Shown here one piece after another: positions 1 through 41,376 of a stretch of DNA of 41,376 nucleotides. Positions within the stretch are counted from its first letter, which is position 1. The number at the start of each line of letters is the position of its first letter. The notes beneath the pieces are model-generated. The model had not been told where the DNA came from, made no database searches, and worked only from the letters and a program-made list of their open reading frames with translations. Origin of the DNA: a virus; IMG/VR virus record IMGVR_UViG_3300008267_000114, positions 1 through 41,376 of that record. One strand, given 5' to 3'. The position numbers and the translations under genes were made by a program.

Positions 1-121
1 CTATCATCAAAAATATTTTCACCAGAAAACCAACTCTGACCAGCACTTTTGTTATACCAAGAAAAAAACTTTTAATTTGCTCTTGAAACACGCCGACGCT
101 CTAGACCCCTATATAAGTGTA

Positions 122-170
122 ACGGCTGAGTTCCACGAAGCCGTAAACGCGGTCTTAACGACCGCTTTTT
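122..170 (+). terminator. Two adjacent hairpins, the second a likely intrinsic terminator
   Basis: ACGGCT (122-127) pairs with AGCCGT (139-144). Just after it, GCGGTC (149-154) pairs with GACCGC (160-165) around the loop TTAAC and is followed by five T (166-170). The second hairpin has the form of a rho-independent terminator reading rightwards. It would stop transcription entering from the left end (or from the right end of a circular genome) before the terminase gene. No gene is seen in bases 1-243. Confidence 0.6.
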
Positions 171-201
171 ACTTGGTAAAAATTATGGTGGGGATACTTC
201 T

Positions 202-227
202 GTCTATACCCCTGTAGACCCCTACAG
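202..227 (+). promoter_or_regulatory. Leader hairpin(s) upstream of terminase RBS
   Basis: CTGTAG (212-217) and CTACAG (222-227) form a perfect 6-base stem with loop ACCC. An alternative stem, GTCTA (202-206) with TAGAC (215-219), shares bases with the first, so the two folds exclude each other. The Shine-Dalgarno sequence GGAGAG (233-238) of the terminase gene follows directly. A control role is inference only. Confidence 0.35.
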
Positions 228-243
228 CTACTGGAGAGAAGAT

Positions 244-2133
244 TTGGAAAGAAACCTAAACCCCGAAGAAGCCAGAAAAGAATTAATCAACTTGGTGCGC
301 CAAGGGCGCACTATTGCCGATGCCTTAAAGGTTATCGGTAGAAGTCGTTCCTGGTATGACACCCAACGGCGCGAAGCTGAAGGCTTCGCTGCCTTTATAG
401 ACAATGCTCGGTTAAGAACATCTGACCTCGCCGACGAAGCTCGGTCTGGTCTATCTGACTTTGCGGAGTTCTCTGAGAAATATCTGGGAGCCAAGGTTTG
501 GGACCACATGCTCAACGTAGTTGACATGCTGGAAGGAAAAGAACCTCGCTGGTTACACCAAGCGATGACATACGAAAAAGGGTCGGCGGGCTTATCCCGC
601 CTCTTGGTAAACGTTCCACCAAACCACGCCAAGACTATGACCATTACGATTAACTACGTTACTTACCGCGTAGTTAAGAATCCTAATATCAACGTAATCG
701 TTATTTCTAAAACCCAAGAGCAGGCTAAGAAGTTTCTTTACGCTATCAAGCAACGCCTGACACATCCTCGGTATGCAGACCTGCAGGCAGCCTTTGGTCC
801 TACCGACGGTTACAAAGCTACCGCCGACATGTGGTCGGCTAATAAAATTTATCTGGGTGCGGATGTCCGCGAATCAGATGCTAAAGACCCTACCGTCGAA
901 GCTATCGGTATGGGCGGTCAAGTATACGGCGCTCGCGCCGACTTAATTGTGCTTGACGACGTGGTCACTCTCTCTAACGCGGGAGAGTGGGCTAAGCAAC
1001 AAGAATGGATTCGACAGGAAGTTGCCTCTCGTCTACCACCAGGCGGGGGTCAACTTCTTGTTGTCGGAACTCGCGTATCCGCGACCGACCTATACAAAGA
1101 GCTTCGTAACCCAGCGCATTACACGGACGGAATTGTTCCGTGGTCATATTTGTCCATGCCTGCTGTTCTTGAATATGCAGACGACCCTAAACAGTGGAAG
1201 ACACTGTGGGGCAAATCAGAGCAACCTCTCACTGAAGATGATACTCCAGATGAGAATGGATACTTTGATAGATGGACTGGACCGCGTCTTACTGCGGTCC
1301 GCAATGAGGCTGGTCCTTCCAAATGGTCTTTGGTTTACCAGAACCTCGATATCGCAGAGAATGCAATCTTCGACCCGCTGTGCGTTAGAGGCGCAGTAAA
1401 CGGAATGAGAAAAGCGGGTGCTTTGATTGCAGGCGCTGCTGGTCATCCAGAAAATGCTCAGAACTTCTATCGCATTATTGGTATTGACCCTGCTATGTCA
1501 GGCGACACAGCAGCAGTAGCTTACGCAGTCGACCGCAGAACACACAAGCGCTATGTCATGGACGTTCACGTCATGAGCAGCCCCACACCTGCAGCGATTC
1601 GCTCTTTGATACGAGAATGGACGGATGCCTACAAGCCTCATACTGTCATAGTTGAGTCCAACGCATTTCAGCTTTTCTTGACACAGGACGAGGAGATTAG
1701 AAACTTCTTGTCTACTCGCGGTATTAACTACCGCCCACACTACACAGGTAATAACAAGCAAGACCCAGAGTTTGGTGTAGCTTCTCTGGCTCCGTTATTT
1801 GGAACCGTTATTAAACGTGACGGCAATAATAACAACCTAAAGCATGCTGATGACAACATGATTGAGTTGCCAGATGCTTCACGTAATGAACACGTTAAAA
1901 AACTAATAGAACAATTAGTAGTTTGGCAACCAGGAGTTCAGGGCAAGCGATTAAAGATGGACGCTGTAATGGCGTTATGGTTCTGTGAGATTGTAGCCCG
2001 CGATGTCTTATTAACATCCTCCAATGTGCCGAACTTTTTGAAGAATGAATTTACTCCCCAGAAGCAAATCGAAGATAGATACATTGTGAATCTAGACGAT
2101 TTAGCTGCTGCACAGCGAATAGCGAGATTGTGA
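244..2133 (+). CDS. terL: Large terminase subunit (packaging ATPase-nuclease)
   Basis: 629 residues, the usual TerL size. The N-terminus (about 14-43) looks like a helix-turn-helix. A Walker A-like loop, NVPPNHAKT, lies near residues 123-131 and a Walker B segment, LIVLDDVV, near 234-241. The RNase H-like nuclease domain has GIDPAMSGDT (Asp about 415), VIVESNAF (Glu about 471) and a C-terminal Asp in DAVMALWF. The protein would pump DNA into the prohead through the portal encoded next door and cut it. The start is TTG with GGAGAG six bases upstream; no ATG fits as well. No separate small terminase is recognisable, so the N-terminal HTH may contribute DNA recognition (inference). Confidence 0.93.
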   Translation: MERNLNPEEARKELINLVRQGRTIADALKVIGRSRSWYDTQRREAEGFAAFIDNARLRTSDLADEARSGLSDFAEFSEKYLGAKVWDHMLNVVDMLEGKEPRWLHQAMTYEKGSAGLSRLLVNVPPNHAKTMTITINYVTYRVVKNPNINVIVISKTQEQAKKFLYAIKQRLTHPRYADLQAAFGPTDGYKATADMWSANKIYLGADVRESDAKDPTVEAIGMGGQVYGARADLIVLDDVVTLSNAGEWAKQQEWIRQEVASRLPPGGGQLLVVGTRVSATDLYKELRNPAHYTDGIVPWSYLSMPAVLEYADDPKQWKTLWGKSEQPLTEDDTPDENGYFDRWTGPRLTAVRNEAGPSKWSLVYQNLDIAENAIFDPLCVRGAVNGMRKAGALIAGAAGHPENAQNFYRIIGIDPAMSGDTAAVAYAVDRRTHKRYVMDVHVMSSPTPAAIRSLIREWTDAYKPHTVIVESNAFQLFLTQDEEIRNFLSTRGINYRPHYTGNNKQDPEFGVASLAPLFGTVIKRDGNNNNLKHADDNMIELPDASRNEHVKKLIEQLVVWQPGVQGKRLKMDAVMALWFCEIVARDVLLTSSNVPNFLKNEFTPQKQIEDRYIVNLDDLAAAQRIARL

Positions 2134-2135
2134 TA

Positions 2136-3899
2136 ATGAAAGAACTTGTAAATGCATATGAGCAGTTAAAGGCTCGTAATGCTGAGCGCGATAAGCGCAT
2201 GCGCGAAGTTGCATTGGTCCGTTCTGGTAACGCAGACCAAGTATTTCGTGGTTTGTTCCCAGAGGGAACTTGGTCTAAACCTATTATCGCCAACCTAATT
2301 GACGTGGTTGCTCGTGATGTTTCTGAGCAGGCGGGTGTATTACCTACCATAACAGCTGCTGGCGATTCATCCCTTGATGATTCTCAGCGAACCAAGGCTG
2401 ATAAGAGAACTAAGATTGCAAATTATTATGTTGCTTCATCTCGTCTTGGCACAGAGCTACTGCGTGGCGCAGACCAGTTAGGAACTTACGGCTTCTGTAT
2501 TTTCAGAGTTGAGCCTAACTTCAAGGAAAATAGACCGCACATCCATGTTGAAAACTCCATGGGTGCGTATTACGATATGGACAGGTTCGGAGAAGTATCT
2601 GTCTATTGCCGTTCTTATTATCGTAAGGCTGGAGATTTAGCAGCTAAGTTTCCAGAACTAGCAGACAAGATTCTGCTAACAAGTGCATTCGGAAGAACTG
2701 ATTCAAACGAACTCCTAGAAGTCGTTCGTTGGACTGACAAGAATCGCACCGTAATGTTTATTCCAAGTCGTGGAGGTGCAATCCTTGCCGAAACACCAAA
2801 CAAAGTCGGTAGAGTCCCAGTTGCAATTGCTCAACGCCCTTCACTCGATGGTGAAGTCCGAGGCTCGTTCGACGACGTTCTTCCTGTATATGCAGCTAAG
2901 GCGCGACTTGCGCTCCTCACTATGGAAGCTGTTCAAAAATCTGTTGAAGCTCCTTTGGCTTTGCCCACCGATGTTACTCAACTATCTGTTGGTCCAGACA
3001 GTGTCATTCGTTCGAACAGCCCTGAAAAGATTCGTCGTGTTAATCTCGACGTTCCTCAGTTCGCTTTTGCGGAGAACAATGTTCTAGCAGATGAAATGAA
3101 ACTTGGAACTCGCTTTCCTCAAGCACGTGCAGGACAAGCAGAGGGTTCTATTGTTACTGGTCAGGGTGTCAAGGCACTTATGGCTGGATTCGATTCACAG
3201 ATTAAAGTTATTCAATCAATCCTTGGTGAAGCAATCGGTGAAGCAATCTCTATTGCATTTGCTACCGATGAAGCATACTTCCCAGCATTAGCTCGTGAAG
3301 TATCTGCTACAGCCAATGGCGTTCCATACAAATTAAAATACAAACCATCAATCGATATCAACGGCAATTACGGCGTAACAGTTGAATACGGATTGATGGC
3401 AGGACTTGACCCTAACCGTGCATTGGTATGGGGTCTACAAGCACGAGGCGACAAGCTAATCTCACGAGGAATGCTACGTCGCAACTTACCGATTTCGCTC
3501 AATGCTGGAGAAGAAGAGCGAGCAATTGACATCGAAGAGATGCGCGATTCGTTGAAAGCGTCTATCTCACAGCTTGCAGCTGCGATTCCACAAATGGTTT
3601 CGCAAGGACAAGACCCAATGTCACTTGTTGAAAAGATGGCAACTGTTATCGACGAGCGCAAGAAAGGCACACCACTTGAAGAAGCGGTAGCCAAAGCGTT
3701 TAAGCCAGAACCAGCACCACAAGCACCAGAACAACCACAAGCACCAGAGATGGGGCAACCAGAACAACCAGCAGGTATGGGTGGCAGTATGCCACAAATG
3801 CCACAAGGTAGACCTGCAATGCAGGAACTACTAGCAGGCTTGACTGGTTCAGGCAATCCAGTTCTCGCAGGACGAGTAACTCGACAAATACCAGCATAA
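2136..3899 (+). CDS. Portal protein
   Basis: 587 residues if ATG at 2136 is used; a GTG at 2130 overlapping the terminase stop is possible. Position directly after TerL, length, and a long alpha/beta body with a helical C-terminal half match podoviral-type portal proteins (dodecameric ring at the head vertex). The segment ARAGQAEGSIVTGQGVKALM, near the middle, resembles a loop seen in actinophage portals. The last 60 or so residues are rich in Pro, Gln and Met (PQAPEQPQAPEMGQPEQP), a low-complexity tail beyond the fold. Assignment rests on context and general resemblance rather than a diagnostic motif. Confidence 0.8.
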   Translation: MKELVNAYEQLKARNAERDKRMREVALVRSGNADQVFRGLFPEGTWSKPIIANLIDVVARDVSEQAGVLPTITAAGDSSLDDSQRTKADKRTKIANYYVASSRLGTELLRGADQLGTYGFCIFRVEPNFKENRPHIHVENSMGAYYDMDRFGEVSVYCRSYYRKAGDLAAKFPELADKILLTSAFGRTDSNELLEVVRWTDKNRTVMFIPSRGGAILAETPNKVGRVPVAIAQRPSLDGEVRGSFDDVLPVYAAKARLALLTMEAVQKSVEAPLALPTDVTQLSVGPDSVIRSNSPEKIRRVNLDVPQFAFAENNVLADEMKLGTRFPQARAGQAEGSIVTGQGVKALMAGFDSQIKVIQSILGEAIGEAISIAFATDEAYFPALAREVSATANGVPYKLKYKPSIDINGNYGVTVEYGLMAGLDPNRALVWGLQARGDKLISRGMLRRNLPISLNAGEEERAIDIEEMRDSLKASISQLAAAIPQMVSQGQDPMSLVEKMATVIDERKKGTPLEEAVAKAFKPEPAPQAPEQPQAPEMGQPEQPAGMGGSMPQMPQGRPAMQELLAGLTGSGNPVLAGRVTRQIPA

Positions 3900-3912
3900 C
3901 TAAGGAGAAACA

Positions 3913-4062
3913 ATGTTTGGAAAGCAAGGAAAGGCAGCGAAAGCTCCAGTTCACCCAGGACACGCAGGCAAGAAGAATGGCGGTAAGGGCGTAGGACTAG
4001 GACAGGTATCAAAGCCAGCTGCAATTAAAGGCATTAAGGGCAACAACAACAAGCTTAAGTAA
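3913..4062 (+). CDS. Small Lys/Gly-rich basic protein
   Basis: 49 residues beginning MFGKQGKAAKAPVHPGHAGK, with many Lys, Gly and Asn and no hydrophobic core. A good RBS (AAGGAG, 3902-3907) precedes the ATG. It lies between portal and the Lys/Ala-rich LysM protein, so it may be a minor virion or DNA-binding peptide. Function unknown; coding status is supported by RBS, spacing and fit between neighbours. Confidence 0.6.
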   Translation: MFGKQGKAAKAPVHPGHAGKKNGGKGVGLGQVSKPAAIKGIKGNNNKLK

Positions 4063-4070
4063 GGATAACC

Positions 4071-5546
4071 ATGGCGAAGAAACCATATAAGTATCGCCAA
4101 GCCAGAAAAGACGCTAAGGCTGCAGCAAAAAAAGCTTTTCCAGGAAAAGTAAAAGCTGCACGTAAAGATATCACAGGTAAGATTACTGCTGAAGATAGAT
4201 TAGCGCTCAAGGATATGGCTGATACTGCCAAGAAAGAACTTGGTAAGAAGGCTTATCTAAGCAAGGCTGAATTTGATGCTACAAGAAACGCAGAACTTGA
4301 AAAGTTCCGTGAGTCAATGCGTGAAGAGTTTGGCGAATATGCAGGCAAAAAGGCGGGAGAGCCAGAAGCTCCAGCTAAAAAAGCCCCTGCAAAGAAAGCT
4401 GCTGTCAAAAAGCCTGCTGCTGCTATTACTGAAAAGAAAGCACCTGCTAAAAAGGCTGCTGTAAAGAAGGCTGCTGCTAAACCAGCACCTGCCACTACAG
4501 AAACACCAGTAAAGAAGGCTGCACCAACTACAAAGAAGATGACTCGTGCAGAGAAGTCTGCTGCTAATAAGGCTGCATGGAAGAACATGACACCAGCAGA
4601 ACGTAAAGCTTGGGCAACAAACAAGCCAGGTGTTACTACCTCGGTTGCAGAACTTTCTAAAGAACCATTAACAAAGAAAGAAAAAGTTAAAGCAACTGCA
4701 CGTGCAGTGCGTAACATCAATACTAAGGCTCCAACTACATCAGCACCAAAGCGTGTAACGCTTGCTGATTTGAAGCGTAATGAAGCTAAAGGTTTAGAGG
4801 AGGCTAAGGCACGTGTTGCTGCTAAGAATAAAGCTCTTGCTGATTCTGCTAAAGGTAAGACTCAAACACCGCAAGCAGTAGAAGCAAAGAAGAAAGCAGC
4901 TGCAAAGCCAGAAGCTAAAGCACCAGCAAAGAAGCCAACAGTAAAGAAGTTTGCAAAGACTCGTGCAGTTGGTCGCGGTGGTGTATATGGCGCAGTTGCA
5001 GGTGAATTAGTTAGCTTAGCTAAAGGTTCAACCAAAAAAGACTTTAATGAAATCAATCGTCTTGAAGCGAAGCTTGCTAACCTTACTGGTAAAGGTAAGG
5101 GTAAGGCAACAGCTGCTCGACAAGGAGCACAGCAACAGTTATCCCAGCTTGCAGGATTAGCAACAATGGGTGTTGTTGGAAAGACTCGTCGTCAGCGTAT
5201 GGATGAATTAAATAATCTAATCGCTAAGGCAGAAGCTAAGAAGGCTAAGGAAAACAAAGGTCTTCGTTATGGCAAAGATGGTTCATCACTTGTGCCAGGA
5301 ACTGCAGCGTATAAGGCTGGTTCTGCTACAAGACCAACAGTAACTTCTACTGGCGGTGGTTCGACTACTAAGGTAAGCGATAAATACACCGTAAAGAAGG
5401 GCGACACCTTCTCAGGTATTGCAAAAACTGCAGGAGTATCTTTATCAGAACTTCGTGCAGCAAACCCTGACATTATGAAGAAAAAGAAATACAAGCAGGG
5501 TTCAATGATTTGGTCAGGAACAAAGGTTAATATTCCAAAGAAGTAG
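4071..5546 (+). CDS. Lys/Ala-rich virion protein with C-terminal LysM domain
   Basis: 491 residues. Residues 1-100 are basic and helical. About 100-160 is a histone H1-like run of KKAAVKK and KKAPAKK units, followed by more basic helical sequence. The C-terminus (about 439-491) is a LysM domain, YTVKKGDTFSGIAK to GTKVNIPKK, which typically binds the N-acetylglucosamine chains of peptidoglycan. Two other LysM proteins lie in the same module (11895, 13182) and share the extended KYxxGxxIxxGTK ending. A role in cell-wall attachment or DNA ejection, with the basic part touching DNA, is inference. ATG start with AAGGA upstream (4061-4065). Confidence 0.75.
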   Translation: MAKKPYKYRQARKDAKAAAKKAFPGKVKAARKDITGKITAEDRLALKDMADTAKKELGKKAYLSKAEFDATRNAELEKFRESMREEFGEYAGKKAGEPEAPAKKAPAKKAAVKKPAAAITEKKAPAKKAAVKKAAAKPAPATTETPVKKAAPTTKKMTRAEKSAANKAAWKNMTPAERKAWATNKPGVTTSVAELSKEPLTKKEKVKATARAVRNINTKAPTTSAPKRVTLADLKRNEAKGLEEAKARVAAKNKALADSAKGKTQTPQAVEAKKKAAAKPEAKAPAKKPTVKKFAKTRAVGRGGVYGAVAGELVSLAKGSTKKDFNEINRLEAKLANLTGKGKGKATAARQGAQQQLSQLAGLATMGVVGKTRRQRMDELNNLIAKAEAKKAKENKGLRYGKDGSSLVPGTAAYKAGSATRPTVTSTGGGSTTKVSDKYTVKKGDTFSGIAKTAGVSLSELRAANPDIMKKKKYKQGSMIWSGTKVNIPKK

Positions 5547-5554
5547 GTAAATAA

Positions 5555-5971
5555 ATGTCAATGATGCAACCTTCGGGTCCAGGTCCGTTCGCTAAGCGAA
5601 CCGACCGCCAGGGAGCAAAACAACTTCCTAATGCTGCTTATGGCGAGCAAAAGGAGTTTCAAGATATGCAAGCTGGTGCGCCAATGGCAAAAACACCTAC
5701 ACCGCAAATGCCAGGATTAAATCCAATGGCAGGCGTAGTGCCTTTATCAGCGCCCACCCAGCGTCCAGATGAACCTGTGACTGCTGGTGTGGACGTTGGT
5801 CCTGGTCCTGGTAGAGAAGTATTGGGACTAAAAGGTCCAATTGATAATCAACTTAAAGATTTATCTAAGTTAGCAAAGTATATGCCATTGATGGCGCAGT
5901 TTGCGGATTCTCCAGAATCTACTGGAACTATGAAAGCTTTTGTTAAGTATCTACGGAGCCAAGCAGAATGA
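5555..5971 (+). CDS. Pro/Gly/Met-rich small virion-module protein
   Basis: 138 residues. The first 95 are low complexity with many Pro, Gly, Met and Gln; the last 40 (LKDLSKLAKYMPLMAQFADS and on) look helical. No known domain recognised. Its position among structural genes and its overlap with the next ORF (ATGA, 5968-5971) suggest a co-translated virion or assembly component. Confidence 0.65.
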   Translation: MSMMQPSGPGPFAKRTDRQGAKQLPNAAYGEQKEFQDMQAGAPMAKTPTPQMPGLNPMAGVVPLSAPTQRPDEPVTAGVDVGPGPGREVLGLKGPIDNQLKDLSKLAKYMPLMAQFADSPESTGTMKAFVKYLRSQAE

Positions 5972-6144
5972 AGATACTCAAGAAGTTCGAAGAGAACCTT
6001 GAACACCTTGGATTTGAAATGGCTCCAATTGCTTGGGATTTAGCCAAGTTCCCCTTTGAATCCGATGACGACCGAATTTCAGTATTAGAGGAACTAACGG
6101 CTAAGGAGGCTACACCTAATGTCCCTAACAGAATGGTGGAGTGA
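5968..6144 (+). CDS. Small acidic protein, unknown function
   Basis: 58 residues starting MKILKKFEENLEHLGFEMAP. Its ATG overlaps the stop of the previous gene (ATGA) and its end overlaps the next start by 26 bases. It is mostly helical and acidic. Coding is supported by coupling at both ends. No family recognised. Confidence 0.55.
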   Translation: MKILKKFEENLEHLGFEMAPIAWDLAKFPFESDDDRISVLEELTAKEATPNVPNRMVE

Positions 6145-9100
6145 CCCTTCCGTAGCTGCAGACCCAACCAAGGAACCAAAACTATCTAAGGTTGACAAGT
6201 TCAAGAAGGAACAAGATAACACCAAAGTAGGAAAAGCTGAACAAGCTATTGTTCCTAAAGTAATGGGTGCTATCGAAGCTGGAAGCAAGAAGCCAATTCT
6301 TGGCAAGATTATTAATCCAGCAATGAGCATGCTTAACTTTGTTGGCGAAAAAGTTGTTCAACCAATAACTCAAACAGTTTCCGCTGCGCTACTTACACCT
6401 CAAGCCATGGCTAAAGGTAAAGGCGGATTAACTGAAAGCTATCGCTATTCAAAGAAGCAAGCTGAAAAGATTTCAATGGGACAGGCAGCAGCCAGTGCTG
6501 TTGGTAAAGTTGCAGCTCCTGTTCTTGGCAACGTAAGCGAAGCAACATTCCTTCAAAAAGATTTTAACGTATTTGACGAACGTCAACGTGATAAAGCATT
6601 CCGCGATGAATGGGCTGGAATCCTAGCCTCTGGCGTTACCGATTTAGCACTTGCTGCTCTTGGCACTAAAGGTGCAGGTATTGCCGTTCGTGGCACTGCA
6701 AAGAAAGTTGTAGGTCCAAAGCGTCTTGCTACCGCAGAGGATTTAGATGACTTCAAAACAGAACTAGATGAGATTGTTGCGTCTAAGGCTTTGCCTGTAG
6801 AGCAACAACCAAAGACTGGTCTATCTGTATTAGTAGATGACGCAGTTAATGAAACAAATTTAACTAAGCTTGCATCTAATCCACTTGTATCTGAAACATC
6901 TAACCCTTATAGAACCGCAACAATTCTATCTAGATTAGATAACCACCAAGATGTGGCAGACTATCTATTGGCAGAACGTGGCGATACCGCAGCGTTCCAG
7001 CGGTTCTTTGACCGCAATCCACTAGCAGCTGACCACCTTGATAATTATGGAATTACTGCTACAGCACCAATTGATAACTTTGCAAACATTGGATTAGATG
7101 CACTAGACGAAGGTCTAGTAGCAAGATACCAAAAGATTATTGATGCTAAGAAAGCAGATGACCCTAACTTTGCTCGCGCTTTAGATGACTTCATGGAGAA
7201 GGCGCGTATGGGTGTTATTGAAAGTTATCGCCCAGGACGCTACGCAGCGCTAGAGCAGATTGGCTTAGCTAAGAAGAAGATAAAGTCACAAGCTTTGTAT
7301 GGCGACCTCAAGATGTTTGGTCAAGATGCAGATGGTGGCTGGAAGACTCAGGTTTATCAAACTGCTACATACGATAGAGCAGTGCGTCTTATTGCATGGA
7401 CTGGCTCAGGTCGTCCACAAGGCTACATTAATATTTCTAACCCACGTAAGTTCGAAGCAGCTAACGATTTACTATCTGACTTAAACCGTCTTCAGTTCCT
7501 TAAGGGAACCGAAGGTGCTATGTATAAGCGTCGCATGGTTGAAATGTTTTTAGATGCTCAAAGCGATACACAACGCGCCATTGCGCTTGGTCGTATCGAA
7601 GAAAGCGTCATGGGTCGTCTTGCTAAGCATTACGGCATTAACGATATGCAAGATATTGCTAGCACTAAAGACGCTGTAAACCAGATTAAGAACTGGCATA
7701 TTCGTATGAACCAAACACGCGATTCTATTAAAGAATACGCAGTTAAGAATGGTTTTGTTCCAGACGAGGGTGGCGGAATTAACGTCCAGAACTTCTTGTC
7801 TGTATCTAACGAAGCACAGAATTTACCAATGCTTGACTTCCGCAGACTTGAAACTGAAGTTATCTTCAACGCTCGTCGCGTTGCAGGCAAAGGTGCAAAG
7901 GTTACTGAAGGTCAGTTCTATGGCGCTGTAGCGTCAAGAACTGCCATGAACGTAGGTCAATTCCTTGACTTAGCAAACATGGTGTTCAGCAACTTGAACC
8001 TTCTTCGTCTTGCATACATACCTAAGAACTCAATGGTAGACCCATTCGCTCGTGCAAGCATGGCTCTTGAGTCAATGGAGCTTGTTAAGAACGCAGTTCC
8101 TGGTGTAGATAATGTTGTTTACAACACTGGTCTTCTTAAGGAATCTGTAAAGAAATGGGTTCCAGGTAGCCCTGCGTCTAATGCTCGTAAGCAAGCCAAG
8201 GCTGCACAGTTTCGTGTTGAAAAATACCGAGCAGACTTAGAGCCAAAGATTACAGCTCATGCTAAAGCAGAGGCTGTATACGATGACTTAGATAAGTCAC
8301 TTACTAAACTTATAGTTGCTCGTGATAAAGCCAAGGCTAAGGCTTTGAAGAGCAATGATGTTGAAGTTCAAAACAAATACTACGAACTTGAAGACAAGGT
8401 AACAGAATTACAGTCTAAAGTAAACGATGCGTTTGATGAGATGGGTAGACTTGGCGACTACGTCAATGGTATTGCTAAGTTAATTCAACGCGAACGTAAA
8501 GACTGGGCAGAGTTTGCTAACGCTCAAGGAAGCCTAAAACAAAAGAAGCTTCTTGGTCAAGATGCTGAAGTTATTGAAGTTAACGGTCAGACTTATACAA
8601 TCCAAGGTCTTGCTGACCCTAACGTTCGTGGCGCTAGCGCATACATGTCAGAAATTGACACTGCTACAAACTTTTATTCAGCATCAATGCAGTCAGAAAT
8701 CTCTCGTAGACTTCAGGCAGATGGTGCTCGCTTCGTAAAGATTCCACGTAAGAATCGTGAAGAGTATATGAATGCGTTGGCACATATTGCCAACCGTCAA
8801 ATTCGCAACGAACTTGACCTACCAGTTGGTTGGTTAATGAAGGGCGAAAAGTCCAATGCTGAAGTTCTAGAATGGCTATATAGCCCAGCAGGTAAAGAAT
8901 ATAGACTTCGTATTGAAGAACGTTTTGGCGATGACATGGAAGCCTGGGTAGGGCAGACTAGAGAAAAACTCTATGCCATGTATCCAGATGCAGACCTTCG
9001 TAAAATTATTATGGAGCGTCCAGTAACCTATCAAGAAGTAGATGCAATGCTTTACGGCAGAACAGACCTACTCAAAGAAATTGATGGACCAAGCCTAAAG

Positions 9101-11086
9101 CTTTCTGATTTAACTGGCGCTGAGCAAGTTCTTGCTCGCGTAGGTGGTGCGACAAACGCAGCATGGAAAGTCCTTTCAATGGCTGAAACTCGTTTGGTTC
9201 GTAACCCATTGTTCTTGTCTTATGCTCGTGACGAAATGAAGACGCTGATTAATGCAGCGCAACGTTCAGGCATAGATGTAACAGACGCTGTAGTAAACAA
9301 CGAGATTCGTCAGGTTGCTTACCGTAAGGCATTGAGCCGAGTCGAACAAACTCTTTATTCCTCACGTCGCCTTACTAACGGTATGTATACAGCACGTTAT
9401 GCGATGAGCTTCCCCTTGGCTTTCTTTAATTCACAGGCAGTTGCGCTTCGCCTATTGGCTCGCAATCCAATGAATGCTTACTGGTATAACAGTATTCAAC
9501 AGGCATTTGATAATTACCAAGCCTATGAAGACCAAGATGGAAACACCTATTCTTCAATCAAGGATGTTCCAGACGGAGTAGCGGTATCTGTTAAGTATCC
9601 ACTTCCATATGGAGATAAACTTCCAAGTTGGGTTAAGACTGCTCTTAAGCCTTATACAGACCCACGTGGTGGTGGCGTTAAGTTTAATCCTAAGCAGATG
9701 GAGTTCATGGTCGCAGACCCATCCATCTCTTGGTTTGGAACAGCAACCGTATCTGAGATTATTGATAACGGATTTAGCTTCGGTCCATGGAAACTTTATG
9801 GTGAGCAGGTAGCACTATCGCTTCGTGAAACACTTGGCGATGACGTATACGAATCCACAATTCTTTACGGCGGTTATCCAACCGAAGGTAAGAACCTTGC
9901 TGAAAAAGTAAAGAACACTATGGTTCCAGGGTATCTTCAATCTTTGATTGACTCTGGCAAGTTGCCTTACCCAATCCGTCAAGCGTTTTCGCTTATCGGA
10001 CTTGAGAAGAGTGAACGATTTACTGATGAAGTTTATGCTCATTGGCGTAAAGGTTTCTCCGAGTGGGTAGCAAACGGACGTATTGGTCAGCCACCTTCAA
10101 TGAAGGATGCTGCTAAGGCAGCAGGAAATATGGCGTTCATTAGGTCTGTTGTTCAGTTCAACGCACCTATCTCAGCAACATTTGACCCAGTAACACGTGC
10201 AGCTACTGCATACTACGCAGACCTTGTAGAGATGGCTAACGGCGATTACGACGTTGCACAAAAGGTTATGCAAGATGAATGGGGACTAGACAGCCTAGCG
10301 CTTGTTGGGTCTAACCAGAAGAATGTTGCTGGCGTAGCAGCAACACTCAATGACATTAAAGTTCTTCGCAATAGCGTTAAGTTATTAGAAGAACTTGGTA
10401 ATACCAATACTAAGTATGCTGGAATGTTGTCATCTGGTTATGGCGATATTGCAGGAACTGGTAGTGGACCAAATGATTATTCTACAGAAGTAGCTTCTAT
10501 CTATAAGAGAATGAAGTTCGCGGATGGATTTAATAATCCTATTACTCAGAAGAAGAATGAAGACGAGTTAAAGAAATCTGTTCAGGCTCGTGTTGGTTGG
10601 GCTGAATACCAAAAGGCTGTTGACTGGCGCAATGCCATGATGAAGCAATATGGAATTGCATCAACATATGAGTCTAGGTATGAATACTCTGGCATCAAGC
10701 GAGTCTTTGATGACATGGTAGACGACATTGAAAAAGACTATAAGGGTTGGGTAGAAGAGCGCGATGAAGAGCGCAAGGACTACTGGAATGGAACCATTGC
10801 AGCAGTAGAAACTATCTCCAAGAACCTTGACTGGAGAACCTACGCATACTCAACTGGCAATACCAAGTGGGAAGAAATTGCTTTCTGGGTTGGTAAAGCT
10901 CGTAACTTTAAGGATGAGTATGACCGACCAAACAATAGTGACGAAAGGAAGTTGATGCTTAAGCAGCAATTCTCACAGTTCCACTATGACTACATTCAGA
11001 CGGCTTCTGATGAATTTGATGCATTTGCCACAAGATGGTTAAACAATATGCCAGAACTAGATAATGAATTCGTGGTGACAAAGTGA
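6119..11086 (+). CDS. Giant virion protein, probable internal/ejection protein
   Basis: 1655 residues, the longest gene in the window. A short region at about 60-95 is mildly hydrophobic (MSMLNFVGEKVVQPITQTVS). Residues about 680-780 are charged helix/coiled coil. The C-terminal half is rich in Tyr, Trp and Asn, with aromatic stretches such as YAMSFPLAFFNSQAVALRL that could contact membrane. No catalytic motif is recognisable. Podoviruses carry very long internal proteins ejected with the DNA, and size plus position make that the best guess. A large polyvalent-type effector is the alternative. It sits between portal and scaffold/capsid, which is earlier than in T7-like genomes. Start ATG at 6119 with AAGGAGG at 6103-6109. 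Confidence 0.6.
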   Translation: MSLTEWWSDPSVAADPTKEPKLSKVDKFKKEQDNTKVGKAEQAIVPKVMGAIEAGSKKPILGKIINPAMSMLNFVGEKVVQPITQTVSAALLTPQAMAKGKGGLTESYRYSKKQAEKISMGQAAASAVGKVAAPVLGNVSEATFLQKDFNVFDERQRDKAFRDEWAGILASGVTDLALAALGTKGAGIAVRGTAKKVVGPKRLATAEDLDDFKTELDEIVASKALPVEQQPKTGLSVLVDDAVNETNLTKLASNPLVSETSNPYRTATILSRLDNHQDVADYLLAERGDTAAFQRFFDRNPLAADHLDNYGITATAPIDNFANIGLDALDEGLVARYQKIIDAKKADDPNFARALDDFMEKARMGVIESYRPGRYAALEQIGLAKKKIKSQALYGDLKMFGQDADGGWKTQVYQTATYDRAVRLIAWTGSGRPQGYINISNPRKFEAANDLLSDLNRLQFLKGTEGAMYKRRMVEMFLDAQSDTQRAIALGRIEESVMGRLAKHYGINDMQDIASTKDAVNQIKNWHIRMNQTRDSIKEYAVKNGFVPDEGGGINVQNFLSVSNEAQNLPMLDFRRLETEVIFNARRVAGKGAKVTEGQFYGAVASRTAMNVGQFLDLANMVFSNLNLLRLAYIPKNSMVDPFARASMALESMELVKNAVPGVDNVVYNTGLLKESVKKWVPGSPASNARKQAKAAQFRVEKYRADLEPKITAHAKAEAVYDDLDKSLTKLIVARDKAKAKALKSNDVEVQNKYYELEDKVTELQSKVNDAFDEMGRLGDYVNGIAKLIQRERKDWAEFANAQGSLKQKKLLGQDAEVIEVNGQTYTIQGLADPNVRGASAYMSEIDTATNFYSASMQSEISRRLQADGARFVKIPRKNREEYMNALAHIANRQIRNELDLPVGWLMKGEKSNAEVLEWLYSPAGKEYRLRIEERFGDDMEAWVGQTREKLYAMYPDADLRKIIMERPVTYQEVDAMLYGRTDLLKEIDGPSLKLSDLTGAEQVLARVGGATNAAWKVLSMAETRLVRNPLFLSYARDEMKTLINAAQRSGIDVTDAVVNNEIRQVAYRKALSRVEQTLYSSRRLTNGMYTARYAMSFPLAFFNSQAVALRLLARNPMNAYWYNSIQQAFDNYQAYEDQDGNTYSSIKDVPDGVAVSVKYPLPYGDKLPSWVKTALKPYTDPRGGGVKFNPKQMEFMVADPSISWFGTATVSEIIDNGFSFGPWKLYGEQVALSLRETLGDDVYESTILYGGYPTEGKNLAEKVKNTMVPGYLQSLIDSGKLPYPIRQAFSLIGLEKSERFTDEVYAHWRKGFSEWVANGRIGQPPSMKDAAKAAGNMAFIRSVVQFNAPISATFDPVTRAATAYYADLVEMANGDYDVAQKVMQDEWGLDSLALVGSNQKNVAGVAATLNDIKVLRNSVKLLEELGNTNTKYAGMLSSGYGDIAGTGSGPNDYSTEVASIYKRMKFADGFNNPITQKKNEDELKKSVQARVGWAEYQKAVDWRNAMMKQYGIASTYESRYEYSGIKRVFDDMVDDIEKDYKGWVEERDEERKDYWNGTIAAVETISKNLDWRTYAYSTGNTKWEEIAFWVGKARNFKDEYDRPNNSDERKLMLKQQFSQFHYDYIQTASDEFDAFATRWLNNMPELDNEFVVTK

Positions 11087-11895
11087 AGAAACCAAATCGT
11101 AAAGATTATCCTGCGGGAAAAACAGGTGATAAGCAATACGCTCAAGCAAAGATTGAATACGAAGCCTGGGTCAAGGAACAAGAGGCTAGCAAGAAACTCA
11201 ACATCTCACCTATTAAGCTTCCTGGTATTAATCCAGAGGCTGGAATTAATGACGTTCAGGCTAAGTCTTGGTTCAAATACAGCGCTGCTACAGCCAAAAA
11301 AGGTTCTGAGGCTCGTAAATATTACGACCGTTTCGTAGCTATTCTTAAGAAGTCTGGTATCCCAGAAAGCAAATGGCAGTCTGTATGGAGTGATGCTGTT
11401 GACTGGGTAGGAACACCTGGTTCTGGTTCAACTGGCGACCCATCTATGTATCTAAATGTCTGGAATCCAGGCGATTATACAAAGGGTGATGGCAGCACAA
11501 AGAAGTATGGAACTACTAAGAATAGAACCGAAACAACTACTCAATATAGCGCATCTAATGCTGCTGATTATCTAAGTAAAACATTTGAGCAAGAGATTGG
11601 CAGAACTGCCACCAAAGAAGAAATTGATGCTTATATAGCTGGTGTCAACGCTGCTGCTAAAAAGGAACCTTCTGTCTATGAAGGAACAACTACAAATGCT
11701 CCAGGCAAGGGTGGGCTTTTAGAAACAACAACCACCAAGGCAACCCAGACAACTGGCTTTGACCCTGCAATTTATGCAGCTAACTTTGCTAGAAGTCGTC
11801 CCGACTTCGCAGAATCTTTTGCTACAAAGAATTTCTTAAAGATTATTCAGGGAGTTCTTAAAGACCCTAATGCTATCGGAACGGTGGTCGAGTAA
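11083..11895 (+). CDS. Virion-module protein of unknown function
   Basis: 270 residues, GTG start overlapping the previous stop (GTGA). The N-terminus is basic (MKKPNRKDYPAGKTGDKQYA) and the middle contains polar Thr/Gly stretches, as in ETTTTKATQTTGF. The last 45 residues resemble a short helical module (PAIYAANFARSRPDFAESFA). No enzyme motif. Tight coupling to the giant protein and the LysM proteins suggests they act in the same structure. Confidence 0.6.
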   Translation: MKKPNRKDYPAGKTGDKQYAQAKIEYEAWVKEQEASKKLNISPIKLPGINPEAGINDVQAKSWFKYSAATAKKGSEARKYYDRFVAILKKSGIPESKWQSVWSDAVDWVGTPGSGSTGDPSMYLNVWNPGDYTKGDGSTKKYGTTKNRTETTTQYSASNAADYLSKTFEQEIGRTATKEEIDAYIAGVNAAAKKEPSVYEGTTTNAPGKGGLLETTTTKATQTTGFDPAIYAANFARSRPDFAESFATKNFLKIIQGVLKDPNAIGTVVE

Positions 11896-13178
11896 TGGCA
11901 GATACAAAAGTAACGGTAAAGAGTGGTCAAACACTTTCTTCTATAGCTAAGGCTAACGGAACAACAGTTGCTGCCATTAAAAAGGCTAACCCTGTTCTTA
12001 CTACCAACCCTAAATATAACGGTGGTAATACAATATTTGCTGGAACTAAACTTACAATTCCAGGTAAGGCTCCAGCTACAGCAACTGCTAAGGCAACTGC
12101 AACATCAACACCAATTGTGTCCAATACAAGCACAACAGTTGCCAACACAAGTTTATATACAAGCAATGTAACTGCATCTGTTAATTCATCTACAACAGTT
12201 CCGATGGCAACCGATAGGTTGTCTATGGCGCAACTACAATCACAGTTTGGTATTACGGCTGCGGTTATTAATAACGACCCAAGCCTACTGGCTGCTCTTA
12301 ATAGAATCCTTGGTAAAGACGCAAACGGAAACGATGTCGGACCAATGGTTACTGACCCAGCATTAATGGAAGCTATTGTCAAAGGCACATCTTGGTATCG
12401 TGACCAAACAGATACACAACGTTCTTATGATTACGCAAGAGCAACTAACCCTGGTCAGTTTGCTGCAGACTTGCAAAAGAATGCAAGCAACATTGTTAAA
12501 CAATATGCTGACTTAGGTCTTACCATTACAGCTAGCCAAGCAATTGAATACGCTAACAACATGATGAAGCAAGCCATTATTAAAGATGGCAAGGTCGTTA
12601 GATTTGACCAAGATTATCTTAATAAGTTAATGGCTGATTCAATCAAGTTTGTTAAGACAAACTCAATTGATGGTCGAGTTGTTTATACAGGTCTTGCTGG
12701 AAAACTAGAAACATTAGCAAGCAAATTATATACCACAGCACGTGACTATGGATTTGAACAAACCACATCAAATGCTAACTTCACTAAATGGTTTGAAGCC
12801 AGCATGAAAGGTCTTGTTGCTGGAACATTAAAAGAAGAAGATTTGGATAACGAACTACAGACTAGAGCAAAGTCATTTGCTCCTGGTCTAGCTAAGTTCA
12901 TCGACCAAGGTCAGACTTTACGTCAAGCAGCAGACCCATGGCTTCAAGCAATTTCCGATACATGGGAAGTGGATATTAACTCTGTTGACCTTAACGATGA
13001 CTTTGTTCAAAGAGCTATCAATATGCAAGATAAAGACGGCAACTTCACAACAATGAATTTATACGATACAAAGAAACTTGCACGTCGTAGCGCTAAATGG
13101 GATACAACTCAAACAGCAAAAGAAGAAAAGACTTCTATTGCTTCACGCATTCTTAAAGACTTTGGATTCCTGGGGTAA
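11895..13178 (+). CDS. LysM-domain virion protein (N-terminal LysM)
   Basis: 427 residues, start coupled to the preceding stop (TAATG). A LysM domain occupies about residues 6-58 (VTVKSGQTLSSIAKANG to GTKLTIPG), followed by a Thr/Ser/Ala linker and a helical body of about 300 residues with no recognised fold. LysM domains bind peptidoglycan glycan strands. In a virion module such a protein probably helps anchor the ejection apparatus to the cell wall. The helical body may be related to a part of the next protein, but this was not aligned. Confidence 0.75.
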   Translation: MADTKVTVKSGQTLSSIAKANGTTVAAIKKANPVLTTNPKYNGGNTIFAGTKLTIPGKAPATATAKATATSTPIVSNTSTTVANTSLYTSNVTASVNSSTTVPMATDRLSMAQLQSQFGITAAVINNDPSLLAALNRILGKDANGNDVGPMVTDPALMEAIVKGTSWYRDQTDTQRSYDYARATNPGQFAADLQKNASNIVKQYADLGLTITASQAIEYANNMMKQAIIKDGKVVRFDQDYLNKLMADSIKFVKTNSIDGRVVYTGLAGKLETLASKLYTTARDYGFEQTTSNANFTKWFEASMKGLVAGTLKEEDLDNELQTRAKSFAPGLAKFIDQGQTLRQAADPWLQAISDTWEVDINSVDLNDDFVQRAINMQDKDGNFTTMNLYDTKKLARRSAKWDTTQTAKEEKTSIASRILKDFGFLG

Positions 13179-13181
13179 CTA

Positions 13182-14822
13182 ATGCCAAGAGATTTATATG
13201 ACTATGCTGCTTCGGTTCAACAGGCAATTAATTATGATGCCATTGAAAGACAGCGTTTTGCTAATGCTGCATCTGTAGCATCTGCCAGTGCAGCTGCTGC
13301 ACCTACAACTAAGCAGGTTCCAGTAAATGTAACTGTTAAGCCTGGTGACACTCTTTCAGCAATTGCTGCTGCAAACGATATGTCACTAAAAGAACTTTAT
13401 GCATTAAACCCTAAGTTTAAGACCAACCCTAAGTATGAGGGTGGCAATATGATTTGGTCTGGAACTACAGTTAAAGTTGGAACGACATCTCAGCCAGTTA
13501 CTACAAAAGTAGTTCCCCAAACTACTCCAACCACTACTGCTCCAACTACTACTCAGCCAACAACAACTGAACCAACTACTACTGAACCTACAACAACTGA
13601 ACCTACAACAACTGAACCTACTACTACCAATCCAGTAACTACCAATCCAGTAACTACTAGCCCTTCTACGGTCGTAGTTGGTGGTGGACTTGGCTTAGGT
13701 GCAGGTGGCTCAGGACCAGATGCTGCAGCAACAGGCGCAGTCAATGACCAAATTAAAGCTTTAACTGACCAGATTGCTGCAATGCAGGCTGCATTTACAG
13801 CGGAAATTGGAAAGCCAAAAGTTGTTGGAACACGAACAGTTCGCAAAACTGGCGGTGTTGTAGATGTAGTTGAAATTATGTCTGATGGTTCTGTTGGTAA
13901 AACAATTGAATCATACAAAGACTTTGGCGCTCGTGACTCCGTCATGAAGATGTTTGAGAACACTGGTCTTGGTCAAGATTTTATTAAGTCTTTAATGGAT
14001 ACAATCGACCAGGTATATGAAGAAAACATTATGCCTACCGACTCACAGGTTCTTAATACTATCTATAGTAGCGATGCATATAAGACACGGTTCGCAGCTA
14101 ACGAAGCTATCCGTAAGCGCATATCTGAAGGCAAGGGTCGTCCTGGTGACAGACTTCTTAGCCCAGCAGAATACATTGCAGCAGAAGACGGATACCGTGA
14201 GATTCTTCAAGAGTCTGGACTACCTACTGGCTTCTATGACCAACAGGAAGATTTTACTAATTTGATTTCTAATGCTATTAGCGTTAGTGAATTAACAGCA
14301 CGTGTAAACATTGCACAGAATGCTCTTCAAAAGGCAGACCAGTCAATCGTTAAAGCGCTTAAAGATTACTACGACTTAAGCACTGGCGACCTTGTCGCTT
14401 ATATGTTAGATAACCAGAAAGCGTTTGACGCAATTAACTCTCGTTATCAATACTCAACAGAGCAGGCTAAGTTGATGTATACATCTGCTGAAGTTGGTGG
14501 AGCAGCCACACGTGCAGGTATGACAGAAGGTATCTCTAAGGGATTTGCTGAAGAGATTACTAAGGCAGGTAAAGCAGACTCTGCTGAACGTGCATTCCAA
14601 GGTGCTGCTCGTGACCAAGGCGATTATCGCCGATTGATGTCACTGTATGGTGAAACTGCTGGCATTGAAGATTTAGCACGTGAGTCGCTAGCTCTTGCTG
14701 GTGGTGCTGAAGTTGGTATCAAGACTAAGAAGCTTGCATCTAAAGAACGCGCCAAGTTCCAACAACGAGGCGCTATTGATAAATCATCGTTGGGTTCTCG
14801 TTTAAGAACACCTGACATTTAA
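13182..14822 (+). CDS. LysM-domain virion protein with Thr-Pro linker
   Basis: 546 residues. A short helical head (1-45) precedes a LysM domain (about 48-100; VKPGDTLSAIAAANDMSLKE). A Thr/Pro linker of TEPTT repeats (about 115-165) and a Gly-rich hinge follow, then a helical C-terminal body of about 350 residues. The LysM shares the NPKYxGGNxIxxGT signature with the neighbouring protein, suggesting duplication. The long linker would let the LysM reach the wall from a particle-bound body (inference). ATG three bases after the previous stop. Confidence 0.75.
   Translation: MPRDLYDYAASVQQAINYDAIERQRFANAASVASASAAAAPTTKQVPVNVTVKPGDTLSAIAAANDMSLKELYALNPKFKTNPKYEGGNMIWSGTTVKVGTTSQPVTTKVVPQTTPTTTAPTTTQPTTTEPTTTEPTTTEPTTTEPTTTNPVTTNPVTTSPSTVVVGGGLGLGAGGSGPDAAATGAVNDQIKALTDQIAAMQAAFTAEIGKPKVVGTRTVRKTGGVVDVVEIMSDGSVGKTIESYKDFGARDSVMKMFENTGLGQDFIKSLMDTIDQVYEENIMPTDSQVLNTIYSSDAYKTRFAANEAIRKRISEGKGRPGDRLLSPAEYIAAEDGYREILQESGLPTGFYDQQEDFTNLISNAISVSELTARVNIAQNALQKADQSIVKALKDYYDLSTGDLVAYMLDNQKAFDAINSRYQYSTEQAKLMYTSAEVGGAATRAGMTEGISKGFAEEITKAGKADSAERAFQGAARDQGDYRRLMSLYGETAGIEDLARESLALAGGAEVGIKTKKLASKERAKFQQRGAIDKSSLGSRLRTPDI
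13528..13660 (+). repeat. Tandem 15-base repeat coding TEPTT
   Basis: Units of the type CCTACAACAACTGAA repeat in phase within the linker of the LysM protein, with imperfect copies at both edges (TTTAPTTTQP at the start, NPVTTNPVTT at the end). Such in-frame repeats change length easily by slippage, so related genomes may differ here. Confidence 0.7.
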
Positions 14823-14963
14823 TAGATTCCGTCCCAGACGTTCCAGCCCTGGTGATGTGTATAAGTCTGGAAGTCATCACGTCTACAAATTACTACCCCT
14901 GGTAAGGAGTACGTGTGGTGCAAAACCCGATGAGGGTTTCAACTACTAATAAGGGAGAAAACA
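14823..14963 (+). promoter_or_regulatory. Structured intergenic region before scaffold/capsid
   Basis: 141 bases without a convincing gene. GTGATG (about 14851-14856) can pair with CATCAC (about 14874-14879), and AAACCC (14923-14928) with GGGTTT (14934-14939) around GATGA. Neither has a T-run, so they are not clear terminators. This is the only sizeable gap in the structural operon and precedes the genes needed in greatest amount, so a promoter or RNA-processing site is plausible. No convincing -35/-10 pair was found. Confidence 0.35.
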
Positions 14964-15413
14964 ATGGCAGAAGAATACCTAGAGTACGACTTCGAAGATG
15001 AAGACAATGGCAGTGGAACTGACCTAGTAAAGAAACTTCGCAAGCAAATTGATTCACTTTCCAAGCAACTTAAGGAACGCGATGAAATTCTTGCAGAGTA
15101 TACAACACTAAGTCATGAAGCTTCTGTTGGGGAAATCTTAGAAAGTTTCGGACTTAATCCACGAATCGCAAAATTCATCCCAGATGAAGTTGGCGCTGAC
15201 GAGGATGCTGTCGCACAATGGTTAAATGAATACGGCGATGCATTTGGTATCGAAGCCGTTGAAGAGGGGACTCCGTCCCCTGACGCTCAAGCATATGAGC
15301 AAATGTCAGAATTTGACGATGGAACAATTGACCCATTCGTGGGTCAAGACTTAGCTTCTCGGATTGCGAACGCAGGTTCGCCAGAGGAACTAAGTAACCT
15401 ACTCAAAGGCTGA
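14964..15413 (+). CDS. Probable capsid scaffolding protein
   Basis: 149 residues, strongly acidic, with a predicted coiled coil at about 20-50 (KKLRKQIDSLSKQLKERDEI). It lies directly upstream of the major capsid gene. Size, acidity, coiled coil and position are typical of scaffold proteins that guide prohead assembly. Strong RBS (AAGGGAG, 14951-14957). Confidence 0.75.
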   Translation: MAEEYLEYDFEDEDNGSGTDLVKKLRKQIDSLSKQLKERDEILAEYTTLSHEASVGEILESFGLNPRIAKFIPDEVGADEDAVAQWLNEYGDAFGIEAVEEGTPSPDAQAYEQMSEFDDGTIDPFVGQDLASRIANAGSPEELSNLLKG

Positions 15414-15447
15414 TACGTCCACAATCAAACCTAATTAGAAGGAAATC

Positions 15448-16422
15448 ATGCCTACTACACCAGCAACATCAACAACGACATCAACAATGTCGAACTTGAT
15501 TCAGACGGCGTATGACAAGTATATTGAGTTTAACCTTCGCTCAGAACCAATGTTCCGCAAGTTTGCGGACAAGCGTCCTGTCGATGTAACAAACCCAGGT
15601 AATACAGTCGTCTTCCAGGTCTACAAGGACCTATCTCGTGCAACTACTGCACTAACACAGACACAAGACCCAGACGCAGTAACACTCAACAACACCGATA
15701 AGGTTAATGTTGTAGTTGATGAATACGGTAACGCCGTAATCACAACTGAGCGTCTTGCTCTTGAGTCAATCTCAGCGATTGACCCAGCTGTTGCAGACAT
15801 GTTGTCATTCAACATGCGCGATTCTCTTGATTCATTAGTATGGAACAAGTTGACATCTCTTGCAACAATGCGTTACACAGGAACAGCATCTGCTGATGAA
15901 TCAACACTTAACGGTGAGAACGTTTCATCAAGCACAACAGCTCCATACATCTCTGCAGCTCTTGCTCGCAAGGGTGTTGCAAAGCTTCGTGGCGCATCTG
16001 TGCAACCACGTGAAGGTGGCTTCTATACAGCGCTTATCCACCCAGATGTTTCTTTTGACCTTCGTTCAGAAGCAGCAACTGCAGGAAACGTTTCATGGCA
16101 GCTTCCACACACCTACACAGAGGCTGGCGTTGCCAACCTATGGAATGGTGAAATCGGTATCTACGACCAGGTTCGTTATATCGAAACTCCACGTGCTGAG
16201 GCTATCTCTGGCTCAGGCACATCTAAGGTTTACGCAACTGTTCTCCTTGGAAAGCAAGCTCTTGTTGAAGCAGTTTCTTATGAGCCAAAGACCGTTATTG
16301 GTCCAGTAACAGATAAGTTGATGCGCTTCCGCCCAGCGGGTTGGAAGGGTCTACTTGGATGGAACGTCTACCGCAAGGAAGCACGTTATGTCATCCAGAC
16401 AAAGTCAAGCATCGCTTCCTAG
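15448..16422 (+). CDS. Major capsid protein, N4-gp56 family
   Basis: 324 residues, the right length for the N4-gp56 family of HK97-fold capsid proteins. Recognisable stretches are LIQTAYDKYIEFNLRSEP near the N-terminus, the DEYGNAVITTERLALESI strand-helix region, FYTALIHPDVSFDLRS in the middle and YEPKTVIGPVTDKLMRF plus a final WNVYRKEARYVIQTKSS. It follows scaffold and is followed by a strong hairpin that would set transcript stability or level. Good RBS (AGAAGGAA). Confidence 0.87.
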   Translation: MPTTPATSTTTSTMSNLIQTAYDKYIEFNLRSEPMFRKFADKRPVDVTNPGNTVVFQVYKDLSRATTALTQTQDPDAVTLNNTDKVNVVVDEYGNAVITTERLALESISAIDPAVADMLSFNMRDSLDSLVWNKLTSLATMRYTGTASADESTLNGENVSSSTTAPYISAALARKGVAKLRGASVQPREGGFYTALIHPDVSFDLRSEAATAGNVSWQLPHTYTEAGVANLWNGEIGIYDQVRYIETPRAEAISGSGTSKVYATVLLGKQALVEAVSYEPKTVIGPVTDKLMRFRPAGWKGLLGWNVYRKEARYVIQTKSSIAS

Positions 16423-16434
16423 TTTACATAGTGG

Positions 16435-16458
16435 GAGGGGCGGGCAACCGCCCCTCTT
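16435..16458 (+). terminator. Hairpin after capsid gene (9-base stem, GCAA loop)
   Basis: GAGGGGCGG (16435-16443) pairs perfectly with CCGCCCCTC (16448-16456) around a GNRA-type GCAA loop. Only two T follow, so full termination is doubtful; partial termination or protection of the capsid mRNA 3' end is likely. The next gene's RBS (AAGGAG, 16464-16469) follows immediately. Confidence 0.6.
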
Positions 16459-16474
16459 CACATAAGGAGATAAG

Positions 16475-16675
16475 TTGGCTAAGAAAAAGAAGGCTGAAGA
16501 ATTACCACTTGATTTCTTTACGCCACTCCAAAGTTATGCAATACAGGCACACGAGTTATATAACTCATTTGCCGAGGCAGGTTTTACAGAAGGCGAAGCG
16601 TGGGAATTAATGATTCGCCATCTACCTGAATGGGAATTAGACGAACCAGATTTTATAGATAAGGAAGAAGAATAA
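16475..16675 (+). CDS. Small acidic protein downstream of capsid
   Basis: 66 residues, TTG start with AAGGAG upstream. It has a basic first six residues, then acidic sequence with aromatic residues (PLDFFTPLQSYAIQAHELYN) ending in EPDFIDKEEE. Unknown function. Its place between capsid and small basic proteins suggests a minor head component. Confidence 0.65.
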   Translation: MAKKKKAEELPLDFFTPLQSYAIQAHELYNSFAEAGFTEGEAWELMIRHLPEWELDEPDFIDKEEE

Positions 16676-16797
16676 TGCCAAAAGTAGGAAAGAAAGAATT
16701 TGCATACACCGCTAAGGGTATGGCAATGGCGAAGATGGAAGCCAAGAAGACTGGCAAGAAAATTGCCGTAAAGAAGCCTAAACTAAAGAAGAAGTAA
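16675..16797 (+). CDS. Very small Lys-rich protein
   Basis: 40 residues, about a third Lys (ending KKPKLKKK). ATG overlaps the previous stop (TAATG) and the gene ends directly against the next ATG (16798). Seamless packing supports coding. It may be a DNA-associated or head-lining peptide; function unknown. Confidence 0.6.
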   Translation: MPKVGKKEFAYTAKGMAMAKMEAKKTGKKIAVKKPKLKKK

Positions 16798-17073
16798 ATG
16801 GACCCAAGACTAAAACGAGCAGGTGTATCTGGTTTTAATAAACCAAAAAGAACACCTAGCCATCCAACAAAGTCACACGTGGTAGTAGCCAAGTCTGGCT
16901 CCCAAGTAAAGACTATTCGTTTTGGTCAACAAGGGGTCAGTGGTTCACCTAAGAAAGCAGGCGAAGGCAGAGCCTATCGCCAACGTCGTCAATCATTCAA
17001 AGCTCGTCATGCAAAGAACATATCTAAAGGCGTTATGTCTGCAGCGTATTGGGCAGATAAGGTGAAATGGTAA
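16798..17073 (+). CDS. Small basic phage protein of the FGQ..RQSFKARH type
   Basis: 91 residues, highly basic. The C-terminal half (VKTIRFGQQGVSGSP, then RQSFKARHAKN and SAAYWADKVKW) resembles small conserved proteins found in many environmental phages; I recall the pattern rather than a named function. Possibly a virion component. Confidence 0.65.
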   Translation: MDPRLKRAGVSGFNKPKRTPSHPTKSHVVVAKSGSQVKTIRFGQQGVSGSPKKAGEGRAYRQRRQSFKARHAKNISKGVMSAAYWADKVKW

Positions 17074-17330
17074 TGGCAAAGATTTTTCGTGGACCAACCA
17101 TGAAGATAAAACTTGGTATGCAAAATGACCTTTGGTTTGTTTCATACCCATGGGGTAAGACAGTAGTTAAAAGCACCAGTGGTGCTTGGTCAACAATTGT
17201 TTCACCACAAGATTCCACATTAAAAGATTATGCCCGCGTATTACGTGGTGGGTATGACAACCCTATTACAGAAGCAGAGGCAGCAGAATTAACTGCTGCA
17301 GGTTATGGAGAATACATTGTCGAAGTGTAG
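17073..17330 (+). CDS. Small protein, unknown function
   Basis: 85 residues from ATG 17073, which overlaps the previous stop (TAATG) and has AAGGTG at a proper distance; an ATG at 17067 is too close to that RBS. The sequence looks like a small beta domain (KLGMQNDLWFVSYPWGKTVV) followed by helices with EAEAAELTAAGYG. No family named. Confidence 0.6.
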   Translation: MAKIFRGPTMKIKLGMQNDLWFVSYPWGKTVVKSTSGAWSTIVSPQDSTLKDYARVLRGGYDNPITEAEAAELTAAGYGEYIVEV

Positions 17331-17559
17331 AAGCGGTTGCAAGACCCAAGACCATGAGTCATGGGGTGAATGCCTTAAGGCATCTAACATTGCTATTAGC
17401 AATGAACCAGTTGCTGCTGCTATTAAAAATACAGACCGAGAGTTGAGCGCTTATCGTGATGCTCGCAAGCTTGGTATCCAACCTGCTTCAACAAAAATGA
17501 AAGATATACAAAAGGCTGTCAGAGTATCTGACACTATTGGAAGGGCAGCAAAAGCATAA
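17317..17559 (+). CDS. Small Cys-containing protein (CRSGC motif)
   Basis: 80 residues from TTG 17317, chosen because GGAG (17307-17310) lies at RBS distance; ATG 17305 is the alternative. It begins MSKCRSGCKTQDHESWGECL, with three Cys and a His that could bind metal. Similar N-termini are common in small proteins of actinophage structural modules. The rest is helical. Function unknown. Confidence 0.6.
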   Translation: MSKCRSGCKTQDHESWGECLKASNIAISNEPVAAAIKNTDRELSAYRDARKLGIQPASTKMKDIQKAVRVSDTIGRAAKA

Positions 17560-18458
17560 TGGCAACACTCAATCAGTTGACTGACCAAACCATTGGCGAA
17601 GTTAATGCCTATGTTAAAAACCAGGAATCAGTAACAATCATTACCAACACAGCTACCTCTGGTGATATTACTATTACTGTTGATGACACTACGGCGCTTA
17701 GTAAAGGCATCGTTGAATTAAACGATGAGTTGATTTACTTAAAGAAAGTTATTGCTGCTAGCGGAACTGTCCAAGTTCTTGGAACTGCTGGAAATCCATC
17801 TGGACGTGGTTGGAGAGCGACTACTGCAACTAGTCATCCATCTGGTTCCATTATTAGAAATAACCCAATATTCCCAAGGACTCAGGTCAAGCGGGCAATC
17901 CTAGAAACAATCAAGGGCATGAATTTCCCTTGTATATCTAATACGACTTTTACGTTTAATGGTTCTGACTATTCATATATAATGCCAGATGCATTAGAAG
18001 ACATAACTGGAATTTCATGGGATGTTCCAGATTCAACTGGCGTATGGTCAATCATTAAAAACTGGCGACTAGATACAAACTATTATGATTCTACTACAAA
18101 TACAATTAAGCAAGCCTTGGTTCTAAAAGAATCACCAATGCCTGGTCGGACAGTTAATGTTCAATATACAAAATTTCCTACAACCATTACCGATAATCAA
18201 GAATTAACGGTAAGTGGTTTGCCAGCATCTTGCGAAGATGTTGTTCGTCTTGGTGCTATGTATCGTCTATTGTCAACAGTAGACCCTGGAAAGGTCACAG
18301 CAACTGCGGTATCCGCAGATGCTCTTGACCAACCAGTTCAAGCTGGGGCATCTACCAATGCTGCCAAGTATATTTTCCAGCTTTATACCGTTCGTTTGCA
18401 AGAAGAAATTTCAAAGCAACAAGCCAACTTCCTAAACACAATCCAGTATACGAGGTAG
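17559..18458 (+). CDS. Probable head-to-tail adaptor / tail protein
   Basis: 299 residues, start TAATG-coupled. The N-terminal 100 residues look beta-rich (SGDITITVDDTTALSKGIVE); the rest has a helix (TQVKRAILETIKGMNF), further strands and a C-terminal helix (YTVRLQEEISKQQANFL). Length, order after the small head genes and before the fibre, and overall make-up fit an adaptor or tail-tube-like protein of short-tailed phages. No diagnostic motif. Confidence 0.55.
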   Translation: MATLNQLTDQTIGEVNAYVKNQESVTIITNTATSGDITITVDDTTALSKGIVELNDELIYLKKVIAASGTVQVLGTAGNPSGRGWRATTATSHPSGSIIRNNPIFPRTQVKRAILETIKGMNFPCISNTTFTFNGSDYSYIMPDALEDITGISWDVPDSTGVWSIIKNWRLDTNYYDSTTNTIKQALVLKESPMPGRTVNVQYTKFPTTITDNQELTVSGLPASCEDVVRLGAMYRLLSTVDPGKVTATAVSADALDQPVQAGASTNAAKYIFQLYTVRLQEEISKQQANFLNTIQYTR

Positions 18459-18461
18459 TAA

Positions 18462-20093
18462 ATGCCATCACCATCACGCTATTATAGCTCGACCGCTGCT
18501 AAGACAACCCTGTCTGGTGCGATTGACGCAGTTTCAACAAGCTTGCAATTAAACGCAGCAAGCGGTCTTCCTTCACAATACCCTTTTACTCTTATCCTAG
18601 AGAAAGATACAGCCAACGAAGAAATCGTTGAGGTCACTGGTGTTATTGGCACTGCCTATCAAATCACCAGAAACATTGACCAGTCTGGTGCTAAAGCGCA
18701 CTCTATCGGAGCATCGGTTGAACACGGTGTTTCTGCTCGTGACTTTACTGAATCACGTGCTCATGAAATTGCTACTACTGCACACGGTGTAACTGGTGAT
18801 GTGGTTGGAACAAGTGGAGCACAAACACTTACTGGTAAAACGTTAACATCCGCAGTTCTTGGTAATGCACTTGATGCTGGTGGATTTAAGATTACAAATT
18901 TAGCAACACCAACGTCATCCTCAGATGCCGTTCGTAAAGACTTTGCTGATTTGCAAGTAGCCTCTGCTGCTACTTCTGCCACTTCTGCAGCAACAAGCGC
19001 TTCGAGCGCTGCTACCTCTGCTGCAAGTGCATTAACTTCTGCTACATCGGCTGCAACCTCAGCATCTAGTGCATTGGTTAGCCAAACAGCAGCAGCGACT
19101 AGTGCAGCTTCAGCAGCAACTAGCGCAAGTTCCGCAGCTACTTCAGCAAGCACAATGCTTGCTTCGGTTACTGCTGCTGCTACCAGCGCTGCCTCTGCTT
19201 TAGCGTCACAAACTGCAGCAGCCACATCTGCATCTTCAGCGTTAACATCTCAATCATCCGCTGCAATCTCTGCTTCAAGCGCTGCTACTTCGGCAACCGC
19301 TGCTGCAACATCAGCGACTAGCGCTGCCAATAGCGCTACAACTGCAGCTGCTTCAGTTGCAGCTATTGCTGGTTATGCCAGCGCAGCAGCAACTAGCGAA
19401 GCAAATGCACTGACTAGTGCAAACTCTGCTGCAACATCTGCTTCTTCTGCTGCAACATCTGCCAGCACAATGTTGGCATCTGTTACCGCAGCAGCAACCT
19501 CTGCTGCATCAGCAGCAACCAGTGCAACCAGTGCAGCCACAAGCGCTACATCAGCACAGACAAGTGCAACCAATGCTGCAGCGTATGAATTATCTGCAAA
19601 TAACTGGGCAACACAAACAAGCGGACCAGTAGCAGGCGGGGAATACTCTTCAAAGTATCATGCAATTGCTGCTGCTACTAGTGCATCAAGTGCTTCTACT
19701 TCTGCATCATCTGCCTTAACAAGCCAAACAAGTGCAGCAACCTCTGCATCTTCTGCGCTTACATCTCAGACTTCTGCTGCAACCTCGGCAACGAGTGCAG
19801 CAGCTTCGGCTGTCCTTGCTTCTGAATGGGCAACCAAAACAACTGGAACAGTGGATGGAGTTGAATACTCTGCAAAGTATTACGCTCAAATTGCTAACCC
19901 AGGCGGTTCATTAAATGCGTCAGCATTTACTGCCAAGGGTGTAATCCTTGTCGGAACAGGAACTGGAACATATACCCAGCTTTCAGCTGGAACAAATGGT
20001 CAGTATCTAATTGTTGATACAACGACCGCAACTGGCTTGAATTATTTAACCTTGCCAGACCCAATCTCGCCACTACTACTGATGGGAGCCTAA
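18462..20093 (+). CDS. Tail fibre with long Ala/Ser/Thr repeats
   Basis: 543 residues. Residues 1-160 form a mixed domain typical of fibre attachment regions. About 165-450 is a run of SAATSASSA-type repeats that would form a long trimeric helical shaft. Two copies of a W-A-T-[KQ]-T-x-G-x-V-x-G-x-E-Y-S-x-K-Y motif (about 385 and 455) interrupt it, as in other phage fibres. The end (SLNASAFTAKGVILVG and on) is a small beta tip. It probably reaches or contacts the host surface. Confidence 0.8.
   Translation: MPSPSRYYSSTAAKTTLSGAIDAVSTSLQLNAASGLPSQYPFTLILEKDTANEEIVEVTGVIGTAYQITRNIDQSGAKAHSIGASVEHGVSARDFTESRAHEIATTAHGVTGDVVGTSGAQTLTGKTLTSAVLGNALDAGGFKITNLATPTSSSDAVRKDFADLQVASAATSATSAATSASSAATSAASALTSATSAATSASSALVSQTAAATSAASAATSASSAATSASTMLASVTAAATSAASALASQTAAATSASSALTSQSSAAISASSAATSATAAATSATSAANSATTAAASVAAIAGYASAAATSEANALTSANSAATSASSAATSASTMLASVTAAATSAASAATSATSAATSATSAQTSATNAAAYELSANNWATQTSGPVAGGEYSSKYHAIAAATSASSASTSASSALTSQTSAATSASSALTSQTSAATSATSAAASAVLASEWATKTTGTVDGVEYSAKYYAQIANPGGSLNASAFTAKGVILVGTGTGTYTQLSAGTNGQYLIVDTTTATGLNYLTLPDPISPLLLMGA
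18958..19818 (+). repeat. Low-complexity Ala/Ser/Thr coding repeats
   Basis: Imperfect GCAGCAACTTCTGC-like units coding A, S and T only, broken near 19585-19660 by a WATQTSGPVAGGEYSSKY segment. Long reverse-strand frames stay open here because of the repeat and are not genes. Confidence 0.75.
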
Positions 20094-20096
20094 CGA

Positions 20097-20426
20097 ATGG
20101 CGACAACATATAAGGTGCTGGGTCAATCTGCTCCTAGCGCTACAACCAATACAGATATCTACACAGTTCCAGCTGGAACACAAGCAGTTATCTCAACAAT
20201 TTCTGTATGCAATAGAACACAGGGCGAGTTGAGTTTTAGAATTGCGGTTCGACCAAATGGAGAATCAATAGCAAATAAACATTACATTGCTTACGATTCA
20301 AAAGTTTCTGGTCAGGACTCTTTATTTATTACTGTTGGAATCACAGCGGACGCTGGAGATATAGTGACTGTTTATGCATCAGCTGCTGACCTTTCATTCA
20401 ATGTTTACGGAAGCGAGATTGCATAA
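20097..20426 (+). CDS. Small beta-sandwich tail/fibre-associated protein
   Basis: 109 residues with alternating strands (TDIYTVPAGTQAVISTISVC, DSLFITVGITADAGDIVTVY, FNVYGSEIA). This pattern is common in phage proteins that decorate fibres or baseplates. It is placed between fibre and adhesin, and its stop overlaps the next ATG (TAATG). Specific role unknown. Confidence 0.65.
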   Translation: MATTYKVLGQSAPSATTNTDIYTVPAGTQAVISTISVCNRTQGELSFRIAVRPNGESIANKHYIAYDSKVSGQDSLFITVGITADAGDIVTVYASAADLSFNVYGSEIA

Positions 20427-22453
20427 TGGCTGTATCACGTTTATTGCCAGCAGGTGGCGCAAATGATTTTAACGTTGCTGTCGGTGGTTCATACACATCG
20501 GTAACATTTGATAAAGAGTATTCTCCTGGGGCTTATACAATCTCATCAGCCGTAGGAGATACCACCTTTGATATTTATGCATATAATGCTAGTGGTGCGT
20601 TGGCTGGATACACCAAAACTCCTTCCCTGATTACTACATTAGGATTTATTAAAATTGTAATTCTTGGTGGCACAACTGCAGATTTGTTAAGCTTTTCCTA
20701 TAAAACTACTTATACTTCAGTAGATGATTCTGATGAAGTAACAGCTGGTCCAGTAGCAACTTCTGTAACACCAAGTGCTGTTCCAAAAGTAGATGATACA
20801 TTTACTCTTACTGGAAGAAACTTTGCATCTAATTGCACGGTAACTTTTACTTCAGCAAATACAGCATATACAGCAACACAAGCAAAAAATATTGTGCGTT
20901 CAAGTGCAACATCTCTTATAGTAACAAGACCAGACAACTTACCAACTGGTTACTCGCCATATACACTTACTGTTCAAAACCCTGGAGTTTCGAATCCAAC
21001 AGGAAGTAATGTCCATATTCTTGCAAATGGTATTACAGCAGGTGTAGCGCCAGTATGGGTTACTGGAAGTGTATTAAGCTACAACACAGGGGCTTCAACT
21101 TCGCTTACATTATCAGCAACAGATGCTGATGCTGGTTCTGATGTTGATTATTCCATTGTGTCAGGAACTCTTCCAACTGGTCTTTCTCTTGATGGGGAAA
21201 CTGGCGTTATTTCTGGGACACCTTCAACATCTCAGCAAACTGTTACTTTTAGAGCAACAGACCAAGGCGGAAACTTTGTTGACAAAGCAATTAAATTTAA
21301 TGCACATCCAATAATCACTACAACATCTTTGCCTGGATTTGGTAGTGGTATTGCTTACTCTCAACAATTAGTTGCAACAGATGATTTATCAACATCTTCC
21401 ATTACTTGGTCACTTACATCTGGTTCTTTGGTATCTGGACTTACTTTATCTAGCTCTGGATTAATTTCTGGGACACCAACCAATACTAGTGCTGCATCAT
21501 TTACTGTTACAGCAACAGACGGTGACGGCGGAACTAAAAGCCAAGCTTTAACACATGCAGCTGCACCAATTGGTGGAACATTGTATCAATCTGTTGGAAC
21601 CTATACATGGACAGTTCCATCAAGTGTAACCAGTATTAGCGTTGTGGCTATCGGTGGCGGTGGCGGTGGCGGTGCAGGTAACTCTGGTCACGCTGGCGCA
21701 GGTGCTGGACTTGGATGGAAAAATAATATTTCAGTAACCCCTGGTCAAACTTACACAGTTGTAGTTGGCGGTGGTGGAAACCAATCAGGAAACTCTGGCG
21801 CAGTTGCTGGAACTGGAGGAACTAGTTACTTCAACACTACATCTGTTGTAAGAGGTGGTGGTGGACAAGGTGCTGACATGAACCCTACTGAAACTTATAT
21901 GGGTTACAGCCCTGCTGCTGGTGGAACATACACTGGTGATGGTGGCGGTAATGGTGGTGCTGGCGGATACGACACAGGTAACAACGGTGGTTCTGGTGGC
22001 GGTGGTGCTGGAGGATATTCTGGCAATGGTGGTTTCGGCGCACATAATGGCAACAGCGGTGCGGCTTACTTTGCATCTGGAGCAGGTTCTGGTGGTGGAG
22101 CAGGTGGTGGTGGAAGAAATGCTGACTCCAACGGTTCTGGCGCTGGTGGCGGTGGAACTGGAATCTACGGTCAAGGTAGCAATGGTGCAAGTATTACTGC
22201 TAGAGGGTCAGATTCTGCTATTGCTGGTCAAGCTGGTTCAAATGGCACTAATGGTGGAGGACCACCACTAAATGCAACATCTCCAGCAGGTAACGGTGGT
22301 TCATATGGTGGAGGCGGAGGTGGTTCTAACCAAAACTATGCAGGTGGAACTGGTGGCAATGGAGCCGTTCGTATTGTTTGGGGACCAAATCGTTCGTTCC
22401 CATCAACCAACGTAGGTCAAAACTACGGTGGATTTTCAGAAACTGTAATTTAA
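20426..22453 (+). CDS. Receptor-binding candidate: TIG + Ig-like + glycine-rich adhesin
   Basis: 675 residues. After a beta-rich N-terminus comes a TIG/IPT-like domain (about 110-195; VTPSAVPKVDDTFTLTGRNF). Two putative-Ig (He_PIG-like) domains follow (about 205-290 and 295-380), each with the SxLPTGLSLDG..TGVISGTP or close pattern. The last 290 residues are glycine-rich (GGGGGGGAGNSGHAGAGAG, GGGNGGAGGYD), like adhesin tips built from polyglycine helices in some T-even relatives. The domain order suggests a host-surface binding protein. Overlaps the preceding stop. Confidence 0.75.
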   Translation: MAVSRLLPAGGANDFNVAVGGSYTSVTFDKEYSPGAYTISSAVGDTTFDIYAYNASGALAGYTKTPSLITTLGFIKIVILGGTTADLLSFSYKTTYTSVDDSDEVTAGPVATSVTPSAVPKVDDTFTLTGRNFASNCTVTFTSANTAYTATQAKNIVRSSATSLIVTRPDNLPTGYSPYTLTVQNPGVSNPTGSNVHILANGITAGVAPVWVTGSVLSYNTGASTSLTLSATDADAGSDVDYSIVSGTLPTGLSLDGETGVISGTPSTSQQTVTFRATDQGGNFVDKAIKFNAHPIITTTSLPGFGSGIAYSQQLVATDDLSTSSITWSLTSGSLVSGLTLSSSGLISGTPTNTSAASFTVTATDGDGGTKSQALTHAAAPIGGTLYQSVGTYTWTVPSSVTSISVVAIGGGGGGGAGNSGHAGAGAGLGWKNNISVTPGQTYTVVVGGGGNQSGNSGAVAGTGGTSYFNTTSVVRGGGGQGADMNPTETYMGYSPAAGGTYTGDGGGNGGAGGYDTGNNGGSGGGGAGGYSGNGGFGAHNGNSGAAYFASGAGSGGGAGGGGRNADSNGSGAGGGGTGIYGQGSNGASITARGSDSAIAGQAGSNGTNGGGPPLNATSPAGNGGSYGGGGGGSNQNYAGGTGGNGAVRIVWGPNRSFPSTNVGQNYGGFSETVI

Positions 22454-22462
22454 GGAGGTAAC

Positions 22463-22678
22463 ATGAAAAAAATTGCATTTGTAAAAGATGGAATAGTTGG
22501 AGTTGTTCTTAATACTGATGAGCAACTTCATGACTACTTCCTTAATTCTGATTTAAGAATAGATATTTCGCAACATTCAGAAGACATAAACACTGGTTGG
22601 TTCTATAACAATGGAAGATTTACAGCTCCAGAAGCTCCAACACCAGACGCAAGCTATTCACCAACACAAGCAGATTAA
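22463..22678 (+). CDS. Small protein after adhesin, unknown
   Basis: 71 residues with a strong RBS (AAGGAGG, 22452-22458). It reads as a compact domain, MKKIAFVKDGIVGVVLNTDE followed by an acidic middle and a Pro-rich end. The place directly after the adhesin is where fibre-assembly helpers often lie, but nothing in the sequence proves that. Confidence 0.6.
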   Translation: MKKIAFVKDGIVGVVLNTDEQLHDYFLNSDLRIDISQHSEDINTGWFYNNGRFTAPEAPTPDASYSPTQAD

Positions 22679-22687
22679 GGAAAATAA

Positions 22688-22876
22688 ATGAACGCAAAAT
22701 TTCAAGCAGCACTATTGTCTTGGTTTCGTGCAGCAGCATCTGCTGCTGTAGCACTATACCTAACAGGTGTTACAGATTTTAAGACACTAGGAATGGCAGC
22801 GTTAGCTGGATTCCTTGGACCAGTCCTTAAGTGGCTAGACCCATCAGCGACTGAGTTTGGACGCGGGGCAGAATAA
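22688..22876 (+). CDS. Holin candidate (small membrane protein)
   Basis: 62 residues. One to two hydrophobic segments (AAASAAVALYLTGVTDF and LGMAALAGFLGPVLKWL) end in the short tail LDPSATEFGRGAE. This matches the r1t-type small holins of actinophages in length and ending. It would open the inner membrane for the endolysin encoded two genes on. Confidence 0.7.
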   Translation: MNAKFQAALLSWFRAAASAAVALYLTGVTDFKTLGMAALAGFLGPVLKWLDPSATEFGRGAE

Positions 22877-23079
22877 TGTCTACCAACGAATGGGCTGGTA
22901 TCGCGGTTGCGGTTACCACAATAGTCGCCAGCTTTGCTGGCTCAGTTCGTTGGTTAGTAAAGCACTATCTCACTGAACTTAAACCGAATTCAGGAACTTC
23001 GATGCGTGACTCCATCGATAGACTTGAAAAAAGAATTGACGGATTATACGAACTAGTTGCTGGAAAGAATAATGGATGA
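22876..23079 (+). CDS. Second lysis-cassette membrane protein (holin/antiholin-like)
   Basis: 67 residues, starting at the overlap with the previous stop (TAATG). One N-terminal membrane segment (WAGIAVAVTTIVASFAGSV) is followed by a basic/acidic helix likely to form a coiled coil (MRDSIDRLEKRIDGLYELVA). Common second lysis protein layout; whether holin, antiholin or accessory cannot be told. Confidence 0.65.
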   Translation: MSTNEWAGIAVAVTTIVASFAGSVRWLVKHYLTELKPNSGTSMRDSIDRLEKRIDGLYELVAGKNNG

Positions 23080-23582
23080 AACCTGTAGCCAAGAAAGCCA
23101 CACCTGCTGCCCTTGCTGTGCTTCGTCAAGCGACGGCATTAGCACCGAAACGCAAGAAAGCAAGCGATGGTCTTCTACCATCTGCTGCTCATCTCAAGCA
23201 GAGCCCAACTTCGGACCACAATACTGGGCTAGCAGCAGACCTTACTCATGACCCAGACAATGGTATTAATTGCGCCGAAATATTTGAAAAGTTAAAGGAG
23301 GATAAGCGTGTTTCGTATCTTATCTTCCAAGGTAAAATCTGGTCTAAGAAATATGCTAAACAAGGAAACAGGCGATACACTGGGAGTAACCCTCATAATA
23401 AGCATTTACATATTTCTATTAATGCCTCTGATTCTACAGATACTTCTCCCTGGTTTTGGTGGATGAATCAACCAAAGATTATTAATCAAGTTAAGGCAGC
23501 TATTGCTGCCGTGCCAGTAAAGAAAGCATACCCAGTAGAAGATACATCTAAATGCTGTAAGCACTGCCCATCTAAGAAGTAA
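23076..23582 (+). CDS. Endolysin, M15-type peptidase
   Basis: 168 residues overlapping the previous gene (ATGA). The motif SDHNTGLAADLTHD holds the first zinc His and Asp of M15 (VanY/D-Ala-D-Ala carboxypeptidase-like) enzymes, and HNKHLHISI holds the later histidines. It would cut peptide stems in peptidoglycan. A basic N-terminus and a short C-terminal Cys/Lys tail (SKCCKHCPSKK) are additions outside the core. There is no signal peptide, in keeping with holin-dependent release. Confidence 0.85.
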   Translation: MKPVAKKATPAALAVLRQATALAPKRKKASDGLLPSAAHLKQSPTSDHNTGLAADLTHDPDNGINCAEIFEKLKEDKRVSYLIFQGKIWSKKYAKQGNRRYTGSNPHNKHLHISINASDSTDTSPWFWWMNQPKIINQVKAAIAAVPVKKAYPVEDTSKCCKHCPSKK

Positions 23583-23592
23583 AGGATAAACC

Positions 23593-25506
23593 GTGGCAAC
23601 AAATAACAAAGACCTTGTTGGCGACCTACCGATAATTCTTAGCCAGTCTATTCCGACTGCTCTTGTTAGATACAAGCGTGAGGACTTTGCTGCTAGCTAT
23701 GCTATTGGTAATACGCCATGGTTGTCTGCTGCATCAGACCAAAATCGAATCAGTCGTATCACTACGACTTATCAGAAGGAACGTATTGACCAGGGCTCAA
23801 CTGCTGGTGAAAACTCTTTGTCTAACTGGTGGCTGCGGTCTGCAACTTCTTGGCATCATGGCGCTGGTGAACGTTATTATGACGCAGATTCATCTGACCT
23901 ATATAGATACTATGAGTCATATAACATAGATGTATTTTCAGATACTGGTTCTATTAAGTTACTACCTAGAACTACACAGTTCTCAACAACAGCTATCACT
24001 GTTAAGCCAGCAACGGTAACTGATGGTGCATTCTACATCCAAAGTGGAAATGTTTTTTATTACAATGGCTCTACTAATACAGCAACATCAACATCTCTAG
24101 GCACTTCGATAGTCGCTCAGACTATAGCTAGCGATGGTAACAGTGCTTTGGTTGGAACCAATGATGGTGTCTACTCTGTTAGCACAGCTATGGCTGTGAC
24201 AAAGATATGGGCTAAACCAAACACTGCAACTACTTTTGAATCACAGGCTATTGGTTTTGTTAAAGACCGTATAGTTATTGGAGTTAAAGAAAACAATACC
24301 CAGTGTGTTGTATATGAATTATCAAGATTCCCAAACTCAACACCAGTAACAATCGGAAATACCGAAGAGCGTTATACATTCAAAGACCCTAGCCTTGTAT
24401 GGAATACTGTCGGAGAACTTAATAGTGCAATCATTGTTGGTTATACACTTGGCGCTATCTCAAGAGTTCTATCTTTCTCAATAGATGAAACATCTCCGTT
24501 GGCTGCAATTAAAGACCCAATCGTTATTGCCGAACTACCACGTGGTGAAACCATTAATCAAGTTCGTTCATATCTAAATGAGTTTGTCGTTATGGCTACA
24601 TCGGCTGGTGTTCGCGTCGGTAATCAAGCAACTGATGGAACATCATTTACTTATGGACCGTTAAACGTAACTGGCGATGTCAAGGATGTTGCATTTACTG
24701 GAAGATTTGTTTACGCAACTAGAGCAACCACGATTAACGCTCGAAAAGGTTTATGGAAAATAGACCTTGGTCAGCCTATAGACAACGGTTATGCTTATGC
24801 ATCCGACTTAGAAACAAATTCATCTGACGTTATTGGTCTTTGTTTTATAGGAATTTCTGCAAGAAAGTTTATGGTTGGAACATCTGGAGTATGGCTTGAA
24901 CATGCTACAGAGCTAGCAACATCTGGAACAATTAGTTCTGGTTGGATTCGCTGGGGAACTGCAGAGAAGAAACAACCAGTATCTATTGCAGTCCGTTGCG
25001 CTGGTAGCGGTCAAGTAGGTTTTGCTGTATATGACCAAGAAGGCAATACAACATCAATTGATTCTATTCCACTTATTGGAGCTACAGACTTTCAGTTGTC
25101 TGCTGGTCTTCAACCTGCAGACCACTTTGAAATTAAACTAACTTTAACCAGAAGCACATCAGATGCTACTACTGGTCCATCGGTGGAAGAATGGCAGTGC
25201 CGTGCATTACCAGCACCACTACGTTCTAGAACACTTACTGTCCCAATGCTATGTTATGAAGAGGAGCGCGACCCTAATGGAGTCACACGAGTATCAAACC
25301 CATGGGAGCGCATTGGTTATTTGGAACGCGTTGAACAAAATGGAGGAGCGGTATTATTCCAAGACTTTTCTTCAGGAGAAGAAAGAGTCTGCACTATCCG
25401 TGCTATTCAATTCGAGCAAACTGCACCTCCCTCTTTTGCAAAGGGGTTCGGTGGAATCGTAACTATTCAGTTGCAGACAATTGATACCGAACAACCTATT
25501 ACATGA
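23593..25506 (+). CDS. Tail protein, beta-propeller-like nozzle candidate
   Basis: 637 residues, GTG start with AAGGA upstream. Mostly beta with repeated blade-like stretches (IVAQTIASDGNSALVGTNDG, DVAFTGRFVYATRATTINAR, and others). In T7-like particles the nozzle (tail tubular B) is a large protein of this type. Position after lysis genes is unusual. Assignment is inference from size, beta content and the lack of another candidate. Confidence 0.55.
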   Translation: MATNNKDLVGDLPIILSQSIPTALVRYKREDFAASYAIGNTPWLSAASDQNRISRITTTYQKERIDQGSTAGENSLSNWWLRSATSWHHGAGERYYDADSSDLYRYYESYNIDVFSDTGSIKLLPRTTQFSTTAITVKPATVTDGAFYIQSGNVFYYNGSTNTATSTSLGTSIVAQTIASDGNSALVGTNDGVYSVSTAMAVTKIWAKPNTATTFESQAIGFVKDRIVIGVKENNTQCVVYELSRFPNSTPVTIGNTEERYTFKDPSLVWNTVGELNSAIIVGYTLGAISRVLSFSIDETSPLAAIKDPIVIAELPRGETINQVRSYLNEFVVMATSAGVRVGNQATDGTSFTYGPLNVTGDVKDVAFTGRFVYATRATTINARKGLWKIDLGQPIDNGYAYASDLETNSSDVIGLCFIGISARKFMVGTSGVWLEHATELATSGTISSGWIRWGTAEKKQPVSIAVRCAGSGQVGFAVYDQEGNTTSIDSIPLIGATDFQLSAGLQPADHFEIKLTLTRSTSDATTGPSVEEWQCRALPAPLRSRTLTVPMLCYEEERDPNGVTRVSNPWERIGYLERVEQNGGAVLFQDFSSGEERVCTIRAIQFEQTAPPSFAKGFGGIVTIQLQTIDTEQPIT

Positions 25507-25724
25507 TAGAACAAAATAAACTGATATCCCTGGTTAGTCCAGGTGAGCGCCACCCACTGGTAGCAAAGGTAAGAGTGGCGCTAAACATCGCTGGAGATGA
25601 TGTGCTAGATGCTCCCTTAGCTGAAGTGCTTAAAGGTTTGCAGCATACGCTTTCCATTCCAGCAGTCGGGTGCATCAACTTAGCCACGCTGGATGCGCTC
25701 GCAGTAGCTCCACCTGAATGGTAG
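25503..25724 (+). CDS. Small protein, distantly peptidoglycan-binding-like
   Basis: 73 residues, ATGA overlap with the tail protein. The second half (VLKGLQHTLSIPAVGCINLATLDAL) faintly follows the helical repeat of peptidoglycan-binding 1 domains. Last gene of the virion operon, followed by a strong terminator. Low certainty of function. Confidence 0.55.
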   Translation: MIEQNKLISLVSPGERHPLVAKVRVALNIAGDDVLDAPLAEVLKGLQHTLSIPAVGCINLATLDALAVAPPEW

Positions 25725-25739
25725 GGAGCCAGAAAGAAA

Positions 25740-25770
25740 GGGGGAACCAAAACGGTTCCCCCTTCTTTTT
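25740..25770. terminator. Strong bidirectional terminator at end of virion operon
   Basis: GGGGGAACC (25740-25748) pairs with GGTTCCCCC (25754-25762) around AAAAC, followed by TTCTTTTT on the + strand. On the - strand the tract is weaker but the stem would also end transcription of the converging small gene. Confidence 0.85.
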
Positions 25771-25774
25771 GTTT

Positions 25775-25951
25775 TTAATCTGCTGATTTATCTCCATCAA
25801 CTATTCGATGAGCCCAATCCAACGCAGCATTCCAGCCTTTCCAGTATTCATCTGTTTCTGGCTGCCTGGCTGCATCTATTCTTTTATGAAACCTACTGAT
25901 GTGAATATCGAACAGGTTCTTAAACCTTGTAAAGAATTCATTGTCATTCAT
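25775..25951 (-). CDS. Small phage protein with WNAALDWA motif
   Basis: 58 residues from ATG 25951, chosen for the GGAGG three bases upstream; a GTG at 25969 has none. KGWNAALDWAHRIVDG matches a motif seen in many tiny phage proteins (GWNxAL). Acidic and helical. It is the only - strand gene between the two + arms and converges on the terminator. Function unknown. Confidence 0.6.
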   Translation of the reverse strand: MNDNEFFTRFKNLFDIHISRFHKRIDAARQPETDEYWKGWNAALDWAHRIVDGDKSAD

Positions 25952-26081
25952 AATCCTCCATCCGACCACGGCTTGCCATCAGGCAAGCCTTTCCCGCCCT
26001 CCACCCCTCAACCCTATCATAAACTCGGTTAAAATATTTTGGCGTGTCTTGCACGATTTGTCCGAGTCGGAGATATAAACT
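25952..26081. promoter_or_regulatory. Divergent intergenic region with hairpin and possible promoter
   Basis: GGCTTGCC (25970-25977) pairs with GGCAAGCC (25982-25989) around ATCA; it lies in the 5' leader of the - strand gene or could shape its promoter. AAAATATTTT (26031-26040) is a perfect palindrome. Towards the right arm, TTGCAC (26049-26054) and GATATA (26072-26077), 17 bases apart, make a weak promoter match, but this overlaps the RBS GGAG (26069-26072), so transcription may start further left. The right (early) arm needs a promoter here. Confidence 0.4.
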
Positions 26082-26282
26082 ATGCATATGAGTCAACTAC
26101 CCCCACACCGTTCATACAGCCAATTGTCTACTTGGCAATCCTGTCCACAAAAATACTACCTCAGCAAAGTGGCTATGGTTCCAGAGAAGCCCGCAGTATA
26201 TCTTGCTGCTGGTTCCGCAGTCCATTCCATGCTGGAATGGCTGAACCATGAGCTCTACAGAACCCAACAAGAATCTAATTGA
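26082..26282 (+). CDS. RecB/Cas4-like nuclease, N-terminal fragment
   Basis: 66 residues. SYSQLSTWQSCPQKYYL followed by AAGSAVHSMLEWL is the N-terminal part of PD-(D/E)XK RecB/AddB/Cas4-like nucleases, including the first iron-sulphur Cys (SCPQ) and the GxxxH helix. The frame then ends at TGA (26280-26282), well before the catalytic core. The rest of the enzyme appears at 26465-27139 in another frame, with a different gene between. ATG 26082 or 26088; GGAG upstream. Confidence 0.75.
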   Translation: MHMSQLPPHRSYSQLSTWQSCPQKYYLSKVAMVPEKPAVYLAAGSAVHSMLEWLNHELYRTQQESN

Positions 26283-26484
26283 CCAGCGGGGAATACCCAG
26301 CAATGAGTGTATTAACTGTGGTTCTAATATCCAAATCGTCCGTGCCATCTTCCAAGACTATGAACTGGTTATGTGGTTCACTGATTCATTCTGTGCCACA
26401 TGTGGGTCGCCGATGACTACACCTACACCTATTGATAATCCAGACTACATACCGAGAGAGAACGATGACGATGAATTTAACTGA
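26248..26484 (+). CDS. Zinc-ribbon-like protein between nuclease halves
   Basis: 78 residues. Two Cys pairs, ECINCGS and SFCATCGS, about 29 residues apart make a zinc ribbon. The last 20 residues are acidic. It overlaps the upstream nuclease fragment by 35 bases and the downstream one by 20. No similarity to RecB nucleases is visible. It may be an independent regulator or an insert whose product works with the nuclease. Confidence 0.65.
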   Translation: MSSTEPNKNLIDQRGIPSNECINCGSNIQIVRAIFQDYELVMWFTDSFCATCGSPMTTPTPIDNPDYIPRENDDDEFN

Positions 26485-27139
26485 GAAGTGGCTTGACGTA
26501 TTTAACGAATCTGTTAAGATTACTGAAGAACAATCAGGGATTCCTAGCACTGAATGGAAGACAGCGGGTCGCAAGACAGCTGCTCGTCCTGATGGGGAAG
26601 ACCTAGCGTTCTGGCAGAGCGATGGACTTAAGCAGGTTGAGGGTTACCAGAAGTGGTATGCTCAGTCTGGTTGGAAAATCGCAACCATGCCTGACGGTCG
26701 TCCTGGCATCGAGTGGGATGCAAGTGTGCATTTCGGAGGCACACCTGTCCGCTTTGTCATTGATATCGTTTACCAAGTGGGGGAAGATTTGGTAATTGTA
26801 GATTTCAAGACTGGTGCTAGGACACCGTTTGGTATGATTCAAGCTGGCTTGTATGCCAGCGGTATTGAAAAAATGTATGGCATTCGCCCTAAGTGGGGCG
26901 CTTTCTTTATGACACGCCAAGGTCAACTCGATGACCTCTTTGACTTATCTCACTTAAGCATGGATTATTTTGATTATGTATTTGGTGCAATGAATGATTC
27001 CGTGTCTAGCGGTTGGTTCCCACCATCTGTTGGGGAAAACTGTAAGATGTGTTCATTCCAAGAAAAGTGTCCAGCGATGGGCAGTAAAGATTTCCCACTA
27101 CAAATACCTACAAAGGGGAAAGAAAAGGAGAAGAACTAG
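26465..27139 (+). CDS. RecB/Cas4-like nuclease, catalytic C-terminal part
   Basis: 224 residues from ATG 26465 (a TTG at 26432 is the longest option). The active-site strand pair is FVIDIVYQVGEDLVIVDFKTG: Asp in VIDI and D-x-K in DFKTG. QAGLYASGIEKMYG gives the conserved Gln helix, and the end has NCKMCSFQEKCP, the C-x2-C-x5-C part of the 4Fe-4S site. The fourth Cys lies in the separate 26082 fragment. Related actinophage enzymes are, from family knowledge, one chain. Likely roles are recombination or degradation of DNA ends. Confidence 0.8.
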   Translation: MTMNLTEKWLDVFNESVKITEEQSGIPSTEWKTAGRKTAARPDGEDLAFWQSDGLKQVEGYQKWYAQSGWKIATMPDGRPGIEWDASVHFGGTPVRFVIDIVYQVGEDLVIVDFKTGARTPFGMIQAGLYASGIEKMYGIRPKWGAFFMTRQGQLDDLFDLSHLSMDYFDYVFGAMNDSVSSGWFPPSVGENCKMCSFQEKCPAMGSKDFPLQIPTKGKEKEKN

Positions 27140-27604
27140 ATGACTGAATCTACGTTCTCATACACTGGCAAACTGAATGGACAGGACTTGTTTACCGTTC
27201 GCGGTCAAACAGTTGCTGAATTCAAAGCAAACCTAATGGCAGCAGTTGAGGCAATCAACGAAGCGCAAAGTTTGCAAGCGTTGCTAGTTAACCGACCAAC
27301 TGGTGGTGCTTACGCACCTAATATGGAGCAAGCTATTCAGGCTCTCCAAGATGCTGGCATGAATCCTCAGCCAGTGTCATCATCACCTCAATCAATTGAG
27401 GTAGTCAAAGATAAGTATGGTAACGAATGGACATATGGACATCCAGATGCTCCAGACCTACCAGACGGTCGAGGCAAATACGCTAAGAAGAAGGGCGTAT
27501 CAAAGGCAGGCAAGGCTTACGTTGGTTGGTTTGACCCAGCCAAGGGACCAAAGCCATTTAAGCCTGGTGTTGCCGAAGCAGAAACTATCTGGACTAAAGG
27601 CTAA
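27140..27604 (+). CDS. Unknown protein, replication module
   Basis: 154 residues. The N-terminal 55 resemble a beta/helix domain (SFSYT-like start, VRGQTVAEFKANLMAAVEAI). The C-terminal half is basic and Gly/Lys/Pro-rich (KYAKKKGVSKAGKAYVGWFD) and ends near PFKPGVAEAETIWTKG. It lies between nuclease and helicase-like ATPase; a DNA-binding helper such as an SSB-like protein is possible but unproven. Starts directly at the previous stop. Confidence 0.6.
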   Translation: MTESTFSYTGKLNGQDLFTVRGQTVAEFKANLMAAVEAINEAQSLQALLVNRPTGGAYAPNMEQAIQALQDAGMNPQPVSSSPQSIEVVKDKYGNEWTYGHPDAPDLPDGRGKYAKKKGVSKAGKAYVGWFDPAKGPKPFKPGVAEAETIWTKG

Positions 27605-27606
27605 CA

Positions 27607-28440
27607 ATGCGTTCACTATTGCAAGTAGTGGGTGTGGAGTCACCTGCTGGTAAGCAATTACCAGAGGTGCTCCCCGCTCTTACCGCTAGTCAAGTTGCCT
27701 TCCGTCAGGCTCAGCTGCATTTAATTGCAGGTCAGCCAGGTGGCGGTAAGACACTACTTGCATTGTGGTATGCCATCGCTTCTAAAGTTCCAGCGTTATA
27801 TATCTCAGCGGACTCTGATTCCCGAACAATCGCAACTCGTGCAGGTGCAATCATCATGGACAGAGAAGTGTCTGACGTTGAGAGAATCATGGATACTGAA
27901 GCCAGTGTTCTTCTTGAAGATGCATTGGCTGAAGGTGCAGGACATGTTCGGTTTGCCTTTGACCCAGCGCCCTCATTACAAGACATTGAGGAAGAGGTTG
28001 AAGCGTGGATTGAACTGCACGGTTCTGCACCTGTAGCGGTGTATGTTGATAACTTAATGAACGTCGCTTCATCAAGCGACAACGAATGGACAGCATTGCG
28101 TGATGCAATGTCTGCATTCCATTACATGGCACGTGAATATGAAACTGCATTTATTGTTCTTCACCATGTTTCCGAGAACGAGAAGATGTCTAAGCCAAAC
28201 TACCCAGCGCCACGTAAAGCTCTGATGGGCAAGGTTGCAGCTCTCCCAGAATTAGTTTTATCTGTGGCGCTGGATAGCGCTGCTAATGTTTATCGTGTGG
28301 CTGTTGTCAAGAATCGTCATGGCAAGGCTGACCCTAACGCCGAAGAATACATAACACTTGCAGCAGAAGCTAGCAAGATGACTCTATATAACTCATCGAC
28401 TGAACTATTCAGGGCTAGGACGATGAGCCAATGGAAGTAA
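27607..28440 (+). CDS. DnaB/RecA-fold replicative ATPase (helicase candidate)
   Basis: 277 residues. Walker A is GQPGGGKT (near residue 41), Walker B VAVYVDNL (near 144), and FIVLHHVSE fits the sensor strand of DnaB-type and RepA-type helicases. Only the RecA core is present; there is no N-terminal primase-binding domain. Together with the primase genes downstream it probably forms the phage's helicase-primase. The first 30 residues contain a short linker helix (LPALTASQVAFRQAQ). Confidence 0.75.
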   Translation: MRSLLQVVGVESPAGKQLPEVLPALTASQVAFRQAQLHLIAGQPGGGKTLLALWYAIASKVPALYISADSDSRTIATRAGAIIMDREVSDVERIMDTEASVLLEDALAEGAGHVRFAFDPAPSLQDIEEEVEAWIELHGSAPVAVYVDNLMNVASSSDNEWTALRDAMSAFHYMAREYETAFIVLHHVSENEKMSKPNYPAPRKALMGKVAALPELVLSVALDSAANVYRVAVVKNRHGKADPNAEEYITLAAEASKMTLYNSSTELFRARTMSQWK

Positions 28441-28859
28441 CAAAGTCTAGTTTTGATTTAGATTTCTCCTACGGACACGAGGGAGAAAAACTTGTCGAAC
28501 AACTCTTAACCAATGGTAAGACTGTTGAAGTAAAGCGTGACCGTAAATGGCATAAGACTGGAAATGTTTACATTGAAGTTGAATGCTGGTATCTTAAATC
28601 CGAATCTTGGGAACCGTCTGGTTTATCAGTAACTCAAGCTGATTACTGGGCGTTTGTATTAGAGGACATGGTTATCATGCTTCCTACTGATAGCCTAAGA
28701 TACGCAGTAAGAAATTTCGGTCATGAAATAACTTGTGATATTCCCCCGAATAAAAGCAAGGGTTACTTAATAACAATTGAAAACTTATTGGCAACAACCA
28801 AGTTGTTGAGAGAGGGTAATCGTAATGAAGTTTCCAGACCTAACCAGGGGGTTGTGTAG
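28431..28859 (+). CDS. PD-(D/E)XK nuclease-like protein
   Basis: 142 residues, overlaps the ATPase gene by 10 bases. YGHEGEKLVEQLL gives the N-terminal acidic helix, VEVKRDRKW the E-x-K centre (E33, K35) and TGNVYIEVE the next strand, a layout of small restriction-fold phage nucleases. Target unknown. Ends within the WhiB gene by 35 bases. Confidence 0.65.
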   Translation: MEVTKSSFDLDFSYGHEGEKLVEQLLTNGKTVEVKRDRKWHKTGNVYIEVECWYLKSESWEPSGLSVTQADYWAFVLEDMVIMLPTDSLRYAVRNFGHEITCDIPPNKSKGYLITIENLLATTKLLREGNRNEVSRPNQGVV

Positions 28860-29091
28860 AGAAATCGGTGTTGAGTTTTTCTTTCCTGAAGAGGAGGGAA
28901 GTGGCACAGATATATACAAGTTCTCACGTAAGATATGTAATAGTTGCGTGGTTAAGAATGAATGTTTGGAATGGGCGGTAAGGCACGAAGCTCATGGAAT
29001 GTGGGGAGGAACCACACCAATGGAGCGTAGACAGATTAGACGGCAAAGAAATATAATTATTCAAGAAGTCTATGTAAAGGATTATGTATGA
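28825..29091 (+). CDS. whiB: WhiB-family iron-sulphur regulator
   Basis: 88 residues. Four Cys (C11, C38, C41, C47) in the WhiB pattern C-x-C-x2-C-x5-C, then the GMWGGT turn (58-63) and a basic helix (ERRQIRRQRN). WhiB proteins are known almost only from Actinobacteria and their phages; they hold a 4Fe-4S cluster and act with the primary sigma factor. This is the strongest host indicator here. It may redirect host transcription. GAGAGGG lies upstream of the ATG. Confidence 0.92.
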   Translation: MKFPDLTRGLCREIGVEFFFPEEEGSGTDIYKFSRKICNSCVVKNECLEWAVRHEAHGMWGGTTPMERRQIRRQRNIIIQEVYVKDYV

Positions 29092-29240
29092 AAAAGTTTA
29101 ACTCAATAGAAGTAAGATTGTTTAAGTCAGTTTGGTTTCACTTTGGTTATAGCTTTAGTAGGTTTGCAGTAGGCTTTAGTATTGATAGATGGTCTTTTAA
29201 TCTAGACCTTGGACCATTCTGGATTTCGATTGAACGCTAA
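29088..29240 (+). CDS. Small aromatic-rich protein
   Basis: 50 residues, MKKFNSIEVRLFKSVWFHFG to LGPFWISIER. Overlaps both neighbours (ATGA at 29088, TAATG at 29238). Rich in Phe and Trp with beta-like alternation, no long membrane segment. Similar short FxLGPxWIS-type peptides occur in phages with no known role. Confidence 0.6.
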   Translation: MKKFNSIEVRLFKSVWFHFGYSFSRFAVGFSIDRWSFNLDLGPFWISIER

Positions 29241-29593
29241 TGACCACACCATCCAAGCGCAAAGGTTCACAATACGAACGTGATGTAGTTAAGTGGCTAC
29301 GTTCAATGGGTTACCCATGCGCTGAACGCGCATACGGTGCGGGTAGACATGATGATGTCGGTGATATTGATGGCATCAATGGTGTTGTTATAGAATGTAA
29401 GAATGAAAAAGCAATTAGAATTCCCCAGTATCTAAGAGAGCTGGAGGATGAGATGACGCATGCCGATGCAGAAACTGGCGTTGTGTTAATCAAGAAGCGT
29501 GGCACATCTAATATCTCAGAGTCGTATGCAGTAATGCCTGCGGAACTCTGGGTCAATCTGCTAAAACAGGCAGGTTACAATGGACATCAGTGA
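29240..29593 (+). CDS. Holliday-junction-resolvase-like nuclease
   Basis: 117 residues. KGSQYERDVVKWLRSMG is the N-terminal helix with Glu13, GDIDGINGVVIECKN holds D42/D44 and E52-x-K54. This is the order of archaeal Hjc/VRR-type PD-(D/E)XK resolvases. It probably resolves branched DNA before packaging. The C-terminal third is a helix-strand extension. Confidence 0.75.
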   Translation: MTTPSKRKGSQYERDVVKWLRSMGYPCAERAYGAGRHDDVGDIDGINGVVIECKNEKAIRIPQYLRELEDEMTHADAETGVVLIKKRGTSNISESYAVMPAELWVNLLKQAGYNGHQ

Positions 29594-29631
29594 AGCTGTG
29601 ACAGAGTTTCACAAAATGAAAAGAGGTAACT

Positions 29632-30012
29632 ATGCGGTTAATGCTAGTGACACTAGTTGGAACAATGCTGCCAATAGCAGCACCAGCTCATGCATTATCA
29701 CCACAACTTACAGTCGAGAAACGATTATCCGTAATCGCGGACAAGAAGGACCGAGTGGAGTTTGCGATAGCGCAGTTCACAAACAACAAACGCGAGGCTC
29801 GGTGTGCAGTTCAGATTGCATACAAGGAGAGCCGATACAACGAGGACTCACTCAACAAATCGAGTGGAGCTCGTGGAGTATGGCAATTACTATGGGCAAA
29901 ACCAGGGTGGTCATTACTCAAACAAACACAGGAAGCACACGACTACGTGCTCCATCGTTACGACACTTGGTGCGAAGCGTATAGGTTCCATCAGGAAAGG
30001 AATTGGTATTAA
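29632..30012 (+). CDS. Exported lytic transglycosylase (SLT-like)
   Basis: 126 residues. Residues 1-22 (MRLMLVTLVGTMLPIAAPAH) form a signal peptide with an AHA-like cleavage site. IAYKESRYNEDSLNKSSGAR then GVWQL follows the SLT pattern, with the catalytic Glu in YKESRYN. It would cut peptidoglycan glycan strands outside the membrane. It sits among replication genes, away from the holin/endolysin cassette, so it may act early or separately. RBS AAGAGG (29620-29625). Confidence 0.75.
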   Translation: MRLMLVTLVGTMLPIAAPAHALSPQLTVEKRLSVIADKKDRVEFAIAQFTNNKREARCAVQIAYKESRYNEDSLNKSSGARGVWQLLWAKPGWSLLKQTQEAHDYVLHRYDTWCEAYRFHQERNWY

Positions 30013-30015
30013 GAA

Positions 30016-30345
30016 ATGAATCAGCCTGAGTTCCTGCAAGCAGTGTTCAGTCATTATGGATTAGACCTACCACTTGGTGGGGAGAAATCCATACTCTGTC
30101 CTATACACGATGACTCTCACAAATCTGCTTCAGTGAATTCAGACAAGGGTGTCTGGGTATGTTATGCGTGTAACGGTCGTGGTTCTGGTATTCACATAAT
30201 CATGGCTCGTGAAAACTTAACATACTCAGACGCTCGCAAATGGGCTGAAAAAAATATAGGCAAGGAGTCTAAGAGCCCAGCTCCCTCACGTGGACGTAAG
30301 TCGAGTAGTAGGTGGACTCCGCCTAGATTGAGGTCAGTTCGATGA
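30016..30345 (+). CDS. Primase zinc-finger protein (CHC2-like), separate chain
   Basis: 109 residues. C28-x2-H31 (LCPIHDDSHKSASVNSDKGV) and C49-x2-C52 (WVCYACNGRG) give the CHC2 zinc site of DnaG-type primases, followed by the usual GIHIIMA helix. The chain stops after a basic Ser-rich tail and lacks the catalytic TOPRIM domain, found instead in the gene at 30872, with an unrelated gene between. Ends in an ATGA overlap. Confidence 0.8.
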   Translation: MNQPEFLQAVFSHYGLDLPLGGEKSILCPIHDDSHKSASVNSDKGVWVCYACNGRGSGIHIIMARENLTYSDARKWAEKNIGKESKSPAPSRGRKSSSRWTPPRLRSVR

Positions 30346-30875
30346 CAACAATCATTGGTATTCAAGAACCAGACGGCTGCTTAATTGCAGCCGATAGTAG
30401 AACTACAACCGAGAAGGGTCGCCCTTACTCACATCCAATCGTAACTAAGATTACCAAGCGTGGTAAATTTTTAATTGCTGGTGCTGGCACGACCCAACCA
30501 TGCGACATAATCCAACACATATGGAAACCACCAGCTATACCAACCAACACCAAAGATGTTTACCACTTCATGATTACAACTGTAATCCCAAGCATGCGTG
30601 ATTGCTTGAGAGATAATGGATTTATCCATGATGAGAAGACAGATGAATATGAATTTCTTTTTTTAATGGCTGTGAATGGAACCATCTATGAAGTAGATGA
30701 TACATACTCAGTCTTCTTGCGCGATGATGGCATCTATGGTTTAGGTTCAGGGTCATCCTATGCCATAGGTGCTATCGCATCTGGTGCAAACTGGAAGAAG
30801 GCTTTGCAGATTGCAGCGAAGAATGATGTGTATACTGCTCCTCCATTCGTAGTGCATAGGCAGGAAAAGAAATGA
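30342..30875 (+). CDS. Proteasome/HslV-like Ntn hydrolase
   Basis: 177 residues. After Met the mature chain would begin TTIIGIQEPDGCLIAADSR. Counting the first Thr as 1 gives Asp17 and Arg19 as in proteasome beta subunits, and KI (Lys35) stands two residues later than the usual Lys33. GAGTT and later YGLGSGSSYAIGAI match the other conserved strands. No propeptide is present, so Met removal alone could expose Thr1. It lies between the two primase pieces with ATGA overlaps on both sides. Partner ATPase not seen. Substrate unknown. Confidence 0.8.
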   Translation: MTTIIGIQEPDGCLIAADSRTTTEKGRPYSHPIVTKITKRGKFLIAGAGTTQPCDIIQHIWKPPAIPTNTKDVYHFMITTVIPSMRDCLRDNGFIHDEKTDEYEFLFLMAVNGTIYEVDDTYSVFLRDDGIYGLGSGSSYAIGAIASGANWKKALQIAAKNDVYTAPPFVVHRQEKK

Positions 30876-31519
30876 AACCCAATCAAAAGCTCATTGACCT
30901 TTGGACTAAGGCAGCCAACACATACCACGCAAACCTTGCTGGTTCACCAGCTGAGGCATACCTTGAGAAGCGTGGGATACTAGATGGCGCTGAAAGATTT
31001 AAGCTTGGTTATGTTGTTGACCCAGCGCCTGGGCATGAGGAAAGATTGAAGCATCACCTATCCATACCATACATAACCGAGGCTGGTGTGGTTGGTTTTA
31101 AGTTCCGCCGTATTGATAACGGTGACCCTAAGTATATGATTCCTACTGGTCAGAAGCACCACCTATACAATGTCAGTGCTATTCTTCATGCTGTTCATGA
31201 AGTTCTAATTGTTGAAGGAGAAATAGATGCGATATCTGCTACCCTTGCTGGTCATCCTGCTGTCGCTGTGGCTGGCGTTAATGCTTGGAAGCCTCATTTT
31301 AGCCGTTGTTTTGACGGAATTGGGCGCGTTGTTATAGCAACCGATAATGATATTAAAGAGGATGGGTCTAACCCAGGGCAGGACTTAGCTCGTAGATTAT
31401 CTGACGCAATACCTCAAGCCGTCCGCGTGTCGCTACCGCCTGATTCTGATATCAATAGTATAATTGTAGACCAAGGAGCTCAAGCATTAACTAAGTTGAT
31501 TAATGCACTGGATGAATAG
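30872..31519 (+). CDS. TOPRIM primase catalytic protein
   Basis: 215 residues. N-terminal about 1-50 resembles the linker domain of DnaG-like phage primases (AYLEKRGILDGAERFKLGYV). VEGEIDAISA holds the TOPRIM Glu (about 115) and IATDND the D-x-D (about 158-160). It lacks the zinc domain, which is a separate gene at 30016. Both would have to meet to prime DNA synthesis for the helicase-like ATPase at 27607. Confidence 0.8.
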   Translation: MKPNQKLIDLWTKAANTYHANLAGSPAEAYLEKRGILDGAERFKLGYVVDPAPGHEERLKHHLSIPYITEAGVVGFKFRRIDNGDPKYMIPTGQKHHLYNVSAILHAVHEVLIVEGEIDAISATLAGHPAVAVAGVNAWKPHFSRCFDGIGRVVIATDNDIKEDGSNPGQDLARRLSDAIPQAVRVSLPPDSDINSIIVDQGAQALTKLINALDE

Positions 31520-31530
31520 AAGGGGCTCCG

Positions 31531-31845
31531 TTGTCTGAAGACACAACCATCCTGCAGTTTGAAGAGGATGCACAAAAAATATACGACGAACTCTTAGCCA
31601 TCCTGGTTAAGAAACAAATTGATTATGGTCCATACAACATCTGGCATGCGCCAGGTGGCGCAACCAATGGGCTGATGGTTCGTATGTCAGACAAGCTTGA
31701 ACGCTTGAAGAATCTGATATACAAAAACATAAAGCCGAACAATGAATCTTTAGAAGATTCATTTGTTGACATGGCTAACTATGCCATCATTGCATTAATG
31801 GTTCAGCGTGGGGTGTGGGCTAAGTATGCCGAGAAACAGAAATAA
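31531..31845 (+). CDS. DUF1599/Nmad1-like nucleotide-associated protein
   Basis: 104 residues, TTG start with GGGG upstream. KKQIDYGPYNIWHAPGG, then VRMSDKLERLKNLI and LEDSFVDMANYAII, match the helical DUF1599 pattern (acidic and Lys residues as in MazG-like nucleotide pyrophosphohydrolases; also called nucleotide-modification-associated). It may clean up or alter nucleotides for phage DNA synthesis. Exact substrate cannot be told. Confidence 0.65.
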   Translation: MSEDTTILQFEEDAQKIYDELLAILVKKQIDYGPYNIWHAPGGATNGLMVRMSDKLERLKNLIYKNIKPNNESLEDSFVDMANYAIIALMVQRGVWAKYAEKQK

Positions 31846-32116
31846 AACCTACGAAGAGCAACGTATCTCCCGCATCCGTATGTATGGAATTACCGTGGAG
31901 GATTACGAGCAGATGCTTGAAGACCAGAACGGTGGATGCTACATCTGTGGCAAGAAACCAGAAGGTAAGCGAGCTCTTGACATAGACCACGACCATGCAA
32001 CTGGCAAGGTGCGTGGCTTGCTTTGCTCTAATCATAATCGCGCTTTGGGTTTACTTGGTGATGACATATCTTTAATGCTTAAGTCCGTTGAATACTTGGT
32101 GAAGTCACGTGACTGA
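31826..32116 (+). CDS. Endonuclease VII-like HNH protein
   Basis: 96 residues from ATG 31826 (an upstream ATG at 31808 adds six). CYICGK gives the first Cys pair, LDIDHDHATGKVRGLLC the catalytic His and zinc ligands, SNHNRALGLLGD the closing helix. This is the recombination endonuclease VII (T4 gp49) family, which cuts branched DNA, or a free-standing homing-type relative. Two resolvase-like genes (also 29240) thus occur in this arm. Confidence 0.8.
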   Translation: MPRNRNKTYEEQRISRIRMYGITVEDYEQMLEDQNGGCYICGKKPEGKRALDIDHDHATGKVRGLLCSNHNRALGLLGDDISLMLKSVEYLVKSRD

Positions 32117-32747
32117 CTTAAGTAAAGACCATGAGATTTGGTCTGTGATTAATGAGATAACAAGCACAATTGCTTGGGGTATCTCAAAGAGATATCACAG
32201 GTTTGTTGAGCTTGAAGATGTTAAGCAGGCAATGAACGAGTATGCATGGAAGCGCAAGGACAAAGTATCCGAATACCTTATTAGAGAAGATGAGATAGAA
32301 CGCAAGCAGGGATACAAAGCGTTCAGCACATTCATCCGTAGGGCAGGCGAGCGGTATGCTCGCAAAGAGAAAGCTCGTGCTCTTGGCTATGAGTTAGGTG
32401 ATGAATACTTTTATCGCTTGGCTATGATTGAAACTCTAATCAAAGTGCTTGGCTCTGATGATGCTCACCTGTCCAACCAAGTAATGGACCCAGATATTCA
32501 TGGCGTTAAAGCTAAGCGTCAAGCCAGTGAAGGTAACAACCTATTGGCTATGCTTGCTGATGTAGATAGGGCTATGAAGAAGCTTGACCTACGCACACAT
32601 TCAATATTAAAAACTAAATATGCAACCGATGCACCTCTTGCTGAGATTGCAAAAGAGTGGGACATCTCTCCGCAAAGAGTGGAGCAGATTATTAACAAGG
32701 GACTAAGAGATATAACTGAGTATCTCGGAGGGGCAACACCATACTAA
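32109..32747 (+). CDS. Sigma-factor-like protein with C-terminal HTH
   Basis: 212 residues, GTG start overlapping the previous stop. The C-terminal 50 residues (LRTHSILKTKYATDAPLAEI then SPQRVEQIINKGLRDI) follow sigma-70 region 4. The N-terminal part is helical and charged but does not show a clear region 2. It may steer host RNA polymerase to phage promoters, working alongside WhiB. Confidence 0.65.
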   Translation: MTDLSKDHEIWSVINEITSTIAWGISKRYHRFVELEDVKQAMNEYAWKRKDKVSEYLIREDEIERKQGYKAFSTFIRRAGERYARKEKARALGYELGDEYFYRLAMIETLIKVLGSDDAHLSNQVMDPDIHGVKAKRQASEGNNLLAMLADVDRAMKKLDLRTHSILKTKYATDAPLAEIAKEWDISPQRVEQIINKGLRDITEYLGGATPY

Positions 32748-32905
32748 TGAAGAAGAAACCATTCTGGAAAACAGAGAACCCTAAGAAGAAGTCAACCCCA
32801 TTAACACCAGAACAGAAAGCTCAGGCACGAGCACGTGCCAAAGCTGCTGGTCGTCCATACCCAAACCTTATTGATAATGCAGCAGTGGCAAAGAAGAAGA
32901 AGTAA
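32747..32905 (+). CDS. Small Lys-rich protein
   Basis: 52 residues, MKKKPFWKTENPKKKSTPLT to AAVAKKKK. TAATG overlaps at both ends support coding. The middle (EQKAQARARAKAAGRPYPNL) is a basic helix ending in a turn seen in small phage DNA-associated proteins. Function unknown. Confidence 0.6.
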   Translation: MKKKPFWKTENPKKKSTPLTPEQKAQARARAKAAGRPYPNLIDNAAVAKKKK

Positions 32906-33075
32906 TGCCGACATTTGATTTTAAGTGCAATTTCTGTGACACAGTAGTCGAGCTGATAATTACGGATGACCCATTCCCTAAGTGCAACACGTGCAACACC
33001 ACACTAACTAAGGTGTATACACCACCTGCAATACACTTCAAAGGTGGAGGATGGGGAGGAAACCATAGTGGGTAA
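32905..33075 (+). CDS. FmdB-like zinc ribbon protein
   Basis: 56 residues. MPTFDFKCNFCD and CNTCN provide C-x2-C twice, and the end PPAIHFKGGGWGGNHSG matches the tail of FmdB-type zinc-ribbon proteins. Start overlaps the previous stop (TAATG). Probably regulatory or structural; no enzyme role known. Confidence 0.75.
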   Translation: MPTFDFKCNFCDTVVELIITDDPFPKCNTCNTTLTKVYTPPAIHFKGGGWGGNHSG

Positions 33076-33862
33076 GTCAGGCAATCCAGCTAAGCAAGCA
33101 AAAGAACGAGCTGTTACCAGCGAGTCTAACAATCAAGTAATGGTTTGTTGGTGCGATAACGGAACAGTTGATGGCAAGTTCATGGAGGGCGTGGTCTACA
33201 CGCTGTTAACTGCGGGTCTTCCTATCACTAGCGCACAACGTGTGCAAGGTAATCAGATAGGCAGACAGCGACAGACGGCGTTTGATACCTGGCATAGAAA
33301 GACTAACTTTGATTGGTTGCTGTGGGTAGATAGCGATATCGTTCTTACGAACGAAGCTTTGCAATTAGTGTGGCAGTCAGCCCATCCAGTTGAACGACCT
33401 ATTGTTAGCGGAACCTACTTCATCTCCAAGCAGATGGAGTCTTCAATCATGCAACCATATCCAGCCTTGTTTATGGCACATGATAATGACAAGTATCTAA
33501 TGTCTTATATTCATCCTCTACCATTCAACCAATTGTTAAAGGTTGATTATGCTGGATTTGGATTTCTACTTATGCATCGGTCGGTGGCTGACAAGATGCG
33601 AGAGTTTCACGGTGACATCTCATTCTTTATTGAATCAATGGATGAAGCTAATGCTTCAAAGGATACATTTATTGGTGAAGATATTCAGTTCTTCATGAAG
33701 ATGCGAGAGGCTGGCATTCCACTTCACGCTCATACTGGTGCGACTGTTAAACATATGAAGAGATTCGCGTTTGATGAAGAGTTCTATAAATTGTATTGGG
33801 CTACCATGCTGAAGTCTATGGAAGCGCAAGCTAGACAGGAAGAGGTAAAAGATGGAATATAA
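33068..33862 (+). CDS. Glycosyltransferase (GT-A-like)
   Basis: 264 residues from GTG 33068, chosen because GGGGAGGA (33053-33060) lies at RBS distance; a longer GTG at 33044 runs through the zinc-ribbon end. FDWLLWVDSDIVLTNEAL has the D-S-D metal site of GT-A enzymes, and GEDIQFFMKMREAGIPLHAH the second conserved acidic helix. It moves a sugar from a nucleotide-sugar to an unknown acceptor (DNA, virion or host glycan). Confidence 0.75.
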   Translation: MGKSGNPAKQAKERAVTSESNNQVMVCWCDNGTVDGKFMEGVVYTLLTAGLPITSAQRVQGNQIGRQRQTAFDTWHRKTNFDWLLWVDSDIVLTNEALQLVWQSAHPVERPIVSGTYFISKQMESSIMQPYPALFMAHDNDKYLMSYIHPLPFNQLLKVDYAGFGFLLMHRSVADKMREFHGDISFFIESMDEANASKDTFIGEDIQFFMKMREAGIPLHAHTGATVKHMKRFAFDEEFYKLYWATMLKSMEAQARQEEVKDGI

Positions 33863-34358
33863 ATTAACGGATAACTTTTTAGATGAACAGGGATTTAACC
33901 AAGTTAAATCAACCATGACAGATAATTCTGTTCTCCCTTGGTATTTCAACGATTATGTTTTAAGTAAAGAGGAAGACATGGGTAAGGCTTGGCAATTTAC
34001 CCACACATTCTTTAATCATTGGAGATGGCAAAGCGATTATGTGCAAGGAATTGCGCCATTGATAGACAAGATTGACCCAAAGGCTTGGCTAAGAATTAAA
34101 GCCAACTTAGGAATTAAATCCAGTGAAATAAAAGAACAGGGCTGGCATACGGATTATGATTTCCCATGCACGACTGCGGTTTTTTATTTGAATGACAATG
34201 ATGGTTATACAATATTTGAAGACGGAACTAAAGTTGAATCAAAAGCAAATCGATTGGTTGAGTTTGAATCACACCATAAACATTCTGGCACAACACATAC
34301 GAATACACTTACACGTGTGGTAATTAATATGAATTATATTAAAGAGGGTGGAAAGTAA
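33852..34358 (+). CDS. 2-oxoglutarate/Fe(II)-dependent oxygenase
   Basis: 168 residues, overlapping the glycosyltransferase gene by 11 bases. GWHTDYDFPCTTAVFYLN has the H-x-D iron pair, HHKHSGTTH the distal His, and LTRVVINMNYI the Arg that binds 2-oxoglutarate. These enzymes hydroxylate proteins, nucleobases or small molecules. Coupling to the glycosyltransferase suggests a hydroxylate-then-glycosylate pair (inference). Last gene before a strong terminator. Confidence 0.8.
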   Translation: MEYKLTDNFLDEQGFNQVKSTMTDNSVLPWYFNDYVLSKEEDMGKAWQFTHTFFNHWRWQSDYVQGIAPLIDKIDPKAWLRIKANLGIKSSEIKEQGWHTDYDFPCTTAVFYLNDNDGYTIFEDGTKVESKANRLVEFESHHKHSGTTHTNTLTRVVINMNYIKEGGK

Positions 34359-34389
34359 AAAAGGCGGGGGCATAACACCCCCGCCTTTT
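34357..34389. terminator. Bidirectional terminator between + and - arms
   Basis: GGCGGGGG (34363-34370) pairs with CCCCCGCC (34378-34385) around CATAACA, flanked by an A-run on the left and TTTT on the right, so it works for both converging operons. Confidence 0.88.
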
Positions 34390-34392
34390 GTA

Positions 34393-34536
34393 TTAGTTCA
34401 AGCTGATGCGTGAGAAGAACTCACGCTGAACTTGGTCAGCGTTCTTACATAACTGATACATCTCTTGCTCGCCTTTGCGTTTGCCGATTCGATAAGCGAC
34501 ATACGCAGTGATGGCGATGTAAACAATTGTCCACAT
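34393..34536 (-). CDS. Small membrane-anchored protein
   Basis: 47 residues: an N-terminal hydrophobic stretch (MWTIVYIAITAYVAYRIGK) then a charged helical tail. ATG 34536 overlaps the upstream gene's stop (TAATG), and the stop lies four bases before the terminator. Last gene of the - strand operon. Function unknown. Confidence 0.6.
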   Translation of the reverse strand: MWTIVYIAITAYVAYRIGKRKGEQEMYQLCKNADQVQREFFSRISLN

Positions 34537-34859
34537 TACTTTGCTCCAATCCGTTCGAGTAGTTTGTCTGGTTGTTCGAGATGAACAATGACAGCCTTGC
34601 CTGGTTCATCTTTATCTACAGCAGATAAGTTCTTTGCAAACTTCTCAGCCTGTAGTTTTGTGCTGAACTCACCCCACGCCTGGACTGGAGCCCAACGCGC
34701 TAGCTGTGCTACGAGTATGTAGGACTCACGTTTGTATCTTGATTCATCAAGAGCCTCGATGATTTCTACCGCTAGTTCCGCAGCACTTTCGGAGTTAGTA
34801 TTGTCAGGGTCAAGTAGGTTTGCAACCAACTTGATTTCAGTCGGACGTGGACGAGCCAT
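34536..34859 (-). CDS. Unknown small protein
   Basis: 107 residues from ATG 34859, which overlaps the upstream stop (TGATG). Begins MARPRPTEIKLVANLLDPDN, then a helical segment and a C-terminal strand-rich part (GKAVIVHLEQPDKLLERIG) with a sequence looking like a small SPOR-less alpha/beta domain. The first half resembles short phage HTH proteins, but no motif is decisive. Confidence 0.6.
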   Translation of the reverse strand: MARPRPTEIKLVANLLDPDNTNSESAAELAVEIIEALDESRYKRESYILVAQLARWAPVQAWGEFSTKLQAEKFAKNLSAVDKDEPGKAVIVHLEQPDKLLERIGAK

Positions 34860-34990
34860 CAGTATTCTTTCATGCACTGCACATACTTCTGATGAATCAT
34901 CAGCGCTTCCTGTGCTTCTCGTTCTGTTCTACGTTCTATCTCTGCATTACAGTAAGAGCAGATAAGAATTACGCTAGTTAGATGTATCAT
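34859..34990 (-). CDS. Small C2HC zinc-finger-like protein
   Basis: 43 residues. C11-x2-C14, His33 and Cys39 make a C-x2-C-x18-H-x5-C spacing, with a charged helix between. RBS AAGGAAGGAAG precedes ATG 34990, which overlaps the upstream stop (ATGA). Its TGA overlaps the next ATG. Probably zinc-binding; role unknown. Confidence 0.6.
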   Translation of the reverse strand: MIHLTSVILICSYCNAEIERRTEREAQEALMIHQKYVQCMKEY

Positions 34991-35214
34991 GCTTCCTTCC
35001 TTTCCTTGTGTTCCTTGTAATACATTTCGCAGACATCACCATCTATCTGATGGTAATGCATATGAGCACCAGACATGAAGAGGACTTCGTCCTCGTCGTC
35101 GCCTAGTCCATAGGAATCGTGGTATCCACAATACCAAGTCCAGCCCCCGACTGGAACAATCTTTAGTCGGGAGGCTTTTACTTCGAGCGTATTTTTATTT
35201 TTTAGTTTGCCCAT
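34987..35214 (-). CDS. Unknown small protein with aromatic core
   Basis: 75 residues from ATG 35214, four bases after AGGAG; longer starts overlap the upstream gene further. Contains GGWTWYCGYHDSYGLGDD then MSGAHMHYHQIDGD, with several His and two Cys that might bind metal. Acidic middle and basic tail. No family recognised. Confidence 0.55.
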   Translation of the reverse strand: MGKLKNKNTLEVKASRLKIVPVGGWTWYCGYHDSYGLGDDEDEVLFMSGAHMHYHQIDGDVCEMYYKEHKERKEA

Positions 35215-35431
35215 CATTCTCCTCTGGTGCGTAAGCAATGATGTCTACCATCTGTGCTTCTGTATCGTTATGCAATGGCTGCTCTATTAGAGCAGGCTCA
35301 TCGTTCTTTTGTGAGTAGATGTGTAAGTAGTCCAGTGCTTTGAGTATGTATTGCGCCACCCTTGGGGTGAGTGGCGGTTGCTCATACGGTTGGTCGAACT
35401 GGTCTACGTATTTCTGTAATGGGTTTGTCAT
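35195..35431 (-). CDS. Unknown small acidic protein
   Basis: 78 residues, MTNPLQKYVDQFDQPYEQPP then a helix (RVAQYILKALDYLHIYSQKN). Start overlaps the DUF932 gene's stop (ATGA), stop runs into the next gene. Function unknown. Confidence 0.6.
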   Translation of the reverse strand: MTNPLQKYVDQFDQPYEQPPLTPRVAQYILKALDYLHIYSQKNDEPALIEQPLHNDTEAQMVDIIAYAPEENDGQTKK

Positions 35432-36396
35432 GCTACCTCCTGTGTTACTAGGTCAAGAGCTTTGCTCTTGAGGGTGTCATACTTACCAGCGATTACACGT
35501 TCTGCACGAGTAGCCTCTGACTTGTGTGAGTTCCAGTCGAGATACTCGACGATTGCTTGGAACGCACCGAACGCAGTGCCTCGGATGTTATCTTGAGTGC
35601 TGCTTGATTGGTAGATGTTCATTGCAGTAGAGCGAGCATCGGTTACACGATTGAATGTGCGTCGTTCACCAGTGCTGAGTTTGTTATACGGTGTCTTCTC
35701 AATGATGGATGGTAGTGTCCACATCTTGTTGAACACACGCTCAACCTGGTTGTCTGATACCGATACATTGAGTAACTTATCTGCGATAAGTTCATAGGTT
35801 TCGATACCTGTATAGATTACATCTAACATCTTACGCATCTCATCTACCTTGAGTTGAGCGTTGGTTGTGTGATGCAAGGAATACTTGCAGTTCTTGCGGA
35901 AGATTCCACTGATTTGATTCGAGCAGAACAACCGATTGACTAGCGGTGTTACACCTAGTGAGCATGAACCATCATGTGAGGTTCGTGCTAGTAGGTATGC
36001 AGCATGTGGGTCATTGGCAATCTTGACTTCATGCGGTAACTCAAGAAGCATCCAGACTTGAGCACCATCTCGCAGCTCACCTGCGTTTGCATATCGTGCT
36101 TCACCTGAATCGACTAGTGCATCCAGCGCTGAGAACATCTCACCATTCTGGAACACCTTGTATCTACTACCTACTGTGCCAAGCACAGACTGTCCGCCAT
36201 CCTTATCGGTGCGGATAGTGGCGAATGTAGATGGCACAGCCAATCGGCTAACGCCTGTATCATTCACAGCGATAGCCTCAAGGTCAGCCAGTGATACGTG
36301 CCAGTCAAGACCAGCCTGTTGTGCTGCATCCTGTGCGGATGTAGCGGTTACTGCGGAGCCAGCAATACTTGCTGACATTCTACGTGTTGTTGTCAT
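35428..36396 (-). CDS. DUF932 phage/plasmid-like protein
   Basis: 322 residues from ATG 36396 with CGAAAGGA upstream (longer frame starts at 36441 without RBS). Hallmarks are GLDWHVSLADLEA near the start, GTVGSRYKVFQNGEMFSALD, MLLELPHEVKI and RLFCSNQ. DUF932 proteins are frequent in phages and plasmids and may touch DNA metabolism, but no activity is established in general. Largest gene of the - arm. Confidence 0.85.
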   Translation of the reverse strand: MTTTRRMSASIAGSAVTATSAQDAAQQAGLDWHVSLADLEAIAVNDTGVSRLAVPSTFATIRTDKDGGQSVLGTVGSRYKVFQNGEMFSALDALVDSGEARYANAGELRDGAQVWMLLELPHEVKIANDPHAAYLLARTSHDGSCSLGVTPLVNRLFCSNQISGIFRKNCKYSLHHTTNAQLKVDEMRKMLDVIYTGIETYELIADKLLNVSVSDNQVERVFNKMWTLPSIIEKTPYNKLSTGERRTFNRVTDARSTAMNIYQSSSTQDNIRGTAFGAFQAIVEYLDWNSHKSEATRAERVIAGKYDTLKSKALDLVTQEVA

Positions 36397-36437
36397 ATGT
36401 GTTCCTTTCGTTTGATGGTTGGTTGGGAGAGAGTATC

Positions 36438-36683
36438 TCATAGACGATTGTCGAAGTCAACAATTGCCTGGGAGAGTTGGTCATGGTAATGACCCATGCT
36501 GCAGGCTAGCTCGCCTGACTGTGACCAGTATGCCCACCATGTTACGTATGGGTGATACTGTGATTCGGGGAATAGGCAAAGGACTATCCATCCATTGCCT
36601 ACGGTTTTCTTGATGTCGAGAATGGTTGCGCCGTTAGCGCAAACATCACCACGCTTTGGCGTGGATAGGATTGTTTCTGTCAT
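36438..36683 (-). CDS. Unknown small Trp/Tyr-rich protein
   Basis: 81 residues. MTETILSTPKRGDVCANGAT and HPYVTWWAYWSQSGELACSM suggest a compact beta domain with two Cys. Begins two bases after the previous stop (36685). Common kind of small phage ORFan; function unknown. Confidence 0.6.
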   Translation of the reverse strand: MTETILSTPKRGDVCANGATILDIKKTVGNGWIVLCLFPESQYHPYVTWWAYWSQSGELACSMGHYHDQLSQAIVDFDNRL

Positions 36684-36684
36684 G

Positions 36685-37158
36685 TTATGCCTCCCTTATG
36701 TAGTCGACACGTGTGTCATCGATAGAGAATGTGTCGAACTCTGTGTTATCGCCATCGATATCCCATTCTGGGTCGCTGCTTATACCAATCTCCTCAGCAA
36801 TTGAGCGAGCATCATCTTCTGATGCTGCTGTTATCTTGAAGGTGGCATACATTACGTATCGAACCTGCACTTCATACTCTTTCGTGAAGACAAGTTCGTT
36901 GCCGAAGATGTCTTTGAGAATCTCAGATAATTCTGAGAACTCGATGGTGTCATCTGGGTCTGACTGATTCTCTTGAATCACATCATTGATTGCTGTGTAT
37001 AGACTACGCACCTTGTCACGATGGTCATTGACTAGGCTTGAGTAATTAGAAACCTTGGTTTCTAGGTCGGATAGTTTCGTATTAAGTTGTTGCACTAGCA
37101 CATCTGGTGCTATGTAATCGGTGACTGTTGCACCGAATGGTGTTGTTTCTTCGGTCAT
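36685..37158 (-). CDS. Unknown acidic protein with coiled coil
   Basis: 157 residues, strongly acidic. About 22-60 is a coiled coil (QQLNTKLSDLETKVSNYSSL). The end holds a strand-helix unit (YVMYATFKITAASEDDARSI). Start preceded by CGAAAGGAG and, further up, by hairpin copy 1 (37199-37217). Function unknown. Confidence 0.65.
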   Translation of the reverse strand: MTEETTPFGATVTDYIAPDVLVQQLNTKLSDLETKVSNYSSLVNDHRDKVRSLYTAINDVIQENQSDPDDTIEFSELSEILKDIFGNELVFTKEYEVQVRYVMYATFKITAASEDDARSIAEEIGISSDPEWDIDGDNTEFDTFSIDDTRVDYIREA

Positions 37159-37198
37159 TTGTGTTGCTCCTTTCGGTTAGTGTTGCTTCCTATATATA

Positions 37199-37217
37199 AG
37201 CACAGCTTTGCTGTGCT
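37199..37217 (-). repeat. Covarying hairpin element, copy 1
   Basis: Read on the - strand: TCAAGAT, stem AGCACAGC, loop AAA, stem GCTGTGCT, then TATATATAG. It starts directly after the stop of gene 37225-37539 and precedes CGAAAGGAG and ATG 37158. Stem bases 5 and 7 differ from other copies, each with the pairing change. Confidence 0.85.
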
Positions 37218-37224
37218 ATCTTGA

Positions 37225-37539
37225 TTACGCTGCGTCATCATCATCTGTGCGAGCAGCGAGTTGATTGTCGATTAGGTATTCGAGGACTAGTTCATCGGTG
37301 GTTTCGTAATCAATACCGAAGAAGTGGTCGCCCATGTTTACGAACCAGTTGTCCTTGACCATTCGGTCAAAGGCTTCTTCACGAGTTGATGTTACGACGA
37401 TGTCGTATTCATCTGGTCGTGAATACAGTGGTTCGAGTGCCTGCCAGATAGCAAGGTCTTGCATACCTGGACGGCGGTATTGCTCTGTGTAATTGAACAG
37501 TGTTGTTTCTACTTGTGCTATTAAGAATGATGCTTCCAT
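37225..37539 (-). CDS. Unknown acidic protein
   Basis: 104 residues, RBS AGGAG before ATG 37539. Helical, acidic, with the end ARTDDDDAA. WFVNMGDHFFGIDYETTDEL is the most distinctive segment. No family named. Its stop touches hairpin copy 1. Confidence 0.6.
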   Translation of the reverse strand: MEASFLIAQVETTLFNYTEQYRRPGMQDLAIWQALEPLYSRPDEYDIVVTSTREEAFDRMVKDNWFVNMGDHFFGIDYETTDELVLEYLIDNQLAARTDDDDAA

Positions 37540-37547
37540 GTTTACTC

Positions 37548-38255
37548 CTATCTCTTTGAGATACTGAATCGAATGTCGGACTTACCATCTATACATAGAC
37601 GGCATACCGCACAGGCTCCACCCTTTTCGGAGATGAGTGGAATGCGCTTGAGTTGTTCGGGGCAGGATGCTCCTGGCTTGCCAGTTAGTTCGAGCATTAC
37701 TTTCTTGGCATCACTGAAGGTGTTACCTAGATAAGCAACCTTCACACCAACAGGTGCGAACTCCCAGTTCTCGCTGTCGGCTGAGTAATACAGCGAGAGA
37801 TTGGCAACATCACGTAACGCACGAGCTGCGTCAGGGTTGCGTGTGTAAACCCAGAACTTTATGTCTGGATTGTTTTCGATTGCTACCTTCCATGCCCAGA
37901 TGTAATCGGCGTTGAAGAAGTCGCCGTCCCAGTGGATACGGAATAGTTTCTCGACACCTTTGGTGTCGCATTCTTTCTTGAACTCGATAAGCATGGTGTC
38001 AAGCATCGCCCACATGTCATACTTGTTTGCGTCCTTGATTGCATTCCAGTTGTGAAGTAATACTTCACGAACGGATGACCATTGCTTCTCTAGTTTTCCA
38101 GCGTAGCAAATCTTTTCGCATACGCTTGTGGCATAAGGGCAAGAGTATTGCTTGCCACTAGGCAGACCGAACGTGTTAGCGATTGCTGACCGCTTGCCAT
38201 TCGGTGTTGGTAATACAGTTACTTTACGGTCATGGGACCGCTTTAGTTTCGGCAT
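37548..38255 (-). CDS. GP88-family protein
   Basis: 235 residues from ATG 38255 (CGAAAGGAG upstream). Cys-rich entry CPYATSVCEKICYAG, then FRIHWDGDFFNADYIWAWKV, VYTRNPDAARAL and a C-terminal CAVCRLCIDG. This is the pattern of the actinophage gene product 88 family, whose Cys suggest a metal or Fe-S centre. Biochemical role unestablished. Follows hairpin copy 2. Confidence 0.78.
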   Translation of the reverse strand: MPKLKRSHDRKVTVLPTPNGKRSAIANTFGLPSGKQYSCPYATSVCEKICYAGKLEKQWSSVREVLLHNWNAIKDANKYDMWAMLDTMLIEFKKECDTKGVEKLFRIHWDGDFFNADYIWAWKVAIENNPDIKFWVYTRNPDAARALRDVANLSLYYSADSENWEFAPVGVKVAYLGNTFSDAKKVMLELTGKPGASCPEQLKRIPLISEKGGACAVCRLCIDGKSDIRFSISKR

Positions 38256-38292
38256 TGCTACTCCTTTCGTTGAGTTGTTGCCACTATTAATA

Positions 38293-38311
38293 AGCACATC
38301 TTTGATGTGCT
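38293..38311 (-). repeat. Covarying hairpin element, copy 2
   Basis: On the - strand: TCAAGAT, AGCACATC, AAA, GATGTGCT, TATTAATAG. It lies between the stop of 38325 and the CGAAAGGAG/ATG of the GP88-family gene. Confidence 0.85.
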
Positions 38312-38324
38312 ATCTTGATACGCA

Positions 38325-38528
38325 CTACCCGCAGCATGCGCCATCGGTAGTATCGGCACAGCATTCCGAACAGAATGGTTCGTTATCTTTCATGCTATTC
38401 CGACAGCCATACTCATCGAGTGTGTTAGTGCATGGGTGTCCCTCATACCCGAAGCACACAAGTTGAGCCAGTTCATCTATCGTCATGTCCATGATGTGCT
38501 TAGTAGTCATCGCGGTCGCTATCGTCAT
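38325..38528 (-). CDS. Small Cys-rich protein
   Basis: 67 residues from ATG 38528 (inner ATGs at 38510, 38492 and 38486 are possible; none has a clear RBS). Eight Cys, mostly in the last 45 residues (CFGYEGHPC, CSECCADTTDGACCG), suggest metal binding or a disulphide knot. Overlaps the end of the preceding gene. Function unknown. Confidence 0.6.
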   Translation of the reverse strand: MTIATAMTTKHIMDMTIDELAQLVCFGYEGHPCTNTLDEYGCRNSMKDNEPFCSECCADTTDGACCG

Positions 38529-38787
38529 AGTCGCACCATGGTCCGAGATGATGCCCCTCTACGATGGCATACGCAGGGGCTGTAATTGAGCCACGCCAAG
38601 TGATGCCTTCAGGTAGGGGGATACTCTTATGAGTATCGCCTTCTGACACTGCATAGATGGCTTCGATACATGGTTCCACCATAGTAAGTGGAACAGGGGG
38701 ATAGTGATTGCTTTGCAATTGAATTGCAATTGATTGGCGAATGTCAATGACATTCTCCGCGAGCTCGTGTGATGTGATGCTACCCAT
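38500..38787 (-). CDS. Unknown small protein
   Basis: 95 residues, start overlapping the previous stop (TAATG) with GAGGAGG upstream. N-terminal helix (NVIDIRQSIAIQLQSNHYPP) and an acidic tail (CDYDDSDRDDY). No family recognised. Confidence 0.6.
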   Translation of the reverse strand: MGSITSHELAENVIDIRQSIAIQLQSNHYPPVPLTMVEPCIEAIYAVSEGDTHKSIPLPEGITWRGSITAPAYAIVEGHHLGPWCDYDDSDRDDY

Positions 38788-38960
38788 TATTCTGCCTCCT
38801 CGTATAGTTCTTGAAGAATGTCTTCAAGTAAACCGTCTATGAAGTTATCAACTCTTCCATTGATTTCATCTACTGCCTTAGCGAATGCTAAGTCGGATAC
38901 ATTTCCCTCACGATTATCTTTATAGATAGCCTTGAGTTCTTCTATGTCTATGTATTGCAT
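38787..38960 (-). CDS. Small acidic helical protein
   Basis: 57 residues, MQYIDIEELKAIYKDNREGN to LQELYEEAE. TAATG junctions at both ends and GGAGG upstream (38968-38972) support coding. All-helical and acidic. Function unknown. Confidence 0.65.
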   Translation of the reverse strand: MQYIDIEELKAIYKDNREGNVSDLAFAKAVDEINGRVDNFIDGLLEDILQELYEEAE

Positions 38961-39118
38961 TAGTGTGCCTCCAGTTCCCAGTGTGCTCCGACTTCGAACG
39001 GTTCGAAGTCATCTGAAATCCAGTCATCGAGTTTCTCGATGGCTGATGCAGGGTCATTTGCTTTTACTTCTATTTCATAGTTCCTGGTAAGTGTTGCTCT
39101 TACTACGTAATTACCCAT
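38960..39118 (-). CDS. Small beta-alpha protein
   Basis: 52 residues from ATG 39118, where TGATG couples it to the previous gene and AAGGAGG lies upstream. YVVRATLTRNYEIEVKANDP then AIEKLDDWISDD resembles short phage proteins with a strand-strand-helix unit. Function unknown. Confidence 0.62.
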   Translation of the reverse strand: MGNYVVRATLTRNYEIEVKANDPASAIEKLDDWISDDFEPFEVGAHWELEAH

Positions 39119-39513
39119 CAGTTTGCCTCCTTGTCTACATAATCGGGATGCCAACCTGACTCCCGAACGTTGCGTCTGAACGCCACCTTGAGTGCGACTC
39201 CCACCTCATCGGTGATGTCTGTGTATTGTGCGCTGTATAACTGGCTTGCATTTGGTATAGATGGGACGTTGCTATCTTCGGTGTAATCACCGACAATCAT
39301 GACTCGGTCGCCAGCCCATCGCCCAGACACGCTAGTCAATGGCAGGTCGCCACCTCCAGCGTTAGGGCTAGTCATTACCAACAGATACATTGCATCAGCA
39401 ATGGTTCCGTTGAATGCACCTAGTTGTTCTACTTGCTTCGCGCCCAGCCCTAATCCATAAGGCTCGACGATTTCTTTCTTGTCATAGTTGACAAGGACAT
39501 GGTATTGACCCAT
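39118..39513 (-). CDS. Conserved-type small phage protein (GRWAGDR motif)
   Basis: 131 residues. MGQYHVLVNYDKKEIVEPYG and SGRWAGDRVMIVGDYTEDS match a family of phage and bacterial proteins that start MGQY and carry GRWAGD; the general role is not known. TAATG start overlap. Confidence 0.7.
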   Translation of the reverse strand: MGQYHVLVNYDKKEIVEPYGLGLGAKQVEQLGAFNGTIADAMYLLVMTSPNAGGGDLPLTSVSGRWAGDRVMIVGDYTEDSNVPSIPNASQLYSAQYTDITDEVGVALKVAFRRNVRESGWHPDYVDKEAN

Positions 39514-39755
39514 TAGTTTTGCTCCTTTGCTAGTCGTTGTTTGGCTTCATGGACTGCTTCGCAGACCAAGTCATACATGTCGGGGAACTCGAACCTGTTG
39601 AAGATAGCGACGGCTAGTCGCCACTCTTCATCGGTTAGTTTCTCTTCGCCCGCTACACCCATCACGTTCATGTCGTCTATGTCATACCATTGAGCGCAGA
39701 TTTCTGCATCAATTGGTAGTTCTTGCAGCAATGAAATTGCTGTTGATACCTTCAT
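39513..39755 (-). CDS. Unknown small acidic protein
   Basis: 80 residues from ATG 39755 with AAGGAGG upstream; a longer frame (39821) overlaps the preceding gene. MKVSTAISLLQELPIDAEIC resembles the start of small phage proteins with an ISxLqxxpxda pattern. Helical end. Function unknown. Confidence 0.65.
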   Translation of the reverse strand: MKVSTAISLLQELPIDAEICAQWYDIDDMNVMGVAGEEKLTDEEWRLAVAIFNRFEFPDMYDLVCEAVHEAKQRLAKEQN

Positions 39756-39907
39756 GCGTTTGCCTCCTTGTTGTTGTGGTATTGAAGTGTGTTCATCACT
39801 AGATGAATAACACAATCGCAATCTCCGCCGTTCATGTTGTCAATGAAGTCGAAGTGCGAATAGTTATCTTCGTATAACTGCTCGATTAGTTCAGGCATGG
39901 TTGCCAT
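39752..39907 (-). CDS. Very small acidic protein
   Basis: 51 residues, MATMPELIEQLYEDNYSHFD to NNKEANA, with C30 and C32 (GDCDCVIH). CGAAAGGGGA lies upstream of ATG 39907, which overlaps the previous stop; its own stop overlaps the next ATG (ATGA). Function unknown. Confidence 0.6.
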   Translation of the reverse strand: MATMPELIEQLYEDNYSHFDFIDNMNGGDCDCVIHLVMNTLQYHNNKEANA

Positions 39908-40089
39908 TAGATTTCCCCTTTCGCCTGCAGCTCCGCGAGGGCATCACCCCATGCGACGCTGAGTGTGTGGTATTTGGTTTCAACAATGACTGTATTCCAG
40001 TCATCGAGTTTCATTACCTCTACCCAATACATCGTGCCAGTGGGCGAGTTCTCATCTTCTTGCCAGTTAATCGCTACTTTGTAGTTCAT
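39907..40089 (-). CDS. Small protein, unknown
   Basis: 60 residues, MNYKVAINWQEDENSPTGTM then TKYHTLSVAWGDALAELQAK. A short strand-strand-helix layout. Both ends overlap neighbours (TGATG, TAATG). Function unknown. Confidence 0.6.
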   Translation of the reverse strand: MNYKVAINWQEDENSPTGTMYWVEVMKLDDWNTVIVETKYHTLSVAWGDALAELQAKGEI

Positions 40090-40172
40090 CAGTATTCACA
40101 TCCTTTGCAGTCAGGACGGAGGCAATCACCGCATGTGATGACTGCCTCCGTTGGGTTGGTTTCCTGGGTCAA
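40089..40172 (-). CDS. Possible 27-residue Cys peptide
   Basis: TTG start at 40172 overlaps the stop of the upstream gene (TTGA) and the TGA overlaps the next ATG (TGATG). The peptide ends TCGDCLRPDCKGCEY: C-x2-C-x4-C-x2-C, a miniature zinc knuckle. No strong RBS, so it depends on coupling. The Cys pattern and the fit between genes argue for coding, length argues against. Confidence 0.4.
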   Translation of the reverse strand: MTQETNPTEAVITCGDCLRPDCKGCEY

Positions 40173-40342
40173 CGGATTGCCGTTTCCCAGTGGTTGTCTA
40201 AATCAGCAGACCTTTGGTCTGCTATCTTGAGATGCCTGCGCCACTCAGTGTCGCGTCGCATCATGCCCATGAGGGCTCCAGTTAGGAATGACATTGCCAA
40301 TAGGCAAAGTATGAGGATGGATAGTGCTGTGTCGTTGCTCAT
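40169..40342 (-). CDS. Small membrane protein containing hairpin copy 3
   Basis: 57 residues. A hydrophobic N-terminal half (LSILILCLLAMSFLTGALMG) and a charged tail (RRDTEWRRHLKIADQRSADL). ATG 40342 overlaps the previous stop (TAATG). Hairpin copy 3 lies in the coding sequence for HLKIADQRSADL. Function unknown. Confidence 0.6.
   Translation of the reverse strand: MSNDTALSILILCLLAMSFLTGALMGMMRRDTEWRRHLKIADQRSADLDNHWETAIR
40205..40223 (-). repeat. Covarying hairpin element, copy 3 (inside a gene)
   Basis: On the - strand: CATCTCAAGAT, AGCAGACC, AAA, GGTCTGCT, GATTTAGAC. The stem is again a perfect 8 pairs but the TATTAAT tail is not kept. It lies inside gene 40169-40342. Confidence 0.8.
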
Positions 40343-40587
40343 TAGTTAGCACCGCCTTTCAGGGTTAGGTATGCGTTTGGTTCCACCTTGAGCACGGCTG
40401 CGAGAACCTTGTCAAAGTTTGGGTATTGACCCATTGCTGATAAGATTGCCTCAATCTTCTTCGAAGATTTGGCTGTGTTTGTAGTGATGCGAACCTTGGC
40501 GAATACTCGCTTGTTGTCCGCTTTCGAGATGTGGATAGTGCCGTTCTTCACGACACCGCTTAGTGTTTCGGTTGCTACTTTTCTCAT
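40342..40587 (-). CDS. Unknown small basic protein, first of the - arm
   Basis: 81 residues, GGAAAGGAAA upstream of ATG 40587. MRKVATETLSGVVKNGTIHI, a basic beta-like part and a helix (KKIEAILSAMGQYPNFDKVL). First gene of the left-going operon, preceded by hairpin copy 4. Function unknown. Confidence 0.62.
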   Translation of the reverse strand: MRKVATETLSGVVKNGTIHISKADNKRVFAKVRITTNTAKSSKKIEAILSAMGQYPNFDKVLAAVLKVEPNAYLTLKGGAN

Positions 40588-40635
40588 GGTGTTTCCTTTC
40601 CGCTGTCGGCATTTCCGACTGGCTCCCCATTAATA

Positions 40636-40654
40636 AGCAAATCTTTGATTTGCT
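40636..40654 (-). repeat. Covarying hairpin element, copy 4
   Basis: On the - strand: CATCTCAAGAT, AGCAAATC, AAA, GATTTGCT, TATTAATGG. It lies in the leader of the - strand operon, about 50 bases before ATG 40587. Confidence 0.85.
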
Positions 40655-40845
40655 ATCTTGAGATGTGCATACACGCTATTAACAGCACATACACGTGCGA
40701 GCTATTACCAGCACATACGCTATGCGCCTGAACGGATACATGACAGGGGTGGGCGCATACACATCACGTCGCTACGTCATGGGTCATGTGGGTCATGTAT
40801 GACATCCAAGACACGCCGTAATTACGCTCAGCCATCGGGCTGAAT

Positions 40846-40875
40846 TTGACAATGAGGGGCAGTTCATGAGAGAAT
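40846..40875 (+). promoter_or_regulatory. Possible + strand promoter for gene 40926
   Basis: A perfect TTGACA (40846-40851) is followed 18 bases later by GAGAAT (40870-40875), a partial -10 match. The gene starts about 50 bases downstream behind CGAAAGG. The TCAGCC/GGCTGA stem just upstream could be an operator. Confidence 0.45.
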
Positions 40876-40925
40876 AGTTCCGTTGCTGAGCATTCGGCTC
40901 GGCACATTCAACGAAAGGCAACACA

Positions 40926-41192
40926 ATGAACGGCACAGCATGGACACACGATGACCTTTACGTAAACCTACGTGAAGAAGTTTTAATGGTTCGCGGGCAG
41001 TATGGCGTTCCAAGCATTGACTTCGTTCCAGATTTCGAACTTACACCTGTGCGCGAAGCACAGTTAGGGGACATCGTCCCAGTCGGTAAGCACGTGGGTA
41101 TCGTGTATGACATCGAGGAGAACCGCGGTGTGCGCGAGTTATCCATCGTGCTTGACTCACTCCGCGTAGTAATGAAGCGGGTGAGCGCATAG
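40926..41192 (+). CDS. Small + strand protein, unknown
   Basis: 88 residues with CAACGAAAGG upstream, the same start context as several - strand genes. Beta-rich C-terminal half (GDIVPVGKHVGIVYDIEENR, SIVLDSLRVVMKRVSA). Alone in its direction at the right end, with its own promoter-like and terminator-like sequences, as expected of an early gene. Function unknown. Confidence 0.65.
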   Translation: MNGTAWTHDDLYVNLREEVLMVRGQYGVPSIDFVPDFELTPVREAQLGDIVPVGKHVGIVYDIEENRGVRELSIVLDSLRVVMKRVSA

Positions 41193-41227
41193 AGTCCTGT
41201 AGGGCTCACTATAGATAGTCAGCGGAC

Positions 41228-41261
41228 ACCCCTCTCTCACACACGGTGGGGGAGGGGTTTT
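41228..41261 (+). terminator. Probable terminator after gene 40926
   Basis: ACCCCTC (41228-41234) pairs with GAGGGGT (41252-41258), with TTTT at 41258-41261. The long loop can form a further CAC/GTG pair. Followed by the small palindrome CCCTGTAGGG. Confidence 0.55.
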
Positions 41262-41286
41262 CCCTGTAGGGATGAATGATTTACGT

Positions 41287-41317
41287 GGGGCAGGGGGCAT
41301 CCTCTGCCCCTTTTTTT
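41287..41317 (+). terminator. Strong terminator near right end
   Basis: GGGGCAG (41287-41293) pairs with CTGCCCC (41304-41310), followed by seven T. It backs up the previous terminator. The last 60 bases are C-rich and carry no gene. Confidence 0.8.
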
Positions 41318-41376
41318 ATGCCCGCGCCCTTGACGACCCCAGGGTTTTTTAACACCACCCCCCGCCCGCCCCCCAC

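Follow-up and report, generated by a model that had tools for sequence, protein, structure and literature searches.

The right end of a phage genome raised the question of what is preserved in a short hairpin that recurs there: a sequence read by a protein, or a fold, and in the latter case whether RNA or DNA forms it. The window analysed was the whole of the 41,376-base viral record IMGVR_UViG_3300008267_000114. A pattern scan located four copies of TCAAGATAGCANNNCAAAGNNNTGCT, all on the - strand, and no others in the record, and the shuffle expectation with three mismatches allowed was 0.02 (Table 1). The first-pass annotation had placed four hairpins at 37199, 38293, 40205 and 40636, each with TCAAGAT before the stem and an AAA loop. 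All of these features were reproduced, as were the pair states given for stem position 5 (C-G, C-G, G-C, A-T) and stem position 7 (G-C, T-A, C-G, T-A). The TATTAAT/TATATAT tail assigned to copies 1, 2 and 4 exists, but was the least conserved part of the family and was weak in coding copies. The gene after copy 2 was of the GP88 family (PF17338). Copy 3 was not intergenic; it occupied the last codons of its host gene and preceded a 27-aa cysteine-rich ORF (40089-40172). A direct repeat, GCTATTANCAGCACATAC, was present upstream of copy 4 in two copies 26 nt apart (40675-40718).

Table 1. Coordinates of the hairpin family and of neighbouring signals in the window.
Feature	Position	Strand	Context
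Leftward operon, gene blocks headed by hairpins	35195..40587	-	
Full element TCAAGATAGCANNNCAAAGNNNTGCT, four copies	37199-37224, 38293-38318, 40205-40230, 40636-40661	-	
Copy 1 hairpin AGCACAGC-AAA-GCTGTGCT	37199..37217	-	40 nt upstream of ATG at 37158
Copy 2 hairpin AGCACATC-AAA-GATGTGCT	38293..38311	-	37 nt upstream of ATG at 38255
Copy 3 hairpin AGCAGACC-AAA-GGTCTGCT	40205..40223	-	within coding gene 40169-40342; 32 nt upstream of TTG start at 40172
Copy 4 hairpin AGCAAATC-AAA-GATTTGCT	40636..40654	-	leader of first leftward gene (start 40587)
5' element TCAAGAT	37218..37224 (copy 1), 38312-38318, 40224-40230, 40655-40661	-	
AT-rich 3' tail of copy 1	37190..37198	-	copies 2 and 4 have the TTATTAAT type, coding copy 3 a weak tail
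Hairpin of unrelated sequence TCAAGAGC-AAA-GCTCTTGA	35453..35471	-	21 nt upstream of start 35431
Start-proximal hairpin CTTGAAGA-CAT-TCTTCAAG	38810..38828	-	upstream of start 38787, within coding sequence
Start-proximal hairpin GACTTCGAA-CCG-TTCGAAGTC	38990..39010	-	upstream of start 38960, within coding sequence
Second leader hairpin GTCGG-AAATG-CCGAC	40605..40619	-	upstream of first gene's Shine-Dalgarno sequence
Canonical SigA-type promoter TTGACA-18-GAGAAT	40846..40875	+	divergent rightward gene; contrast to hairpin sites

IMG/VR was scanned with an exact pattern in which the six inner stem bases were free and pairing was not demanded. Twenty-four loci were obtained, and every match kept complementarity at its three inner pairs. 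Relatives were gathered through the GP88-family gene and a second pattern, and a covariance model trained on 16 copies was run against them. The matches (171 from 62 sources, and 119 from 47) included some duplicates, reverse-strand echoes and weak hits, and about 250 copies were found in related viral contigs. The two alignments comprised 71 and 65 distinct rows (136 in all), in which 74 + 74 = 148 stem cells were changed on both sides and none on one side only. No G-U wobble occurred in the 136 rows. Stem breaks in the homologues were confined to the outermost pair, and the copies lay at the same gene boundaries. For both alignments, none of 500 shuffles scored as high as the real rows for pairing or for covariation. 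Fitting to the covariance model biases the alignments towards structure, although it cannot remove G-U pairs. All four Watson-Crick pair types were present at positions 5 and 7, and compensated changes were rarer at positions 2, 6 and 8. Because the paired letters changed together across copies, the fold itself is kept, as the first-pass annotation had proposed. A fixed protein-binding site is ruled out, since the free stem positions changed only in complementary pairs.

The turnover of the stem was also followed at orthologous sites. On gene trees, where stem changes were counted on the 5' arm alone, at least eight replacements occurred at the first-gene locus, three at the coding locus and one at the gp88 locus. 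Retention was long-term though the flanks had diverged, and pairing was still perfect in the orthologues of coding copy 3. The loop varied among AAA, TTTA, GTA, ATA, GAA, TTC and AGA, and in relatives the 5' element TCAAGAT alternated with TCTTGAT and other A/T-rich forms. The switch between TCAAGAT and TCTTGAT was seen at orthologous sites, in relatives of copy 3 and in others (L042, L039 and L032), and the core TCAAGA is the reverse complement of the core TCTTGA. The unrelated hairpin at 35453 was likewise compensated, from TCAAGAGC/GCTCTTGA to TCAAGGGC/GCCCTTGA in L068. No curated Rfam covariance model matched the element, and the 12 matches of a degenerate pattern in bacterial genomes came from unrelated organisms and were judged to be due to chance.

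The copies were associated with particular gene starts. In 19 stretches of the leftward operon, with gene starts predicted by a simple rule, a family copy lay within 85 nt at 46 of the 89 starts that follow gaps of at least 40 nt, against 1 of the 142 starts with smaller gaps, which agrees with the earlier claim of placement just upstream of starts. Furthermore, 56 of the 77 copies were 32-61 nt before a predicted start, and nearly all were on the same strand as the gene that follows. Within the window, three starts come after a gap of at least 30 nt, that of the first gene among them, and each of the three carried a copy. Perfect hairpins upstream of starts were enriched only in the right-end leftward operon, not before rightward genes and not on the opposite strand. 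SigA-type -35/-10 hexamers were absent at the four copies, though canonical ones were present at 40846 (+) and 36460 (-). No T-tract terminator was called on the - strand at the four copies, copy 1 being called on the + strand only. The identity of the copies as SigA promoters or T-tract terminators was rejected, since neither was called there on the gene strand. The SigA-like promoter on the - strand (36432-36460, TTGACT-17-GATACT with a TG extension) precedes the likely true start of a DUF932 gene near 36396, and relatives have a similar sequence there.

The layout resembled that of the SAS and ESAS of cluster K mycobacteriophages, which are repeats that accompany the translation starts of some non-structural genes (Pope et al., 2011, PMC3203893; Adephagia, 2024, PMC11373665). 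In both cases an inverted repeat is found upstream of some starts, these belong to non-structural genes, and the same genes keep it across relatives. However, the cluster K repeat is a 17-bp imperfect inverted repeat with a 4-13 nt spacer, whereas here an 8-bp perfect stem encloses a 3-4 nt loop. Stem changes were compensatory here, unlike the departures among ESAS repeats, which do not support pairing (PMC3203893). The 13-bp SAS GGGATAGGAGCCC beside the start codon gave 3 matches at 3 mismatches versus 4.7 expected, none above chance. Identity with the cluster K SAS was rejected on this absence, and the parallel drawn earlier, a shared layout with a different sequence, is a parallel of layout only. 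In lambda-type nut sites, a hairpin of variable stem comes after a conserved linear element. The present element is similar in composition, but it is found in many copies, each at the start of a block.

The nearest cultured relatives of the window phage infect Streptomyces. Its large terminase shared 42-46% identity with the terminases of Streptomyces Beephvirinae and of two unannotated phages, and the virion genes of Manuel were in the same general order; megablast of the right arm against cultured phages gave no match. In the right-end leftward operon of seven such Streptomyces phages, perfect hairpins of at least 8 bp preceded 36 of 74 gap starts versus 3 of 38 packed starts. The stems of orthologous Streptomyces hairpins were unrelated, and their place and UNCG loops were kept. 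The genome of Manuel contained 54 perfect 8-bp hairpins versus about 2 expected (about 25-fold), virion and other coding genes included, and some of these were conserved in Kumquat and RosePharie beyond the prediction from the flanks, partly in coding genes. Perfect hairpins were also in excess in the rightward genes of the window. TM4 had no perfect 8-bp hairpins genome-wide and none near starts, and phiC31 had a mild genome-wide excess. A sigma-like protein (phrog_354, Sigma70 region 4) is common to the window (32109-32747, +) and Manuel (L142, 35702-36391), and a 1655-aa virion protein (phrog_10618; window 6119-11086, +) is conserved in the relatives and Manuel and had no PDB match.

The loops and the stems bear on the question of whether RNA or DNA folds. 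The loop tally was 27 for C(AAA)G and 9 for C(TTTA)G, with no reverse complement of either, and in the Streptomyces phages 20 C(UNCG)G loops were counted versus no C(CGNA)G. UNCG is a known RNA tetraloop family. Because the loops are strand-specific, a reading as RNA on the sense strand is favoured, and the Streptomyces UNCG loops favour it as well. The kinds of stem near starts give a different indication. Perfect stems numbered 73 versus 8.8 expected in the relatives of the window and 38 versus 4.8 in the Streptomyces phages. Stems with one G-U pair (7 versus 11.2 and 4 versus 2.4, respectively) or one mismatch (20 versus 21.6 and 15 versus 12.4) were not in excess. The absence of G-U and the excess of perfect stems only are not typical of RNA and count against an RNA leader; the second hairpin of the first-gene leader, unlike the first, accepts G-U and broken pairs. 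The RNA-like covariation of that second hairpin, with G-U, itself counts in favour of RNA. The missing G-U could reflect a DNA-level rule or upkeep by template switching. Moreover, since perfect hairpins are in excess across Manuel and the rightward genes of the window, some of the signal may come from a process that acts on DNA. As judged from the sequences, the fold is kept, and which molecule folds is something that we infer. The repeated start-associated stem-loop may serve as a structured leader at the head of every translational block; this interpretation is favoured tentatively, with slightly less than even confidence.

An alternative that is unlikely but carries some weight is a promoter or operator acting at the DNA level, in which the palindrome would function as double-stranded DNA or as an extruded hairpin, the AT tail would melt and transcription would start just downstream. 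Strict Watson-Crick pairing without G-U suits such an element, as do the flanks, which are AT-rich and then G, and the divergent intergenic region, whose conserved block begins at the element and in which no leftward SigA promoter was found. A sigma-like factor is encoded by both the window phage and Manuel, and cluster K ESAS have been reinterpreted as promoters with inverted repeats (PMC11373665). The N4 vRNAP uses promoters that are DNA hairpins, in which stem bases vary but stay paired (PMC4496689). The present element is like them in being a short hairpin with a 3-nt loop, in having both conserved and variable stem pairs and an AT stretch behind the stem, and in its occurrence in early genes. 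However, N4 vRNAP recognises a template-strand purine at -11 and G at -10 (PMC4496689), whereas the template loops here are mostly TTT and lack these bases, and many copies occur across the relatives, some within coding sequence. As a candidate N4-type virion RNA polymerase, the 1655-aa virion protein was without similarity to one in PDB, Pfam and PHROGs, the PF00940 search having no working control. Against a DNA element in general, no copy had a SigA match, coding copies lost the AT tail while the stem stayed perfect, and an operator bound by a dimer gives no reason why its free positions should change symmetrically. The strand-specific loops, and a Streptomyces version with UNCG loops and no AT tail, also argue against it.

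It is improbable that the copies are attenuators or terminators without a U-tract, each stopping or pausing RNA polymerase before a block until a phage factor overcomes it. Perfect pairing would suit a termination hairpin, and the Streptomyces copies have GC-rich stems with UNCG loops. The early region of phiC31 reportedly contains Rho-independent terminators that lack poly-U tails, as the title of a 1995 paper by Ingham (cited in PMC8355165) has it. The window resembles phiC31, which also carries repressor-binding inverted repeats, in having hairpins or inverted repeats in an actinophage early region, but only one comparable start-proximal hairpin was found among 29 right-arm starts of phiC31. 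The likely true terminators of the window phage are also different, with 9-12 bp GC-rich stems (16435, 25738 and 34359), two of them with T-rich tails. Furthermore, the gene strand gave no terminator call at any copy, and the copies lie shortly before starts, with one in a leader and one within a coding gene.

Little credence is given to mutational upkeep, in which template switching during replication would keep short inverted repeats perfect without selection on a folded molecule: the genome-wide excess in Manuel, coding genes included, the lack of intermediates with G-U or inner-stem mismatches, and the exchange at orthologous sites of GAA and TTC loops, which are mutual reverse complements, as expected if replication inverts or rewrites palindromes, point to it, whereas the strong bias to the starts of one operon on one strand, the strand-specific loops and the long-term orthologous retention beside diverged flanks require selection. 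A combined interpretation is equally a long shot: perfect short hairpins would be actively kept genome-wide, and those at starts would be extruded DNA hairpins that open blocks to transcription, so that DNA hairpins would serve as promoters with no recognised polymerase of the N4 type.

The structured leader remains the interpretation that we prefer. It draws on the observed position of the copies, their perfect compensatory pairing, strand-specific loops and association with gene blocks, and the Streptomyces parallel; from these we infer RNA as the active form and a post-transcriptional effect. Each copy is a stem of some 8 bp, all Watson-Crick paired and closed by a loop of 3-4 nt; it precedes a start codon by 32-61 nt and heads one of the tightly packed gene blocks of the leftward operon. 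Acting as sense-strand RNA, it would give its block a structured 5' leader, a boundary by which the region where ribosomes load is protected or isolated. This boundary may be a barrier to 5' exonuclease or a fixed leader left after cleavage of a long transcript, and the blocks of one transcript would be expressed independently. There is weak support for a simple insulation of the Shine-Dalgarno region, because the gain in ribosome-site accessibility predicted by folding was small (+0.02).

Since 2011, the function of the start-associated sequences of actinobacteriophages has not been settled. The present family keeps its fold and not its sequence, as seen in hundreds of comparative copies, with internal controls and cultured Streptomyces relatives, pointing to a phage gene-control element not previously described. 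If confirmed, it would provide a rule for the division of one phage operon into blocks that are expressed independently.
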